Below are positions 1 to 64,000 of a DNA stretch of 64,000 nucleotides, piece after piece. Numbering within the stretch: the first letter of the stretch is position 1; every line of letters starts with the position of its first letter. The DNA is from Pseudomonas sp. FP198 (GTDB lineage: Bacteria; Pseudomonadota; Gammaproteobacteria; Pseudomonadales; Pseudomonadaceae). Both the position numbers and the translations under genes were made by a program. The stretch is taken from the NCBI RefSeq assembly GCF_030687895.1, contig NZ_CP117452.1:5385001-5449000 (forward strand). The letters are read 5' to 3'. Under the pieces are notes generated by a model. It saw only the letters and a list, made by a program, of their open reading frames with translations. It was not told the DNA's origin and did not search any database.

Positions 1-1358
1 ATGAGGGCGGCATGAGCCCGGATGATCAGGCCCGTGCGCATTTCGCCTTCTCCCTGCTCAACGACGCGGTATCGCCGTCCAATACCCTGCTCAATCCGCT
101 GGCGATCAAGGAGCTGTTCAATTCCGGAGGCAGCAGCCTGATTCGCGGGATCAGCCATCTGGTCGACGACTTGCTGCACAACGACGGCTTGCCCCGGCAA
201 GTCACGCCACAAGCCTTTGAAGTCGGCAAGACTCTGGCGACCACACCCGGCGCAGTGGTGTTTCGCAACGAGCTGCTGGAACTGATCCAGTACAAGCCGA
301 TGAGCGAAAAACAATACGCCACGCCGCTGCTGATCGTGCCGCCGCAGATCAACAAGTTCTACATCTTCGACCTGAGCCCTTCCAACAGCTTCGTCCAGTA
401 CGCCCTGAAAAACGGCTTGCAGGTGTTCATCATCAGTTGGCGAAACCCGGACGTGCGCCATCGGGAATGGGGCCTGTCCAGTTATGTCGAGGCGACGGAA
501 GAGGCCATGAACGTCTGCCGGGCGATCACCGGCGCCCGCGAGGTCAACCTCATGGGCGCCTGCGCCGGCGGCATGACCATCGCCGCCCTGCAGGGCCATC
601 TGCAAGCCAAGCGCCAACTGCGCCGGGTGGCCAGCGCCACCTACCTGGTGAGCTTGCTGGACAGCGAGATCGAGAGCCCGGCCACGCTGTTCATCGACGA
701 ACAGACCCTCGAAGCCGCCAAGCGCCGCTCCTACCAGAAAGGCATTCTCGATGGCCGCGACATGGCCCGGGTCTTCGCCTGGATGCGGCCCAACGATTTG
801 ATCTGGACCTACTTCGTCAACAACTACCTGCTGGGCAAGGAGCCGCCGGCGTTCGATATTCTCTACTGGAACAACGACTGCACGCGGCTTCCGGCGGCCT
901 ATCACGGCGACCTGCTGGATTTTTTCAAGCACAACCCGCTGACACGGCCGGGCGCCCTGGAAGTGTGCGGCACGCCTATCGACTTGCAGAAAGTCACCGT
1001 GGACAGCTTCAGCGTGGCCGGTATCAACGACCACATCACGCCGTGGGACGCGGTGTACCGCTCGACGTTGCTGCTGGGCGGCGAACGACGTTTCGTGCTG
1101 TCCAACAGCGGACACGTCCAGAGCATCCTCAACCCGCCAGGCAACCCCAAGGCCAACTACATCGAGAATCCGAAACTGAGCAGCGACCCCCGAGCCTGGT
1201 ACTACGACGCCAAGCACATCGAGGGCAGTTGGTGGACCCAATGGCTGGGCTGGATCCAGGAGCGCTCCGGCGCCCAGCACGAAACGCAGATGACGCTGGG
1301 CAACGCGAAATACCCGGCCCTGGAAGCGGCCCCCGGAAATTACGTACGGGTACGCTGA
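1..1358 (+). CDS. phaC2: Class II poly(3-hydroxyalkanoate) synthase, 5'-truncated by the window edge
   Basis: Polymerises (R)-3-hydroxyacyl-CoA into medium-chain PHA at the granule surface. The reading frame is open to the left edge, and the first in-window Met (position 12) lies inside the family's N-terminal region, so roughly 110 residues are missing upstream. About 448 residues are visible, against about 560 for the family. The lipase-like box GACAGG is at visible residues 182-187 with the nucleophile Cys at codon 561-563. The remaining triad members are the Asp in GINDH and the His in SNSGH near the C-terminus. It is followed by phaD on the same strand, the usual phaC1-Z-C2-D order. I call it phaC2 rather than phaC1 from position directly before phaD. 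Confidence 0.93.
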   Translation, partial: EGGMSPDDQARAHFAFSLLNDAVSPSNTLLNPLAIKELFNSGGSSLIRGISHLVDDLLHNDGLPRQVTPQAFEVGKTLATTPGAVVFRNELLELIQYKPMSEKQYATPLLIVPPQINKFYIFDLSPSNSFVQYALKNGLQVFIISWRNPDVRHREWGLSSYVEATEEAMNVCRAITGAREVNLMGACAGGMTIAALQGHLQAKRQLRRVASATYLVSLLDSEIESPATLFIDEQTLEAAKRRSYQKGILDGRDMARVFAWMRPNDLIWTYFVNNYLLGKEPPAFDILYWNNDCTRLPAAYHGDLLDFFKHNPLTRPGALEVCGTPIDLQKVTVDSFSVAGINDHITPWDAVYRSTLLLGGERRFVLSNSGHVQSILNPPGNPKANYIENPKLSSDPRAWYYDAKHIEGSWWTQWLGWIQERSGAQHETQMTLGNAKYPALEAAPGNYVRVR

Positions 1359-1419
1359 ACGCCTGATCCCACGGTCGCACTGCGGGCCGTGGATGCACCT
1401 CACCGACCAAGAAGACCGG

Positions 1420-2040
1420 ATGAAAACCCGCGACCGAATCCTCGAATGTGCCCTGCAATTGTTCAACGAGAAGGGCGAGCCGAATGTTTCCACCCTCGAA
1501 GTCGCCAACGAGATGGGCATCAGCCCCGGCAACCTCTACTACCACTTCCACGGCAAGGAACCGCTGATACTCGGATTGTTCGAGCGATTCCAGGCCGAGC
1601 TCGCACCGCTGCTGGATCCGCCCGCCGATGCGCAACTGGCGCCGGAGGACTACTGGCTGTTCCTGCATTTGATCGTCGAGCGCCTGGCCCAATACCGGTT
1701 CCTGTTCCAGGACCTGTCGAACCTGGCGGGGCGCCTGCCGAAACTGGCCAAGGGGATCCGCCAGTTGCTCAACGCGTTGAAACGGACCCTGGCCTCATTG
1801 CTGGCGCAGCTCAAGGCCCAGGGCCTGCTGGTGAGCGACACCCAGGCACTCGGGCAACTGGTGGAGCAGATCACCCTGACGTTGCTGTTCTCGCTGGACT
1901 ATCAGCGGATCCTCGATCGCGAGGGCGAGGTTCGCCTGGTGGTCTATCAGGTCATGATGCTGGTGGCGCCGCACTTGCCGCCGACGGTCAAGGTTGCAAC
2001 CGAGCAGATGGCGTTGCGGTATCTGGAGGAGCATGAATAG
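1420..2040 (+). CDS. phaD: TetR-family regulator of the PHA cluster
   Basis: A 206-residue TetR-type DNA-binding protein, expected to activate the pha promoters. The N-terminal helix-turn-helix (about residues 20-50) contains EMGISPGNLYYHFHGK, typical of PhaD. The C-terminal part is an all-alpha ligand-binding region. The in-frame ATG at 1393 would add nine residues. I chose 1420 because it begins at MKTRDRIL, the normal PhaD start, and has AAGAAG just upstream. It sits 61 bp after phaC2 and converges on phaF across a shared terminator. Confidence 0.93.
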   Translation: MKTRDRILECALQLFNEKGEPNVSTLEVANEMGISPGNLYYHFHGKEPLILGLFERFQAELAPLLDPPADAQLAPEDYWLFLHLIVERLAQYRFLFQDLSNLAGRLPKLAKGIRQLLNALKRTLASLLAQLKAQGLLVSDTQALGQLVEQITLTLLFSLDYQRILDREGEVRLVVYQVMMLVAPHLPPTVKVATEQMALRYLEEHE

Positions 2041-2098
2041 CAGCGGCTGTGGCAGCCCCATTAACTCCCACAGTTTTAGTCTATAGCGCACATGAAAA

Positions 2099-2127
2099 CG
2101 CCCGACCTTCACAGGCCGGGCGTTTTT
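2099..2127. terminator. Bidirectional Rho-independent terminator between phaD and phaF
   Basis: CGCCCG at 2099-2104 pairs with CGGGCG at 2117-2122, followed by five T. On the other strand the stem is followed by the complement of AAAA. It therefore serves both phaD (plus) and phaIF (minus). Confidence 0.85.
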
Positions 2128-2142
2128 GCATGTCCCGGAAAA

Positions 2143-3045
2143 TCAGGACTGACTGGTAGGCGTCGACGGAGCCGGCGCGGGAGTCTGAGTGGCTACCGGG
2201 GTTGGAGCCGAGGCGGAGTTTGCCGTGCTCGTCGGGGTGGCCGGTTTGGCGGTCGCAGTCGGCGCCTTGGGTGCGGCTGCTTTTGGCGCGGCCGCTTTTT
2301 TCACTGCGGGCTTTTTCGCCGCGGCCGGTTTGGCTGCGGCTTTTGCCGCTGGCTTGGCAGCCGGTTTGGCCGCAGCTGGTTTAGCCGCCGCCGTCTTGGC
2401 AGCTGGCTTGGCGGCAGGTTTGGCTGCAGTTTTTGCCGCGACGGGTTTGGCCGCCGCCTTGGCTGCAGGCTTGGCCGCTGCGGTTTTGGCTACTGGCTTG
2501 GCCGCTGCTTTGGCCGCAGGCTTGGCGACGGTTTTTGCCGCAGCCTTGACCAGTGGCTTGGCCGCCGTCTTCGCTGCAGGCTTGGCCGCCGCGGTCTTGG
2601 TTGCAGCGGGCTTGGTCGCGACCGGCGTGACCTTGGCCCCGGTGAGTTTTTCGATCTGCCTGGTCAGGGTGTCGACCTTGCTGTGCAGTTCCTTGACTTC
2701 ATTGCGGCTCGGCACGCCCAGGCGGGAAATTGCACTGTTCAGACGCTTGTCGAAAGCCCCTTCCAGCTCATCCCACTTGCCCAGTGCACGATCCTTCACG
2801 CCGCCCATGCGCGACTTGGTGGACTCGGCAGAATCCTTGGCGGCATCGACTTGTTTGCCGACCGCCGTCTTGGTGAGTTTTTCGGCCTTCTCGCCGTCCT
2901 TAACCAGGGACTCGAAGAGTTTGCTGCCGTCAGTGTCGATCTTCGAGTACACGCCTAAACCAGCAAGCCAGATTTTGCGGGAGTACTTTTCAATCTTCCC
3001 GGCCCACGAGCTGCCTTCTTTTTCGGTGATTTTCTTGCCAGCCAT
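2143..3045 (-). CDS. phaF: PHA granule-associated phasin with histone-H1-like tail
   Basis: A 300-residue phasin that coats PHA granules and, through its basic tail, binds DNA to help partition granules at division. The first ~140 residues form the amphipathic phasin domain (SRKIWLAGLGVYSKI), ending in a leucine-zipper-like segment (VKELHSKVDTLTRQIEKL). The rest is a long run of Lys-Pro-Ala-Ala-Lys type repeats. The start at 3045 (MAGKKITEKEG) is preceded by AAGGAGA, which overlaps the phaI stop; an upstream in-frame start at 3075 lies inside phaI. Cotranscribed with phaI 10 bp upstream. PhaD is the expected regulator. Confidence 0.95.
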   Translation of the reverse strand: MAGKKITEKEGSSWAGKIEKYSRKIWLAGLGVYSKIDTDGSKLFESLVKDGEKAEKLTKTAVGKQVDAAKDSAESTKSRMGGVKDRALGKWDELEGAFDKRLNSAISRLGVPSRNEVKELHSKVDTLTRQIEKLTGAKVTPVATKPAATKTAAAKPAAKTAAKPLVKAAAKTVAKPAAKAAAKPVAKTAAAKPAAKAAAKPVAAKTAAKPAAKPAAKTAAAKPAAAKPAAKPAAKAAAKPAAAKKPAVKKAAAPKAAAPKAPTATAKPATPTSTANSASAPTPVATQTPAPAPSTPTSQS

Positions 3046-3055
3046 CCCGTTCTCC

Positions 3056-3478
3056 TTAATGTTTACGCGCGACACGTTCGAGCAATGCCGTCAGCTCATC
3101 GAGCTTAGCAGAGAGTGTCTCAACGTCATGTTTAGACGGAATGCCGATACGATTCAAGGCACTTGCAACACGCGCATCGAATACCTTCTCGACTTTGTCG
3201 AGTTGAACTTCGACGCGGGCCTTGAAAGTATTGACGTCGGTCTTGGCTTCGATCAGTTCGCTGTTCGCCGCTTCAAGTTTCCCGGCAATGTTCTTTTTGC
3301 CTTTGGTTTCAATAACTTCACCGGCCTTGACCAGCTCCTTGAAGTATTCGCCGCCCTCCTGACCGACCTTGATATAAGCGCCCAGGCCCGCCAGCCAGAT
3401 CTTGCGCGCGTACGTTTTCACGTCGCCCAGCGTGGAAGATTCAACGTCGGTTTTTTTCTTCAGAATAACTTTGGCCAT
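3056..3478 (-). CDS. phaI: PHA granule phasin PhaI
   Basis: A 140-residue small phasin, first gene of the phaIF operon, acting at the PHA granule surface. The segment ARKIWLAGLGAYIKVGQEGGEYFKELVKAGE matches the N-terminal domain of PhaF, with which it is paralogous but lacks the basic tail. The start at 3478 (MAKVILKKK) has AGGTGCACC just upstream. The longer in-frame extension to 3538 is not expected in the family. Its expression is normally PhaD-dependent; I could not pick out a convincing operator. Confidence 0.94.
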   Translation of the reverse strand: MAKVILKKKTDVESSTLGDVKTYARKIWLAGLGAYIKVGQEGGEYFKELVKAGEVIETKGKKNIAGKLEAANSELIEAKTDVNTFKARVEVQLDKVEKVFDARVASALNRIGIPSKHDVETLSAKLDELTALLERVARKH

Positions 3479-3603
3479 GGTGCACCTCACTCGAAGACAG
3501 GTTTGAGCAACTGCCCGCACACGGTCGGGCTCAGGCACAAAGTAGTGAGAATAATTAGAAAGGGCACCCTAACAACTGACATAAAACCTGGCGCGATGAT
3601 TCC

Positions 3604-3694
3604 CTGTGGGAGCGAGCCTGCTCGCGAAAGCGGTATGTCATTCAACATCAATGTTGCTGATTCATCGCATTCGCGAGCAGGCTCGCTCCCACAG
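3604..3694. repeat. REP doublet (inverted pair, GTGGGAGCGAGC type)
   Basis: Two REP palindromes in opposite orientation, CTGTGGGAGCGAGCCTGCTC and its reverse complement, about 45 bp apart. It lies between phaI and the next minus-strand gene. Confidence 0.9.
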
Positions 3695-3734
3695 TTGATA
3701 GATAGGCGCTGGACTTCAGTCCTCTGCACTTGAA

Positions 3735-4010
3735 TCAAGCCAACGCCTTGTCCAGCGCCTTTTCGATTTCCGTCTTGATTGTCCCGCTCATGGCCGACAT
3801 CAACATGCCCAGTTCCACATCGACGCGGATCGAATCCTCGCCCACATGCACTTCACCCTTGACCCCGGAACGCTTGAGCTTCAGCGTGTCGCCTTCCCAC
3901 TTGGGTTCCAGGCCATAGCTGTCGGACAGTTTCTGGGCCAGCTTGTCGGCCTTTTCGCGGGCCGCTTCCTTGCCCAGGTCATGGGCACGCTCAACAGTAA
4001 TACGGGCCAT
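3735..4010 (-). CDS. Polyhydroxyalkanoic acid system family protein
   Basis: A 91-residue small cytosolic protein of the PHA-granule-region family that accompanies pha genes in pseudomonads. Visible features are an N-terminal amphipathic helix ([18 protein letters not shown]), a central beta-rich stretch ([20 protein letters not shown]) and a C-terminal Lys/Ala helix. It lies upstream of phaI on the same strand, separated by a REP doublet, so it probably has its own promoter. Its molecular role is not established. Confidence 0.85.
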
Positions 4011-4165
4011 CTGTTAACTCCTGCTTGATCGAGACTTGCCTGAACGTTTGCGACCCTGCCTGCGTCAAAACGTCCGGGCGGTGGCTCATCTTACCTGCAG
4101 CCTTGCCAAGACAAAGCCCTCCACCGGGATTAGAATGTCCCGCATTCTTTTTTGGTGACCGCGAT

Positions 4166-4936
4166 ATGACTGATCAGCGCAAAGGCAGCGATGCCGAACC
4201 CACCACACACTTCGGCTTCAAGAACGTGCCGGAAAGCCAGAAAGCGGAGAAAGTCGCCGAGGTTTTCCACTCGGTGGCCGCCAAGTACGACTTGATGAAC
4301 GACCTGCTCTCGGGCGGCATGCATCGCCTCTGGAAGCGTTTCGCGATCGAGCTGTCGGGCGTGCGCAGCGGCAACCGCGTGCTGGACATTGCCGGCGGCA
4401 CGGGTGACCTGACTAAAAAGTTCTCCCACATCGTCGGCCCCACCGGCCATGTGGTGCTCGCCGACATCAACGAATCCATGCTCAAGGTCGGCCGTGACCG
4501 CCTGCTCGACCTGGGCGTGGCCGGCAACGTCGAGTTCGTCCAGGCCGACGCCGAGAAGCTGCCGTTCCCCGACAACCATTTCGATTGCGTGACCATCGCC
4601 TTCGGCCTGCGTAACGTCACCCACAAGGAAGACGCCCTGCGCTCGATGCTGCGCGTGCTCAAGCCCGGTGGCCGGCTGTTAGTACTGGAGTTTTCCAAGC
4701 CGACCAACGCGTTGATGTCCAAGGCCTATGACGCCTACTCGTTTGCCTTCATGCCGTTGATGGGCAAGCTGATCACCAACGACGCGGAAAGTTATCGCTA
4801 CCTGGCCGAATCGATCCGCATGCACCCCGACCAGGAAACGCTGAAGTCGATGATGGTCGAAGCCGGTTTCGATCGGGTGACCTACCACAACATGACTTCC
4901 GGCATCGTCGCCCTGCACCGCGGTATCAAGCCCTGA
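4166..4936 (+). CDS. ubiE: Ubiquinone/menaquinone C-methyltransferase UbiE
   Basis: A 256-residue SAM-dependent C-methyltransferase of ubiquinone biosynthesis. The Rossmann motif [16 protein letters not shown] is near residues 72-86, followed by the acidic VLADIN and the UbiE signature regions [17 protein letters not shown] and [17 protein letters not shown]. The start at 4166 gives MTDQRKG and the standard family length; an earlier in-frame ATG at 4025 would add 47 unlikely residues. The stop overlaps the ubiJ start by one base (TGATG), so translation is coupled. Confidence 0.97.
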
Positions 4937-5553
4937 TGCTGCTCACCGGGCTGCTCGCCAGTGTTGAACTCGGTATCAACCGGGTCCTGCGCCTGGACAG
5001 CACGGCGCCGATGCGCCTGGCGCATTTGAGCGGCAAGGTGATTGCCGTCGACTGCCGCAGCCCGGCGTTGCAGCTGTTCATCCTGCCCAGCGACGAAGGC
5101 CTGATGCTTGCCACCCACTGGGAGGCCGAGGCCGACTGCACGCTGCGCGCCCCGGCATCGAGCCTGCTGGAGTTAGCGCTGAGCAAGAACAAGACCGCGG
5201 TGCTGCACAGCCCCGACGTCGAGCTCGACGGCGACAGCGGCGTGCTGCTGGAGCTGGCGGCGATTCTCCAGGACCTGGAACTGGACTGGGAATACGAAGT
5301 GTCCCGTTGGATCGGTCCGGTCGCCACCCAATTGCTCAGTGGCCATCTGCGCAGTCGCAGCCGCTGGTACCGCCAGGGCTTCGCCAGCCTCGGACAGAAT
5401 CTGAGTGAATACCTGGCCGAGGAATCGCGTACGCTCGTAGGCCAACGCGAAGCCCAGGCCCGTTTTGCCGAACTGGACCAGATCAAGCTCGATCTGGAAC
5501 GACTCGAGGCGCGTTTCGAGCGCCTTTCCCGATCCCTTGAACCCAAGCGATAA
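4936..5553 (+). CDS. ubiJ: Ubiquinone biosynthesis accessory factor UbiJ (SCP2 domain)
   Basis: A 205-residue accessory protein thought to bind lipid intermediates and scaffold the aerobic Ubi enzyme complex with UbiK. Residues ~10-105 have the SCP2 sterol-carrier-like fold (HWEAEADCTLRAPASSLLEL). The C-terminal ~50 residues form a charged coiled coil (FAELDQIKLDLERLEARFERL) of the kind used to pair with UbiK. It is the middle gene of ubiE-ubiJ-ubiB, sharing one base with ubiE and leaving 3 bp to ubiB. Confidence 0.92.
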   Translation: MLLTGLLASVELGINRVLRLDSTAPMRLAHLSGKVIAVDCRSPALQLFILPSDEGLMLATHWEAEADCTLRAPASSLLELALSKNKTAVLHSPDVELDGDSGVLLELAAILQDLELDWEYEVSRWIGPVATQLLSGHLRSRSRWYRQGFASLGQNLSEYLAEESRTLVGQREAQARFAELDQIKLDLERLEARFERLSRSLEPKR

Positions 5554-5556
5554 CGC

Positions 5557-7161
5557 ATGAAGCTGCTTGCCGTCCGCCGTCTGTTGCGCATCCAGCGCGT
5601 CGTGATCCGCTACCGCCTCGATGACCTGCTGTTCGCCCTGCCGCTGCCCTGGTTTCTCCTGGCACTGCGCTTTGTGCTGCCGTGGCGCTGGTTCCCCCGT
5701 CGAACCCTGGACTTGAGCCGCGGCGCACGCCTGCGCCTGGCCTTGCAGGACCTGGGGCCGATCTTCATCAAGTTCGGGCAGATCCTCTCGACCCGTCGCG
5801 ACCTATTGCCCGAAGACATCGCCGACGAACTGATGCTGCTGCAGGATCGCGTGCCGCCCTTCGACTCGAAACTGTCGGTAGCGCTGATCGAGGCGCAGTT
5901 GGGCAAGAAGATCAGCGAAGTCTTCAGCCGTTTCGACGTCGAGCCGCTGGCTTCGGCGTCGGTCGCCCAGGTCCACGCCGCCCAGCTCAAGACGGGTGAA
6001 GAAGTGGTGGTCAAGGTGATCCGCCCGGGCCTCAAGCCGATCATTGCCCAAGACCTGGCCTGGCTGTTCATCCTTGCCCGCGCCGCCGAGCGGGTGTCAG
6101 CCGATGCACGCCTGCTACACCCGGTGGATGTGGTCCAGGACTATGAAAAAACCATCTTCGATGAGCTCGACCTGCTGCGCGAGGCCGCCAACGCCAGCCA
6201 GCTGCGACGCAATTTCGAGGGCTCGCCACTGCTGTACGTGCCGCAAGTCTATTGGGACTGGTGCCGGCCGAAAGTGCTGGTGATGGAGCGCATCTACGGC
6301 ATTCAGGTGACCGACCTGGCAACCCTTGCCGACCAGCGCACCGACATGAAACTGCTTGCCGAGCGCGGCGTGGAGATTTTCTTCACCCAGGTGTTTCGCG
6401 ACAGTTTCTTCCACGCCGACATGCACCCGGGCAACATCTTCGTCAGCACCGTGCAACCGTGGAGCCCGCAGTACATCGCCATCGACTGCGGCATCGTCGG
6501 CAGCCTCACCCCCGAGGACCAGGATTACCTGGCCCGCAACCTGTTCGCCTTCTTCAAGCGTGACTACCGCCGCGTCGCGCAGTTGCACATCGATTCGGGC
6601 TGGGTGCCGGCCGAGACCAAGCTCAACGAATTCGAAGCGGCGATCCGCACCGTGTGCGAACCGATCTTCGAAAAACCGTTAAAAGATATTTCATTCGGCC
6701 AGGTGCTGATGCGCCTGTTCCAGACTGCGCGCCGCTTCAACATGGAGGTCCAGCCGCAGTTGGTGTTGCTGCAAAAAACCCTGTTGAACATCGAGGGCCT
6801 CGGTCGCCAGCTGTACCCGGACCTAGACTTGTGGAACACCGCCCAGCCCTTCCTCGAACGCTGGATGCGCGAGCGCGTCAGCCCCAAAGCCTTGCTGGGC
6901 AACGTCCAGAGCCAGTTTGAGCAGATTCCGCACCTGGCCAACATGACCCGCGACCTGCTCGAGCGGATGTCCCAGCCCCATGCCCATGACCCTGCTCCAC
7001 CCTGGAAACAGCGGCGCGACGATTGGTTCCTGCGCCTGCTTGGCGCGGCTCACCTGGGTGGCGGCGCCGTGCTGGCCGCCGGTGGCCCGTTGAGCGAACT
7101 GGGCCATTGGCCCGCCGGGATCATGGTGGCCGTCGGTTTGTATCTGGTCGTTCGTCGATAG
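5557..7161 (+). CDS. ubiB: Ubiquinone biosynthesis regulatory kinase-like ATPase UbiB
   Basis: A 534-residue membrane-associated atypical kinase of the ADCK/UbiB family, supporting ubiquinone biosynthesis. The family KxGQ motif is present ([14 protein letters not shown], about residues 71-84), as are SVAQVHAA, the catalytic-loop equivalent [10 protein letters not shown] and the metal-binding IDCGIVG. The last ~40 residues are hydrophobic ([12 protein letters not shown], then [12 protein letters not shown]) and form the usual C-terminal membrane anchor. Last gene of ubiEJB. Confidence 0.96.
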
Positions 7162-7242
7162 CCAGCACCGGTTCACGCTGGCACACTGTTTCAACGCTGG
7201 GCCCGCCGACTGGAAGTGCGCGGCCCATGGTCGGAGTCGAAG

Positions 7243-7641
7243 ATGAAAAACTGGCAGGACGAGATCAAATGGGACGCCGACGGCCTGGTGCCGGCGATCG
7301 CCCAGGATCACAAGACCGGGCGTGTGCTGATGATGGCCTGGATGAACCGCGAGGCGCTGGCCCTGACCGCCGCCGAGAATCGCGCCATCTATTGGTCACG
7401 TTCCCGTGGCAAGCTGTGGCGCAAGGGTGAAGAGTCCGGGCACGTGCAACACCTGCACGAGATGCGCCTGGATTGCGACGGCGACGTCATTATCCTGATG
7501 GTCGAACAGGTCGGTGAAATCGCCTGCCATACCGGCCGTCAAAGCTGCTTCTATCGTGTCTTCGAGAACGGCGACTGGAAAACCGTCGACCCGGTACTCA
7601 AGGACCCGCACGCCATCTATTCAGGACACAACCATGAGTGA
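7243..7641 (+). CDS. hisI: Phosphoribosyl-AMP cyclohydrolase
   Basis: A 132-residue enzyme of histidine biosynthesis (third step), opening the purine ring of phosphoribosyl-AMP. The zinc and magnesium ligands lie in RLDCDGD and [10 protein letters not shown], and [17 protein letters not shown] is the family core. The start at 7243 gives [10 protein letters not shown]; the ATG nine codons upstream is less typical. Unlike the fused enteric HisIE, hisI and hisE are separate here and overlap by 8 bp. Confidence 0.96.
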
Positions 7642-7966
7642 CACCCTGACCCGCCTGGCCCAGGTGCTGGAAGAGCGCAAGGGCGCCGCGGCCGACAGCT
7701 CCTATGTCGCCAGCCTGTACCACAAGGGTTTGAACAAGATTCTGGAAAAGGTCGGCGAAGAGTCGGTCGAAACCATCATTGCCGCCAAGGACGCCGCCAT
7801 CAGCGGCGACTGCAGCGACGTGATCTACGAGACCGCTGACCTGTGGTTCCACAGCCTCGTGATGCTCGCCCAACTGGGGCAGCATCCGCAGGCCGTACTG
7901 GATGAACTGGACCGTCGCTTCGGTCTGTCCGGGCACGTCGAGAAAGCCTCGCGCCCGTCCGCCTGA
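7634..7966 (+). CDS. hisE: Phosphoribosyl-ATP pyrophosphatase
   Basis: A 110-residue enzyme hydrolysing phosphoribosyl-ATP to phosphoribosyl-AMP (second step of histidine synthesis). The all-alpha MazG-like metal site is visible as [15 protein letters not shown] and [12 protein letters not shown]. It starts inside the end of hisI, so the two are translationally coupled. It is followed 24 bp later by tatA, the hisIE-tatABC arrangement found in pseudomonads. Confidence 0.96.
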
Positions 7967-7990
7967 TCAACTTTTGAGAGGAATAGCCAC

Positions 7991-8278
7991 ATGGGTATTT
8001 TTGACTGGAAACACTGGGTCGTCATTCTGGTGGTCGTGGTGCTGGTGTTCGGCACCAAGAAACTGAAAAACCTCGGCACCGATGTCGGTGAGTCGATCAA
8101 GGGCTTTCGCAAGGCCATGAACGATGACGAGAAACCGGCCGACCCACAGGTCACTCCGTCGCAACCGGTACAACCGGCCCAACCGGTACACCCACAGGCC
8201 ACTCAGCCGGTGAATGCGCCGAACACCATCGACGTGCAGGCGCAGAAAGTCGAAGAGCCAACCCGCAAAGACTCGTGA
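7991..8278 (+). CDS. tatA: Sec-independent protein translocase subunit TatA
   Basis: A 95-residue pore-forming subunit of the twin-arginine translocase for folded proteins. A single N-terminal membrane helix ([17 protein letters not shown]) is followed by the FG hinge and an amphipathic helix ([18 protein letters not shown]). The tail is a Pro/Gln/Val-rich low-complexity segment with repeated QPVQP-like units. GAGAGG lies about 10 bp upstream of the start. First gene of tatABC. Confidence 0.95.
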
Positions 8279-8288
8279 GCACTGACTA

Positions 8289-8702
8289 ATGTTTGGGATC
8301 AGCTTCACTGAACTGCTGCTCGTCGGCCTCGTCGCCCTGCTGGTACTGGGGCCCGAACGCCTGCCGGGCGCTGCGCGCACCGCCGGTCTGTGGATCGGGC
8401 GCCTGAAGCGCAGCTTCAATGCGATCAAACAGGAAGTTGAACGTGAAATCGGTGCCGACGACATTCGTCGGCAACTGCACAACGAACACATCCTGTCCCT
8501 GGAACAGGAAGCACGGAAGATCTTCTCGCCGGCCCAGCAGGAGCCGACGCCGGTCCAGCCCGTGGCCGAGCCGACGATTGCTCCCCAGGTCCCGGCGGTC
8601 GAAGCTGCGCCAGTGGTGGTTGAACCGGCCAAACCGGTTGATCTGGTGACCGCGACGCCCCCGATTCCCAACGACTCCACTCTGCCGCCGCGAGCCCCAT
8701 GA
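8289..8702 (+). CDS. tatB: Sec-independent protein translocase subunit TatB
   Basis: A 137-residue partner of TatC in the receptor complex for twin-arginine signal peptides. The N-terminal helix [20 protein letters not shown] ends in GPERLP, the TatB signature, followed by an amphipathic helix and a Pro/Val/Ala-rich tail. It starts 10 bp after tatA, and its stop overlaps the tatC start by 4 bp (ATGA). Confidence 0.96.
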
Positions 8703-9496
8703 GCGATATCCCTGAAAACGACCAGCCGATGCCGCTGGTATCGCACCTCACCGAGTTGCGCACCCGCCTGCTGCGCTGCGTCGCGGCGGTGTTCATCATC
8801 TTTGCCGGGCTGTTTGCCTTCACCCAGCAGATCTACACCTTCGTCTCCACGCCGCTGCGCGAGTACCTGCCGGTAGGCGCGACAATGATCGCCACCGATG
8901 TGTCGTCGCCGTTCCTGACGCCGCTGAAACTGACGATGATGGTCTCGCTGTTCCTGGCGATCCCGGTGATCCTGCATCAGATCTGGGGCTTCATCGCCCC
9001 GGGCCTGTACAAGCATGAAAAACGCATCGCCGTGCCGCTGCTGGTGTCGAGCATCCTGCTGTTCTACACCGGCATGGCCTTCGCCTACTTCTTCGTATTC
9101 CCGCTGATCTTCAAGTTCTTCGCCGCCGCCACCCCGGCAGGCGTGGAAATGATGACCGACATTACCAGCTACCTGGATTTCGTCATGACGCTGTTCTTCG
9201 CCTTTGGCGTGGCGTTCGAGATTCCCGTAGCGGTGGTATTGCTGGTGTGGATCGGCGTGGTCGACGTCGCCTACCTGAAGAAGATCCGCCCGTACGTGAT
9301 CATCGGTTGCTTCGTGGTCGGCATGATCCTCACGCCGCCGGATATTTTCTCCCAGACCTTGCTGGCCGTGCCGATGTGGCTGTTGTTCGAGATCGGCATC
9401 CTGTTTGGCGGCCTGGTGCGCAAACGCCGCGAAGAAGAACCCGAGGACCAGCCGGTCGACGACCACAACGACCAGCCGCCAGCGACCCAAGCGTGA
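8699..9496 (+). CDS. tatC: Sec-independent protein translocase subunit TatC
   Basis: A 265-residue inner-membrane receptor for Tat signal peptides. Six membrane helices are recognisable, with the conserved N-terminal [12 protein letters not shown] and the first periplasmic region. FALAF-like core segments ([18 protein letters not shown]) and [18 protein letters not shown] are typical. The C-terminal tail is charged ([12 protein letters not shown]). The end overlaps the GTG start of rsmE. Confidence 0.97.
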
Positions 9497-10200
9497 ACCT
9501 GCTGCTGCTTGAAGAGGCCGATTTCATCGAGCCGGACCGCGTCATCCTGAGCGATCGGCGCCTGACGCACATGCAGGAAGTCCACCGCAGCGCCGTCGGC
9601 GACAGCCTGCGGGTCGGCCGCATCGGCGGCCTGATGGGCACGGCCCAGGTGTTGCGCCTGGAAGCTCGCGAAGCCGAACTGCAAGTGAGCCTCGACCAGC
9701 CGCCGCCGGCCAAATTGCCGCTGACCCTGGTGCTGGCATTGCCGCGTCCGAAAATGCTCCGGCGGGTGTTCCAGACCGTCGCCACCATGGGCGTGCCGCG
9801 CGTGGTGCTGGTGAACAGTTATCGTGTGGAAAAAAGCTTCTGGCAGACGCCCTTCCTGGAGCCCGAGGCGATTCGCGAGCAACTGATCCTGGGTCTGGAG
9901 CAGGCCCGGGACAGCGTGCTGCCGGAAATCATCATTGAAAAACGCTTCAAGCCCTTCGTCGAAGATCGCCTGCCCGCCATCGTCGAAGGCACCCTCGGGC
10001 TGGTCGGCCACCCTGGCAATCACCCGCCCTGCCCGCGCGCGCTGACTGAACCGGTGACCTTGGCCATCGGCCCGGAAGGCGGCTGGATCCCCTACGAAAT
10101 CGACCTGCTGGGCAAGGCCGGCCTGCAACCGGTGCAGCTCGGCGAACGGATCCTACGGGTCGAGACCGCCGTCACGGCCCTGCTTGCGCGGTTGTTCTGA
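9493..10200 (+). CDS. rsmE: 16S rRNA m3U1498 methyltransferase RsmE
   Basis: A 235-residue SPOUT methyltransferase modifying U1498 of 16S rRNA with SAM. An N-terminal PUA-like domain ([19 protein letters not shown]) precedes the SPOUT knot, whose SAM loop reads LAIGPEGGW near residues 190-198, with [11 protein letters not shown] at the end. I place the start at GTG 9493, overlapping the tatC stop as GTGA. This gives [11 protein letters not shown] and the family's length; upstream starts lie inside tatC. Confidence 0.93.
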
Positions 10201-10218
10201 CGAGCTGGTTACTTTCCC

Positions 10219-10318
10219 GTGGCGAGGGAGCTTGCTCCCGCTCGGCTGCGAAGCAGTCGTAAATTCCTGGCCGCAGGTGGCCGCTTCGCGACCAAGCGGG
10301 AGCAAGCTCCCTCGCCAC
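10219..10318. repeat. REP doublet (GTGGCGAGGGAGC type)
   Basis: An inverted pair of the second REP class in the window (GTGGCGAGGGAGCTTGCTCC and its complement). It begins 18 bp after rsmE and separates it from the chemoreceptor gene. Confidence 0.88.
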
Positions 10319-10413
10319 GAAAAAGATCCGTCGCGTCTATTTTCTACAGCTCCCGCCAAAGCCGCCGATACAGTCCCCATAAAACCAATTCAACGCTCCA
10401 AGGGAGTATCAGC

Positions 10414-12330
10414 ATGTTCCGGTGGCTTGCCCAGGGTCTGGGAAACGTAAGCGTTAATCGCAAACTTGGCTTCGGCTTCGGCCTGGTGCTGTTCCTCACC
10501 CTGATGATCGCGTTCACCGGTTGGTCCGGCCTGGGCAATGTCATCAGCCGGGGCGACAAGCTGGGGTTCATTGCCAGCCTGAACGACCTGAGCAAGGACC
10601 TGGACCTCGCCAGCATCGACTACAACACCACGCGCGGCGAAAAAGGCCCGCAACAGGTCAACGACCTGCTCGGCAAGCTCGAAGCCGGGTTGAAGACGGC
10701 TCGCGAGATGATCGAACAGCCTGACGACGTGGCGCTGATCGACAAGCAACTGGCCGCCGTTGCCGAATACAAAAGCGCCTTCGCCCAGATGACCAGCGCC
10801 ACCGTCAGCCGCGAAGATGCCCGCAGCAAGCTGGGCGCCAGTGCCGATAACACCGTGGCCCGCGTCGCCGAAGTGGAGAAAGCGCTGCTGCAGGGCGGCG
10901 ACATCACCCAGTTCAACAGCGTGGTGACGTTGAGCAAGGCGATCCAACAGGCACGCTATCAGGTTCGCGGTTACACCTACAGCGGCAAAAGCGAGGCCCA
11001 ACAGCCGGCCATCGATGCAATTACCGATGTCCTGAAACTGCTCGCACGCTTGCCAGCCCAGTTGCCTGAGGAACACGCCGACAGGCTCCAGCAGGCCAGC
11101 GACTCGATGAACATCTACCGGGCGGCGGTCAGCCAGTTCCGTGACTCCCAGCTTGATAACGGTGCCGCTCTGCAGCGTATGAGCGAGCAAGGCCAAGTCC
11201 TGATCGACTCCAGCCAGAAGCTCACCGCGTCCCAGACGGCCGTGCGCGACCACGACACCGCCCAGGCCAAGACCGTCCTGATCGCAGCCGCCGCACTGGC
11301 GCTGCTGTTCGGCGTGATCGCCGCCTGGCTCATCACCCGGCAGATCGTCGGCCCGCTGGATGAGACCCTGAAGGTGGCAGAACGCGTCGCCGCGGGCGAT
11401 CTTACCCACAACCTGACGTCCGAACGCCGCGACGAACTCGGTCAATTGCAACGCGCCATGCAACGCATGACCGTTGGCTTGCGGCAGTTGATCGGCGGCA
11501 TCGGTGAAGGCGTTACCCAGATCGCCAGCGCTGCCGAACAGCTCTCGGCCGTGACCGAGCAGACCAGCGCCGGGGTCAATAGCCAAAAAATCGAGACCGA
11601 CCAGGTCGCCACCGCCATGCATGAAATGACCGCCACCGTGCAGGAAGTGGCGCGCAACGCCGAGGAAGCCTCCGAGGCCGCCGTCGCCGCCGACCAACAG
11701 GCCCGCGAAGGCGACAAGGTCGTCGGCGAAGCCATCGCCCAGATCGAGCGCTTGGCGCGGGAAGTGGGCAACTCTACCGCTGCCATGGGCGACCTGAAGC
11801 GCGAAAGCGACAAGATCGGCAGCGTCCTGGACGTGATCAAGTCGGTGGCCCAGCAAACCAACCTGCTGGCCCTCAACGCGGCCATCGAGGCAGCCCGAGC
11901 CGGTGAAGCCGGGCGCGGCTTCGCCGTGGTGGCCGATGAGGTCCGCAGCCTGGCCCAGCGCACCCAGAAGTCCACCGAGGAAATCGAAGAACTGATCGTC
12001 GGCCTGCAAGCGGGTACCGAACAGGTCGCGACCATCATGGACAACAGCCGCAGCCTGACCGACAGCAGCGTCGAACTGACCCGCCGCGCCGGTGGCTCGC
12101 TGGAAAACATCACTCGCACGGTGTCGGCGATCCAGTCGATGAACCAGCAGATCGCCGCGGCGGCAGAGCAGCAGAGTGCGGTGGCCGAGGAGATCAACCG
12201 TAGCGTGCTGAATGTGCGGGATGTGTCAGAGCAGACGGCGTCGTCCAGTGAAGAGACTGCCGCCTCCAGTGCCGAACTGGCGCGACTGGGGGTTCATTTG
12301 CAGACGTTGGTGGGGCGGTTCAGGGTTTGA
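10414..12330 (+). CDS. HBM-domain methyl-accepting chemotaxis protein (McpQ/McpK position)
   Basis: A 638-residue chemoreceptor. It has a short cytoplasmic start, TM1 ([18 protein letters not shown], about 22-40) and a ~240-residue all-helical periplasmic domain of the double four-helix (HBM) size. TM2 ([20 protein letters not shown]), a HAMP region and the signalling domain with the hairpin tip [16 protein letters not shown] follow. The start at 10414 has AGGGAG upstream. P. putida McpQ (citrate) and P. aeruginosa McpK (2-oxoglutarate) occupy this position after rsmE, so a tricarboxylic-acid-cycle ligand is likely, but this is inferred from synteny. No C-terminal CheR-tethering pentapeptide is visible (ends GRFRV). 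Confidence 0.9.
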
Positions 12331-12374
12331 TTGGAGCGTTGGTATTAGGGTTGTATGAATATCCGTTTCTTCGT

Positions 12375-12614
12375 TAACGGCTTCTTATGGTTTCGCCCTT
12401 ACGGCGAGTCACTTTCGAAAGGCGCGAAAGTAACCAAAGCGCCTTTGCCCCACCACTTGGTGCCTCGCCTAGGCTCGGCATGCCCTCACTCCGGCATTGC
12501 TCCGTGGGCCCGCCGCGAAGGGCCGTCCCTGGCCCAGCGCGGCTACCTCGGCATCCATGCCGAGGTGCCCACTGCGCAATGCCTGCGTTCGGCCATCGTG
12601 GTTAACGGGGCGCC
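12375..12614. repeat. Large inverted repeat, copy A (~240 bp)
   Basis: Matches the reverse complement of 13291-13539 over its whole length, with mismatches and small indels. It holds an internal hairpin (12546-12565, CCTCGG...CCGAGG) that is preserved in the other copy with changed bases. No open frame in it resembles a known protein. Confidence 0.85.
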
Positions 12615-12680
12615 GAAATCAACCTCCACCGCGAGGCGGCCTTATAGCCGGCCTGGTTCTTGATGGGACCGCGTTTCTCA

Positions 12681-12770
12681 TGTGGGAGCGAGCCTGCTCG
12701 CGAAAGCAATGTCACAGCCGATGAAGGGATGGAATGTGCCGACCTCTTCGCGAGCAAGCTCGCTCCCACA
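12681..12770. repeat. REP doublet
   Basis: TGTGGGAGCGAGCCTGCTCG at 12681 and its complement ending at 12770; first of two back-to-back doublets. Confidence 0.9.
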
Positions 12771-12814
12771 ATGCCTCTGCGTTCAACCACTATTCTGTAG
12801 GCGACACAAAACAC

Positions 12815-12905
12815 CTGTGGGAGCGAGCTTGCTCGCGATGGCGGTGCCACAGTTGATGAAGATGCCGAATGCGCTGACCTCTTCGCGAGCAGGCTCGCTC
12901 CCACA
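12815..12905. repeat. REP doublet
   Basis: CTGTGGGAGCGAGCTTGCTC at 12815 and its complement ending at 12905. The segment between the arms resembles that of the preceding doublet (GTTGATGAAG...CTCTTCGCGAGC). Confidence 0.9.
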
Positions 12906-13000
12906 ATGGGATTGGAATAAAGCCAAAGAGACAGGTCGGCTATAAGGCCGCCTCGGCATGGCATGCTCAGATCCGAAAACCGACCCTGCCAGTTAAAAAC

Positions 13001-13043
13001 TGTTACCTATGTGCGTGAACTGATTTGTAACCTATGTGGGTGA
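13001..13043. other. Direct repeats resembling an insertion-sequence end
   Basis: TGTTACCTATGTGCGTGA (13001-13018) and TGTAACCTATGTGGGTGA (13026-13043) are two 18-bp near-identical direct repeats spaced 25 bp apart. The layout resembles transposase-binding sites at the terminus of IS481-like elements. No transposase frame is adjacent, so at most this is a remnant end. Identification is by resemblance only. Confidence 0.4.
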
Positions 13044-13052
13044 GTCATACCC

Positions 13053-13132
13053 GCAAAGCCTTCTGGTTACTTTTTTAGCGTCTGAAAAAGGTGACCCGCT
13101 CGTAAGGGGCGAAACCCTAAGCAGCCGTTACC
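13053..13132. repeat. Truncated copy B of the large repeat
   Basis: Matches only the last ~80 bp of copy C (GCAAAGCC ... TAAGCAGCCGTTACC) in the same orientation. Its left side is cut off directly next to the IS-end-like repeats. Confidence 0.78.
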
Positions 13133-13187
13133 GCAGCAAAGAATATGTACCCGGCCAACAAACCCCTGGCCGGCTGCAAGGCCGCCA

Positions 13188-13210
13188 TCGCGAGCAAGCT
13201 CGCTCCCACA
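13188..13210. repeat. Single REP half
   Basis: A solitary TCGCGAGCAAGCTCGCTCCC sequence without an opposite partner nearby. Confidence 0.8.
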
Positions 13211-13268
13211 TTGGAATCAGCGTACCGCCGCAAGAATAAGGTCGGCTGCCAGGCCGCCTCGCTTTAGA

Positions 13269-13288
13269 CCTTGATCTTGATCTTGATC
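13269..13288. repeat. TTGATC hexamer tract
   Basis: Three tandem copies of CTTGAT/TTGATC between the inner repeats and copy C. Short and non-coding. Confidence 0.7.
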
Positions 13289-13290
13289 TG

Positions 13291-13539
13291 AGGCGCCCCG
13301 TTAACCACGCTGGCCGAACGCAGGCATTGTGGAGTGGGCATCCCGGCATGGATGCCGGGATAGCCGCGCTGGGCCAGGGACGGCCCTTCGCGGCGGGCCC
13401 ACGGAGCAATGCCGGAGTGAGGGCACACCGAGCCTGGGCGAGGTGCCGAGTGGTGGGGCAAAGCCTTTTTTGCTTACTTTTTTTGGCGTCTGAAAAAAAG
13501 TGAGTCGCCGTAAGGGCGAAACCCTAAGCAGCCGTTACC
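13291..13539. repeat. Large inverted repeat, copy C (~250 bp)
   Basis: Reverse-complement partner of copy A. Contains the covarying hairpin TCCCGGCATGGATGCCGGGA at 13341-13360. The stretch 13540-13660 after it contains no gene that I can support. Confidence 0.85.
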
Positions 13540-13676
13540 TAAATAACGGATATACACACAAAACCCCCAACTCCCACAGTCCGTCATCCCAAGGCTACGA
13601 CGTCTTGCGCCTTTGCCTACAACTACGCCAGAATCCGCCGGCTTGTGCGCCTTGGCCCTGGGCTCTAACGTTTGCA

Positions 13677-13850
13677 GGTCGCTGACAGCTCAGCGATCGG
13701 GTTTAGCAGCTCGGCATAATATCAAGGCACGCAGGTCCGTTTTATGGCGGCTGTGCGTGGGGCACTTCGGTGCGCCGGGTTCCTTGATTCCTGGTCTGCT
13801 AACCCGCGTACTGCCGCCACCCTTTTCGTTTAGCAGCGATGTCTGGCGGC
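13677..13850 (+). promoter_or_regulatory. Structured 5' leader of the DUF6124-type gene
   Basis: Four helices can be read. GGTCGCTGA/TCAGCGATC forms a hairpin at 13677-13698. ATCAAGG/CCTTGAT (13721-13727 with 13782-13788) closes a junction with arms CACGCA/TGCGTG (13728-13733 with 13754-13759) and GCAC-TTCG-GTGC (13762-13773). CTGCTAA/TTAGCAG (13796-13802 with 13830-13836) interleaves with GCCGCCA/TGGCGGC (13813-13819 with 13844-13850) as an H-type pseudoknot, 11 nt before the AAGGAG ribosome-binding site. Similar leaders recur before DUF6124/DUF3077 genes in pseudomonads as I remember them; the function is unknown. Confidence 0.65.
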
Positions 13851-13872
13851 TCCATCAATCAAGGAGCTCACG

Positions 13873-14145
13873 ATGTACAAAGCCACACCGAACCCACCAG
13901 AACCAGAAACCCACCCCAACGACCATCCATCGAGCCAGCTCTTCACCGTCGTGGACGGCATCGACACCGAAAGCCTGCTCGCCAACCTCAGCGAAACCCT
14001 GGCCTCGGCCGACGCCATGATCAACGACCTTGCATTCGACTTGGAAGGCTCGCGACGACACATTGCCCTTGGCATTCAGCAACTGATCGAACTGAGCGGT
14101 TTGTTGGCGAATCGAGTGTTGGACACCGTCAATCCGCAGCACTGA
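13873..14145 (+). CDS. DUF6124 (DUF3077-like) small protein
   Basis: A 90-residue protein that I recognise only as a Pseudomonas family of unknown function. It opens with MYKATPNPPEPE, typical of the family. A central acidic and hydrophobic region (FTVVDGIDTESLLANLSETLASADAM) is followed by a helical C-terminal half (IALGIQQLIELSGLLANRVLD). AAGGAG at 13861-13866 gives a strong ribosome-binding site with good spacing. It has no signal peptide or membrane helix. It stands alone, behind the repeat island and a structured leader, and ahead of a terminator shared with opgH. Such proteins occur in several copies per genome; their role is not known to me. Confidence 0.8.
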   Translation: MYKATPNPPEPETHPNDHPSSQLFTVVDGIDTESLLANLSETLASADAMINDLAFDLEGSRRHIALGIQQLIELSGLLANRVLDTVNPQH

Positions 14146-14194
14146 CCTCACCATAAAACATGAGCCGGCTGTGCCCGAAACGTCGGACCGCCCC

Positions 14195-14218
14195 AGCGGG
14201 AGCAAGGTCCCTCGCCAC
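14195..14218. repeat. Single degenerate REP half (GTGGCGAGGG type)
   Basis: AGCGGGAGCAAGGTCCCTCG followed by CCAC, with one change from the class consensus and no partner. Confidence 0.7.
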
Positions 14219-14250
14219 AAGAGCGAATCGCCAATAAAATGCGCCCCAAC

Positions 14251-14286
14251 AAAAAGCCCCGCCTCTTTTCAGAAGCGGGGCTTTTT
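14251..14286. terminator. Bidirectional terminator between the DUF6124 gene and opgH
   Basis: AAAAAGCCCCGC (14251-14262) pairs with GCGGGGCTTTTT (14275-14286), giving a GC stem with U-runs on both strands. Confidence 0.9.
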
Positions 14287-14291
14287 GTGGA

Positions 14292-16863
14292 TCAGGCCAG
14301 TTGAGGCTGCGCGCCCACTGGTTGAAGCGGCAGCAACGGTGCATGTGGATCGGCCTTGACCGATTCACGCCACGCCGCCAGCCACTCGGGATGCGCCTCG
14401 CTCCAGACCTGCTCATGCAGACGGGACAGGGCCACCGGATCGCTCAGCAGCGCCAATCGTTCGGCGTTGTTGAGCCCGGCCGGGCCTACCTTCAAGGCAT
14501 GACGGACGCGCTCGACACGCAGCCATTCGATCGGCTCGGCCTTGCCGTGACGGGAGGTAGCCAATGCGTACGCCAGGGCGTTCTGTCGCGGATCGACCAC
14601 TGCCCGGATGAAGCCGTCGTTCAGCGCGTGCCAACGGTTTTCATGGGTGTACTGGTCAGTCGACAGCAGGTTCCTGCGGCGGCGCGTATTCCTCGGGAAT
14701 CAGGAACAGGCTTTCATCACGGGATTTCAAGCCCAGGCCCACGCGGCTGGAGATCACCGAAACCGGGATCGACAACATCAGCGAGCCGACAATCGGCACG
14801 AGCCACCACAGGAAGCTCGGGTTCAGCCAGATCACCAGCAAGGCCCAGAAGAAGCCCAGCAGGGTCTGCGGGCCGTGGCGCTTGATGGCTTCGCTCCAAG
14901 GCGTGGAGTCATCGTCACGCTTTGGCGAGTTCCAGGTCGCGGCCCAGCCCAGGAACGCGGCCAGCACGAAACGGGTGTGGAAGATCATGCGCACCGGCGC
15001 CAGCAGCATGGAGAACAGCATCTCCAGCAGCATCGACATCGTCACCTTGAACTTGCCGCCGAACTCCTTCGCGCCTTTCGCCCAGATCAGCACGATGCTC
15101 AAGAGCTTGGGCAGGAACAGCAGCACGATGGTGGTCGAGAACAGCGCGATGGCTTTTTCCGGATGCCATTGTGGCCATAGCGGATACAGCTGCCGCGGCT
15201 CGAGGAAGTACTGCGGCTCCATCAGCGTGTTCACCGCCAGCAACGCGGTGGACAGCACCAGGAAGAAGAACCACAGCGGCGCCGACAGGTAGGACATCAC
15301 GCCGGTCAGGAACACCGCGCGGTGCACCGGGTGCATGCCCTTGACCAGGAACAGCCGGAAGTTCATCAGGTTGCCGTGGCACCAGCGACGGTCACGCTTG
15401 AGTTCGTCCAGCAGGTTCGGTGGCAGCTCTTCGTAGCTGCCCGGCAGGTCATAGGCAATCCACACGCCCCAGCCGGCACGGCGCATCAGCGCGGCTTCGA
15501 CAAAGTCGTGGGAGAGGATCGCACCGGAGAAGGCACCTTTACCCGGCAACGGCGCCAGGGCGCAGTGGTCGATAAACGGCTTCATGCGGATGATCGCGTT
15601 GTGGCCCCAGTAGTGCGACTCGCCCAGCTGCCAGAAGTGCAGGCCGGCGGTGAACAGCGGACCGTAGACCCGTGTGGCGAACTGCTGCATGCGTGCATAC
15701 AGCGTGTCCATGCCCGAGGCACGCGGCGCGGTCTGGATGATGCCGGCGTCCGGCGTGGCTTCCATCAGCCGCACCAGGCTGGTCAGGCATTCGCCGCTCA
15801 TGACGCTGTCGGCGTCGAGCACGACCATGTACTTGTAGTCGCTGCCCCAGCGACGGCAGAAGTCGTCGAGGTTGCCGCTCTTGCGTTTCACGCGGCGACG
15901 GCGGCGGCGATAGAAGATCTTGCCGAAGCCCCCGGTTTCACGGCAAACATCCAGCCAGGCCTGCTGCTCGGCGACGCAGATATCGGTTTCGTTACTGTCG
16001 CTGAGCACGAAGAAGTCGAAGCGGTCCAGGTCACCCGTGGCCGCGACCGACTCGAACGTGGCGCGCAGACCGGCGAATACCCGTGGCACGTCCTCGTTAC
16101 AGATCGGCATCACCAGGGCGGTGCGGGCATCCTTGGGAATTGGCTCGTTACCGGCACTGGCACCGGAAATACGGTACTTGTCATGCCCGGTGAGCAGTTC
16201 GAGGAAACCCATCAGCGCGGTCCAGAAACCGGCCGAGACCCAGCAGAACAGGATCCCGAAGAGGATCAGGATGCTGGTTTGCAGCGCGTATGGCAGTACT
16301 TGCGTAGCCGTCTGCAGCAGCGGCTGATGCAGCACTTCATCCAGGTCCACCAGCGACCAGCCCTGGTACGGCATGATGCCTTTCATGTACCAGCCGGCCA
16401 CGATGGTCTGGCCGAGCATCAGGATCAACAGGATGTAGCGACGGATCGAACCCACGGTACGCCAGCGCGCATGCGGCAAGACGCGCTCGTCCTTGGGCGG
16501 CTTCGGTGGGTTGGTGCGGCCGGTCAGGCGGCGCCAGGCGCGTACCAGGATGTTGGTGCGCCATGGCTCCGGCACGACCTTGGTCCGGCGAATCGGCGGA
16601 GTAGCCTTCAGGCATACACGGCCACTGGAATCGAGGGCCAGCATTTCGGCGTCCTCGAGTTCCTCGGCAGTGCTGAGCGCCAGGCGACGGCCCACCGAGG
16701 CTTGGGCAGCCTCGTCGGGCGCATCGAACGTCGACGAAGCCAGGCGTTCATGCAATTCGCTGAAGGACTTGCAGCCCGCCAGTTCGGCGCGTTGCTCGTC
16801 GGTCATCGGCAAATGGGCCAGATACTCGCTCAGAGACACTGGCTGTACGGAAGTATTACTCAT
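14292..16863 (-). pseudogene. opgH: Glucan glucosyltransferase OpgH, frameshifted near the 3' end
   Basis: Inner-membrane glycosyltransferase making the beta-1,2 backbone of osmoregulated periplasmic glucans. The first 735 codons (16863 to stop at 14656) hold several membrane helices and the GT2 core ([12 protein letters not shown] and the RRW motif in [11 protein letters not shown]). The frame then ends prematurely at PQEPAVD. The expected C-terminal tail ([13 protein letters not shown] ... WLAAWRES) continues in the next frame down to 14292. Reading one C fewer at 14669-14670 restores a protein of about 856 residues, the family size. The start overlaps the opgG stop by 8 bp. The ~120-residue tail is cytoplasmic, so the truncated form may keep partial function; a sequencing error is also possible. 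Confidence 0.85.
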
Positions 16864-18628
16864 CGGCAGGCAACTGATAGCTCCAGGTCTCGGTCAGGAC
16901 TTGTTCAGTCTGCTCCGGTTCCTGCGGGGTTGGGGTCGGCTCGGCGGCGGCGGTGGACGCCTTGACGGCCTTGGCTTCCTGTTGCTCGCCGGCTTGCTCG
17001 TTGGCTTTGTCTTTTTCGCTCTGCTGCTTGGCGACCTTGTCGGCCTTGGCCAACGTGGTCACGGAGTGCGAGGTGGCCGGCAGCTCGACAGGAACCAGTG
17101 GCCGGACCAACGCGGCACGCATCTCGGTCGCCTTGCCCGGGTCCTTGATCTTCAGGCGCAACGTCAGGCGCCAGCCCTTGGTTTCAGGGTTGTAGCGCAC
17201 GCTGTTCTCGACGATCTCGCCGTTGTCGCCCACGCTCACCTGGCTCCGCACCTCGGCGTCTTCAGGCAGGGCTTGCAGGGACGGGCCTTCGAAATCGACC
17301 AGGTAGGCCACGCTGCCATCCGGCTGGCGAATCAGGTTGGACTGCTTCACGTCACCCGTGGAACGCAGGGTCTGCTTGACCCAGGCGCTGTCTGGCGAGT
17401 GCAGGCTGGCTTCATCAAGTGTCCAATGCAGGCGATAGGCGAAGTCCAGTGGCTGGCCTGGCTCAGGCAGTTTTTCCGGGCTCCAGAATGCAACGATGTT
17501 GTCGTTGGTTTCATCGGCGGTCGGGATCTCGACGAGGTCGACGGTACCCTTGCCCCAGTCGCCTTTCGGTTCGATCCAGGCACTTGGACGTTTTTCGTAG
17601 CGGTCGTCCAGGTCTTCGTAGTGGCTGAAGTCACGACCACGTTGCAGCAGGCCGAAACCACGCGGGTTTTCTACCGAGAAGTTGCTCACGGCCAGGTGTT
17701 TCGGGTTGTTCAGCGGACGCCAGATCCACTCGCCGTTGCCGGCATGGATGGACAGGCCGCTGGAGTCGTGGAGTTCGCGACGGTAGTTCAGGACCTTGGA
17801 CGGCTGATTCGCGCCGAACAGGAACATGCTGGTCAACGGGGCGATGCCCAGCTTGTTGACGCGATCACGCAGGAAAACACGCGACTTGACGTCAACGACG
17901 GTATCGGTGCCCGGGCGCACGGTCAGGCGATAAGCGCCGGTGGCTCGTGGCGAATCGAGCAAGGCGAAGATCACCAGGTGCTTGTCGGTCGGCTTCGGAC
18001 GCTGGATCCAGAACTCCCGAAAACGCGGGAACTCTTCACCCGATGGCAATGCGGTATCGATCGCCATGCCGCGAGCGGACAAGCCATAAACCTGGCCCTT
18101 GCCGATGACGCGGAAGTAGCTGGCGCCGAGCATGGTCATGATTTCGTCTTGCTTGTCGGCCTTGTTGATCGGGTACAACACGCGGAAACCCGCGTAGCCT
18201 AACTGTTCGGTGGCCTTCGGATCGAACTTCACATCACCGAAATCGAAGCGTGTCGGGTCGTATTTGATCTCTTCGACGGTGGTCGCGGTGATTTCGTTGA
18301 TCTTCACCGGTGTGTCGAAATGCATGCCCTGGTGATAGAAGGACAGCCGGAACGGGGTCTTCTGGTCGGCCCATTCAGCTTTTTCGGTGCGGAAGCGGAT
18401 TTTCTGATAATCGGCGAATTTCATTTCGCGGAATTCGTTCGGCAAGTTGCTGCGCGGGGCTTCGAATTTCTGCCCGGCCAGTTCTTGTGCCTTCGCCGAT
18501 ACATCATCCAGGCTGAATGCCCACAGTTGGCCCGCGCCAAACAGGCACAGCAGGGCCGAGCCCGCTACCAGAGCGTTTCTAAACCGTTTGGCAGTCATTT
18601 TTGGTGCATTACAGGGACTAACAATCAC
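16856..18628 (-). CDS. opgG: Glucan biosynthesis protein G
   Basis: A periplasmic protein needed for the synthesis and release of osmoregulated periplasmic glucans. A signal peptide is visible ([22 protein letters not shown], cleavage before FSLDD), followed by the conserved [17 protein letters not shown] and the beta-sandwich domains. A ~75-residue charged C-terminal extension rich in Lys, Ala, Glu and Pro goes beyond the ~510 residues of the enteric protein. I chose GTG 18628 (590 residues) because CGAGGG precedes it with good spacing. ATG 18598 is an alternative, ten residues shorter and with a poor ribosome-binding site. First gene of opgGH. Confidence 0.92.
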
Positions 18629-18948
18629 GAGCAACCCTCGCCGAAAACAGATCAAAAAACCAACGGCCAGATAAAGTATCTGCACGGTAACGGCGCTGAA
18701 AAACCGCTCCTGCGGACCACTCTTGCCAAGTTGGCGAGCATTGTTCCGACTCCGATGGGACAAAATGATTCCCCAAACGGTTCAGGACAAGTCTCTACCT
18801 AAGTCAAATGGACCGGCGCACGCCGATCCCCCGTAGCGCGCGATTATCTAGTAGGCCGCGTGACAACGCATCAGGGCTAGCAAAGTATTTATCGAGAAAA
18901 CTCCCTGTTTTGACTCGAAACCGGACCGAAAAGATGTTTCAAACGCTT
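18629..18948. other. Intergenic region upstream of opgGH
   Basis: 320 bp between dtd and opgG, both on the minus strand. It must contain the opgGH promoter. I see no coding sequence, REP or clear terminator, and no promoter hexamers that I would defend. Confidence 0.6.
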
Positions 18949-19386
18949 TCAGGCCTGTAACAGAAAGGTTACCGGGCCATCATTGACCAGATGCACTTGC
19001 ATGTCGGCGCCGAATCTACCTGATGCCACGGTGCCATGCACCTGTTTCGCCTGGGCCAGCAGATAGTTGAACAATTCTTCGCCAAGGGCGGGCGGCGCGG
19101 CGGTTGAAAAGCTCGGGCGCAGACCGCTTTTGGTGTCCGCCGCCAGGGTGAACTGCGAGACCAGCAGCAAACCACCCGCGACGTCCGCCAGGGACAGGTT
19201 CATCTTGCCATCGGCATCGCTGAACACCCGATAGTTAAGCAGCTTGTGCAGGAGTTTGTCGGCACTGGCCCGGGTATCCCCAGGCTCGACGGCGACCAGC
19301 ACCAGCAAGCCATGGTCCACCGCCCCGACAATCTCGCCCGCGACTTCGACCCGGGCGCCGCGAACCCGCTGCAGCAACCCCTTCAT
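18949..19386 (-). CDS. dtd: D-aminoacyl-tRNA deacylase
   Basis: A 145-residue proofreading enzyme that removes D-amino acids (and glycine mischarged on tRNA-Ala) from tRNA. The family motifs are present: [42 protein letters not shown] (SQFTL with the catalytic-site residues) and the C-terminal [13 protein letters not shown] (NDGPVT with the cross-subunit Gly/Pro). The start at 19386 overlaps the restored pip stop as ATGA, so the two are coupled. Normal length. Confidence 0.95.
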
Positions 19387-20353
19387 GCTTCTTCGGGTGG
19401 CAGGTCGAGCAGGCGGCGGGCCATTTGCGCGGGCGCGGACCAACGCGTCGGTAATCCCTGGCTCCGAAGCGGCATGGCCGGCGTCACGGATCACCTGCAG
19501 TTCGCTGTTGGGCCAGTTCTGGTGCAGCTCCCAGGCATTGTCCAACGGGCAGATCACATCGTAGCGACCATGCACGATGACGCCCGGCAAATGGGCGATC
19601 TTGCCCATGTCGCGAATCAACTGGTTGGGTTCGAGAAAGGCATTGTTGGTGAAAATAGTGACACTCGATCCGGGCGATCGACAGCGCTCGCTGCGGCTCG
19701 GAGAAACGATCGACCACCAGCGGGTTCGGGCGCAGGGTTGCGGTGCGACCCTCCCAGGTGGACCAGGCCTTGGCCGCGTGCATCTGGGCGATCTGGTCGT
19801 TGCCGGTCAGGCGTTTGTGGAACGCGCTGAGCAGGTCATCGCGTTCATCCAGGGGGATCGGTGCGATGTAGTCCTGCCAGTAATCGGGAAACAGGCGACT
19901 GGCCCCGGCCTGGTAGAACCATTCGATTTCCTGCGGACGGCAGAGAAAGATCCCACGCAAGATCAGGCCATGTACCCGCTCCGGATGAGTCTGGGCGTAG
20001 GCCAGGGCCAAGGTCGAGCCCCAGGAGCCGCCGAACAGCACCCACTTTTCGATGCCCAGGTGCTTGCGGATGCGCTCCAGGTCTTCGACGAGGTCCCAGG
20101 TGGTGTTGTTTTCCAGGCTGGCGTGAGGCGTGGAACGGCCGCAGCCGCGCTGGTCGAACGTAACGATGCGGTACAGGTTCGGATCGAAATAGCGACGGCT
20201 TTGCGCATCGCAACCCGCCCCCGGGCCACCGTGGATGAACACGACAGGCAGGCCTTCCGGCGAGCCGCTTTCATCGACATAGAGCGTGTGGGTGTCATCG
20301 ACAGCCAGATCGTGCCGGGCATGGGGTTTGATCTGCGGGTACAAAGTCTGCAT
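19383..20353 (-). pseudogene. pip: Prolyl aminopeptidase with two frameshifts
   Basis: A serine alpha/beta hydrolase that removes N-terminal proline from peptides. The N-terminal ~230 residues are intact, with the oxyanion motif HGGPGAGCD and nucleophile motif GGSWGST. The frame breaks at ECHYF: one T fewer in the run TTTT near 19648 would restore [10 protein letters not shown]. The second frame carries the C-terminal acid and His region ([25 protein letters not shown]). It then breaks again near 19424, where one C fewer in GCCCGCG gives [14 protein letters not shown], ending on dtd's start. As written the protein lacks its catalytic His. The start at 20353 (MQTLYPQIK) has GGAG upstream. Confidence 0.85.
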
Positions 20354-20458
20354 TGCGCGCTCCGTAAGGGGTCGAGTCATCCGTGTGGGGGACTTCTATT
20401 TAGTCTGCCGTCCGGCATCATAAACCCGAATTACCTTAATGAGCATGCCCCGCGGCAG

Positions 20459-21370
20459 TCAAAGCGTGTCGGCCAGGTAGGCCAGTAGCCTGCGGTATAG
20501 CTGATCGACCTCCGGCACCTGGCCCCGCGCGCGCAGGCAACCGTGGACCAGCCCCTCGCCGCTGTACAACACAGAGGCTACCCCTGCGGCGCTCAGGCGC
20601 TCGTTATAGAGGACGCCGTCGTCGCGCAGCGGATCCCATTGCGCCACGACAACCAGCGTCGCGGGCAGGCCGCTGAAATCATCGGCGAGCAATGGCGCGG
20701 CGTAGGCTGAGGGCTGGGTGCCACGCAGGTACAACGCGTCATAGCGTTGCAGGTCACTGCTGCTCAAGAGCGGCGCGTCGAAACATTCGGTGCGCGACGG
20801 TAAGTGCTCGGGACCACCAAGCGCCGGGTAGATCAGCACCTGGGACCGAGGCAGAGGCTGCCCTGCATCGCGCAAGGCCAGGCACACCGCAGCAGCGAGG
20901 TTGCCGCCGGCGCTGTCGCCCACCACAGCCCGGCGCCGGGGGTTGATGGCAAACGGCAGGTCCCCCAGGTGGCGCCACACGGTGAGGCAATCTTCGAACC
21001 CAGCGGGAAACGGATGCTCGGGGGCGAGCCGGTAATTCACCGCCACCACCAGCACGCCGAGGGCCGCGGCCAGCTCCATGCAAATGAAATCATGGGAATC
21101 CAGGTCCCCGACCACCCAACCGCCGCCGTGCAGGTAAAGGATGCACGGCCACCCGGCGAGCGGCGGCGAAGTACGCGGGTGATAGGCCCGGACAGCCACG
21201 CCGACCAGTTGCAGATCCTCGACCGCCAGCGTTGGCGGACACGGCAGCGTGAATGCCCGGCACATCTGGCCGTAGGCCTGGCGCGAACCGGCGAGGCTGT
21301 CATCCGGGCTGGTGAAGCTCAGGGTCTTGTCGATGAAGGCGGACATTGCCTGGGAGAGTGGGTAGGTCAT
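20459..21370 (-). CDS. Alpha/beta hydrolase of the hormone-sensitive-lipase type
   Basis: A 303-residue esterase-like protein, probably cytosolic, since no signal peptide is seen. It has the class motifs HGGGWVVGDLDSHDF (oxyanion hole) and GDSAGGN (nucleophile Ser), with the Asp in AQWDPLRDDG and the His in GLVHGC completing the triad. The start at 21370 (MTYPLSQ) avoids an upstream extension that runs through REP sequence. It lies between pip and a transporter gene, both on the minus strand but separated by gaps and a REP, so it is probably transcribed alone. The substrate cannot be told from sequence. Confidence 0.85.
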   Translation of the reverse strand: MTYPLSQAMSAFIDKTLSFTSPDDSLAGSRQAYGQMCRAFTLPCPPTLAVEDLQLVGVAVRAYHPRTSPPLAGWPCILYLHGGGWVVGDLDSHDFICMELAAALGVLVVAVNYRLAPEHPFPAGFEDCLTVWRHLGDLPFAINPRRRAVVGDSAGGNLAAAVCLALRDAGQPLPRSQVLIYPALGGPEHLPSRTECFDAPLLSSSDLQRYDALYLRGTQPSAYAAPLLADDFSGLPATLVVVAQWDPLRDDGVLYNERLSAAGVASVLYSGEGLVHGCLRARGQVPEVDQLYRRLLAYLADTL

Positions 21371-21412
21371 TGTGGTTCGCCGTGGATCACTAAGACGTGG
21401 CAGGAGGCTTTT

Positions 21413-21505
21413 GTGGCGAGGGAGCTTGCTCCCGCTGGGCTGCGCAGCAGTCCTCGCTTCCTGGCGGCTGCTGCGCAACCGAACGGGAGCAAGCTCCCTC
21501 GCCAC
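21413..21505. repeat. REP doublet (GTGGCGAGGGAGC type)
   Basis: GTGGCGAGGGAGCTTGCTCC at 21413 and its complement ending at 21505, between the hydrolase and the transporter gene. Confidence 0.88.
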
Positions 21506-21533
21506 GGGGGTTATCAGTGCCCGCGAGATCGGG

Positions 21534-22481
21534 TCAGTTCTTGAGACTGGCCTGCACCGCCGCGATGCCATCCTTGCCATCGAAGCTGGTCACGCCGGCG
21601 AGCCAGCGCTGCAGGTCCTCGGGGTGCTCGCGCAACCATTGTCGCGCGACGTCCTGGGGCGTCTTGCGCTCCATGATCGGCACCATCAACTGGCTTTCCT
21701 GGGCAGCGGTAAACGTGAGGTTCTCCAGCAGCCGCTGCACGTTCGGACACCGCTGGGCGTAGTCCGGCGCGGTGACGATGGAGACCGTCGCGGCGCCTTC
21801 GTTCGGGCCATAGACGTCTTCGCTGCCGGTCAGGTAAGTGATGTTCATGTTGATGTTCATCGGGTGCGGGGTCCAGCCGACGAAGACCACGAATTCCTTG
21901 CGATTGACCGCCCGCTGTACCGCCGCCAGCATCCCGGCCTCGCCGGACTCGATCAGCTTGAAATCCTTGAGACCGAAGTGGTTGGTCTCGATCATGGTCT
22001 TGATGGTGGTATTGGCGCCGCTGCCCGGCTCGATGCCGTAGATTTTCGCCCCCAACGGGTCCTTGAACCGGGCGATGTCGGCGAAGGTCTTGAGCCCCGC
22101 CGCCGCCACGTAGTCGGGAACTGCCAGGGTCGCCTGGGCGTCGGCCAGGCTTGGTTTGTCCAGTACTTTCACTTGATTGGCCGCCAGGAACGGGGCGATG
22201 TTCTTGTCCATCGCCGGTTTCCAGTAACCCAGGAAAATATCGAGCCGCCTGTCGCGGATGCCGGCGAAGATGATCTGCTGCACGGCGCTGGTCTGCTTGC
22301 TTTCGTAGCCCAGGCCGGTGAGCAGCACGTCAGCCATGCCACTGGTGGCGATCACGTCGGTCCAGTTGACCACGCCCATGCGCACGGTCTGGCAGGACGT
22401 TGCCTCGGCGGCCATCGCGCCGGAGCTCAACAGGACGGTACCGCAGAGGATCGACAGACAGCGTTTGAACGGTCTTTTCAT
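21534..22481 (-). CDS. ABC transporter substrate-binding protein (quaternary-amine/OpuAC type)
   Basis: A 315-residue periplasmic binding protein with a signal peptide (MKRPFKRCLSILCGTVLLSSGAM..., cleavage near AMA-AE). The mature part has the OpuAC layout with the ligand-site aromatic residues in VVNWTD, LGYWKPAMD and VFVGWTPHPMN, resembling choline/betaine binders. No permease or ATPase gene is adjacent, so it may use HutWV downstream or act as an orphan. It lies at the end of the hut cluster. The ligand is uncertain: histidine-related, betaine or choline. Confidence 0.8.
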   Translation of the reverse strand: MKRPFKRCLSILCGTVLLSSGAMAAEATSCQTVRMGVVNWTDVIATSGMADVLLTGLGYESKQTSAVQQIIFAGIRDRRLDIFLGYWKPAMDKNIAPFLAANQVKVLDKPSLADAQATLAVPDYVAAAGLKTFADIARFKDPLGAKIYGIEPGSGANTTIKTMIETNHFGLKDFKLIESGEAGMLAAVQRAVNRKEFVVFVGWTPHPMNINMNITYLTGSEDVYGPNEGAATVSIVTAPDYAQRCPNVQRLLENLTFTAAQESQLMVPIMERKTPQDVARQWLREHPEDLQRWLAGVTSFDGKDGIAAVQASLKN

Positions 22482-22641
22482 CGCGAGGGTCTCGTGCGGC
22501 AGTGGATTGTTGTAGGTCGGTGTCTTGGTGCACCGTGCCTGGAACATTACGCAGCGTCGAGGGGTTGAAGATGAACTGTGGCGACGCGGTTCTGCACGGT
22601 GGCGACAGTTCTCATTCCAGCGAATCAGAGCACATACACTT

Positions 22642-22757
22642 GTGGCGAGGGGATTTATTCCCGCTGGACTGCGTAGCAGTCCCAAAATTCTGAATCCGTG
22701 TGGATCATCTATTTTGGGGTCGCTTCGCGACCCAGCGGGGATAAATCCCCTCGCCAC
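22642..22757. repeat. REP doublet (GTGGCGAGGGGATTTATYCC type)
   Basis: A third REP class, GTGGCGAGGGGATTTATTCC with its complement ending at 22757, and an inner stem GGGTCGCTTCGCGACCC. Confidence 0.88.
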
Positions 22758-22772
22758 GTGTACTGGGTAGGT

Positions 22773-23576
22773 CTATTTCTGGTAAGCCTGCCGCCCCCAC
22801 GCCAGGAAACCCTCCAGCAACTCCCTGAGCACCACCTGGGTCGGCGCCGCCAGGTCCGGGCGATAGTTGAACGGCTCGACCTCTTCCATATAGGTGCTCT
22901 GGCACAGTTCCAGTTGCACCGCGTGGATGTCCTGGGCCGGGTTGCCGTAGTGCCGGGTGATGTGTCCGCCCTTGAAGCGTCCGTTGAGCACATGGGTGAA
23001 CTGGCCGTGGCGGGCGCAGATGGCTTCGAGCTGGCTCGCCAGGGCCGGGTCGCAACTGGCGCCGTTGAACGTGCCTAGATTGAAGTCCGGCAGCTTGCCG
23101 TCGAACAGGTGCGGGATCACCGAACGGATCGAGTGGGCATCGAACAGCAAGGCATAGCCGAACTCAGCCTTGAGTCGCGCCAGTTCCTGTTGCAGGGCCC
23201 GATGGTAGGGCATCCAGATCTGCTGCAGGTACGTCGCCCGCTCCTCGGCGGACGGCACCAGGCCTTCGCGAAATAACGGCACGCCTTCGAACAGCGTTGC
23301 CGGGTACAGGCCGGTGGTGGCGCCGACGTACATCGGTTTGTCATCAGAAGGACGGTTCAGGTCGACGACGAACCGCGAGTACTCGGCCGCCAGGGTGCTG
23401 GCGCCCAGCTCATCGGCGAAATCATACAGCCGGGGAATATGCCAATCGGTGTCCGGCAGGCTCTGGGCCTCGGGGATCAACCCGGCCTCTACCGCCGGCG
23501 TCAGGCGCAGGCCGGCGTGAGGCATGCTGATCAACAGCGGCACGCGCCCTTGCTTGAAATTCAGGACCTTCTCCAC
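22773..23576 (-). CDS. hutG: N-formylglutamate deformylase
   Basis: A 267-residue hydrolase converting N-formyl-L-glutamate to glutamate and formate, the last step of the five-step hut pathway. The family features are SMPHAG near the start, PDTDWHIPRLYDF, FDAHSIRSVIPHLF and the C-terminal GRFKGGHITRHYG. I chose GTG 23576 (reading MEKVLNFKQG) because GAGGAG precedes it at normal spacing. A TTG five codons upstream is the alternative and would overlap hutI by 4 bp. Directly downstream of hutI, with which it is coupled. Confidence 0.93.
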   Translation of the reverse strand: MEKVLNFKQGRVPLLISMPHAGLRLTPAVEAGLIPEAQSLPDTDWHIPRLYDFADELGASTLAAEYSRFVVDLNRPSDDKPMYVGATTGLYPATLFEGVPLFREGLVPSAEERATYLQQIWMPYHRALQQELARLKAEFGYALLFDAHSIRSVIPHLFDGKLPDFNLGTFNGASCDPALASQLEAICARHGQFTHVLNGRFKGGHITRHYGNPAQDIHAVQLELCQSTYMEEVEPFNYRPDLAAPTQVVLRELLEGFLAWGRQAYQK

Positions 23577-23587
23577 AACCGTTCTCC

Positions 23588-24790
23588 TCAATCGATTTCC
23601 ACGCCGTGGCGCACGACGCGTTTTTCCAGATCACCGCCGAGCCAGTACGACAGATCGGCCGGGCGATCGATGTGCCAGGCGACAAAGTCCGCCACCTTGC
23701 CGGCTTCCAGCGAGCCGTGGGTCTGGGCCATGCCCAGGGCCTGGGCGGCATGGATGGTTGCTCCCGCCAGTGCTTCTTCCGGGGTCAGGCGCAGGCAGGT
23801 GCAGGCCATGTTCAGCATCAGGCGCAACGACAGCGCCGGCGAGGTGCCGGGGTTGAGGTCACTGGCGACGGCGATTTTCACGCCGTGCTTGCGCAGGGCA
23901 TCCATGGGCGGCAACCGGGTTTCACGCAGGAAATAAAATGCCCCCGGCAGCAGCACCGCAACGGTGCCGGACTCGGCCATGGCCATGGCGTCATCCTCGG
24001 TCATGAATTCCAGGTGATCGGCCGACAGCGCCTGATACCGCGCCGCCAGGCTGGAACCATGCAACGACGACAGTTGCTCGGCGTGCAGCTTCACCGGCAG
24101 GCCCAATCGCTGCGCGGTCAAGAACACCCGTTCGACCTGCTCGGGAGAAAACGCCAGGTACTCGCAGAACGCATCCACCGCGTCCACCAGCCCCTCGGCG
24201 GCCAACGCCGGGAGCATTTCGGCGCAGATGTGTTCGATGTAGTCGTCGGCGCGGTCCTTGTATTCCGGCGGCAAGGCGTGGGCCGCCAGGCAGGTGCTGC
24301 GCACACTGACCGGCAGTTCGCCGCCGAGGCGGCGGATGACCCGTAGCATCTTGCGTTCGCTGGGCAGGTCGAGGCCGTAGCCGGATTTGATTTCCACCGT
24401 GGTCACGCCGTCGCGCATCAGGCTTTTCAGGCGTTTTGCGGCGCTGGCGAACAGCTCGTCCTCGCTGGCGGCGCGGGTGGCGCGCACGGTGCTGGCGATG
24501 CCGCCGCCAGCGGCGGCGATGTCGGCGTAGCTGACGCCTTGCAGGCGCTGCTCGAACTCACCGCTGCGGTTGCCGCCGAACACGGCGTGGGTGTGGCAAT
24601 CGATCAGGCCCGGGGTGACCCAGGCGCCCTTCAGGTCGTTGACTGCCGGGTAGTCGCCCAGCGGCAATTCGGCACGGGGGCCGATCCATTGAATGTGCTC
24701 GCCCTGGGTGACAATGGCAGCGTCTTCGATGATCGAGTAGACGCCCTGGGCCATGGTGGCGGCGTGGCAGTTTTGCCAGAGGGTTTTCAT
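23588..24790 (-). CDS. hutI: Imidazolonepropionase
   Basis: A 400-residue zinc/iron amidohydrolase opening imidazolone propionate to formiminoglutamate (third hut step). The metal-binding [10 protein letters not shown] lies near residues 70-80, with [20 protein letters not shown] and the catalytic [11 protein letters not shown] further on. The start at 24790 ([11 protein letters not shown]) has GAGGAAACC upstream; frames extending further up run through a REP. Followed directly by hutG. Confidence 0.95.
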
Positions 24791-24820
24791 CCCGGTTTCC
24801 TCGTCGCATTCAAAATCGAT

Positions 24821-24900
24821 TCGCGAGCAGGCTCGCTCCCACAGAAACCGCGCAGAATCTGAGGGAGCGCCATCCATGTGGGAGCGAGCCTGCTCGCGAA
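24821..24900. repeat. REP doublet
   Basis: TCGCGAGCAGGCTCGCTCCC and its complement ending at 24900, between hutH and hutI. Confidence 0.9.
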
Positions 24901-24907
24901 GGGGCCA

Positions 24908-26440
24908 TCAAAGGCTCGGCAACAACTGCGCCGTGACCAACTCGTTCAGACACCGACTCGCCAACAGCTCACTGGCCGCGTTGATGTCCGGCGCAAAGAA
25001 GCGATCCTTCTCGTAAAACGGTACTTCTGCACGCAGCAACGCCCGGGCCTGTTCCAGTTTGGCCGAGGTTTTCAAACCACCGCGCAAATCCAGCCCCTGG
25101 CACGCCGCCAGCCATTCCACCGCGAGAATCCCGCGGGTGTTCTCGGCCATTTCCCACAAGCGCTTGCCGGCGGCCGGGGCCATGGAGACGTGGTCTTCCT
25201 GGTTCGCCGAGGTCGGCAGGCTGTCCACCGAATGAGGATGGGACAGCGCCTTGTTTTCACTGGCCAGGGCCGCAGCGGTAACCTGGGCGATCATGAAGCC
25301 GGAGTTGACCCCGCCATTGGCAACCAGGAATGGCGGCAGTTGCGACATGTGCTTGTCCATCATCAACGAAATGCGCCGCTCGCTCAGGGAGCCGATCTCG
25401 GCGATCGCCAGGGCCATGTTATCGGCGGCCATCGCCACCGGTTCGGCGTGAAAGTTACCGCCGGAAATCACGTCGCCCTCGGCGGCGAACACCAGCGGGT
25501 TATCCGACACCGCGTTGGCCTCGATCACCAGCACCTCGGCGGCCTGGCGGAACTGGGTCAGGCAGGCGCCCATCACTTGCGGCTGGCAACGCAGCGAGTA
25601 CGGGTCCTGGACCTTGTCGCAGTTCTGGTGCGAATCGGAGACTTCGCTGCGCTCGCCCAACAGGTCGCGATAGGCCGCGGCGGCATCGATCTGGCCTTTC
25701 TGGCCGCGAGCGGCATGGATGCGTGCATCGAATGGCGAGCGCGAGCCAAGCACCGCTTCCACGGTGAGGCTGCCCAGGGCCAGGGCAGCGGCAAACAGGT
25801 CTTCGCCTTCGAACAGGCCGCGCAAGGCAAACGCGGTGGACACCTGGGTGCCATTGAGCAATGCCAGACCTTCCTTGGCCGCCAGGGTCAGCGGCGCGAG
25901 GCCAGCGACTTTCAGGGCCTCGACAGCCGGCAGCCATTCGCCTTTGTAGCGGGCCTTGCCCTCGCCCAGCAGCACCAGGGACATGTGGGCCAGAGGCGCG
26001 AGGTCACCGGATGCGCCCACCGAACCTTTCAGCGGAATGTGCGGGTAGACCTCGGCGTTGATCAGTGCGATCAGCGCATCGATCACCTGCCGGCGAATGC
26101 CGGAGAAACCCCGGCTCAGGCTGTTGACCTTGAGCACCATGATCAACCGCACCAGCGCATCGCTGATCGGCTCGCCGACCCCGGCGGCATGGGACAGCAC
26201 CAAAGAGCGCTGCAGGTTTTCCAGGTCTTCGCTGGCGATGCGGGTCGAGGCCAACAGGCCGAAACCGGTGTTGATGCCGTAGGCGGTGCGATTCTCGGCG
26301 AGGATCTGCTCCACGCAGGCGACACTGGCTTCGATCTGCGCCGATGCGCTGGCGTCGAGGCTGAGCGTCACCGGTTGCTGATAGATGTCACGCAATTGAG
26401 CCAGGCTCAATTGGCCGGGAATCAGGTTCAAGGCAGTCAT
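24908..26440 (-). CDS. hutH: Histidine ammonia-lyase (catalytically complete)
   Basis: A 510-residue enzyme deaminating histidine to trans-urocanate, the first hut step. The MIO-forming tripeptide Ala143-Ser144-Gly145 is intact in [16 protein letters not shown]. The other active-site elements are present: YGINTGFG (Tyr54), [18 protein letters not shown] and QEDHVSMA. An AGGAGCAAT-like ribosome-binding site precedes the start. It is separated from the histidase-like paralogue upstream by 129 bp. This is the copy expected to support growth on histidine. Confidence 0.96.
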
Positions 26441-26569
26441 GTATTGCTCCTTTTGAGAGTTTTGTTTTCACTCGCCAGTCGCTCCGGAATGTTCCGTTAT
26501 CCGTCACCTTCGCCTTTTGGGCGATGCCTTGTGGGCTAGAGGTGCCTTGGCACGCTGGCGTTTTTTTGA

Positions 26570-28093
26570 TCAATTCAAATTCGGTAGAACATGGTGCAGC
26601 ACGTTCGGATCCCTGAGCAGCCCGGCGGCGCTGGCGATGTCCGGCGCCAGCCAGCGATCCTGGTCGTAGGCCGGGACGCGCTCGCGCAGCAGCTTCCAGG
26701 CGGTGCCGGTGCCAGCGCCGAAACGCTGCGCCTTGAGAAACTCAAAGGCCTGGGCCGCGAGCAGGTATTCGATGGCAAGGATCTGCGTACAGTTTTCCAG
26801 CGCCCGGTGCAGCTTCAGGGCCGCGTTGGTGCCCATGCTCAAATGGTCTTCCTGCAACCCGGAGGTGACGAAATTGTCGAGCACCGCCGGTTGCGCCAGT
26901 TGCTTGTTCTCCGCGCACAGCGACGCGGCGACGTATTGCACGATCATCATCCCCGAATTCACCCCGGGATTGGCCACCAGGAAGGCCGGCAGGCCGCTGA
27001 CGTGCGGGTTGATCAAACGGTCGAGGCGACGCTCGGCGATCGAGCCGATTTCCGCCATGGCGATCGCCAACAGGTCCGCCGCCAGCGCCACCGACTGGCC
27101 ATGAGGGTTGGCCTGGGACACGACCCGGAAATTGTCCGGCGTACCCAGCAGCAGAGGATTGTCGGTAGCGGCATTGAGTTCGGTTTCGATCTGTTGCCGG
27201 GCATGCTCCAACTGATCGCGAGCGGCGCCATGCACTTGCGGAATCGAACGAATGCTCAAGGCGTCCTGGGTGCGAATGCCCAGGCTCGAAGCGATGACTT
27301 CGCTGCCATCGAGCAGCGCCCGCAAGTTACTGCCCACCTGCTGCATGCCGGGGTGCGGCTTGAGCGCAATGATCTCGGCATCGAACGCGGCGATCTGCCC
27401 GCGCTGGGCCTCGAAGCTCATGGCACCGATCACGTCGGCCCACTGCACCAGGCGCGTCGCATCGGCCAGGGCCAGGCAACTGAGGCCGGTCATGCACGGC
27501 GTGCCGTTGACCAGGCACAGACCGTCCTTGGCCCCCAGTTGCACCGGTTGCAGGCCTTCGGCGGCCAGCGCCTGCTGCGCCGGGACGACCTGCCCGCGAT
27601 AGCTGACCTCGCCGACGCCCAGCAGCGTGATGCTGATGTGAGCCATGTGGGTCAGGTAGCCCACCGAACCCTGGGACGGCACTTGCGGCGTGATGCCGCG
27701 ATTGAGCAGCGCCAGCAACGCCTCGACCACCCGGCGATGGATGCCGGATTTGCCTTGGCTGTAGTTGAGAATGGCCGCGCAGAGGATCGCCCGGGTCTGC
27801 TCATCGGATAGCGCCGGGCCGACGCCACAGGCATGGCTGAGCAAGGTGTTGCGCGACAATTGGCTGAGCTGTTCGTCCTTGAGCGAGACATTGCACAAGG
27901 CGCCCAGGCCGGTGTTGACGCCATAGGCCCGTTCACCGCTGGCGACGATGCGCTGGACGATGGCCTGGGCATTGTCGATGCGCGCCCAGGCCTGGGCCGA
28001 CAGTTCCAGCACAGCGCCGAAGCGGGCGACGGCGACCACGTCCTGCCAGCGCAGCGGGGCGTCGGTGATGATGATTTTTTCAGCCTGGGACAT
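26570..28093 (-). CDS. HAL/PAL-family protein lacking the MIO tripeptide
   Basis: A 507-residue paralogue of histidine ammonia-lyase. Fold markers are conserved: YGVNTGLG, SHACGVG, GIHRR, NGTPCMTG, QVHGAARDQ, NPGVNSG and QEDHLSMG. The MIO site reads GSVGYLTHMAH, and against [14 protein letters not shown] it is shorter by exactly three residues, the Ala-Ser-Gly triad. The surrounding frame is clean. The position of the active-site Tyr in QDPYSLR is Leu here (QDALSIR). I chose ATG 28093 (MSQAEK) because GAGGTTGAAG precedes it; ATG 28105 would add four residues. It lies between hutH and hutV. Likely not a MIO-type lyase; possibly a regulatory or structural subunit. Confidence 0.9.
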   Translation of the reverse strand: MSQAEKIIITDAPLRWQDVVAVARFGAVLELSAQAWARIDNAQAIVQRIVASGERAYGVNTGLGALCNVSLKDEQLSQLSRNTLLSHACGVGPALSDEQTRAILCAAILNYSQGKSGIHRRVVEALLALLNRGITPQVPSQGSVGYLTHMAHISITLLGVGEVSYRGQVVPAQQALAAEGLQPVQLGAKDGLCLVNGTPCMTGLSCLALADATRLVQWADVIGAMSFEAQRGQIAAFDAEIIALKPHPGMQQVGSNLRALLDGSEVIASSLGIRTQDALSIRSIPQVHGAARDQLEHARQQIETELNAATDNPLLLGTPDNFRVVSQANPHGQSVALAADLLAIAMAEIGSIAERRLDRLINPHVSGLPAFLVANPGVNSGMMIVQYVAASLCAENKQLAQPAVLDNFVTSGLQEDHLSMGTNAALKLHRALENCTQILAIEYLLAAQAFEFLKAQRFGAGTGTAWKLLRERVPAYDQDRWLAPDIASAAGLLRDPNVLHHVLPNLN

Positions 28094-28150
28094 CTTCAAC
28101 CTCATGGGAAATTCTTTTCAGCAACACACCTGGCTAAAGGCACAGCCTCT

Positions 28151-28242
28151 GTGGCGAGGGAGCTTGCTCCCGCTGGGCCGCGCAGCGGCCCCAAAATCTT
28201 GCGAGCGCTACGCACTCGAGCGGGAGCAAGCTCCCTCGCCAC
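28151..28242. repeat. REP doublet (GTGGCGAGGGAGC type)
   Basis: GTGGCGAGGGAGCTTGCTCC at 28151 and its complement ending at 28242, between hutV and the MIO-less paralogue. Confidence 0.88.
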
Positions 28243-28269
28243 AAAAGCACGCCAGCCACCACATAAACC

Positions 28270-29096
<827 letters not shown>

Positions 29097-29100
<4 letters not shown>

Positions 29101-29948
29101 TTGCTCACCTCATGCCGAGGACGACCATAGGCCTGGGTAATGCGGTCGATGACCACGGCGAGAATCACGATGGCGAGCCCGGCTTCGAGGCCGCGCCCGA
29201 CGTTGAGGGTCTGGATGCCCACCAGTACGTCTTCACCCAGGCCACGGGCGCCGATCATCGAGGCGATGACCACCATCGACAGGGCCATCATGGTGGTCTG
29301 GTTGATCCCGGCCATGATGCTCGGCAGGGCCAGGGGCAGTTGCACGCCGAACAGCTGCTGCCAGCGGTTGGCGCCAAAGGCGTTGATGGCTTCCATGACT
29401 TCGCCGTCAACCTGGCGGATGCCCAGGTCGGTCAGGCGGATCAAGGGCGGCGCGGCGTAGATCACCGTGGCGAAGATCGCCGGGACCTTGCCCAGGCCGA
29501 ACAGCATCAACACCGGAATCAGGTACACGAAGCTTGGCATGGTCTGCATGATGTCCAGCAGGGGCATCAGCACCGAACGCAGGCGATTGCTGCGCGCCGA
29601 GAGAATGCCCAGCGGAATCCCGATCAGCACCGAAATCAGCGTCGCTACCAGCATCAGCGCGAGGGTCTGCATCAGTTTGTCCCACAGGCCCACCGCGCCC
29701 ACCAGGAACAGCAGGACAACGATTACCGCTGTCGCCACGACCTTGCGGGTGGCATGCCAGGCGACACCGCCGACGATCGCCAGCATCAGCCACCAGGGGG
29801 CCATGCGCAGCAGACCTTCAAGGTTGACGATGGCCCACAGCAACGTGTCGGAGATATGCCGGAACACATCGCCATAGTTGGTCACCAGGGAGTCGACCCA
29901 ACCGTTGACCCAGTCGGCGATGGAGAAGGTAAAGCTTTCGGGAAACAT
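29097..29948 (-). CDS. hutW: ABC transporter permease HutW
   Basis: A 283-residue inner-membrane permease of the glycine betaine/proline class. About six or seven membrane helices are evident ([53 protein letters not shown]). The EAA-type coupling loop reads [32 protein letters not shown] in its usual place. Overlaps hutV by 4 bp; hutX lies 71 bp upstream. Confidence 0.93.
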
Positions 29949-30019
29949 AAGAGACTCTCGATCAGGTGGATGCGGTGAACGTCCCGGCCAGCCCCACGGT
30001 TGGCCGGGAAATATTCGAC

Positions 30020-30988
30020 CTACAGAGCCGCGTCGATTTTCCTGGCAGCGTCTTCGCTGACCCAGGCATGCCAGACTTCAGGATGTTCCTTCAGGAAGAT
30101 CTTCGCCAGTTTCGGCGACTCGATCCGCTCTTTGGCCATGCGCCCGAGGTTCTGGTTCAGGATGTCGATCGGCAGGTTGACCTTTTCCAGCACCGCCACC
30201 AGTTCCGGAGCCTCGTCGTGGAAGGTCTTGGACAGGCCGACCTTGATGCTCACACTCTTGTCGACGCCCGGTTTCTCTTCGAGTTTCACCAGGTCCACCT
30301 GACCCATCAGCGGCGTTGGCGACCAGTAGTAGAACAGGATCGGCTCGCCACGCTTGTAGCTCGACAGCACTGCCGCATCCAGCGCCGGACCGGTGCCTGG
30401 ACGGAAGTTGGTGTAGGTTTTTTCCAGGCCGTAGCTTTTCAGCATTTCGCTGTTGTCCAGCTCGCAGGTCCAACCGGCCGGGCAGTTGTAGAAGCGGCCC
30501 TTGGATGGCTCTTCCTGATCCTTGAACACGGCGGCGTACTGGCCCAGGTCGGCGATATTCTTCAGGCCCGGGGCCTTGGCTTCGAGCTTGCGCTTGGCAT
30601 CGCCTTCGATCACGTAGCGCGGCACGTACCAACCTTCGATCGCGCCGACCACCGGTGCACCGACGCCCACCACCTTGCCGGCCTTCTCGGCCTTGTTCCA
30701 CACCTCACTGCGGCCGACCCACTCTTCGGCGAACACCTGGATGTCGTTGCTGCTCAGAGCGTTCTCCATGGTGATGGAGTTGCCCGGCAGGCTGTCGGTC
30801 TTGCAGCCGTAGCCTTTTTCCAGCACCACTTGCATCACGTCGGTCAGCAGCATGCCGCTTTCCCAGTTCAGACCGGCGAACTTCACCGGTTTGCCCGACT
30901 CGCACCAGCCGGCCGCTTGCGTGGCACCGGCGCTGGCCAGCAGGCCCAGGGACAGCAATGTGGTCAGCAGGGTCTTGTTCGACTTCAT
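30020..30988 (-). CDS. hutX: ABC transporter substrate-binding protein HutX
   Basis: A 322-residue periplasmic binding protein with a signal peptide (LLTTLLSLGLLASAGATQA-AG). It has the OpuAC fold with the aromatic binding-site segments NWESGML, EEWVGRSEVW, GWYVPRYV and FYYWSPTPLMG. It is the first gene of hutXWV, so the ligand is expected to be histidine and possibly urocanate or proline/betaine-like compounds. It differs clearly from the second binding protein at 21534-22481. Confidence 0.9.
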   Translation of the reverse strand: MKSNKTLLTTLLSLGLLASAGATQAAGWCESGKPVKFAGLNWESGMLLTDVMQVVLEKGYGCKTDSLPGNSITMENALSSNDIQVFAEEWVGRSEVWNKAEKAGKVVGVGAPVVGAIEGWYVPRYVIEGDAKRKLEAKAPGLKNIADLGQYAAVFKDQEEPSKGRFYNCPAGWTCELDNSEMLKSYGLEKTYTNFRPGTGPALDAAVLSSYKRGEPILFYYWSPTPLMGQVDLVKLEEKPGVDKSVSIKVGLSKTFHDEAPELVAVLEKVNLPIDILNQNLGRMAKERIESPKLAKIFLKEHPEVWHAWVSEDAARKIDAAL

Positions 30989-31058
30989 TATGTGACGCTC
31001 CTAATCAGTTGGATTGGCTTACGGCAGTCAAGAGGCTTCCAGCCCTGTCAACGTCCCA

Positions 31059-32525
31059 TCAGACCGCTTGGATGCGGCCCGCCCTGCTCGGTTGTGCGTC
31101 AACCGCGTCCTGCTCGACCGGCAGGATCAATTGATCGGGTACTGCGCTGTGCCACTTTCTAGCGATGAGGTAATACAGCGCCGCCGGGACCACCAGGCCG
31201 ATGATCCACGAGATATCCACACCACCCATGGCTTTCACCAACGGGCCGGTATAGAACTTGGTGGCGATGAACGGCAACTGAACCAGTACACCGAAGACAT
31301 AGACGCTGATGCCCAGGGCGTTCCAGCGACCGTAGCGACCGTTCGGGTCGTTCAGTGCCGGCACGTCATAGCGCTCGCGCGTGATGCAGTAGTAGTCCAC
31401 CAGGTTGATCGCGCTCCACGGCGTGAAGAACGCGAGCAAGAACAGGATGAAAGACTTGAACGCGCCGAGGAACGAGTGTTGGCCGAGCAGCGCGATCAGG
31501 GTTGCGGCGCCAACGATGACCAGCACGAAAACCAGACGCTGCAAGCGCGTTACGTTCAGGTGCCCGCGGAAACCGCTGATGATCGTCGCGATGCACATGA
31601 AGCTGCCGTAGGAGTTCAGCGTGGAGATGGTGACCTTGCCGAAGGCGATGCTGAAGTACAGCAGCGCAGCGGTGGCGCCGGTACCCCCCAGGCCTACGAT
31701 GTAGGCCACTTCGTGACCGGCGAACTGCCCGTTGGCCGAAGCGGCGGCAAACACGCCGAGGATCATTGCTACCTGCGCGCCGATGACGGACCCCGCGCCG
31801 GCGGCGAAAAAGGTTTTCACCGAGGACGTCTTGCTCGGCAGGTACCGCGAGTAGTCAGCCACGTAGGGGCCGAAGGCGATCTGCCAGGAGGCCGCGAGCG
31901 ACACCGCCAGCAGGAAGCTGCTCCAGCTGAAATGGCGGATTTGCAGGAGTGCGCCAACGTCCGTCTGGCTGATCAGCCGAGCGAACAGGTAGACAAAGGC
32001 AATCACACCAATGACGCTGGCGACCCGGCCAATGAAGTGGATCACCCGGTAACCCAGCACCGTCACCAGCACGATGACGCTGGCGAAAATGAGAATGCCG
32101 AGACTGTCGCTGACACCAAACAACTGGCCCAGCGCCTGACCGGAAAGCACGGTTCCCGTGGCGGTGAAACCCAGGTACATCAGGCACACCAGCACGATCG
32201 GGATGGCCGCGCCATACACACCGAACTGCACCCGGCTCGAGATCATCTGCGGCAGCCCCAGCTTGGGCCCTTGCGCGGCATGCAAGGCCATGACGCCACC
32301 GCCGAGCACCTGGCCGATCAGCAGACCGATCAACGACCAGAACACATCACCGCCAAGCACCACCGCCAACGCGCCGGTGACAATCGCCGTGATCTGCAGG
32401 TTGGCCCCCATCCAGAGGGTGAACTGGCTCAACAACCGACCGTGTCTCTCCGCTTCCGGAATGTAGTCGATCGATCGTTTCTCGATCAACGGCTTGCTGC
32501 TATCGCGTGTGCTGGTGACAGCCAT
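31059..32525 (-). CDS. NCS1-family permease (cytosine/purine type), candidate urocanate transporter
   Basis: A 488-residue membrane transporter with about 12 helices. NCS1 features are visible: QFTLWMGANLQITAI near the N-terminus, SRVQFGVYGAAIPIVLVCLMYLGFTATG and FAFGPYVADYSRYLP-like SWQIAFGPYVADYSRYLP. It lies between hutU and hutX on the same strand, so it should import a hut pathway compound. In other pseudomonads a CodB-like permease in this position carries urocanate (HutTu); that assignment is inferred here. Confidence 0.85.
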   Translation of the reverse strand: MAVTSTRDSSKPLIEKRSIDYIPEAERHGRLLSQFTLWMGANLQITAIVTGALAVVLGGDVFWSLIGLLIGQVLGGGVMALHAAQGPKLGLPQMISSRVQFGVYGAAIPIVLVCLMYLGFTATGTVLSGQALGQLFGVSDSLGILIFASVIVLVTVLGYRVIHFIGRVASVIGVIAFVYLFARLISQTDVGALLQIRHFSWSSFLLAVSLAASWQIAFGPYVADYSRYLPSKTSSVKTFFAAGAGSVIGAQVAMILGVFAAASANGQFAGHEVAYIVGLGGTGATAALLYFSIAFGKVTISTLNSYGSFMCIATIISGFRGHLNVTRLQRLVFVLVIVGAATLIALLGQHSFLGAFKSFILFLLAFFTPWSAINLVDYYCITRERYDVPALNDPNGRYGRWNALGISVYVFGVLVQLPFIATKFYTGPLVKAMGGVDISWIIGLVVPAALYYLIARKWHSAVPDQLILPVEQDAVDAQPSRAGRIQAV

Positions 32526-32571
32526 GGTTCAACCTCTGTGGATTGTTCTCGGATTCATTTGCGCCGCGTTC

Positions 32572-32662
32572 CTGTGGGAGCGAGCTTGCTCGCGATGGCG
32601 GCCTATCAGCCAACACATGTGCTGAATGTGCCGGCCTCATCGCGAGCAAGCTCGCTCCCACA
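32572..32662. repeat. REP doublet
   Basis: CTGTGGGAGCGAGCTTGCTC at 32572 and its complement ending at 32662, between hutU and the permease gene. Confidence 0.9.
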
Positions 32663-32673
32663 GGGGCACGGGA

Positions 32674-34362
32674 TTACTTACCGGTAATCATCGGCAGGTT
32701 CAGCCCCTGCTCCTTCGCGCAATCAATGGCGATCTGGTAACCGGCGTCGGCATGACGCATGACGCCAGTGCCCGGATCGTTGTGCAGTACGCGGGCGATA
32801 CGTTCGGCCGCTTCGTCGGTGCCGTCGCAGACGATCACCATGCCCGAATGCTGGGAGAAACCCATGCCGACGCCACCACCATGGTGCAGCGACACCCAGG
32901 TCGCGCCGCTGGCGGTGTTGAGCAAGGCATTGAGCAGCGGCCAGTCGGAAACGGCGTCGGAGCCGTCCTGCATGGATTCGGTTTCACGGTTCGGGCTGGC
33001 CACGGAACCGGAGTCCAGGTGGTCGCGGCCGATCACGATCGGCGCCGACAACTCGCCGCTGCGCACCATCTCATTGAAGGCCAGGCCCAACTTGGCGCGC
33101 TGGCCCAGGCCAACCCAGCAGATTCGTGCCGGCAAACCCTGGAAGCTGATGCGTTCGCGGGCCATGTCCAGCCAGTTGTGCAGGTGAGCGTCGTCAGGGA
33201 TCAATTCCTTGACCTTGGCGTCGGTCTTGTAGATGTCCTGCGGGTCGCCCGACAGCGCAGCCCAGCGGAACGGGCCGATGCCGCGGCAGAACAGCGGGCG
33301 GATATAGGCGGGGACGAAACCTGGGAAGTCGAAGGCATTCTCGACGCCCTCTTCCTGGGCCATCTGGCGGATGTTGTTGCCGTAGTCGAAGGTCGGTACG
33401 CCCATTTTCTGAAAGGCCAGCATGGCTTTGACATGCACGGCCATCGATTGCTTGGCGGCCTTCACCACGGCGGCAGGTTCGGTCTTGGCGCGGGCGCGGT
33501 ATTCGTCCCAGGTCCAGCCGGCCGGCAGGTAACCGTTGAGCGGGTCGTGGGCGCTGGTCTGGTCGGTGACCATGTCCGGGCGCACACCGCGACGGACCAT
33601 TTCCGGGAGGATTTCGGCGGCGTTCCCGCACAGTGCGATGGAAATCGCCTTGCCTTCGGCGGTGTATTTCTCGATGCGCGCCAGAGCGTCGTCGAGGTCT
33701 TTGGCTTGCTCGTCGACGTAGCGGGTTTTCAGACGGAAATCGATGCTCACCTGCTGGCACTCGATGTTCAGCGAGCACGCACCGGCCAGGGTCGCGGCCA
33801 AGGGTTGCGCGCCGCCCATGCCACCCAGGCCGGCGGTCAGGACCCAACGGCCCTTGAGGTTGGAATCGTAATGCTGGCGACCAGCCTCGACGAAAGTTTC
33901 ATAAGTGCCTTGCACGATGCCCTGGCTGCCGATGTAGATCCAGCTGCCGGCGGTCATCTGGCCGTACATGGCCAAGCCCTTGGCGTCGAGTTCGTTGAAA
34001 TGCTCCCAACTGGCCCAGTGCGGCACCAGGTTGGAGTTGGCGATCAGTACGCGAGGAGCGTTGCTGTGGGTCTTGAATACGCCCACCGGCTTGCCGGATT
34101 GCACCAGCAGGGTTTCGTCATCATTCAGATTGGTGAGGCTTTCGACGATCTTGTCGTAGCACTTCCAGTTGCGCGCCGCGCGACCGATGCCACCGTAGAC
34201 CACCAACTCCTTCGGGTTCTCGGCTACTTCCGGGTCGAGGTTGTTCATCAACATCCGCAGCGGCGCTTCAGTCAGCCAGCTCTTGGCGGTCAGCGTGTTA
34301 CCGCGAGGGGCGCGGATTTCAACGTCACGGTATTTTTCAGGTTTGCGGGTAGCGTCGGTCAC
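32674..34362 (-). CDS. hutU: Urocanate hydratase
   Basis: A 562-residue NAD-dependent enzyme converting urocanate to imidazolone propionate (second hut step). The NAD-binding region includes [13 protein letters not shown] and [20 protein letters not shown]. The active-site segment [27 protein letters not shown] and the C-terminal [18 protein letters not shown] are typical. Full length. It is the first gene of the large minus-strand hut operon, with a sigma-54 promoter and HutC-type operator about 100-135 bp upstream. Confidence 0.97.
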
Positions 34363-34464
34363 AGCAAAAACTCCTCAGCGATCAATCCAGACCAGCCCGG
34401 GCAGTGGGCAGTGATTCAGCGAACGTTGCGTTGAATGCAGGCGACTCATACGCATACGTCTTTA

Positions 34465-34478
34465 CTTGTATGTACAAG
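34465..34478. promoter_or_regulatory. HutC-type operator at the hutU promoter
   Basis: CTTGTATGTACAAG, a near-perfect palindrome resembling the TGTATATACA-type HutC site. It covers the position expected for the start of transcription from the sigma-54 promoter at 34483-34498, so bound HutC would block initiation. Confidence 0.7.
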
Positions 34479-34482
34479 CATA

Positions 34483-34498
34483 TGCAATCAGGCGGCCA
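34483..34498 (-). promoter_or_regulatory. Sigma-54 promoter of hutU
   Basis: Read on the minus strand it is TGGCCGCCTGATTGCA, matching TGGCACG-N4-TTGCA with GG and GC ten bases apart. The transcription start should fall near 34471. Confidence 0.7.
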
Positions 34499-34618
34499 AC
34501 TTGTTCAGGGCGGTCTTCAGGATCGACTGATGAATTGGCTGAAAGCCCTGTGGTTGAAGGGCTGCCGAGTTGCATGAAATTTTTGTAGAGGATTTTTCAG
34601 GGGGCAGGCGAAGGGGCA

Positions 34619-34643
34619 TAAAAGCGTGGTATTGCGCCACGCT
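34619..34643 (-). terminator. Possible terminator for hutCD
   Basis: AGCGTGG (34623-34629) pairs with CCACGCT (34637-34643). On the minus strand the stem is followed by TTTTATG. A weak U-run, so low confidence. Confidence 0.4.
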
Positions 34644-34693
34644 GGGGCGTTCGGTAACAAGTTGGTGCGCACAGAAGGAACAACGAGCACGCT

Positions 34694-34813
34694 GTGGTGA
34701 GGGGATTTATCCCCGCTGGGCTGCGGAGCAGCCCTAGATCCAGACAACTCGATACATCAGGAAAAACGCAGGGGGTCGCTTCGCGACCCAGCGGGGATAA
34801 ATCCCCTCGCCAC
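34694..34813. repeat. REP doublet (GGGGATTTATCCCC type)
   Basis: GTGGTGAGGGGATTTATCCC and its complement ending at 34813, with an inner GGGTCGCTTCGCGACCC stem as in the copy at 22642. Confidence 0.88.
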
Positions 34814-34832
34814 AAGATGAGTGTAGCCGAGT

Positions 34833-35402
34833 TTAGTGGGCCGTCAGCTCGATCACGCAGCATTGGCCGTGGGTGGCGATCTCCAGCAGTCCGGTGTTGC
34901 CGCTCAGTTGCAGGCAGTCATAAAGCCCCAGCGTCTGGACCGCCTCGTCAATATTGACCCTCAGCGTCGGCGCCGCGCTGAACACCAACACCGTCCCCGC
35001 CTCGCTGAGAAAACGCTGCTGCCCACCCATCCACTGCAACCGCGCGCGGTAACGCTGCGGCGCATAGATCAGGTTGAAATCGCGGATCGGCCCGCCCAGC
35101 AAGGTGCAGTGCACATGGCTTTCGCCGCTGAACGCAAACGGGTCCAGTGGATGCAATGCCCGCGTGGCCTGGCCATCGACATTCAGCGTCATGCCGTCAC
35201 CCTGCAAGACACTGATGACCCGCTCGTAACCGGCGAAGGTGGAAAAACCGCCCGACTCAGCGATATCGGCGATCGACAGGCGCCAACCGAAACCTTCCAG
35301 GCCGGTGCCTGCATCGCGGGTGATTTCTTCGGTGCTGCCTCCGCCGTTCTTCCACGGCATGCGGGGGTAGTCGGCGGCGCGTAAAACCTTCAGCTGGCTC
35401 AT
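34833..35402 (-). CDS. hutD: HutD family cupin-like protein
   Basis: A 189-residue bicupin-fold protein proposed to act as a governor that limits hut operon output by binding a pathway intermediate. The family start is MSQLKVLRAADYPRMPWKNGGGSTEEI, followed by WRLSIADIAESGGFSTFAGYERVISVL. Its start overlaps the hutC stop by 4 bp, so the two are cotranscribed. No catalytic motif is obvious. Confidence 0.92.
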   Translation of the reverse strand: MSQLKVLRAADYPRMPWKNGGGSTEEITRDAGTGLEGFGWRLSIADIAESGGFSTFAGYERVISVLQGDGMTLNVDGQATRALHPLDPFAFSGESHVHCTLLGGPIRDFNLIYAPQRYRARLQWMGGQQRFLSEAGTVLVFSAAPTLRVNIDEAVQTLGLYDCLQLSGNTGLLEIATHGQCCVIELTAH

Positions 35403-36148
35403 TTGTGAAAGCGCCCTTCCAGGCTATGACGGGAGCCCGGATGAATCAGGCGCGCGGCGGTCACCGGCTGGCGCCCGGACCAGGTGCGACGGCGAATCAG
35501 CAGGCACGGCTCGCCCCGCTCGATCTGCAACAGCTTGCATTCGCTCGGCTCGGCCAGGATCGCTTCGACCACATGCTCCCCCTCGGTCAGCGGCGCGACC
35601 TGGTTCAGGTAGGCGTAAGGGGTTTGCTGGGTGAAGTCCTGCTTGAGGTAGTCGGGCGCCACCAGCGCATTGACGAAACGGTCCTCGATCTGCACGGGGA
35701 TATCGTTCTCGAAATGCACGATCAGCGAATGAAAGACCTTCTGGCCTTCGCGCATGTCCAGGGCCAGGGCCCGCTCGGAGCCGGCGGCCTCCTCTTCCAG
35801 GGTAATGACCTTGCAGGTATGGCGATGACCCCGGGAGGCGATTTCATCGGCGATGTTATGCACTTCGAACAGCGCCGACTGGCTCTTCGGCTCGGCGACG
35901 AACGTGCCGACACCTTGCATGCGCACCAACAGGCCATCGGCGGTCATTTCCCGCAGCGCACGGTTGATGGTCATGCGGCTGAAGCCCAGCTGGCTGACCA
36001 GTTCGCTTTCCGACGGCACGCGATAGTGCGGCGGCCAGTTTCCACTGTCGATCTGCTGGGTGATCATCTGTTTGACGCGGGCGTACAAGGGCGCCGGACT
36101 GTCACCCATGGTTGCGGCCAGCGGCGGTTTGGCAGGCGGAGTCGGCAC
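35399..36148 (-). CDS. hutC: Histidine utilisation repressor HutC (GntR family)
   Basis: A 249-residue repressor of the hut genes that releases DNA in the presence of urocanate. The N-terminal winged helix (RVPSESELVSQLGFSRMTINRALREMTADGLLVR, about residues 43-76) is followed by a UTRA ligand domain (FHSLIVHFENDIPVQIEDRFVN). It is divergent from hutF, and a TGTATATG/TATATACA palindrome sits between the two starts, implying autoregulation. Confidence 0.95.
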   Translation of the reverse strand: MPTPPAKPPLAATMGDSPAPLYARVKQMITQQIDSGNWPPHYRVPSESELVSQLGFSRMTINRALREMTADGLLVRMQGVGTFVAEPKSQSALFEVHNIADEIASRGHRHTCKVITLEEEAAGSERALALDMREGQKVFHSLIVHFENDIPVQIEDRFVNALVAPDYLKQDFTQQTPYAYLNQVAPLTEGEHVVEAILAEPSECKLLQIERGEPCLLIRRRTWSGRQPVTAARLIHPGSRHSLEGRFHK

Positions 36149-36212
36149 GGCGGTTCCCTGTTCTGCAAATTAGGTGGCTAGCTTGCCGGAGTTTACCGGC
36201 CAGGCAAACGTC

Positions 36213-36228
36213 TGTATATGTATATACA
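36213..36228. promoter_or_regulatory. HutC operator between hutC and hutF
   Basis: TGTATATGTATATACA, a palindrome containing the HutC core, in the 103-bp divergent gap. Binding there could control both genes. Confidence 0.75.
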
Positions 36229-36251
36229 AATTTCACAGATGAGGGTCAACC

Positions 36252-37616
36252 ATGTCCGCCTTCTTTGCCGAGCGCGCGCTGCTGCCTAGTGGATGGGCCA
36301 ATGATGTACGTCTTGAGGTCGATGCCAACGGCATCCTGACCCACATCCAGGCCGACGCCCACGCAGACGGCGCCGAACGACTGGACGGCCCGCTCTTGCC
36401 AGGCATGCCGAACCTGCATTCCCATGCTTTCCAGCGGGCCATGGCCGGACTGGCTGAGGTGGCCGGCAACCCCAACGACAGCTTCTGGACATGGCGTGAC
36501 CTGATGTACCGCCTCGTCGGGAAAATCAGCCCCGGGCAACTCGGCATCATCGCCCGCCAGCTGTACATCGAAATGCTCAAGGCCGGCTACACCTCGGTCG
36601 CCGAATTCCATTACGTGCACCATGACGTCGACGGCGCGCCCTACGCTGACCCGGCCGAACTGGCGCTGCGCATCAGCCACGCCGCCAGCGCCGCCGGCAT
36701 CGGCCTGACGTTGCTGCCCGTGCTCTACAGCCATTCCGGCTTTGGCGGCCAGGCGCCCAACGAGGGGCAGCGCCGATTCATCAACAGCAGCGAAAACTAC
36801 CTGAAGCTTCAGGAGCGCTTGCAACCCGTCCTGGCCGGGCAAGCCAATCAGGCGCTGGGCTTGTGTTTCCACTCCTTGCGCGCCGTGACGCCGGGACAGA
36901 TCAAGGACGTACTCGCCGCCAGCGATCCGCATTGCCCGGTGCATATCCACATCGCCGAACAGCAAAAGGAAGTCGACGATTGCCTGAGCTGGAGTGGCGC
37001 CCGGCCGCTGCAATGGCTGTACGAAAATACCGAAGTCGACCAGCGCTGGTGCCTGGTCCACGCCACCCACGCCACCCCCCAGGAAGTCAGCCTCATGGCC
37101 AGGAGCCGGGCGATTGCCGGGTTGTGCCTGACCACTGAAGCCAATCTCGGCGACGGGATTTTCCCGGCCGTGGACTTCCTCGCCCAAGGTGGGCGGATGG
37201 GCATCGGCTCCGACAGCCATGTGTCGTTGAGCGTGGTGGAAGAGTTGCGTTGGCTGGAATACGGCCAGCGTTTGCGAGACCAGCGGCGCAACCGGTTGTA
37301 TCGAACGGATCAACCGATGGTCGGACGCACGCTGTATGACGCCGCGCTGGACGGTGGCGCCCAGGCGCTGGGGCAACCCATCGGCGCTTTCGCAGTCGGC
37401 AAACGCGCCGATTGGCTGGTGCTTGATGGCAACGATCCGTACCTGGCCACGGCCAACGGCGACGGTATTCTCAATCGGTGGCTGTTCGCCGGTGGCGATC
37501 GCCAGGTGCGGGATGTGATGGTGGGCGGCAAGTGGGTGGTGCGCGATAGGCGCCATGCCGGCGAAGAGGAAAGCGCACGGGCATTCACCCAGGTGTTGCG
37601 CGAGCTGCTGGGCTGA
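36252..37616 (+). CDS. hutF: Formimidoylglutamate deiminase
   Basis: A 454-residue amidohydrolase converting N-formimino-L-glutamate to N-formylglutamate and ammonia. With hutG this defines the five-step pathway. The metal ligands lie in PNLHSHAFQRAMAG (near residues 54-67), HIHIAEQ, LVHATHA and GSDSHVS. GAGGG precedes the start at normal spacing. It is the only plus-strand hut gene, transcribed divergently from hutCD across a HutC-type palindrome. Confidence 0.95.
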   Translation: MSAFFAERALLPSGWANDVRLEVDANGILTHIQADAHADGAERLDGPLLPGMPNLHSHAFQRAMAGLAEVAGNPNDSFWTWRDLMYRLVGKISPGQLGIIARQLYIEMLKAGYTSVAEFHYVHHDVDGAPYADPAELALRISHAASAAGIGLTLLPVLYSHSGFGGQAPNEGQRRFINSSENYLKLQERLQPVLAGQANQALGLCFHSLRAVTPGQIKDVLAASDPHCPVHIHIAEQQKEVDDCLSWSGARPLQWLYENTEVDQRWCLVHATHATPQEVSLMARSRAIAGLCLTTEANLGDGIFPAVDFLAQGGRMGIGSDSHVSLSVVEELRWLEYGQRLRDQRRNRLYRTDQPMVGRTLYDAALDGGAQALGQPIGAFAVGKRADWLVLDGNDPYLATANGDGILNRWLFAGGDRQVRDVMVGGKWVVRDRRHAGEEESARAFTQVLRELLG

Positions 37617-37631
37617 TCCTCATAACAACAA

Positions 37632-37722
37632 TGTGGGAGCGAGCCTGCTCGCGAAGGCGGACCATCAATCAACTTATGTGTTGAATATGAAGCCCTCTTC
37701 GCGAGCAGGCTCGCTCCCACAG
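37632..37722. repeat. REP doublet
   Basis: TGTGGGAGCGAGCCTGCTCG at 37632 and its complement ending at 37722, between convergent hutF and the lipocalin gene. Confidence 0.9.
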
Positions 37723-37733
37723 ATGTTATGGAG

Positions 37734-38303
37734 TCAGTCCGAAGTCTTCGCCATCTGCCGGTCCGATGCGCGCCAGACCAACCGCGTCGTGTCATAGCCT
37801 TGCTGGCGGGCCTTGCTCAGCAGTTCTTCACGTACATCCACCTTCACCGTCGGCGTGCGGGACAGCAACCACATGTAGCGCCGGCTCGGGTCGCCGACGA
37901 TGGCGGTCTTGTAGTCATCGCTGACGTACAACACCCAATATTCCCCTTTTGCCACGCCGGGCAGGATCCGCGAGAACCAGGTATCGAATTCAACCCAGAG
38001 CTTGTCGGTCTTGCCCGGCACTTGCGGGTAAGCCGTGCCCTTGGCCTCTTCCCATTTCCAGTCGGAAGTCAGGCAGCGGTTGAACACGTCCATGTTGCCG
38101 TCAGGCCTGAGGGTGTAATGCGCTTCGGATTGCGCGCAGTTGCGCTGGAAGTACATCGGCAGGCGGGCCAGTTCGTACCAGGTCCCTTGGTACCGCTTGA
38201 GATTGACGCTGTTGACTGTCTTGGGCGCCAACGGGTCTACGCCAGAAGAGGCACAGCCGGCCAATACAAGGCCAGCCAGAAGCACAAAAACTAACCGCAT
38301 CAT
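37734..38303 (-). CDS. blc: Outer-membrane lipocalin (Blc-type lipoprotein)
   Basis: A 189-residue lipoprotein. Signal peptide and lipobox LVLAGC put the acylated Cys near residue 17. The lipocalin motif 1 YQGTWYELARLPMYFQRNC is followed by the barrel strands and YVSDDYKTAIVGDPSRRYMWLLSRTP. It probably binds lipids or hydrophobic ligands at the inner face of the outer membrane. It lies 43 bp downstream of another small lipoprotein gene on the same strand and may form an operon with it. Confidence 0.9.
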   Translation of the reverse strand: MMRLVFVLLAGLVLAGCASSGVDPLAPKTVNSVNLKRYQGTWYELARLPMYFQRNCAQSEAHYTLRPDGNMDVFNRCLTSDWKWEEAKGTAYPQVPGKTDKLWVEFDTWFSRILPGVAKGEYWVLYVSDDYKTAIVGDPSRRYMWLLSRTPTVKVDVREELLSKARQQGYDTTRLVWRASDRQMAKTSD

Positions 38304-38346
38304 TATTTTTTTCTCCCGTGGGCGCTTGGCCCCGGTTTACTTCAGG

Positions 38347-38601
38347 TTACTTCAGGCCTTGGCCGGAAAACATCAGCACTTTGTCACCGGCATACTGCAC
38401 GCTGATAAAGCTTTTCTGGTCGCCCCAGGTGCAGCTGGACATGCCGAGCGCGCCCGAACAATCAGTCGGTTTCCCCAGTAACGTTTCGACTTCGGCCTTG
38501 GGCATGCCAGCCGACAGCTTCGAATAGTTTTCCTGGTTGACCTTGCTGCATGCGGTCAAGACGACGCACACAAACAGCAGGGCGATGGATCGCAGCGACA
38601 T
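38347..38601 (-). CDS. Small lipoprotein with BamE/OmlA-like domain
   Basis: An 84-residue lipoprotein with lipobox VLTAC (Cys near residue 18). The mature part (YSKLSAGMPKAEVETLLGKPTDCSG) resembles the SmpA/OmlA/BamE fold signature, in which a helix follows GM..EV...LG.P. Two Cys residues (DCSG, SSCTWG) could form a disulphide. Upstream of the lipocalin gene. Specific function unknown. Confidence 0.8.
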   Translation of the reverse strand: MSLRSIALLFVCVVLTACSKVNQENYSKLSAGMPKAEVETLLGKPTDCSGALGMSSCTWGDQKSFISVQYAGDKVLMFSGQGLK

Positions 38602-38883
38602 GAGTAACTCCTGGAGCGGAAGGGAGGTGGCAGGGTGCCAACCTGATCCTTAGAAGAGAAAACCCCTATCTGGTTCCCTGATCCCCCCAGTATTTATTGG
38701 CCATGCGGAGGTGTTTCATCGGAAATCAGCCGGTTTGTGACACGGTCGTGCCTTTCGTCGGGATCGGTCCCTTGACGCCTGATGGGACGGGCTTCTGCGC
38801 CGATAAAAAGTAACAGCGCAAATTCTTGCACTATGGCAAATTGGCATCCCTTCCTGACCCGTCCCTACGCGGTAGCGTTCTTA

Positions 38884-40776
38884 ATGACCAGAAACATGAA
38901 ATTTAGCCACAAAATCCTGCTGGCTGCCGCCCTTGTGGTAGCCGTCGCATTCGCCTGTTTCATCCTGTTCAACGACTATCGTCAACGACAAAGTCTCAAC
39001 ACCAGCACCGAGACGTCCATGCAGGAACTCGGCAACCTGACCAGCCGCAATATCCAGACGTGGGTCGAAGGCCGGATCCAATTGCTGCAATCGCTGGCCC
39101 AGCAAATCGCCATTGACGGAAGCAGTGCCGAGAGCCTGAAACGCGCCGTGGGCCTGCCCGCCTACACCGGTAATTTCCAGCTCAGCTATTTCGGCGGTAC
39201 CGACGGCGTGATGTTCTCGATACCGGCCGGTAATCGTGCCGCCGACTACGACCCGCGCGCCCGTGGCTGGTACAAGGCCGCCAATAGCGCCCAGCAGACC
39301 ATCGTCACCGAGCCCTACATCGCGGCCTCGTCGGGCAAGTTGGTGATCACCGTTGCCACGCCGGTACAGCGGCAGAACCAGATGATCGGCGTGGCCGGCG
39401 CAGATATCGATCTGTCGAGCGTCAGCGCCATCATCAACTCGCTGAACTTCGGCGGCCATGGCCATGCGTTCATCGTCAGCGCCGATGGCAAGATCCTGAT
39501 CCACCCCGACAGCAAGCGCGTCCTCAAGACGCTCGCCGAGGCCTACCCCAACGGCGCGCCGCAAATCGGCCCGGGCCTGAAGGAAGTCGAACTCGACGGC
39601 AAGACTCAATTCATCTCCTTTACCCAGGTCAATGGCGTGCCCGGAGCCAACTGGTACGTGGCGCTGGTACTCGATAAAGACACCGCCCTGGCGATGCTCA
39701 GCGAATTTCGCACCTCGGCGCTGATCGCCATGATCATCGCCGTGGTGTTCATCATCGCCCTCTTGGGCATGCTGATCCGCGTGCTGATGCAACCGCTGCT
39801 GACCATGGGCCGCGCGATGCACGATATCGCCGAAGGCGAAGGCGACCTGACCCGCCGCCTGACCATTCATGGCCAGGACGAATTCGGTGCGCTGGGTACC
39901 TCGTTCAACCGCTTCGTCGAGCGTATCCATACTTCGATCCGCGAAGTGGCTTCGGCGACCGGCCAGGTCAACGAAGTCGCCCTGCGGGTGGTCAGCGCGT
40001 CCAACTCGTCGATGTACAACTCCGATCAGCAGGCCTCGCGGACCAGCAGCGTGGCCGCGGCCATCAACCAGCTCGGCGCCGCCGCCCAGGAGATCGCCCA
40101 GAACGCCGCCCTCGCCTCGCAGCATTCCAGTGAAGCCCGCAACCTGGCCGAAGACGGTCAGCAAGTGGTGGATAAAACCATCACCGCCATGCAGCAGCTG
40201 TCGGCCAAGATCAGCGATTCGTGCGGCAACATCGAAACCCTGAACAGCAACACGGTGAACATCGGCCAGATCCTGGAAGTGATCACCAGCATTTCCCAGC
40301 AGACCAACCTGCTCGCCCTCAACGCCGCCATCGAAGCCGCCCGCGCCGGTGAAGCCGGTCGTGGCTTCGCGGTGGTCGCCGATGAAGTGCGCAACCTGGC
40401 CCACCGTACCCAGGATTCGGCGCAACAAGTGCAGAAGATGATCGAAGAGTTGCAGGTCGGCGCGCGGGAAGCGGTGCTGACCATGACCGACAGCCAGCGC
40501 CAGAGCGAAAGCAGCGTCGGCATCGCCAACCAGGCGGGCGAGCGCCTGGGCAGCGTGACCCAGCGCATCGGCGAAATCGACGGCATGAACCAGTCCGTGG
40601 CGACCGCCACCGAAGAACAGACCGCCGTGGTGGAATCGATCAACGTCGACATCAACGAGATCAACACGCTAAACCAGGAAGGCGTGGAAAACCTGCAAGC
40701 CACGTTGCGGGCCTGCTCCGACCTGGAGCAGCAAGCGGCGCGGTTGAAGCAATTGGTGGGCAGTTTCAGGATCTAG
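38884..40776 (+). CDS. dCache-type chemoreceptor, PctA-like amino-acid sensor
   Basis: A 630-residue methyl-accepting chemotaxis protein. TM1 is [19 protein letters not shown]; the double-Cache periplasmic domain (about 35-275) follows; TM2 is [24 protein letters not shown] region and a signalling domain with [21 protein letters not shown] complete it. The amino-acid binding signature of this class is visible as YDPRARGWY and the Asp in GADIDL. The start at 38884 aligns with PctA ([11 protein letters not shown]); 38896 is four codons shorter and equally possible. Ligands are therefore probably L-amino acids; which ones cannot be told. Confidence 0.9.
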
Positions 40777-40805
40777 CGCTCTCAAGCCCGCTCAGACAGT
40801 GATCT

Positions 40806-40831
40806 ACTGTGGGAGCGGGCTTGTTCGCGAA
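40806..40831. repeat. Single REP half
   Basis: CTGTGGGAGCGGGCTTGTTC followed by GCGA, slightly degenerate and unpaired, 30 bp after the chemoreceptor stop. Confidence 0.75.
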
Positions 40832-40920
40832 GACGGTGGCACATCTAGCACTACCGGCTAAGATAGCTCGTTTCCATAATTTCCATCATCAAGCAAGACG
40901 CCGAAGCTTAGGTAATAACC

Positions 40921-41064
40921 ATGGATGCGAACGGGACCAAGAAATCAGAAGATACAACGGCGCTGATATCGCTGTTGGCGATTGGCAACCAGCAAATCGA
41001 AGAAGCACAGCATCGGAATATTGAAGAAGTATTCGCCGAATTGGATGAGTTGGATCTTCAATGA
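40921..41064 (+). CDS. 47-residue small ORF, antitoxin-like tail
   Basis: ATG at 40921, stop TGA at 41062-41064. The protein begins MDANGTKKSEDTTALISLL and ends in an acidic helix (IEEVFAELDELDLQ) of the kind seen at the C-terminus of small antitoxins. The ribosome-binding site is weak (TTAGG about nine bases upstream). The base composition looks lower in GC than the neighbouring genes. No toxin gene is next to it. It could be a real small protein or a truncated relic; I do not recognise a family. Confidence 0.45.
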   Translation: MDANGTKKSEDTTALISLLAIGNQQIEEAQHRNIEEVFAELDELDLQ

Positions 41065-41070
41065 ACGCAC

Positions 41071-41133
41071 ATGGCGAGCTTACAGACTTGCCCCGCTCTT
41101 GAGCAGCAAGCATCGCGGTTGAAGCATCTGGCC
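41071..41133 (+). pseudogene. Remnant of a second chemoreceptor 3' end
   Basis: Reads LQTCPALEQQASRLKHLA, matching the C-terminal [18 protein letters not shown] of the chemoreceptor that ends at 40776, at both DNA and protein level. It then runs into a REP. It looks like the last ~20 codons of a lost tandem paralogue. Confidence 0.65.
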
Positions 41134-41135
41134 CC

Positions 41136-41228
41136 TTCGCGAGCAGGCTCGCTCCCACAGTTGATCTTCCACAGACGCACCTTTTGCTGCTCAACCGAAA
41201 CCAGTGTGGGAGCGAGCCTGCTCGCGAA
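41136..41228. repeat. REP doublet
   Basis: TTCGCGAGCAGGCTCGCTCC at 41136 and its complement ending at 41228. Confidence 0.9.
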
Positions 41229-41252
41229 GAAGGCATCAGCCTCACAGAAACA

Positions 41253-41849
41253 TCAGAACCTGGACCCAGGCCTCTTCAGGAATTCCAGTTCCTCAGCCGT
41301 GGACTCACGCCCCAACACCGCATTGCGATGAGGGAAGCGTCCAAACCGGGCAATGATCTTCTGATGCCGTTCGGCATAATCCAAGTTGTCTTCAAACACC
41401 GCCCGCTGCGCCTGCGGTTGCTCCCGGACCAGGTCGATGAACCGCGACACGGCTTCGTTCTGTACCGCGAGGTTTTCGCAGTGTTCGAGTACCAGATAAA
41501 TGAATACGCGCTGGATAGGCTTGAGTTGCCGGTCGAAACCCGCCGCCAGTCCCTGTGCTACCAGCGCTTGGGCACGCAGGTCGCCGGAAAAGCTTTTGGG
41601 GGTGTCGCGAAAGATCATCCGCGGAAGTTGATCGAGTAACAGCACCAGGGCCAGCCAACCTTCCGGGCGTTGCGCCCATTCGGTCAATCCGCCGGCCAGC
41701 GCCTGCTCGACCCGATCGCCGAAGCGCTCTTGCGCCTGGCGATCATGGCCTTTGCCGAACCACAGCTTGCCCTTGTCAGCCGCGATGTCATCGGGTGATT
41801 CGGCTGAACCGAACCACCAATCGAGCAACGGCTGCCAGGGCTCGGCCAT
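41253..41849 (-). CDS. DUF924 family protein
   Basis: A 198-residue all-helical protein of the DUF924 (TPR-like) family. Family segments are visible: LLDWWFG near the N-terminus, WLALVLLLDQLPRMIFRDTPKSF in the middle and NLDYAERHQKIIARFGRFPHRNAVLGR towards the end. No catalytic site is known. It lies 3 bp downstream of fbp on the same strand, so it is probably cotranscribed with it. Confidence 0.9.
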   Translation of the reverse strand: MAEPWQPLLDWWFGSAESPDDIAADKGKLWFGKGHDRQAQERFGDRVEQALAGGLTEWAQRPEGWLALVLLLDQLPRMIFRDTPKSFSGDLRAQALVAQGLAAGFDRQLKPIQRVFIYLVLEHCENLAVQNEAVSRFIDLVREQPQAQRAVFEDNLDYAERHQKIIARFGRFPHRNAVLGRESTAEELEFLKRPGSRF

Positions 41850-41852
41850 GAT

Positions 41853-42863
41853 TTATTCCTTGTGGTAGGCCGTGGCGCGGGCCACTTCTTCTTTCGAGCC
41901 GAGGAACACGGCCACGCGCTGGTGCAGGCCTTCAGGCTTGATGTCGAGAATGCGCTGGTGACCGTCGGTGGATGCGCCGCCCGCCTGTTCTACCAGGAAC
42001 GACATCGGGTTGGCTTCGTACATCAGGCGCAGCTTGCCCGGCTTGGACGGCTCGCGGCTGTCGCGCGGGTACATGAACAAGCCGCCACGGGTCAGGATGC
42101 GGTGCACATCGGCAACCATCGCGGCGACCCAGCGCATGTTGTAGTTCTTTTTCAGCGGGCCTTCTTCGCCGGCCAGCAACTCGCTGACGTAGCGTTGTAC
42201 CGGGGCTTCCCAGTGACGCTGGTTGGACATGTTGATGGCAAATTCCTGGGTGGTCTCAGGAATGGTGATGTCTTCGTGGGTCAGGACAAAACTGCCCATC
42301 TCGCGATCCAGGGTGAAGCCTTTCACGCCGTCGCCCAAGGTCAGCACCAGCATGGTCTGAGGCCCGTAGATGGCATAACCGGCGGCGACCTGTTCGGTGC
42401 CTGGCTGCAGGAAGGCCTTCTCGTTCAGCGCTTCGTTCTGGCTCAGGTACTCGTTCGGGCAACGCAGTACCGAGAAGATGGTGCCGACCGGCGCGTTGAT
42501 GTCGATGTTCGACGAGCCGTCCAACGGGTCGAACACCAGCAGGTAGGCACCCTTGGGGTATTTGCCCGGGATCTGGTAGGCATTGTCCATTTCCTCGGAC
42601 GCCATGCCGGCCAGGTGACCGCCCCACTCGTTGGCTTCGAGCAGGATTTCGTTGGACAGTACGTCGAGCTTCTTCTGCACTTCGCCCTGCACGTTCTCGG
42701 TGCCCATGCTGCCAAGGACACCACCCAGCGCGCCCTTGGAGACGGCGTGGCTGATTTCCTTGCACGCACGCGCCACCACTTCGATCAAAAAGCGCAGATC
42801 GGCAGGGGTATTGTTGCTGCGGGTCTGCTCAATCAAATAGCGACTCAAGGTAACGCGGGACAT
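41853..42863 (-). CDS. fbp: Class 1 fructose-1,6-bisphosphatase
   Basis: A 336-residue gluconeogenic enzyme hydrolysing fructose 1,6-bisphosphate. The metal and phosphate site reads [25 protein letters not shown], with EEMDNAY-like [12 protein letters not shown] upstream and YIGSLVADVHR-type [22 protein letters not shown] further on. The C-terminal substrate loop [21 protein letters not shown] is intact. Normal length, followed by the DUF924 gene. Confidence 0.97.
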
Positions 42864-43008
42864 GGACGGCTCCGGAGAATAGGGGGCGGAAAACCCGCGC
42901 AGTTTAGCGCGAGTCGGGAGTTAATTCCTCCTATGAGACGGGATATGGAGGATTGAGTTCACGGGGTGGCGGTTCGCTTGGGTATTTCTGTTGATTGGCA
43001 GGACGTCA

Positions 43009-43079
43009 TCGCGAGCAGGCTCGCTCCCACATTGGATCTTCAGCGCTCGCCAATCCAGTGAGAGCGAGCTTGCTCGCGA
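43009..43079. repeat. REP doublet, short spacing
   Basis: TCGCGAGCAGGCTCGCTCCC and, after about 30 bp, GAGAGCGAGCTTGCTCGCGA, which has one change (GTGAGAG for GTGGGAG). Confidence 0.85.
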
Positions 43080-43089
43080 TGAACACACC

Positions 43090-44472
43090 TCAGTTCTTGA
43101 CCGGTGGCTTGCGCAACAGGCTGAACGCCATCGCCGCGAGGAACAGCACACTCAGCAGCAAGACCGCCCACAAGCCGATTTTTTTCCAATTGGTCTCGAC
43201 GGGCGCAGGCGTGGTTTCGACTCTTGGGGTCGACGTGGCCGTGCCGTTCACCGTTGCCGTACCCAACGTCGCCAGCCGTGAAGGTTTGTAGTCGGGCACC
43301 AGCGTGGTCAATGGCAAACTGGCCGCCTTGACTGTCGAGCTGCCCAGCGCCAGGCGCCAGGGGCCCTCGCCGCGCGCCAGGAACACCACCTGGGTCGGGC
43401 GCACGGCAAAGCGCAGGGCCGGGGCCTCGGCGCCCAGGCCACCGCCGCGCTCGTCCACCGTCAGCTTCAGTTGTTGAACGGTCTGGCCGGACAGTTGCAG
43501 CTGGTTTTGCAACACGTCCTGGCCATTCTGGGTCAGGCGATAGAGCAGACCGCTGCCCATCGGCTGCCAGGGTTGGCTGCTTTCGCGACGACCGGCCAGG
43601 GTCGCCGGCGCCAGGGTGTTGGCTTGGCTCAACTCGATCTGCACCTGTTCGACGTTCAACCCCATGGGTAACTGCCAGGTGTATTCGCCGGCCTTGGTCG
43701 TGCCACCGGCCAGAGGCTGCGACCAGACCAACGGCAGCGGCAGGCTCTCGCGGCTGGCGCTTTGCAGCTGGGCCGAGGTCAGCACCGGCGCCGAGGACGG
43801 CGAATCCCACAGCAGTCGCAAGTAGCGCGCCGATTGTCCCGGCAAGCTCACCTCATGCTGCTCGACCCGCTCATCGGCAAACGTCAGCCGCGCGATCTGG
43901 CCTTCGCCCCACGACTGCCAGTGCTGCAAGTCGTCGCTGGCTTCGATGGTGAAACGCTGGAAGCCATCGCGCTCGCTGGTCCAGTCGAGGATCAGTTGCT
44001 GCAACGGCGCCTTGATCGCGCTGGCGTCCAGCAACCAGCCGCGCAACTCTTCCTCGCCCGCCTCGAGCCGACTGGACGGCTGGACTTCCACCAGCGTGCC
44101 GTTGGCGTTCGATTGCACACGCACGCTGGGCGCACGCTCGCTGTCATCGGCGGCGTTGTATAGCGGGAACCATTTCACATCGGTGAGCGTGCGACTTTCC
44201 CGGCTCTGCGCCGATTCGCGAACCAATGCGTAGGCCTGGGCCTGGCCCGCCGAGTTGAAGACCCGCAAGTCGCTCAGGTCGGTCTGGCGCGCCTGCAACT
44301 GCACGTCCAGCGGCAACGCCAGGCGATACCACGGCCCCTCGCCGCTCAAGGCCAACGGCACCTGATGGGCGAAGTCTTGCGGTTGTTCCTGTGCCGCGGC
44401 AGACATGGCCACCCACAACCCCACCACGCCCAGCCCGATTCGACTCAACTTGCGACTCAACTTGCGACTCAA
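43090..44472 (-). CDS. DUF3999 domain-containing membrane-anchored protein
   Basis: A 460-residue exported protein with an N-terminal signal (IGLGVVGLWVAMSAAAQA) and a C-terminal membrane helix (IGLWAVLLLSVLFLAAMAF) before a short basic tail. The body is the DUF3999 beta-rich region (GEGPWYRLALPLDVQLQARQTDLSDLRVFN). It probably starts at TTG 44472, overlapping the upstream stop as TTGA and preceded by GGGAG. Two further in-frame TTG codons follow within a 12-bp tandem repeat encoding LSRK. Coupled to the DUF2339 gene, a pairing that suggests a joint envelope role; function unknown. Confidence 0.85.
   Translation of the reverse strand: MSRKLSRKLSRIGLGVVGLWVAMSAAAQEQPQDFAHQVPLALSGEGPWYRLALPLDVQLQARQTDLSDLRVFNSAGQAQAYALVRESAQSRESRTLTDVKWFPLYNAADDSERAPSVRVQSNANGTLVEVQPSSRLEAGEEELRGWLLDASAIKAPLQQLILDWTSERDGFQRFTIEASDDLQHWQSWGEGQIARLTFADERVEQHEVSLPGQSARYLRLLWDSPSSAPVLTSAQLQSASRESLPLPLVWSQPLAGGTTKAGEYTWQLPMGLNVEQVQIELSQANTLAPATLAGRRESSQPWQPMGSGLLYRLTQNGQDVLQNQLQLSGQTVQQLKLTVDERGGGLGAEAPALRFAVRPTQVVFLARGEGPWRLALGSSTVKAASLPLTTLVPDYKPSRLATLGTATVNGTATSTPRVETTPAPVETNWKKIGLWAVLLLSVLFLAAMAFSLLRKPPVKN
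44446..44472. repeat. 12-bp tandem repeat at the DUF3999 start
   Basis: On the minus strand, TTGAGTCGCAAG is repeated twice and followed by a partial third unit, TTGAGTCGA. In frame, it encodes LSRK-LSRK-LSR before the signal-peptide core. Confidence 0.8.
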
Positions 44473-47400
44473 GATGACACTCCCTCACTGACAGGCATCG
44501 GCGGCTCGGCATCCACGACCGGCTCCGGGCGTTTGGGCGGCAGCGGCGCAAAGTAGCCGACCACCAGCAGCAACACGCCCACGCCGATAAACGACACGAT
44601 CCGCGCCAGACCACCACGGTTACTCAATTCGACAAAGAACAGCTTGGCCACCACCACTGCAATCAACGCCGCGCCGATCAGCCACACCTCACGACGATGC
44701 CGCAGGTGTCCGCCAATCATCAGGCCCAGGGCGATCAGGGTCCAGACAATGGACAATCCGGCCTGCACGAACATGGATTCAAGCAACGCGTCCAGCTCGA
44801 ACGGCACATCCATCCACTGGTGCGCAGTGCGCATCACCAAGGCGGTGAAGAACGCGAACAGCGACACGCCGGCGATCAACTGAGCGACCTGTCCGATCCG
44901 ACTCCAGCGGTTCGTCGTTTGCTCCACGGCGTTGCGGGCCCACACATAGATACCGAACAAGGCGAACAGCAGACCCAGTTCCAACGGATTGAGCAACGGC
45001 ACATAAGGCAGCGGCTCCGAGTTGCCATCACTGAACGTGTTGGTCAGCCAGAACCAACCGAGCATCAACAGTGCCATGGGCGCCGCCGCGTAGACGCGGT
45101 ATTCGCGCGGTTGGGCCGACACCGGCCACGGCAAGGCACGCGGCGTCGCCATCAGCACCAGGTAGAGGCCTGGCAGGATCGCCCAGGCCAGCCACCGCCA
45201 GGCATTGTACTGCTCGGACAGCAACAGCAGGCCGTAACGCAATTCCAGCATCAGCACCGCCATCAACAACCAGCAACCGAGCACATGGGCCGTGCTGCGC
45301 GCCTGGGCCGGCAGCGTCGTAGCCAGGCGCTTGAGCGACAGGAAATGCACGGCAAATACCGCCAGCCAGGCCAGCCAGCCGAAATCCGCCGCCGGGTGAT
45401 AACGGCTGTGCCCGACCGCCACCAGCACACAGCCTGCTGCTGGAATCAACAAGGTGCACAGCAGCCCCAACGCCGGCCATTTCAAGCGCAGCGACAACAC
45501 GCTCCACACCGCCACGCTGGCGGCCGCGACAATCAACAAAAAACTGCCTTGCAGGTTTTGCGGGGCAAAGCGTAGCACTTCGCTGACCCACGCCAGCGCC
45601 CACCAACCGGCGCCCCAGATCAGCAGCAGCTCGGACAGGCGCTGCAAACTCAAGGCATCGAGTTCCCGCGCCGCGTGCGCCTTTTGCAGACGCCATGCGC
45701 CCACCAGCGCAGCCAGCCCCAGCACCAGCGGTGTCCAGAATCCGCTGTGGGCCAAGGGACGCAGGTCCTCGGTATCAAGCGAGCCCAGCAGCGCCGGCCC
45801 TGCCATGAGGAAAGCCGCACCGCCAATCACTTGCAGCAGCAGGCCAAAGACAAAGCTCACGCGCTGTTTCAGGTACAGGCTCAGCCAGATGATCAACAGA
45901 CCGCTGGCCGCCCACACGCCGCTCGCCGTTTGCCAGGGCAGCACGAACAGTACCGCGAGATTGATCAGCACCAATCCGGCCAGCAACACCACCGACAAGC
46001 CGCGCAACAAGCGCACATCGTTGCGCACCATGTCGTCGCGCGCCGCCAGCAACATGCCGCCGATCAATGCCAGGCCGATCAGCGAGGCGCTGAGCAGACC
46101 GCTCCAACCAGCATTGAACACCGCGGCTGAATCGCCTTCGGCGCCTTGCAGGCGCAACAGGAACAGCGCTCCGCCGAGCAGTTGCACGGCAAACGCGGTA
46201 AACAGGAAGCTGCGTGACTGCAGGCGCAGGCCGACGACCAGCGTCGCCAGCCCGGCCAACGCCCATGCGATGGCAGTGCCATGCGTAAACAAAAACAATG
46301 GAGCCAGCAGGTAGAGGAAGCTCAGCCCCAGCACTGCCAGCACGGGCTGCCCGCGAAGCTCCCAGCTTGCGGCGTGCCCGGGCTCGGCCTTGCGCAGTTG
46401 GTAGAAGCTGAACAGCAAGGCACCACCGAGCATCAACGCGCCCAGCCACGAACCTTCCAGCAGGCTACCTTCGCCGCTATGCAGTTCGCTGACGAAGGCC
46501 AGCGCCGACCCCAATTGCAGCAACAGGGCAAAGATGCGCGCAAAAGGTCGCTGCTGACGCAGGCCGAGCCAGAAGATCCCGGCGCCTTCCACCGCCCACG
46601 CGGCGGCAGTCCAACGGGCGTCGAGGCCAAGGGGAATCGCCAGGCTGGTGAAAATCACGCCCAGGGCCAGGCAGGTTTCGGCCAGCAATACAGCGCGCCC
46701 GCCCATCAATACGCGGGCCAGCCCCATGTAGATCATGCCCAGGGCCAGGGCGCTGAAGGCGGCGGCGAATTCCAGATGCTGCACCAACGCGAACTGCAAG
46801 CCGAAGCCCACCAGCGGCGGACCGAACAGCATGCTGCCGTCCACGTAATCGCCCTTGCGCGCCGACCAGCGCAGCAGCGCTTGACGACTTTCATCTTCAG
46901 GCGCATCGCTCATTTCCAGTAGCTTGCGCCGGGTGAACAACAAGCCGATCGCCAGGTACATCAGGAAGAACACGATGAGGAACGGCTCAGTGCTCCAGAG
47001 CAGTTCCGGTGTATAGGAACGCAGGCCCCAGGCGAAACCGATGCCGAAGGTGCCGACGAAGCCGATCAGGTTGAGCAGGCGCCAGGCGCGGAACCAGGCA
47101 ATCGCGAAGATGCCGGTATTGAGCAGGATGAAATAGCTGAACAGCGCGACATGGTTGCCGCTGCCGGTGGAGGTCAGGATCGGCGCGGCGAAGCCGCCCA
47201 GTGCGGCAGCTGCCGCCAGCCCCAGGGCATTCTGGGTAACGGCCAGGATCGCGGAAAACACCGTGACCGCCACCAACAAGCCCAGGGCAGCCTTGGAATC
47301 GAGCAGCGGGTGCAGGCGCATGGCGGCGAACACGGTCAGGTACAACACCGCAATCCCCGTCCCCTGCAACATCAACGCATAGTTGCTGTTGCGGTGGCGC

Positions 47401-48092
47401 AACCACCAGCCCAGGCCCAACAGGCCCAAGGCGCTGGCCGCGACGCCGGCGTAACGCAACTCGATCGGCACTACCATGCCTTCAGTGGCGTAGCGCAGCA
47501 GGAAGGCCAGGCCGAGGAACAACAGCACCACGCCGACCCGCAGTACGGTGTTGCCGCCGAACAGCCAGTTGCGCGCGCCCGTCCAGGCACGATCGATCAG
47601 GTTCGGACCACGAGGCGCCGCCGGCTCGGTAGTCCTCGGTTCCAGGGGCAGAGGTTCAAAGTCGCGGGTTGCGCGCCGACTGGATGTTTCGGGCGCAGGC
47701 GTCCAAACGTCATCGGGCAACGGCTGGCTGGCCTGGGTGGCCATCGCGGGGACCGGTTCGAGTTCTGGTGGCAGCTGCCAGATGAGCTCCGGCTCGGTGC
47801 GCGCCTCGGGCTTCGCCGCTTGGGCAACAACGATTTCCGGTGCCGGTGCCGGTTCACTCGCCTCGGCCACGTTGCCGCGTTCGAGCACCGCCAGACGCGC
47901 TTCCAACGTGAGCAGGCTGCGTTGGGCATCTTGCAGCAGGATCTGTTGCTTGGCCGCCTGGATACCCAGGCGTCCCAGTCGAAACGACTGGGCGATGCCT
48001 AGCCCCACCAGCGCACCGATCAGCGCGTCGGCAAACGACTCTTCCACCACCCAGCCGAGTGCCAGGCCCAACAGTGTCAAAATCCATTGCAT
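44469..48092 (-). CDS. DUF2339 large polytopic membrane protein
   Basis: A 1207-residue inner-membrane protein. A short N-terminal helix precedes a coiled-coil-like segment (LLTLEARLAVLERG), then a Pro/Ala/Glu-rich linker to about residue 150. After that come some 25-30 hydrophobic helices, starting at NWLFGGNTVLRVGVVLLFLGLAFLLRYATEG, the DUF2339 signature. The function is unknown. It overlaps the DUF3999 gene by 4 bp and is the first of that pair. Confidence 0.9.
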   Translation of the reverse strand: MQWILTLLGLALGWVVEESFADALIGALVGLGIAQSFRLGRLGIQAAKQQILLQDAQRSLLTLEARLAVLERGNVAEASEPAPAPEIVVAQAAKPEARTEPELIWQLPPELEPVPAMATQASQPLPDDVWTPAPETSSRRATRDFEPLPLEPRTTEPAAPRGPNLIDRAWTGARNWLFGGNTVLRVGVVLLFLGLAFLLRYATEGMVVPIELRYAGVAASALGLLGLGWWLRHRNSNYALMLQGTGIAVLYLTVFAAMRLHPLLDSKAALGLLVAVTVFSAILAVTQNALGLAAAAALGGFAAPILTSTGSGNHVALFSYFILLNTGIFAIAWFRAWRLLNLIGFVGTFGIGFAWGLRSYTPELLWSTEPFLIVFFLMYLAIGLLFTRRKLLEMSDAPEDESRQALLRWSARKGDYVDGSMLFGPPLVGFGLQFALVQHLEFAAAFSALALGMIYMGLARVLMGGRAVLLAETCLALGVIFTSLAIPLGLDARWTAAAWAVEGAGIFWLGLRQQRPFARIFALLLQLGSALAFVSELHSGEGSLLEGSWLGALMLGGALLFSFYQLRKAEPGHAASWELRGQPVLAVLGLSFLYLLAPLFLFTHGTAIAWALAGLATLVVGLRLQSRSFLFTAFAVQLLGGALFLLRLQGAEGDSAAVFNAGWSGLLSASLIGLALIGGMLLAARDDMVRNDVRLLRGLSVVLLAGLVLINLAVLFVLPWQTASGVWAASGLLIIWLSLYLKQRVSFVFGLLLQVIGGAAFLMAGPALLGSLDTEDLRPLAHSGFWTPLVLGLAALVGAWRLQKAHAARELDALSLQRLSELLLIWGAGWWALAWVSEVLRFAPQNLQGSFLLIVAAASVAVWSVLSLRLKWPALGLLCTLLIPAAGCVLVAVGHSRYHPAADFGWLAWLAVFAVHFLSLKRLATTLPAQARSTAHVLGCWLLMAVLMLELRYGLLLLSEQYNAWRWLAWAILPGLYLVLMATPRALPWPVSAQPREYRVYAAAPMALLMLGWFWLTNTFSDGNSEPLPYVPLLNPLELGLLFALFGIYVWARNAVEQTTNRWSRIGQVAQLIAGVSLFAFFTALVMRTAHQWMDVPFELDALLESMFVQAGLSIVWTLIALGLMIGGHLRHRREVWLIGAALIAVVVAKLFFVELSNRGGLARIVSFIGVGVLLLVVGYFAPLPPKRPEPVVDAEPPMPVSEGVSS

Positions 48093-48178
48093 ATGGTCGA
48101 TATCCCTAAGCGGCCCGTTGCGGGCATGACCGGGGTGATGTGGGGTCTGGCTCAGTCTAGTGGAAAACCCTGAAACCC

Positions 48179-48268
48179 TGTGGGAGCGAGCTTGCTCGCG
48201 ATGGCTGCGTATCGGGCAATATGAATGTCGCCTGATACACCGCTATCGCGAGCAAGCTCGCTCCCACA
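48179..48268. repeat. REP doublet
   Basis: CTGTGGGAGCGAGCTTGCTC at 48179 and its complement ending at 48268, between glgP and the DUF2339 gene. Confidence 0.9.
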
Positions 48269-48382
48269 TTGGATTCCTGGCACTTCCAGTACTGATCCGG
48301 CCACGCAGCCCGGCGAAACTGACGCCTAGTATATCGACGAAGCCCAACCGCCGTTGGGCTTCGCTCACATTTCTTGCAACAG

Positions 48383-50833
48383 TCAGTCCAGGGCCTTCCA
48401 GATGTCGGTGGCGTATTCGCGAATGGTCCGGTCCGAGGAGAACCAGCCCATGCGCGCGGTGTTGAGCACCGCCGAGCGCCACCACTGCTTGGGATCGTGC
48501 CACCTCTCCTCGACTTTGGCCTGGGCGTTCCAGTAGGCGTCGAAATCGGCACACACCAGGAAGCGGTCGTAATCCACCAGCGAGTCCACCAGCCCGGTGT
48601 AGCGCATCGGATCGTCCGGCGAGAACACCCCGCCACGAATCGCTTGCAGCACATCATTGAGGCGATGGGACGCGGCGATGTCCGGCGCGGCACTGAATTC
48701 GCCGTTGCGCTTGCGTGCCTCCACCTGCTCGGCTGTAAGGCCGAAGATGAACATGTGCTCGCCACCGACGCGGTCATGCATCTCCACGTTGGCGCCGTCC
48801 ATGGTGCCGATGGTCAGCGCGCCGTTGAGACCGAACTTCATGTTGCTGGTACCCGAGGCTTCGAAACCGGCCGTGGAAATCTGCTCCGAGAGGTCCGCCG
48901 CGGGGATGATGCTTTCGGCCAGGCTGACGTTGTAGTTGGGCAGGAACACCACTTTGAGCAAGCCGCGCACGGTCGGGTCGTTGTTGACCACCCGCGCGAT
49001 GTCGTTGGTCAGCTTGATGATCAGCTTGGCCTGGTGATAACTGGCAGCGGCCTTGCCGGCGAAGATCTTCACCCGCGGCACCCAATCCACCTCCGGCTCG
49101 GCGCGGATCGCCTGGTACAGCGCCACGGTGTGCATCAGGTTGAGCAACTGGCGCTTGTACTCGTGGATCCGCTTGACCTGCACGTCGAACATCGCCGCCG
49201 GGTTGACGGCAATGCCCAGCCGCTCGTGGATCAGGTAGGCCAAGGCTTTCTTGCTGTGCAGGCGCTGTTCGGCGAATTGCTTGCGGAACGCCGGCTTGTC
49301 GGCGAACGGCTCCAGTTCGATCAGCCGCTCCTCGGGATTGTCGAGCACGCTCGGGCCGAGGGCGTCGACCATCATCGAGGTCAGTTCGGCGTTGGCCTGG
49401 AACAGCCAGCGGCGGAAAGTGATGCCGTTGGTCTTGTTGTTGATCCGGTCCGGATAAAGCTTGTGCAGCTCAGAAAATACGGTGCTGCGCATCAACTGCG
49501 TGTGCAGCCCGGACACGCCGTTGACGCTGTGGGAACCGAGGAACGCGAGGTTACCCATGCGCACCCGGCGACCGTTGTCTTCTTCGATCAGCGACACCGA
49601 GCGCAACACGTCGAAATCGTGCACGCCCTTGGCCCGCAGCGAATCGATATGCTGGGCGTTGATCAGGTAGATGATCTGCATGTGCCGCGGCAACATGCGC
49701 TCCATCAGCCCTACCGGCCAGGTTTCCAATGCTTCAGGCAGCAGCGTGTGGTTGGTGTAGGAGAGCGTGTCCTGGGTGATCTGCCAGGCCGCGTCCCACG
49801 CCACGTCGTAGACGTCCACCAATTGGCGCATCAGCTCGGCCACGGCAATCGACGGGTGGGTGTCGTTGAGCTGGATCGCCGCGTGATCGCCCAGGGTCAG
49901 TACCGAGGTGTGCATGTTGCGATGGCGGCGCAGCAAATCCTGCAGCGAAGCAGCGACGAAGAAATATTCCTGGCGCAGGCGCAGTTCCTGGCCGGCTTCG
50001 GTGCTGTCGGCCGGGTACAACACGCGGGAAATACTCTCGGCCCGGGCCACTTCCGCTACGGCGCCGAGGTGGTCGCCAGCGTTGAAGCGCTCCAGGTGCA
50101 GGTCTTCCACGGCTCGGGCGCGCCACAGGCGCAGGGTATTGACGCTGGCACCACGCCAGCCGACGACCGGCGTGTCATAGGCAATCGCCCGCACGGTCTC
50201 GGCCGGGGACCATACCTGCCGGGTCTTGCCGGTTTCATCGGTGACAGTCTCGACGCTGCCGCCGAAGCCGATCGGGTAGACCACCTCCGGACGCTCGAAT
50301 TCCCACGGGTTGCCGAAATCCAGCCAGTGCTCGGTCTGCTCCTGTTGCCAGCCGTCGACAATCGCCTGGCGGAACAGGCCGTGCTCGTAACGAATGCCAT
50401 AACCATGGCCGGCGATACCGAGGGTCGACATGCTTTCCATGAAGCACGCCGCCAGACGGCCGAGACCGCCGTTGCCCAAGGCCGCGTCAGGCTCCAGCAG
50501 ACGGATGCGCTCAAGGTCCACGCCCAGCTCGGTCAAGGCTTCGCGGGCGGTGTCGAGCAAGCCGAGGTTGCTCAGGCTGTCGTACAGCAGCCGGCCGATG
50601 AGAAACTCCAGGGAGAGGTAGTAGACGCGCTTCTGGCCCTTTCGGTAGATCTGCCGCGTATGGTCCATCCAGTGTTCGACCATGTGGTCGCGGGCAGCGA
50701 GGGCGATGGCTTCGAACCAATCGTGATCAAACGCATGATCGGGGTCCTTGCCGACGGCATAAGTGAGTTTGGTCAACACGGCGTCGCGAAAAGCCGCAAC
50801 CTCGGCTTCGCGAACAAGTGGTTCTTGAGTCAT
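48383..50833 (-). CDS. glgP: Glycogen/maltodextrin phosphorylase
   Basis: An 816-residue PLP-dependent phosphorylase releasing glucose 1-phosphate from alpha-glucans. The N-terminal segment YYLSLEFLIGRLLYDSLSNLGL and GNGGLGRLAACFMES are typical. The PLP lysine lies in GTSNMKFGLNG after EASG, with MQLNDTHPSIA-like IQLNDTHPSIAVAE and KRIHEYKRQLLN elsewhere. Full length. It stands alone, without other glycogen genes in the window. Confidence 0.96.
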   Translation of the reverse strand: MTQEPLVREAEVAAFRDAVLTKLTYAVGKDPDHAFDHDWFEAIALAARDHMVEHWMDHTRQIYRKGQKRVYYLSLEFLIGRLLYDSLSNLGLLDTAREALTELGVDLERIRLLEPDAALGNGGLGRLAACFMESMSTLGIAGHGYGIRYEHGLFRQAIVDGWQQEQTEHWLDFGNPWEFERPEVVYPIGFGGSVETVTDETGKTRQVWSPAETVRAIAYDTPVVGWRGASVNTLRLWRARAVEDLHLERFNAGDHLGAVAEVARAESISRVLYPADSTEAGQELRLRQEYFFVAASLQDLLRRHRNMHTSVLTLGDHAAIQLNDTHPSIAVAELMRQLVDVYDVAWDAAWQITQDTLSYTNHTLLPEALETWPVGLMERMLPRHMQIIYLINAQHIDSLRAKGVHDFDVLRSVSLIEEDNGRRVRMGNLAFLGSHSVNGVSGLHTQLMRSTVFSELHKLYPDRINNKTNGITFRRWLFQANAELTSMMVDALGPSVLDNPEERLIELEPFADKPAFRKQFAEQRLHSKKALAYLIHERLGIAVNPAAMFDVQVKRIHEYKRQLLNLMHTVALYQAIRAEPEVDWVPRVKIFAGKAAASYHQAKLIIKLTNDIARVVNNDPTVRGLLKVVFLPNYNVSLAESIIPAADLSEQISTAGFEASGTSNMKFGLNGALTIGTMDGANVEMHDRVGGEHMFIFGLTAEQVEARKRNGEFSAAPDIAASHRLNDVLQAIRGGVFSPDDPMRYTGLVDSLVDYDRFLVCADFDAYWNAQAKVEERWHDPKQWWRSAVLNTARMGWFSSDRTIREYATDIWKALD

Positions 50834-51088
50834 TGATGAGACCTCGAACGAGCATGGAAATGTCTGAGCCTAGACGGTCTGACAGACGGTACGGGCTCTT
50901 GGTTCGGTGGTTTTTCCCCGGTGTCGGAGAATCGCCGCCAGAGAATTGCCAGATAGGCGAGTGAATGCAGGGGCCGTGCCGGTCCAGGCGGGGTTTTGCC
51001 GCGAGCTAAAAAAAACCGGCAGATGGTCGTTAAAAATTTCACCAGTCCCGGTATGATCGCGCGCCCTGATGCATGCTGGTAAACCGTG

Positions 51089-51526
51089 ATGATGAAGCCC
51101 AACCTGATCGCCGCCGCGGAGATCGACCGACTCGATACCTGGGCCAAGTATTCCGCCCCGATGTGCGGTTCCTGCGTGTCGAGCTGCTGCACGCTGCCGG
51201 TGGAGGTCAAGATCAAGGACCTGATCCGCATCGGCATCGTCGATGAATTCGAGCTGGGCGACCCGCCGAAAAACATCGCCAAGCGCCTGCAAAAGGAAGG
51301 GATCGTCGAGCGCTACAACCAGAAATCGGAAATCTTCACGCTCCAGCGCATGAGCAACAACGATTGCCTGTATCTGGATCGCAAGAGCCGGCTGTGCACC
51401 ATTTATGAAAAGCGCCCGGACACCTGCCGCAATCATCCACGGGTCGGGCCACGGCCGGGATATTGCGCCTACAAGCCCAAGGAAGTGGAGCGCGAGCGTA
51501 ATCCGCGGACGTTGGACAGATTTTGA
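51089..51526 (+). CDS. YkgJ family cysteine cluster protein
   Basis: A 145-residue zinc/iron-chelating-type protein. The Cys-rich signature CGSCVSSCC near residues 26-34 is followed by CLYLD, CTIYEKRPDTCRNHP and a late GYCAYKP, giving eight Cys in a family layout. Starts are possible at GTG 51086, ATG 51089 and ATG 51092; no strong ribosome-binding site separates them. Divergent from glgP. The substrate or partner is unknown; metal binding is inferred from the family. Confidence 0.88.
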   Translation: MMKPNLIAAAEIDRLDTWAKYSAPMCGSCVSSCCTLPVEVKIKDLIRIGIVDEFELGDPPKNIAKRLQKEGIVERYNQKSEIFTLQRMSNNDCLYLDRKSRLCTIYEKRPDTCRNHPRVGPRPGYCAYKPKEVERERNPRTLDRF

Positions 51527-51561
51527 ACAACTGATGGTTTAGCGGCGCCTGCAATACCGTC

Positions 51562-51645
51562 TTCGCGAGCAGGCTCGCTCCCACAGGGGCATTATGTCGT
51601 TCACAATCTTGCGTCCGACAAGTAACCACTGTGGGAGCGAGGCCC
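51562..51645. repeat. REP pair, second half truncated
   Basis: TTCGCGAGCAGGCTCGCTCC at 51562, then CTGTGGGAGCGAGGCCCTCA at 51629, where the second palindrome breaks off after GAGCGAG. Confidence 0.75.
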
Positions 51646-51672
51646 TCACAGGCGCCACATAAATCCCAGGCA

Positions 51673-51711
51673 CAAAAAAACGCCCCCGGTTTCACAACCG
51701 GGGGCGTTTTT
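51673..51711. terminator. Bidirectional terminator at the typA end
   Basis: CGCCCCCGGTT pairs with AACCGGGGGCG (51681-51706), flanked by an A-run and a T-run. Serves typA on the minus strand and the cysteine-cluster gene on the plus strand. Confidence 0.92.
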
Positions 51712-51729
51712 CATTCAGCCTTGGCTAAA

Positions 51730-53550
51730 TCAGTTCTTGGCTTTCTTGGCGGCGCGGGTACGCTCGCTTTCGTCCAGGATCTTCTTGCGCAGGCGGATCG
51801 ACTTAGGCGTCACTTCACACAGCTCGTCGTCCTGGATGAATTCCAGAGCCTGTTCCAGGGTGAAGCGAACAGGTGGAACCAGGGCGATGGTTTCGTCTTT
51901 ACCCGAAGCACGCATGTTGTCGAGCTTCTTGCCCTTGGTAGGGTTCACGCCCAGGTCGTTGTCACGGCTGTTCAGACCAACGATCTGGCCGCCGTAGATT
52001 TCCTGGCCGTGTTCAACGAACAGCTTGCCACGCGCCTGGAGGGTTTCCAGGGAGTAGGTCAGTGCCTTGCCGGTTTCAACCGAAACCAGAACGCCATTCT
52101 GACGGCCGGACATGTCGCCGGACTTCATCACGTCGTAACGGTCGAAGATCGAAGTCAGGATGCCAGCGCCGTTGGTCAGGGTCAGGAACTGGTTACGGAA
52201 ACCGATCAGACCACGAGCAGGGATGTTGTATTCCAGACGTACACGGCCCTTGCCATCCGGCACCATGTTGGTCAGGTCGCCCTTACGCAGGCCCATCTCT
52301 TCCATCACCTTGCCTTGGGATTCTTCCGGCAGGTCGATGGTGACGTTTTCGAACGGTTCGTGCTTCACGCCGTCAACCAGGCGGATGATCACTTCCGGAC
52401 GGCCTACAGCCATTTCGAAGCCTTCGCGACGCATGGTTTCGATCAGAACCGAGAGGTGCAGTTCGCCACGGCCCGAGACCTTGAACTTGTCAGCCGAGTC
52501 GCCTTCTTCAACGCGCAGTGCAACGTTGTACAGCAGCTCTTTGTCCAGACGTTCCTTGATGTTACGGGAAGTCACGAACTTGCCTTCTTTACCGCAGAAT
52601 GGCGAGTCGTTTACCTGGAAGGTCATGGAAACGGTTGGCTCGTCGACGGTCAACGGCTTCATCGCTTCAACGGTGTCCGGGTGGCACAGGGTGTCGGAGA
52701 TGAACAGCGAGTCCATGCCGCTGATGCAGACGATGTCGCCGGCAGCTGCTTCTTCAACGTCTACACGGTGCAGACCGTGGTGACCCATCAGCTTGAGGAT
52801 ACGACCGTTGCGCTTCTTGCCGTCGGCACCGATAGCCACGACCGGGGTGTTCGGCTTGACGCGGCCACGGGCGATACGGCCAACACCGATCACACCCAGG
52901 AAGCTGTTGTAGTCCAGTGCCGAGATCTGCATCTGGAACGGGCCGTCACGGTCGACTTTCGGCGCGGGTACGTTGTCGACGATCGACTGGTACAGCGGGG
53001 TCATGTCGTCAGCCATTTCGGTGTGGTCCAGACCGGCAATACCGTTCAGGGCCGAGGCGTAGACGACTTTGAAGTCCAGCTGTTCTTCGGTGGCGCCCAG
53101 GTTGTCGAACAGGTCGAAGATCTGGTCCAGAACCCAGTCCGGACGCGCGCCTGGACGGTCAACCTTGTTGATGCACACGATCGGACGCAGGCCGGCTTCG
53201 AAGGCCTTCTTGGTCACGAAACGGGTTTGCGGCATAGGGCCGTCCTGGGCGTCGACCAGCAGCAGCACGGAGTCGACCATCGACATCACGCGCTCGACTT
53301 CACCACCGAAGTCGGCGTGGCCCGGGGTGTCCACGATGTTGATGTGGTAGCCGTTCCAGTTGATGGCGGTGTTTTTCGCCAGGATGGTAATACCGCGCTC
53401 TTTTTCCTGGTCGTTGGAGTCCATCACGCGCTCGTCGTTGAGCTCGTTGCGCTCCAGGGTGCCGGATTGACGCAAGAGTTTGTCTACCAGGGTGGTCTTA
53501 CCATGGTCAACGTGAGCAATGATGGCGATGTTGCGTAGATTTTCGATCAC
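51730..53550 (-). CDS. typA: Ribosome-associated translational GTPase TypA/BipA
   Basis: A 606-residue GTPase of the EF-G-like superfamily, acting in 50S assembly and stress adaptation. G1 [15 protein letters not shown] starts near residue 12, followed by [27 protein letters not shown] and [10 protein letters not shown]. The C-terminal TypA-specific domain includes [18 protein letters not shown]. Full length. The start at 53550 is followed upstream by a 134-bp gap to thiI, with room for a promoter. Confidence 0.97.
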
Positions 53551-53684
53551 TTGTGTATCTCGATCAGAGGATTCGGTGTGCTGACAGGTCGTGGCAGCGA
53601 TTTACAGTAGAGTCCGACAGTTACAGCGTGTCGGCGGCGTCGGGGGGCCGGTGACGCAGGCCACAGGCAAACAGCCCCGGGCAC

Positions 53685-55139
53685 TTAGCTCGGTCGATAA
53701 ACGCGCACATTGGCATGCCCCTCACTGAGCAAATGATGGGCATGCAGGCGACTCATCACGCCTTTGTCGCAATACAGCAGGTACTGGCGAGTAGGGTCCA
53801 GTTCCTTGAAACGCGCGTTCACTGCATAGAACGGCATCGTTTGTACCTCGACGCCGGCAACGCTCAGCGGGTCGTCTTCAGCATCGTCCGGATGACGGAT
53901 GTCGATGATGATCTGACCGGCCAGCGCTTCGCCGACTTCTTCAATCTGGATGTCCTGGCCCAATTCGTCGATGACCCGATCGATCGGCACCAGCCTGGCG
54001 TTCTCGATTGCGCGTTCGAGTACCGCCATGTCGAATTCTTTCTCTTCGTGCTCCACGCGCCCGCGCTTGGCCGCCGTCTTCGGATTGACCGAGATGACCC
54101 CGCAGTACTCCGGCATGTGCCGGGCAAAATCGGCGGTGCCGATTTCCGTGGCCGTGTCGATGATGTCCTGCTTGTGGCTGGCGATCAGTGGCCGCAGCAC
54201 GAGTTTCTCGGTTACGCAGTCGATCACCGACAGGTTCGGCAGCGTCTGGCTCGACACCTGGGAAATCGCCTCGCCGGTGACCAGCGCGTCGATGTGCAGG
54301 CGGTCGGCGATGCTCGTCGCGGCACGCAACATCATACGCTTCAAAATGACGCCCATATGACTGTTATCGACTTTGCCGAGAATCTCGCCCAGGACTTCCT
54401 CGAACGGCACGCTCACAAATAACACGCGCTGGGAGCTGCCGTACTTCTTCCAGATGAAGTGCGCCACTTCCATGACGCCCAGTTCGTGGGCGCGCCCGCC
54501 GAGGTTGAAGAAGCAGAAATGGCTCATCAAGCCGCGACGCATGATCTGGTAGGCGGCGACGGTGGAGTCGAAACCACCGGACATCAATACCAGCGTCTGT
54601 TCCAGCGAACCCAGCGGATAACCGCCGATGCTGTCGTGCTGGCTGTGGATCACGAACAACCGTTGGTCGCGAATCTCGATGCGCACTTCAACTTCAGGGT
54701 CTTTCAGGGAGATACCGGCCGCGCCGCACTGCCGGCGCAACTGGCTGCCGACATAACGTTCGACGTCCATCGAGCTGAACGGGTGCTTGCCGGCGCGCTT
54801 GCAGCGTACCGAGAAGATCTTGCCGGCCAGGGCATCACCATAATGGAGCATGCACTTGGCGAGGATATCGTCGAAGTCCCCCAGCGGATATTCGTCGACC
54901 TGGAGGAAATGCGCGATGCCTGGCATGCAGCTCAGGCGCTCGGTCATTTCCTTCAAGGCCTTGGGTTCGCTGACGCGGGTTTCCAGTTCGAGGTTGTCCC
55001 ACACGCCATTCACCACCACGGCCGGGTCCAGGTCACGGAGCACGGCACGGATGTTCTTGGCCAACTGGCGGATGAAACGCATCCGTACCGGGCGGCTCTT
55101 GATGGTGATCTCGGGGAAGACTTTTACGATTAGTTTCAT
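53685..55139 (-). CDS. thiI: tRNA 4-thiouridine synthase / thiazole sulfurtransferase ThiI
   Basis: A 484-residue enzyme that inserts sulfur into U8 of tRNA and supplies sulfur for thiamine. An N-terminal ferredoxin-like/THUMP region is followed by the PP-loop [11 protein letters not shown] near residue 190. The C-terminal rhodanese domain carries the persulfide Cys in [10 protein letters not shown] (around residue 457). The start at 55139 ([19 protein letters not shown]) gives the family length; the upstream extension to 55202 is unlikely. Confidence 0.96.
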
Positions 55140-55265
55140 GAAAACAGCGCGCGAACGGCCAGCCGAAAAAGGGGGGCGCGGATTATAGCGGAAATTGCTC
55201 AAGGTTTAACCAGTTAATCTGCACTTGGTTTTCAGCGCACCAAAACAGGTCACAATCCACAAATG

Positions 55266-55282
55266 GCGCCACATTGCGGTGC
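55266..55282. promoter_or_regulatory. Weak NtrC-like site upstream of glnA
   Basis: GCGCCACATTGCGGTGC resembles the NtrC dyad imperfectly. It lies about 75 bp before the -24 element. Other half-sites (GCGCACC near 55232, TTTGGTGC near 55329) flank it. Confidence 0.4.
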
Positions 55283-55356
55283 GCAATTGTCCGACAATCC
55301 GCGCCCAGGCCCTTTCAAAAGCGAGGATTTGGTGCAAAAAACCCATGCTGGGGCAC

Positions 55357-55372
55357 TGGCATGCAAATTGCT
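55357..55372 (+). promoter_or_regulatory. Sigma-54 promoter of glnA
   Basis: TGGCATGCAAATTGCT matches TGGCACG-N4-TTGC with GG and GC ten bases apart. It is about 95 bp before the glnA start codon. Confidence 0.8.
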
Positions 55373-55467
55373 CCCTTGTGAGGCAGGTTGCCTTGGCAGA
55401 GTATTCGCGCCGGCATCACCCATATCTAAGGGCACACCATTACCGCCCGAAGCCACCCGGAGGACAT

Positions 55468-56874
55468 ATGTCGAAGTCGGTTCAACTCATCAAAGATCAT
55501 GACGTCAAGTGGATTGATCTGCGCTTCACTGACACCAAGGGCACTCAACATCACGTGACCATGCCGGCCCGTGATGCGCTGGACGACGAATTCTTTGAAA
55601 TCGGCAAGATGTTCGACGGTTCCTCCATCTCCGGCTGGAAAGGCATCGAAGCCTCCGACATGATCCTGATGCCGGACGACGAAACCGCGGTCCTCGATCC
55701 GTTCACCGAAGAGCCGACCCTGATCCTGGTTTGCGACATCATCGAACCTTCGACCATGCAAGGCTATGACCGCGACCCACGCGCCATCGCCCACCGCGCC
55801 GAGGAATACCTGAAGTCCACCGGTATCGGCGACACCGCTTTCTTCGGTCCTGAGCCTGAGTTCTTCATCTTCGACTCGGTCAAGTTCAAATCCGACATCT
55901 CCGGCTCCATGTTCAAGATCTTCTCCGAACAGGGTTCGTGGATGTCCGACCAGGACGTGGAAGGCGGCAACAAAGGCCACCGTCCAGGCGTCAAAGGCGG
56001 CTACTTCCCGGTTCCACCGTTCGACTTCGACCACGAAATCCGTACTTCCATGTGCAACGCGCTGGAAGAAATGGGCCAGACCGTCGAAGTTCACCACCAC
56101 GAAGTGGCGACTGCCGGCCAGAACGAAATCGGCGTGAAGTTCAACACGCTGGTCAAGAAGGCTGACGAAGTCCAGACCCTGAAGTACTGCGTACACAACG
56201 TTGCCGACGCCTACGGCCGCACCGCGACCTTCATGCCGAAGCCTCTGTACGGCGACAACGGTTCGGGCATGCACGTGCACATGTCGATCTCCAAGGACGG
56301 CAAGAACACCTTCGCCGGCGAAGGTTATGCCGGTCTGTCGGACACCGCCCTGTACTTCATCGGCGGCATCATCAAGCACGGTAAGGCCCTGAACGGCTTC
56401 ACCAACCCGTCGACCAACTCCTACAAGCGTCTGGTCCCAGGCTTCGAAGCACCGGTCATGCTGGCCTACTCGGCTCGCAACCGTTCCGCCTCGATCCGTA
56501 TTCCTTACGTGAACAGCCCTAAGGCTCGTCGTATTGAAGCGCGCTTCCCGGATCCGGCTGCCAACCCGTACCTGGCCTTCGCAGCACTGATGATGGCCGG
56601 CCTGGACGGTATCCAGAACAAGATCCACCCTGGCGATGCCGCCGACAAGAACCTGTATGACCTGCCGCCTGAAGAGGCCAAGGAAATCCCACAGGTTTGC
56701 GGTAGCCTGAAAGAAGCCCTGGAAGAACTGGACAAGGGCCGTGCGTTCCTGACCAAGGGCGGCGTATTCAGCGATGACTTCATCGACGCTTACATCGCGC
56801 TGAAAAGCGAAGAAGAAATCAAGGTTCGCACCTTCGTACACCCACTGGAATATGAGCTGTACTACAGCTGCTGA
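55468..56874 (+). CDS. glnA: Glutamine synthetase type I
   Basis: A 468-residue ammonia-assimilating enzyme. The start at 55468 ([20 protein letters not shown]) has GGAGG five bases upstream. The metal-binding [12 protein letters not shown], the [10 protein letters not shown] loop and the adenylylation-site region [12 protein letters not shown] (Tyr near residue 398) are intact, so activity should be controlled by GlnE. The sigma-54 promoter upstream indicates NtrC control. A terminator follows. Confidence 0.98.
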
Positions 56875-56906
56875 TCCGGTAGCGCCGGTCACGCACGGCG
56901 TGAAAT

Positions 56907-56935
56907 AAAAGAGGCCTCCTTCGGGAGGCCTTTTT
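56907..56935 (+). terminator. glnA terminator
   Basis: GAGGCCTCC-TTC-GGGAGGCC stem followed by TTTTT. Confidence 0.93.
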
Positions 56936-56994
56936 CATGGGCGCCGGTTACAGGCATGATGCCTCGTCGCTCCTTGATAAAGACGAGACTGCCC

Positions 56995-57552
56995 ATGACT
57001 TCGCGCCTCAAACTCTGCCTTGCCCTGTCCGCCGCACTGCTGGCCACCAGCGCCGAAGCGGGCAACGCCCCCGAAGCCCTCACTCCGCTGCTGAACGCCA
57101 TTGGCGAACGCCTGGCCATCGCCGATCAGGTAGCGTTGAGCAAATGGGACAGCGGCAAACCGGTGGAGGATCGCCAGCGTGAGCGTGAAGTCATTGCCGC
57201 CGCCGTCGCCCAGGCGCCGGCCTACAAACTGACCGGCGAAACCGTGGAAGCGTTTTTCGCCGCCCAGATTGAAGCCAACAAACTGGTGCAATACATCAAC
57301 CTGTCCGACTGGGCCCTCGACGGCAAGGCCCCGGACCTGCCACGCCCGGACCTGGTGGGCGAGATCCGCCCCAAACTCGATCGATTGCAAAAACGCCTGT
57401 TGCAGCAGCTGGCCGACTTCGCCCCCTACCGCACCGACCCGCAGTGCCCGCAATGGCTGGCCCGCGCCACCCACCACAACAAACAACACCCAATACACAG
57501 GCTCGCCTTGATCCGGGCAACTGCCGGGCTGTGCGTGTCCGCAAAATCCTGA
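56995..57552 (+). CDS. Periplasmic chorismate mutase (AroQ gamma type)
   Basis: A 185-residue exported chorismate mutase turning chorismate to prephenate outside the cytoplasm. A signal peptide is visible (LKLCLALSAALLATSAEA-GN). The catalytic helices carry ERLAIADQVALSKWDSGKPVEDRQRE and FFAAQIEANKLVQYIN, and the C-terminal Cys pair fits the secreted class. The start at 56995 (MTSRLKLC) removes a 13-residue extension from 56956. A role in phenylalanine supply is assumed from related proteins. Confidence 0.88.
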   Translation: MTSRLKLCLALSAALLATSAEAGNAPEALTPLLNAIGERLAIADQVALSKWDSGKPVEDRQREREVIAAAVAQAPAYKLTGETVEAFFAAQIEANKLVQYINLSDWALDGKAPDLPRPDLVGEIRPKLDRLQKRLLQQLADFAPYRTDPQCPQWLARATHHNKQHPIHRLALIRATAGLCVSAKS

Positions 57553-57568
57553 CACACCAAAACTCCCA

Positions 57569-57659
57569 CTGTGGGAGCGAGCCTGCTCGCGAAGAGGCCC
57601 GCACATTCAGCACTTCAGCGCCTGACACGCCGCCTTCGCGAGCAGGCTCGCTCCCACAG
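57569..57659. repeat. REP doublet
   Basis: CTGTGGGAGCGAGCCTGCTC at 57569 and its complement ending at 57659. Confidence 0.9.
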
Positions 57660-57745
57660 GAAATACGTGCAACACAGCAACTGGGCCAACCAGCCGCGCT
57701 GACCTATGCTGCACCCATCACCTTTCGTTTTCGGTCGATTTTTCC

Positions 57746-58264
57746 ATGGGTCGGGTTTACTCAATCATCCTCTTATCGCTGTTGGCATTGCCTGCTACCG
57801 CGCAGATCTACAAATACACCGACGCCGACGGCAACACCGCCTACAGCAATCAGCCACCCGACGGCGTACCGGCCCAGGCCGTGGAATTGCCGCCGCTCAA
57901 CAGCGTGGAATCCCAGACACCGGCCAGCCGCGAAGCACCTGCGGCCGCGCAAGGCAGCGACGCGCCGCGTAACGCCTATGACATCCTGGAACTGACCGAC
58001 ATCCCCACCGAAGAAGCCCTGCGCGCCAATAACGGCACCTTCACCGTTGGCGTCCGGGCCCAGCCACGCCTGCAAAGCCCGCATCTGTTCAGGCTATTGC
58101 TGGACGGCCAGCCGTACGGGCAGCCGAGTAACGTGCCGCGCCTGCAACTGGTGAACATCGATCGCGGCGAACACAGCCTGGCAGTCCAGGTCCTCAACGG
58201 GGAACGCCTCGTGCAACAAAGCGAAACCGTTACCTTCACCGTCCAGCGGATTCACCTTCCATGA
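57746..58264 (+). CDS. DUF4124 domain-containing exported protein
   Basis: A 172-residue periplasmic protein with a signal peptide (SIILLSLLALPATA-QI). The DUF4124 motif IYKYTDADGNTAYSNQPP follows immediately. The second half (LLLDGQPYGQPSNVPRLQLVNIDRGEHSLAVQVLNG) looks like a beta-sandwich domain. It overlaps the next, homologous gene by 4 bp (ATGA). Function unknown. Confidence 0.87.
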   Translation: MGRVYSIILLSLLALPATAQIYKYTDADGNTAYSNQPPDGVPAQAVELPPLNSVESQTPASREAPAAAQGSDAPRNAYDILELTDIPTEEALRANNGTFTVGVRAQPRLQSPHLFRLLLDGQPYGQPSNVPRLQLVNIDRGEHSLAVQVLNGERLVQQSETVTFTVQRIHLP

Positions 58265-58887
58265 TCCGCTGGCTGCTCGCCCTCGGCCTGCTGCTGGTGG
58301 CGCTACCGAGCCTGGCGCAGGTCTACACCTACATCGACGCTCAGGGCAATCGCGTCTTCACCGACCAGCCACGCCCCGGCAACGCGAAGAAAGTGCCGCT
58401 ACCGCCAGGCAACCGGATGCCGGCCACGCCCTCCGGTACTACGCCGACGGCGACCGCCGGAAAGCCACCCGCCGAGCCCTTGTTCCGATACGAGATGCTC
58501 CGGCTGCTGATCCCCGAGCCAGATGCGACGATACGCAGTACCGCCGGGGAACTGATCGTCACCGCCACCAGTGAGCCCGGTTTGCAGAAAGGCCATCGCT
58601 ACCGCCTGCTGCTGGACGGCAAGCCGACTGGCGAACCGGGACCCAGCCCAGTGTTTGCGCTGAAGAACATTGATCGCGGCACCCATCACCTGGCGGTGGA
58701 GATCCTCGACGAGCAAGCGCGAATCGTCGAACGCACCGCCAACCAGCCCTTCCACATGCAGCGCATGTCCCTGGCGCAAAAGCGCCGCGTCAAACCCTGT
58801 GCTATCGCCGACTACGGCCAACGCCCCGAATGCCCCCTGGCGGACAAGCCCGAGGAGGAAAAAAGCAGCATCCTGCCCTTCTTCTAA
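58261..58887 (+). CDS. DUF4124 domain-containing exported protein (paralogue)
   Basis: A 208-residue protein of the same architecture as its upstream neighbour. The signal peptide is LLALGLLLVALPSLA-QV, then VYTYIDAQGNRVFTDQPRPG, a Pro/Thr linker, and the sandwich domain (LLLDGKPTGEPGPSPVFALKNIDRGTHHLAVEIL). The similarity implies a local gene duplication. The C-terminus has a Cys pair (KPCAIADYGQRPECPL). It precedes ntrBC with a 254-bp gap holding NtrC/sigma-54 signals. Confidence 0.87.
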   Translation: MIRWLLALGLLLVALPSLAQVYTYIDAQGNRVFTDQPRPGNAKKVPLPPGNRMPATPSGTTPTATAGKPPAEPLFRYEMLRLLIPEPDATIRSTAGELIVTATSEPGLQKGHRYRLLLDGKPTGEPGPSPVFALKNIDRGTHHLAVEILDEQARIVERTANQPFHMQRMSLAQKRRVKPCAIADYGQRPECPLADKPEEEKSSILPFF

Positions 58888-58902
58888 TGCCATCCAGGAT
58901 GG

Positions 58903-58919
58903 CGCACCATGTCGGTGCA
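58903..58919. promoter_or_regulatory. NtrC-binding-site match upstream of ntrB
   Basis: CGCACCATGTCGGTGCA fits TGCACC-N5-GGTGCA with one mismatch. A half-site TGCACC follows near 58924. Confidence 0.65.
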
Positions 58920-59046
58920 CAGCTCTGCACCTCTACCCAGATTCCAACCCATTTTGGTTCGAAACTACCCGCGATAACTGGCAGAACGCCACACAGATGG
59001 GCGGGAAAAGGCTATTTGACGCCTGAAACGCTTCTTTTCGGAGCCT

Positions 59047-59062
59047 TGGTTTGGTTTTTGCA
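59047..59062 (+). promoter_or_regulatory. Candidate sigma-54 promoter of ntrBC
   Basis: TGGTTTGGTTTTTGCA has GG and GC ten bases apart and a T-rich -12 region. It lies about 80 bp before ntrB and 128 bp after the NtrC-like site. Confidence 0.55.
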
Positions 59063-59141
59063 TTTTGCTGGTATCAGCGCATGAATCGCGCGCGCGATTT
59101 GGGGGCTTGCCCTTGATCGCTACGCTTTAAAAGAGGTCCTG

Positions 59142-60227
59142 ATGACCATTAGCGACGCACTACACCGTTTGCTGCTCGACAATCTCACCACCGCGACCAT
59201 CCTGCTCGACGCCGAACTGCGTCTGGAGTACATGAACCCGGCGGCAGAGATGCTCCTGGCCGTCAGCGGCCAGCGCAGCCATGGGCAGTTCATCAGCGAA
59301 CTGTTTACCGAATCCGCCGAAGCGCTGAATTCCCTGCGCCAGGCCGTCGAACAGGCCCACCCGTTCACCAAGCGCGAAGCGATGCTCACCGCCCTGACCG
59401 GCCAGACCCTGACGGTCGACTACGCGGTAACGCCGATCCTCAACAACAATGCCACCCTCCTGCTTCTGGAAGTCCATCCCCGTGATCGCCTGCTGCGCAT
59501 CACCAAGGAGGAGGCGCAATTGTCCAAGCAGGAAACCAGCAAGATGCTGGTGCGCGGCCTGGCCCATGAGATCAAGAATCCGCTGGGTGGCATTCGTGGC
59601 GCGGCGCAGTTGCTCGCCCGGGAACTGCCGGAAGAAAGCCTCAAGGACTACACCAACGTCATCATCGAAGAAGCCGACCGCCTGCGAAACCTGGTGGACC
59701 GCATGCTCGGCTCGAACAAGCTGCCCTCGCTGGCGCTGTGTAACGTTCATGAAGTACTGGAGCGCGTCAGCAGCCTGGTGGAGGCAGAGAGCCAGGGCTG
59801 CATCAGCTTGGTGCGCGACTACGACCCGAGCATTCCCGACGTCCTGATCGACCGCGAGCAGATGATCCAGGCGGTGCTGAACATCGTGCGCAACGCCATG
59901 CAGGCCATCAGCAGCCAGAGCGAGCTGCGCATGGGTCGCATCAGCCTGCGCACCCGCGCCATGCGCCAGTTCACCATCGGCCATGTGCGCCATCGCCTGG
60001 TGACCAAGATCGAAATCATCGACAACGGCCCGGGCATCCCTGCGGAACTGCAGGAAACCATCTTCTTTCCCATGGTCAGCGGCCGTCCGGACGGTACCGG
60101 GCTGGGCCTGTCCATCACCCAGAACATCATCAGTCAGCATCAGGGCTTGATCGAATGTGAGAGCCACCCCGGCCACACCACTTTCTCGATCTTCCTGCCA
60201 CTGGAACAAGGAGCCACATCGACATGA
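59142..60227 (+). CDS. ntrB: Nitrogen regulation sensor kinase NtrB
   Basis: A 361-residue cytosolic histidine kinase/phosphatase for NtrC, controlled by PII. An N-terminal PAS domain (residues ~8-115) precedes the H-box RGLAHEIKNPLGG, whose phosphorylatable His is residue 142. The ATPase N-box (VLNIVRNAMQAI), G1 (IIDNGPGIP) and G2 (GTGLGLSIT) follow. Its stop overlaps the ntrC start by 4 bp. Confidence 0.96.
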   Translation: MTISDALHRLLLDNLTTATILLDAELRLEYMNPAAEMLLAVSGQRSHGQFISELFTESAEALNSLRQAVEQAHPFTKREAMLTALTGQTLTVDYAVTPILNNNATLLLLEVHPRDRLLRITKEEAQLSKQETSKMLVRGLAHEIKNPLGGIRGAAQLLARELPEESLKDYTNVIIEEADRLRNLVDRMLGSNKLPSLALCNVHEVLERVSSLVEAESQGCISLVRDYDPSIPDVLIDREQMIQAVLNIVRNAMQAISSQSELRMGRISLRTRAMRQFTIGHVRHRLVTKIEIIDNGPGIPAELQETIFFPMVSGRPDGTGLGLSITQNIISQHQGLIECESHPGHTTFSIFLPLEQGATST

Positions 60228-61660
60228 GCCGTAGTGAAACCGTGTGGATCGTCGATGACGACCGTTCTATCCGCTGGGTCCTGGAAAAAGCCTTGCAACA
60301 GGAAGGCATGACCACCCAGAGCTTCGACAGCGCCGACGGGGTGATGAGCCGCCTGGCCCGTCAGCAGCCGGACGTCATCATTTCCGACATCCGCATGCCC
60401 GGCGCCAGTGGCCTGGACTTGCTGGCGCGGATTCGCGAGCAACATCCGCGGCTGCCAGTGATCATCATGACCGCTCACTCCGACCTGGACAGCGCCGTGG
60501 CGTCTTACCAGGGCGGTGCGTTCGAATACCTGCCCAAGCCGTTCGACGTCGACGAAGCCGTGTCCCTGGTCAAGCGCGCCAACCAGCACGCCCAGGAACA
60601 ACAAGGCCTGGAAGAAGTCCCGGCCCTGGCCCGCACCCCGGAAATCATCGGCGAAGCGCCGGCGATGCAGGAAGTGTTTCGCGCCATCGGTCGACTGAGC
60701 CATTCCAACATCACCGTGCTGATCAACGGTGAGTCGGGCACCGGCAAGGAATTGGTAGCCCACGCCCTGCACCGCCACAGCCCACGAGCGGCGTCGCCAT
60801 TCATTGCGCTGAACATGGCGGCGATTCCCAAGGACCTGATGGAGTCCGAGCTGTTCGGCCATGAAAAAGGCGCGTTCACCGGCGCGGCCAACCTGCGCCG
60901 GGGCCGCTTCGAACAAGCCGATGGCGGTACGTTGTTCCTGGATGAAATCGGCGACATGCCGGCCGATACCCAGACCCGGCTGCTGCGGGTACTGGCTGAC
61001 GGCGAGTTCTATCGAGTCGGCGGGCATACGCCGGTCAAGGTCGATGTCCGGATCATCGCCGCGACCCACCAGAACCTGGAAACCCTGGTCCACGCCGGCA
61101 AGTTCCGCGAAGACCTGTTCCATCGCCTGAACGTGATCCGCATCCACATCCCGCGCCTGGCGGACCGTCGCGAGGACATCCCGACCCTGGCCCGGCACTT
61201 CCTCGGCCGTGCGGCCCAGGAGCTGGCGGTGGAGCCCAAGCTGCTCAAGAGCGAGACCGAGGAATACCTCAAGAACCTGCCATGGCCCGGCAACGTGCGC
61301 CAACTGGAGAACACCTGCCGCTGGATCACTGTGATGGCGTCGGGTCGCGAAGTGCACATCAGCGACTTGCCACCGGAACTGTTGAGCCTGCCACAGGATT
61401 CGGCGCCGGTGACCAACTGGGAACAGGCCCTGCGCCAATGGGCCGACCAGGCCCTGGCCCGCGGTCAATCGAGCCTGCTCGACAGCGCCGTCCCGGCCTT
61501 CGAACGCATCATGATCGAAACGGCCCTCAAGCACACCGCCGGCCGCCGCCGCGACGCCGCCGTGCTGCTGGGCTGGGGCCGCAATACCTTGACTCGCAAG
61601 ATCAAGGAATTGGGGATGAAGGTTGATGGAGGGGATGATGATGAGGGGGATGAGGGCTGA
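60224..61660 (+). CDS. ntrC: Nitrogen regulation response regulator NtrC
   Basis: A 478-residue sigma-54 activator. The receiver domain has Asp55 in VIISDIRMPG. The AAA+ domain carries Walker A GESGTGKE, the sigma-54-contacting GAFTGA loop and Walker B TLFLDEIGDMP. The C-terminal Fis-type helix-turn-helix reads RRRDAAVLLGWGRNTLTRKIKELG. It ends in a short acidic run (GGDDDEGDEG). Targets visible in this window are the glnA, ntrBC and NrsZ promoters. Confidence 0.97.
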   Translation: MSRSETVWIVDDDRSIRWVLEKALQQEGMTTQSFDSADGVMSRLARQQPDVIISDIRMPGASGLDLLARIREQHPRLPVIIMTAHSDLDSAVASYQGGAFEYLPKPFDVDEAVSLVKRANQHAQEQQGLEEVPALARTPEIIGEAPAMQEVFRAIGRLSHSNITVLINGESGTGKELVAHALHRHSPRAASPFIALNMAAIPKDLMESELFGHEKGAFTGAANLRRGRFEQADGGTLFLDEIGDMPADTQTRLLRVLADGEFYRVGGHTPVKVDVRIIAATHQNLETLVHAGKFREDLFHRLNVIRIHIPRLADRREDIPTLARHFLGRAAQELAVEPKLLKSETEEYLKNLPWPGNVRQLENTCRWITVMASGREVHISDLPPELLSLPQDSAPVTNWEQALRQWADQALARGQSSLLDSAVPAFERIMIETALKHTAGRRRDAAVLLGWGRNTLTRKIKELGMKVDGGDDDEGDEG

Positions 61661-61695
61661 TCAGCCTTTGACCCTTCGCTGAATTTGAGGGCCCT

Positions 61696-61760
61696 ATCGC
61701 GAGCAAGCTCGCTCCCACAAAGGCCAATACCATCCAATGTGGGAGCGAGCCTGCTCGCGA
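61696..61760. repeat. REP doublet
   Basis: TCGCGAGCAAGCTCGCTCCC at 61696 and its complement ending at 61760, just downstream of ntrC. Confidence 0.9.
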
Positions 61761-61776
61761 AGCTTCAGAAGATTCG

Positions 61777-61793
61777 TGCACCGCTTCAATGCA
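61777..61793. promoter_or_regulatory. NtrC-like site upstream of the sRNA
   Basis: TGCACCGCTTCAATGCA fits TGCACC-N5-GGTGCA in ten of twelve conserved bases. It lies about 145 bp before the -24 element. Confidence 0.6.
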
Positions 61794-61870
61794 CTGCGAA
61801 CCGCAATTGCTCATGTACGACGAGCCAGAACCGATCGCCCTAGCTTCAAAAAACCGCTCAACACCTAAGC

Positions 61871-61896
61871 AAAAGCCCCGGAATACGGGGCTTTTT
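61871..61896 (+). terminator. ntrBC terminator
   Basis: AAAAGCCCCG-GAATA-CGGGGCTTTTT: five-base GC core plus an A/U extension and a U-run. Confidence 0.88.
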
Positions 61897-61935
61897 CGCA
61901 TCTTCAGCAGTTTTTTGTGACAAGCCATTTAAAAC

Positions 61936-61951
61936 TGGCACGCCCCCTGCA
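61936..61951 (+). promoter_or_regulatory. Sigma-54 promoter of the NrsZ-type sRNA
   Basis: TGGCACGCCCCCTGCA matches the consensus almost exactly (TGGCACG-N4-YTGCA). Transcription should start near 61963. Confidence 0.85.
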
Positions 61952-61962
61952 ATAACCCAATC

Positions 61963-62163
61963 ACTACCCAGTTTCGGGGACCTTGGTACAGGCAGGCCGG
62001 GGATTCCCCTCTTTTACACCGGGCTCATCGAGCCCACTGTTTTGGGGGCCTTGATACAGGCAGGTCAAGGTTTCCCTTCTTTACATCCGGGCTGCGCCTT
62101 CACGGCAAGCCCTCCCGTTTTGGGGACCTTTGGTACAGGCAGGCCGGGGATTCCCTCTTTTAT
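61963..62163 (+). ncRNA. nrsZ: NrsZ-type nitrogen-regulated small RNA, three modules
   Basis: It lies directly downstream of ntrC behind a strong sigma-54 promoter, the position of NrsZ in P. aeruginosa. It is built of three units at about 61971-62016, 62039-62085 and 62117-62163. Each unit reads GTTTyGGGG, then CCTT, TACAGGCAGG and a GG-TTCCC-T-rich end. In every unit CCTTGG/CCGGGG or CCTTGA/TCAAGG can close a loop containing ACAGGCAGG. A spacer hairpin GGGCT/AGCCC (62021-62035) separates units 1 and 2. The 3' end is not certain and abuts the stop codon of the opposite gene. Confidence 0.8.
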
Positions 62164-62600
62164 TGCTCCTGGAGACGGATCTCCAGCCGCCAGCGGTCAT
62201 CGACCTCGCTGCCGGTCCACTCCCCTCGCAACGGACGCGCCGCCACCAAAGTCAGCAACAGCCCCTTGTCACTCAACCGCACCCGCCAGTTCACGTCCTT
62301 GCCGTTGAGCTTGAGCTGGCCTTTCTGCGGCCGACCTTGCGCCTGAAATAACAGCGCCACGGAGCCGTCGATGATTTCCCCATGGAGCTCCGGTTCGTTG
62401 TTGAACCAGGCCACCAGCCCTCCCTGGGTGACCTCGACCTGTTGCAACTCGCTCGGATCGGGCGTCGTCAGGCGGCCGATCATCAGCCCGACCATCATGC
62501 CGACGATCGCCAGAGAGCCCATCACCCGAGGCAATAGCTTCGAACGCCGATCGGTTTGCGGCGTAGAATGCCGCTCATCTTTATCTGCGGAGCCGTGCAT
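62160..62600 (-). CDS. Hypothetical membrane-anchored protein
   Basis: Up to 146 residues. One N-terminal membrane helix (VMGSLAIVGMMVGLMIGRL) is followed by a periplasmic beta-rich domain (GLVAWFNNEPELHGEIIDGSVALLF; GPLRGEWTGSEVDDRWRLEI-like end). The maximal start (62600) shares its bases with the trmL start on the other strand. A start at Met27 (62522) would leave room for promoters but has no clear ribosome-binding site, so the start is unresolved. It converges on the NrsZ gene. I do not recognise a family function. Confidence 0.75.
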   Translation of the reverse strand: MHGSADKDERHSTPQTDRRSKLLPRVMGSLAIVGMMVGLMIGRLTTPDPSELQQVEVTQGGLVAWFNNEPELHGEIIDGSVALLFQAQGRPQKGQLKLNGKDVNWRVRLSDKGLLLTLVAARPLRGEWTGSEVDDRWRLEIRLQEQ

Positions 62601-63054
62601 GTTTCACGTCATCCTTTTTCAACCGGAAATACCACCCAATACCGGCAACGTCATCAGGCTGTGCGCCAACAGCGGCTGCCACCTGCACCTGATCGAACCG
62701 CTGGGCTTCGAAATGGACGACAAGCGCCTGCGCCGCGCCGGCCTCGACTACCACGAGTATGCCACCTTGCAGCGGCACGCCGACTTGGCCAGCTGCCTGG
62801 AAAGCCTGGGGCATCCGCGCCTGTTCGCCTTCACCACCAAGGGCTCGCGGCCGTTTCATGACGCCAGCTTCGTCGCCGGCGATGCATTCCTGTTCGGCCC
62901 GGAAAGCCGTGGCCTGCCGGCCGAAGTGCTGGACGCACTACCGGCGGACCAACGCTTGCGCTTGCCGATGCGTGAAGGCTGCCGCAGCCTGAACCTGTCA
63001 AACACCGTGGCGGTGGCGGTTTATGAGGCGTGGCGGCAGAACGGCTTTCAATAG
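62599..63054 (+). CDS. trmL: tRNA (cytidine/uridine-2'-O-)-methyltransferase TrmL
   Basis: A 151-residue minimal SPOUT methyltransferase modifying position 34 of tRNA-Leu isoacceptors. The whole length is the SPOUT fold: MFHVILFQPEIPPNTGNVIRLCANSG at the start, FGPESRGLP in the knot and MREGCRSLNLSNTVAVAVYEAWRQ at the end. The start at 62599 gives the family N-terminus exactly; longer in-frame starts run into the opposite gene. Confidence 0.95.
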   Translation: MFHVILFQPEIPPNTGNVIRLCANSGCHLHLIEPLGFEMDDKRLRRAGLDYHEYATLQRHADLASCLESLGHPRLFAFTTKGSRPFHDASFVAGDAFLFGPESRGLPAEVLDALPADQRLRLPMREGCRSLNLSNTVAVAVYEAWRQNGFQ

Positions 63055-63068
63055 CATCGCATAACAAA

Positions 63069-63158
63069 TGTGGGAGCGAGCCTGCTCGCGAAAGCGTCAG
63101 CTCAGTCGGTACTTGATTGACTGATATAGCGCTTTCGCGAGCAGGCTCGCTCCCACAG
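63069..63158. repeat. REP doublet
   Basis: TGTGGGAGCGAGCCTGCTCG at 63069 and its complement ending at 63158, between convergent trmL and secB. Confidence 0.9.
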
Positions 63159-63184
63159 GTGTGATACTCGGCCGACAGCGCCGC

Positions 63185-63667
63185 TTACTGGACGGTCGCG
63201 CCGCCTTCTTGTTGCATGCGCTGCAGCTCTTGCGCGTACAGGGCATCGAAGTTCACCGGGGCCAGCATCAGGGCCGGGAACGAACCGCGGGTCACCAGGC
63301 TGTCCAGTGTTTCGCGGGCGTACGGGAACAGGATGTTCGGGCAGAACGCGCCCAGCGTGTGGCTCATCGAAGCGGCATCCAGATTCTTGATCAGGAAGAT
63401 ACCGGCCTGCTGGACTTCGGCGATGAACGCGACTTCGTCGCCATTCTTCACGGTCACCGACAGGGTCAGCACCACTTCGTGGAAGTCTTCTTCCAGGGCT
63501 TTCTGGCGGGTATTCAGGTCCAGGGCCACGCTCGGCTCCCACTGCTGGCGAAAGATCGCCGGGCTTTTCGGGGCTTCGAAGGACAGGTCGCGAACGTAAA
63601 TACGCTGCAAGGAGAATTGCGGTGCGGCTTCTTCTTCAGTGGCAGCTGTGTTCTGTTGGTCAGTCAT
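63185..63667 (-). CDS. secB: Protein-export chaperone SecB
   Basis: A 160-residue tetrameric chaperone keeping preproteins unfolded and passing them to SecA. Family segments are visible: [51 protein letters not shown], and [32 protein letters not shown]. It lies 40 bp downstream of grxC on the same strand, the grxC-secB order of pseudomonads. Confidence 0.97.
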
Positions 63668-63707
63668 CGCAGATCCTTCTTACTTTCAGGTTCTATTAAT
63701 TGGGAAT

Positions 63708-63962
63708 TCAAGCCTTGAGCAGCGCGTCGAGCTTGCCGGCGCGCTCCAAGGCGAACAGGTCGTCGCAACCGCCCACGTGGGTGTCGCCGATCCAGATCTG
63801 CGGCACGGAGGTACGCCGGGCCTTCTGGGTCATTTCGGCGCGCAGTTGCGGCTTGCCGTCGACCTTGATCTCTTCGAAGGCTACGCCCTTGTTCTTGAGC
63901 AGCATCTTGGCTCGGGAGCAATAGGGGCAGTAATCGCTGGAATAGACAACTACGTGGGGCAT
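63708..63962 (-). CDS. grxC: Glutaredoxin 3
   Basis: An 84-residue glutathione-dependent thiol-disulphide oxidoreductase. The active site CPYC is at residues 12-15 (YSSDYCPYCSRAKMLL). The glutathione-binding TSVPQIWIG and GGCDDLFALERAGKLD are in place. The start is at 63962 and overlaps or abuts the end of the rhodanese gene upstream, so the rhodanese-grxC-secB genes are probably one operon. Confidence 0.96.
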   Translation of the reverse strand: MPHVVVYSSDYCPYCSRAKMLLKNKGVAFEEIKVDGKPQLRAEMTQKARRTSVPQIWIGDTHVGGCDDLFALERAGKLDALLKA

Positions 63963-63963
63963 G

Positions 63964-64000
63964 TCACTTCACCAGGGGCAGATTGTCGGCTTTCCAGCTC
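63964..64000 (-). CDS. C-terminal end of a rhodanese-like protein (cut by window edge)
   Basis: The last 11 codons read SWKADNLPLVK then TGA at 63964-63966. This fits the end of the rhodanese-like protein normally found upstream of grxC-secB in Pseudomonas. Only the tail is visible, so the identity rests on that ending and synteny. Confidence 0.6.
   Translation of the reverse strand, partial: SWKADNLPLVK

Follow-up and report, generated by a model that had tools for sequence, protein, structure and literature searches.

The C4 antisense RNA is a classic immunity RNA of phages and was first known from phage P1, whose record annotates the order a1-b1-C4-a2-b2-icd. Excerpts of two reports describe how the C4 RNA of P1 and P7 is processed by RNase P, how its segment b occludes the ribosome-binding site and how its segment a gives specificity (PMC5320573, PMC12197685). 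An earlier prediction of C4 motifs in Pseudomonadales (Weinberg 2010) is cited in PMC5320573. The excerpted text of the latter report also describes C4-like transcripts of A. baumannii, which look processed at GGW sites; the Group 1 sRNAs of this species resemble the present case in the many C4-like RNAs per genome and the variable a segment, yet the text assigns no adjacent target genes to them, whereas units of the type described here each precede their own covarying target. In B. cenocepacia, an RF01695 (C4) match and an isrK match form one transcriptional unit, according to an excerpt of PMC4603805. The isrK-orf45-anrP unit of Salmonella Gifsy-1 likewise has a leader RNA with partner sites and possibly two-state control, but there the short RNA activates translation, as an excerpt of PMC4825925 describes; the corresponding match at our locus (RF01394, 13678-13745, 29.6 bits) stays below the IsrK cut-off of 50. 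The CI RNA of P4, described in the same excerpt, is also an antisense RNA flanked by two complementary sites (seqA and seqC), one on its upstream and one on its downstream side; it differs in acting through transcription termination.

Here we analysed a stretch of 64,000 nucleotides from Pseudomonas sp. FP198 (contig NZ_CP117452.1), referred to as the window. The folded RNA before its DUF6124 gene is a C4 antisense-RNA module (Table 1). The match to RF01695 scores 77.9 bits against a cut-off of 45 and covers the full model (1-87), and no other family reaches its gathering score at 13677-13872 in the Rfam scan. Since the match lies about 33 bits over the cut-off, the leader RNA is not undescribed, as the initial annotation had supposed. 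Projected from the mature ends in the P1 record, the mature C4 would extend from about 13746 to 13821. Fold, site order and the placement of the b loop over the Shine-Dalgarno sequence are as in P1/P7, and the spacing to the start codon is similar: relative to the end of the Rfam match, a2, b2 and the icd start lie at +1, +30 and +48 in P1, and a2, b2 and the start codon at +6, +33 and +49 in the window. P1 (L160) even has a complement between c and c2 with one bulge (-13.7 kcal/mol), which its record leaves unannotated. The Pseudomonas phages phiAH14b and PAJU2 carry a C4 with b2 about 32 nt behind it; the best duplex that a can form downstream has imperfections in PAJU2. The window differs from P1/P7 in its setting among chromosomal genes, the many copies per genome, the target DUF6124 and a shared 33-bp element upstream. 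Its a1 and b1 lie about 41 and 19 bases before C4, compared with 82 and 68 in P1, and many other loci also have them farther away. Control of a phage antirepressor, as in the P1-type immI unit (C4-icd-ant), does not apply here, as no ant but a convergent gene follows DUF6124. The c4-a1b1-like element RF03163, just below its cut-off in the window, exceeds it in 4 of 20 other DUF6124 loci (L066, L067, L073 and L076).

Table 1. Features of the C4-DUF6124 unit in the window.
Feature	Coordinates	Strand	Basis or remark
33-bp upstream element, operator-like	13619-13651	+	paralogue alignment; overlaps the -35 box
Predicted -35 box TTGTGC	13643-13648	+	peak of TTG at -35, relative to where the a1 hairpin begins
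c4-a1b1-like element (RF03163)	13665-13717	+	44.8 bits, just below the cut-off of 46.7
Predicted -10 box TAACGT	13666-13671	+	17-bp spacer; TAnnnT at -12 to -7; predicted start ~13678
5' hairpin	13677-13698	+	13678-13697, and 13677/13698 can also pair; predicted transcript start; inside the c4-a1b1 match
a1, complementary to C4 segment a	13699-13709	+	set-wide z -22.6
b1, complementary to C4 b loop	13721-13727	+	set-wide z -14.9
C4 antisense RNA	13740-13824	+	RF01695 match; covarying fold
C4 b loop, complement of the Shine-Dalgarno region	13781-13789	+	duplex energies, alignment
C4 segment a (address segment)	13796-13802	+	own-genome matrix, duplex energies, alignment
Segment c, at the end of the closing stem's 3' strand in C4	13813-13819	+	duplex energies, alignment
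a2 target site	13830-13836	+	98.0% of cells pair with a
c2, third downstream complementary site	13844-13850	+	90.3% of cells paired; z -6.7
b2 target site (AAUCAAGGA), overlapping the Shine-Dalgarno sequence	13857-13865	+	z -28.2
Shine-Dalgarno AAGGAG	13861-13866	+	
DUF6124 gene, 90 aa	13873-14145	+	ATG at 13873; PF19619, 106.4 bits

The initial annotation had described the leader as a hairpin, a three-way junction and an H-type pseudoknot. All helices it named (the hairpin, 13721-13727 with 13782-13788, 13796-13802 with 13830-13836 and 13813-13819 with 13844-13850) were recovered by inspection of sequence and alignment columns, and the strong structure it postulated was borne out: the leader 13678-13890 folds at -82.8 kcal/mol (z -2.44), only 3 of 200 shuffles being as good. 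Both pseudoknot helices covary, with 98.0% and 90.3% of cells paired in the 78-locus alignment, and are the pairing of a with a2 and of c with c2. The three-way junction as drawn is not the conserved fold; conserved instead is the C4 shape (98.9% of cells paired), which in the window comprises the stem 13745-13761/13803-13819 with one U-U mismatch, a UUCG arm and the b-loop arm. The helix thought to close the junction is the contact of the b1 target with the C4 b loop. The main contact, in which the b loop pairs with 13857-13865 and so covers the Shine-Dalgarno sequence, was absent from that description. The suggestion that the leader is placed to control DUF6124 translation is supported. Leaders of the kind it mentioned before related genes turned up widely in the genus scans for C4 and DUF6124, and the start predicted at about 13678 lies upstream of 13800, as the proposed leader requires.

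Evidence for an antisense module also comes from its pairing with its own neighbourhood across many loci. All 17 C4s of the own genome, 30 loci from a genus search and 60 picked from the best matches listed gave 107 loci, hence 105 distinct leaders (two identical leaders dropped) and 99 distinct C4s (six identical C4s dropped); the genus loci thus represent the best-scoring C4 matches listed and are not a random sample. For each C4 segment, the duplex energy with its own leader was compared with that of shuffled partners in 10000 permutations. Pairing is strongly locus-specific for a-a2 (z -23.8) and b-b2 (z -28.2), and likewise upstream for a (z -22.6) and b (z -14.9) and, less strongly, for c-c2 (z -6.7), with 0 of 10000 permutations as good in each of these five tests (n=99); kinship among the loci inflates such shuffle-based counts, which is offset in part by controls with wrong partners and with slid columns. 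The wrong combinations a-b2 and b-a2 gave flat results (4069 and 1714 of 10000 permutations as good), and c has no upstream partner (n=43, equalled by 4778 of 5000 permutations). Taken locus by locus, the own target was unbeaten for a-a2 in 46, for b-b2 in 41 and for c-c2 in none of the 99 loci; that it is often not the best is because many loci share addresses across species.

Furthermore, the pairings covary in a MAFFT alignment of 78 of the 99 loci, which was not fitted to the structure by hand. The a-a2 helix contains 130 double-changed cells besides its high paired fraction. For b-b2, the six core pairs reach 80.9% of cells and the two outer pairs 51.6%, the latter being low because gaps disturb the alignment columns. 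Jointly, the a-a2, c-c2 and b-b2 helices are paired in 86.7% of cells, compared with 32.8-51.6% when the partners are slid by 1-3 columns. The three-stem fold of C4 is kept still better, with double changes in 17 of 26 pairs and 31.7-48.5% of cells paired in slid controls.

Within the own genome, the summed a-a2 and b-b2 energies of the 17 loci show that each locus has a largely private address, made up of a and b: the own target is unbeaten for 16 of 17 C4s, a figure in which an identical duplicate pair counts as ties. The exception is L008, whose C4 prefers other targets. The next target comes within 1 kcal/mol of the own one for L005 (the locus in the window), L006 and L007, so some cross-talk is possible. 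On the upstream side, 10 other loci surpass the window's a1 and 7 its b1 in this own-genome matrix, for which a stretch was used that truncates this a1. With addresses that are mostly private, the 17 chromosomal units should be mostly insulated from each other.

Promoter-like boxes (Table 1) emerge when the loci are anchored at the start of the a1 hairpin, which was possible for 101 of 105. The set-wide promoter score is 6.59, compared with 5.42 (sd 0.09, maximum 5.61) in 200 mononucleotide shuffles, and a consensus promoter scan of the window did not list the predicted promoter. From these sequence patterns, we infer that the transcript starts at the a1 hairpin. The upstream 33-bp element is identical in 7 of 7 aligned paralogues of the own genome; mean identity to the window is 0.42-0.78 for 20-base blocks at 13660-13859 and 0.12-0.46 for blocks lying upstream of 13600. 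The element occurs at nine places in the genome, eight of them at C4-DUF6124 promoters, corresponding to 8 of the 17 C4 loci. An orphan copy lies at G000:C1:83306-83356. A pattern for its 23-bp core, allowing two mismatches, was found in 23 of 59 genomes of the genus, while reversed-pattern controls gave 0; in one of these genomes (G010), each of the 18 matches is followed at 209-431 bp by a same-strand DUF6124 match, among the 27 of its 29 DUF6124 places that were listed. Judged by conservation and position, the 33-bp element is operator-like and may be the binding site for a protein.

C4 and DUF6124 are both multi-copy and coupled. The own genome contains 17 C4 matches and 16 DUF6124 matches above the cut-off, which by their coordinates form 12 pairs (12 of 17 C4s, 12 of 16 DUF6124s), leaving five C4s that do not precede a DUF6124 match and four DUF6124 matches that lack a C4. 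One of the latter (L031) retains a sub-threshold a1b1 element of 36.8 bits. Another DUF6124 match lacking a C4 adjoins a PrrF sRNA (L032:1264-1411, 166 bits). Across 59 genomes of the genus, C4 was found in 54 (53 above cut-off), with a median of 17 copies, a maximum of at least 54 and 10 or more copies in 37 genomes, high counts being lower bounds as at most the best 61 candidates were scored per genome. DUF6124 occurs in 47 of these 59 genomes, and its counts correlate with those of C4 (Spearman 0.876). The coupling is loose, with at least 38 C4s versus 2 DUF6124s in G009, at least 28 versus 3 in G025 and at least 22 versus 4 in G057. Seen from DUF6124, with one locus per genome, a C4 lies upstream in 14 of the 20 loci used (of 25 available). 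Beyond the genus, C4 is sparse, with 1-6 matches each in 17 of the 273 genomes scanned from the rest of the class, in a search of the best 15 candidates per genome that recovers 15 of 17 copies in the own genome, so that high counts are again lower bounds. DUF6124 was found in one of 145 genomes of the order, namely this one; the rows listed include no more than four further genomes from the family, of which one belongs to the genus.

Which genes follow C4 was scanned in 91 of 105 downstream frames, 45 of which match DUF6124, 10 DUF3077 and 4 Bro-N; the 14 loci left out have no frame of at least 40 aa from the chosen start and include L017, a known DUF6124 match. Many of the remaining frames belong to a family of 52-aa peptides or to a family with an LLIDT motif, both named by eye and by motif rules. 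Given these different genes, C4 appears to be a general translational module, with DUF6124 as its main client in the own genome. The distance from C4 to the start codon, with counting from 0, is 44-59 nt (median 50; 95 of 104 within 46-55), a spacing that is partly built in because the script picked starts 6-33 nt from the b2 found. Peptides of about 52 aa (near NPSKIRAAAHRAMALAALHANSSLATRL) follow C4 at L036, L038, L043, L223 and others, in genus genomes as well as in viral contigs, and the one that was tested gave no PHROG or PADLOC match. At L007 and L008, the start after C4 runs into a short or out-of-phase frame, which at L008 is not the DUF6124 frame.

For the DUF6124 protein of the window, AlphaFold2 (mean pLDDT 84.8) predicts a helical hairpin (residues 32-56 and 59-85) behind an N-terminus of lower confidence. 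Searches with this protein gave no fold match in the PDB at E <= 0.001 and no PHROG family, and none of the four proteins given to PADLOC, including this one, had a match. In P. putida, a mutation in a DUF3077 gene arose in furfural-tolerant evolved strains; causality is not shown in the excerpted account (PMC9630843). The 13 neighbouring genes scanned with Pfam are of chromosomal type (PhaC, ABC1 kinase, chemotaxis receptor, MdoG, aromatic amino acid lyases and others); none is of prophage type, and one has no Pfam match. The gene after DUF6124 is a convergent gene for a glycosyltransferase, partner of MdoG, which we take to be MdoH. Between the two genes, a GC-rich hairpin flanked by A/T runs (14248-14290), which the scan did not list, is probably a shared terminator. 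We also considered a phage origin of DUF6124 itself and rejected it: a DUF6124-like frame, assigned by a motif rule, follows only 4 of 38 distinct C4-type stretches from viral contigs, and three of these four lie within about 250 bases of the DNA end and are possibly host flank.

In our view, the C4 module in the leader probably represses translation of DUF6124, acting as an excised antisense RNA. A single transcript from about 13678 would carry a1-b1, C4, a2-c2-b2 and the DUF6124 gene. C4 would adopt its three-stem shape and be excised, by RNase P if the analogy to P1 holds. The freed RNA could then bind other copies of the same transcript, a with a2 and the b loop with b2, and the latter pairing would cover the Shine-Dalgarno sequence and block the ribosome. 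The upstream a1b1 copy could also bind C4 and is probably a decoy or a feedback site. When C4 is folded alone, the b loop and a are unpaired and c lies within the stem; hence a and b can act in trans, c cannot, and c2 is more likely a cis competitor for the stem. By displacing the 5' strand of the C4 stem, c2 may decide between C4 and message in the nascent transcript.

The closest competing explanation is a cis switch in one unprocessed transcript, in which the b loop binds b2, a binds a2 and c binds c2, shutting the start site, with the Shine-Dalgarno helix enclosing the pseudoknot of the initial annotation; processing, a protein or a competing RNA would open the switch. IsrK sets a precedent for alternative leader folds, according to an excerpt of PMC4825925, and the window itself favours this arrangement: its minimum-energy fold contains a 13-pair b-b2 helix over the Shine-Dalgarno sequence, the cis fold of the full leader is 2.3 kcal/mol better than one with the C4 stem and b-loop arm enforced (-81.9 vs -79.6 kcal/mol), and the Shine-Dalgarno sequence is paired to b in cis with a probability of 0.79, compared with 0.19 for the C4 stem. 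These figures come from a program that cannot score pseudoknots, so the pseudoknot part lies outside them. However, the cis b-b2 helix exceeds a probability of 0.5 in only 5 of 98 leaders, the window among these five, and accessibility of the Shine-Dalgarno sequence over the 98 leaders is 0.37 in the full leader versus 0.39 in the downstream part (p 0.53). General sequestration of the Shine-Dalgarno sequence in cis finds no support across these 98 leaders, the window being an exception, and the structure best kept by covariation is the C4 fold (98.9%). We consider the cis switch unlikely as the mode of control. The excised antisense RNA in turn is not favoured by all folding results, since the C4 stem exceeds a probability of 0.5 in 55 of the 98 full leaders, and co-folding of C4 with its target gains only 1.8 kcal/mol (-60.3 vs -43.2 and -15.3) and opens the C4 stem, in a program that cannot score loop-loop contacts with the stem kept. 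Together with the fold of the window, this makes a mixed cis/trans mode possible.

Two readings concern the nature of the element itself. The initial annotation had taken the leader to be riboswitch-like, and a complex conserved leader that often stands before one gene family does recall a ligand-binding riboswitch of a new class. The variable loops change jointly with the target sites, though, which argues for an antisense RNA and not for a fixed ligand pocket; no conserved ligand core with invariant unpaired bases was found, the element is a full Rfam C4 match, and the same RNA precedes differing genes, e.g. those for Bro-N and the 52-aa peptides. We rejected this reading on the Rfam match and the covariation of loops with targets, and regard it as hardly credible. 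That the unit is left over from a prophage immunity region and has no role today also seems quite improbable to us, even though Pseudomonas phages carry C4 RNAs, a C4-type pattern occurs in 61 stretches of viral contigs, and at L007 and L008 the starts after C4 enter a short or wrong frame. Compensatory changes keep the pairings, the 33-bp promoter element is identical among the paralogues, the scanned neighbours are of chromosomal type, and the window protein lacks a PHROG family. A different kind of proposal, extending the repression by C4 instead of replacing it, is that the unit resembles a type I toxin-antitoxin pair, in which C4 silences a small growth-inhibiting protein, as with icd in P1. 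The DUF6124 start occupies the position of icd, whose product is annotated in P1 as an inhibitor of cell division, and the many scattered copies with mostly private addresses would fit; but DUF6124 gave no alignment with P1 Icd at E <= 100 and no PADLOC match, and we offer this extension as a doubtful one.

The chromosomal setting of C4, with its many copies and its coupling to DUF6124, looks new. The literature searched, mostly open papers without their supplements, yielded no account of C4 coupled to DUF6124, of these copy numbers, of private addresses or of the 33-bp element. Counts that reach a median of 17 and a maximum of at least 54 C4s per genome, many of them before one protein family, together with the mostly private addresses seen in the single genome examined for them, point to domestication on a large scale. 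We speculate, with considerable reserve, that in Pseudomonas an immunity RNA of phages became the basis of a network of chromosomal addresses that keeps small helical proteins silent until C4 is titrated. Such a network would comprise up to dozens of units per genome with mostly private a plus b codes, expressed in part from the shared 33-bp element, and c2 would set the choice between C4 and message. The silenced DUF6124 family would be restricted to the genus, and a titrator could be, e.g., the a1b1 or a2b2 RNA of an incoming phage. The network could sense or block C4-bearing phages, whose antirepressor leaders would be silenced by matching addresses, or set free DUF6124 proteins that brake growth. 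The units offer natural sets of insulated translational repressors and a handle on the function of DUF6124 and DUF3077, and whether chromosomal C4 RNAs act on invading phages can now be put to the test.

Two other RNA families were seen in the Rfam scan of the window. The middle part of the TwoAYGGAY family occurs upstream of the unit in two inverted copies, at 12506-12570 (-) and 13336-13400 (+), with 49 and 50 bits; a further match lies in L068, and these copies look like a dispersed repeat. The nitrogen-regulated sRNA NrsZ is located at 61965-62170, with 145.9 bits.
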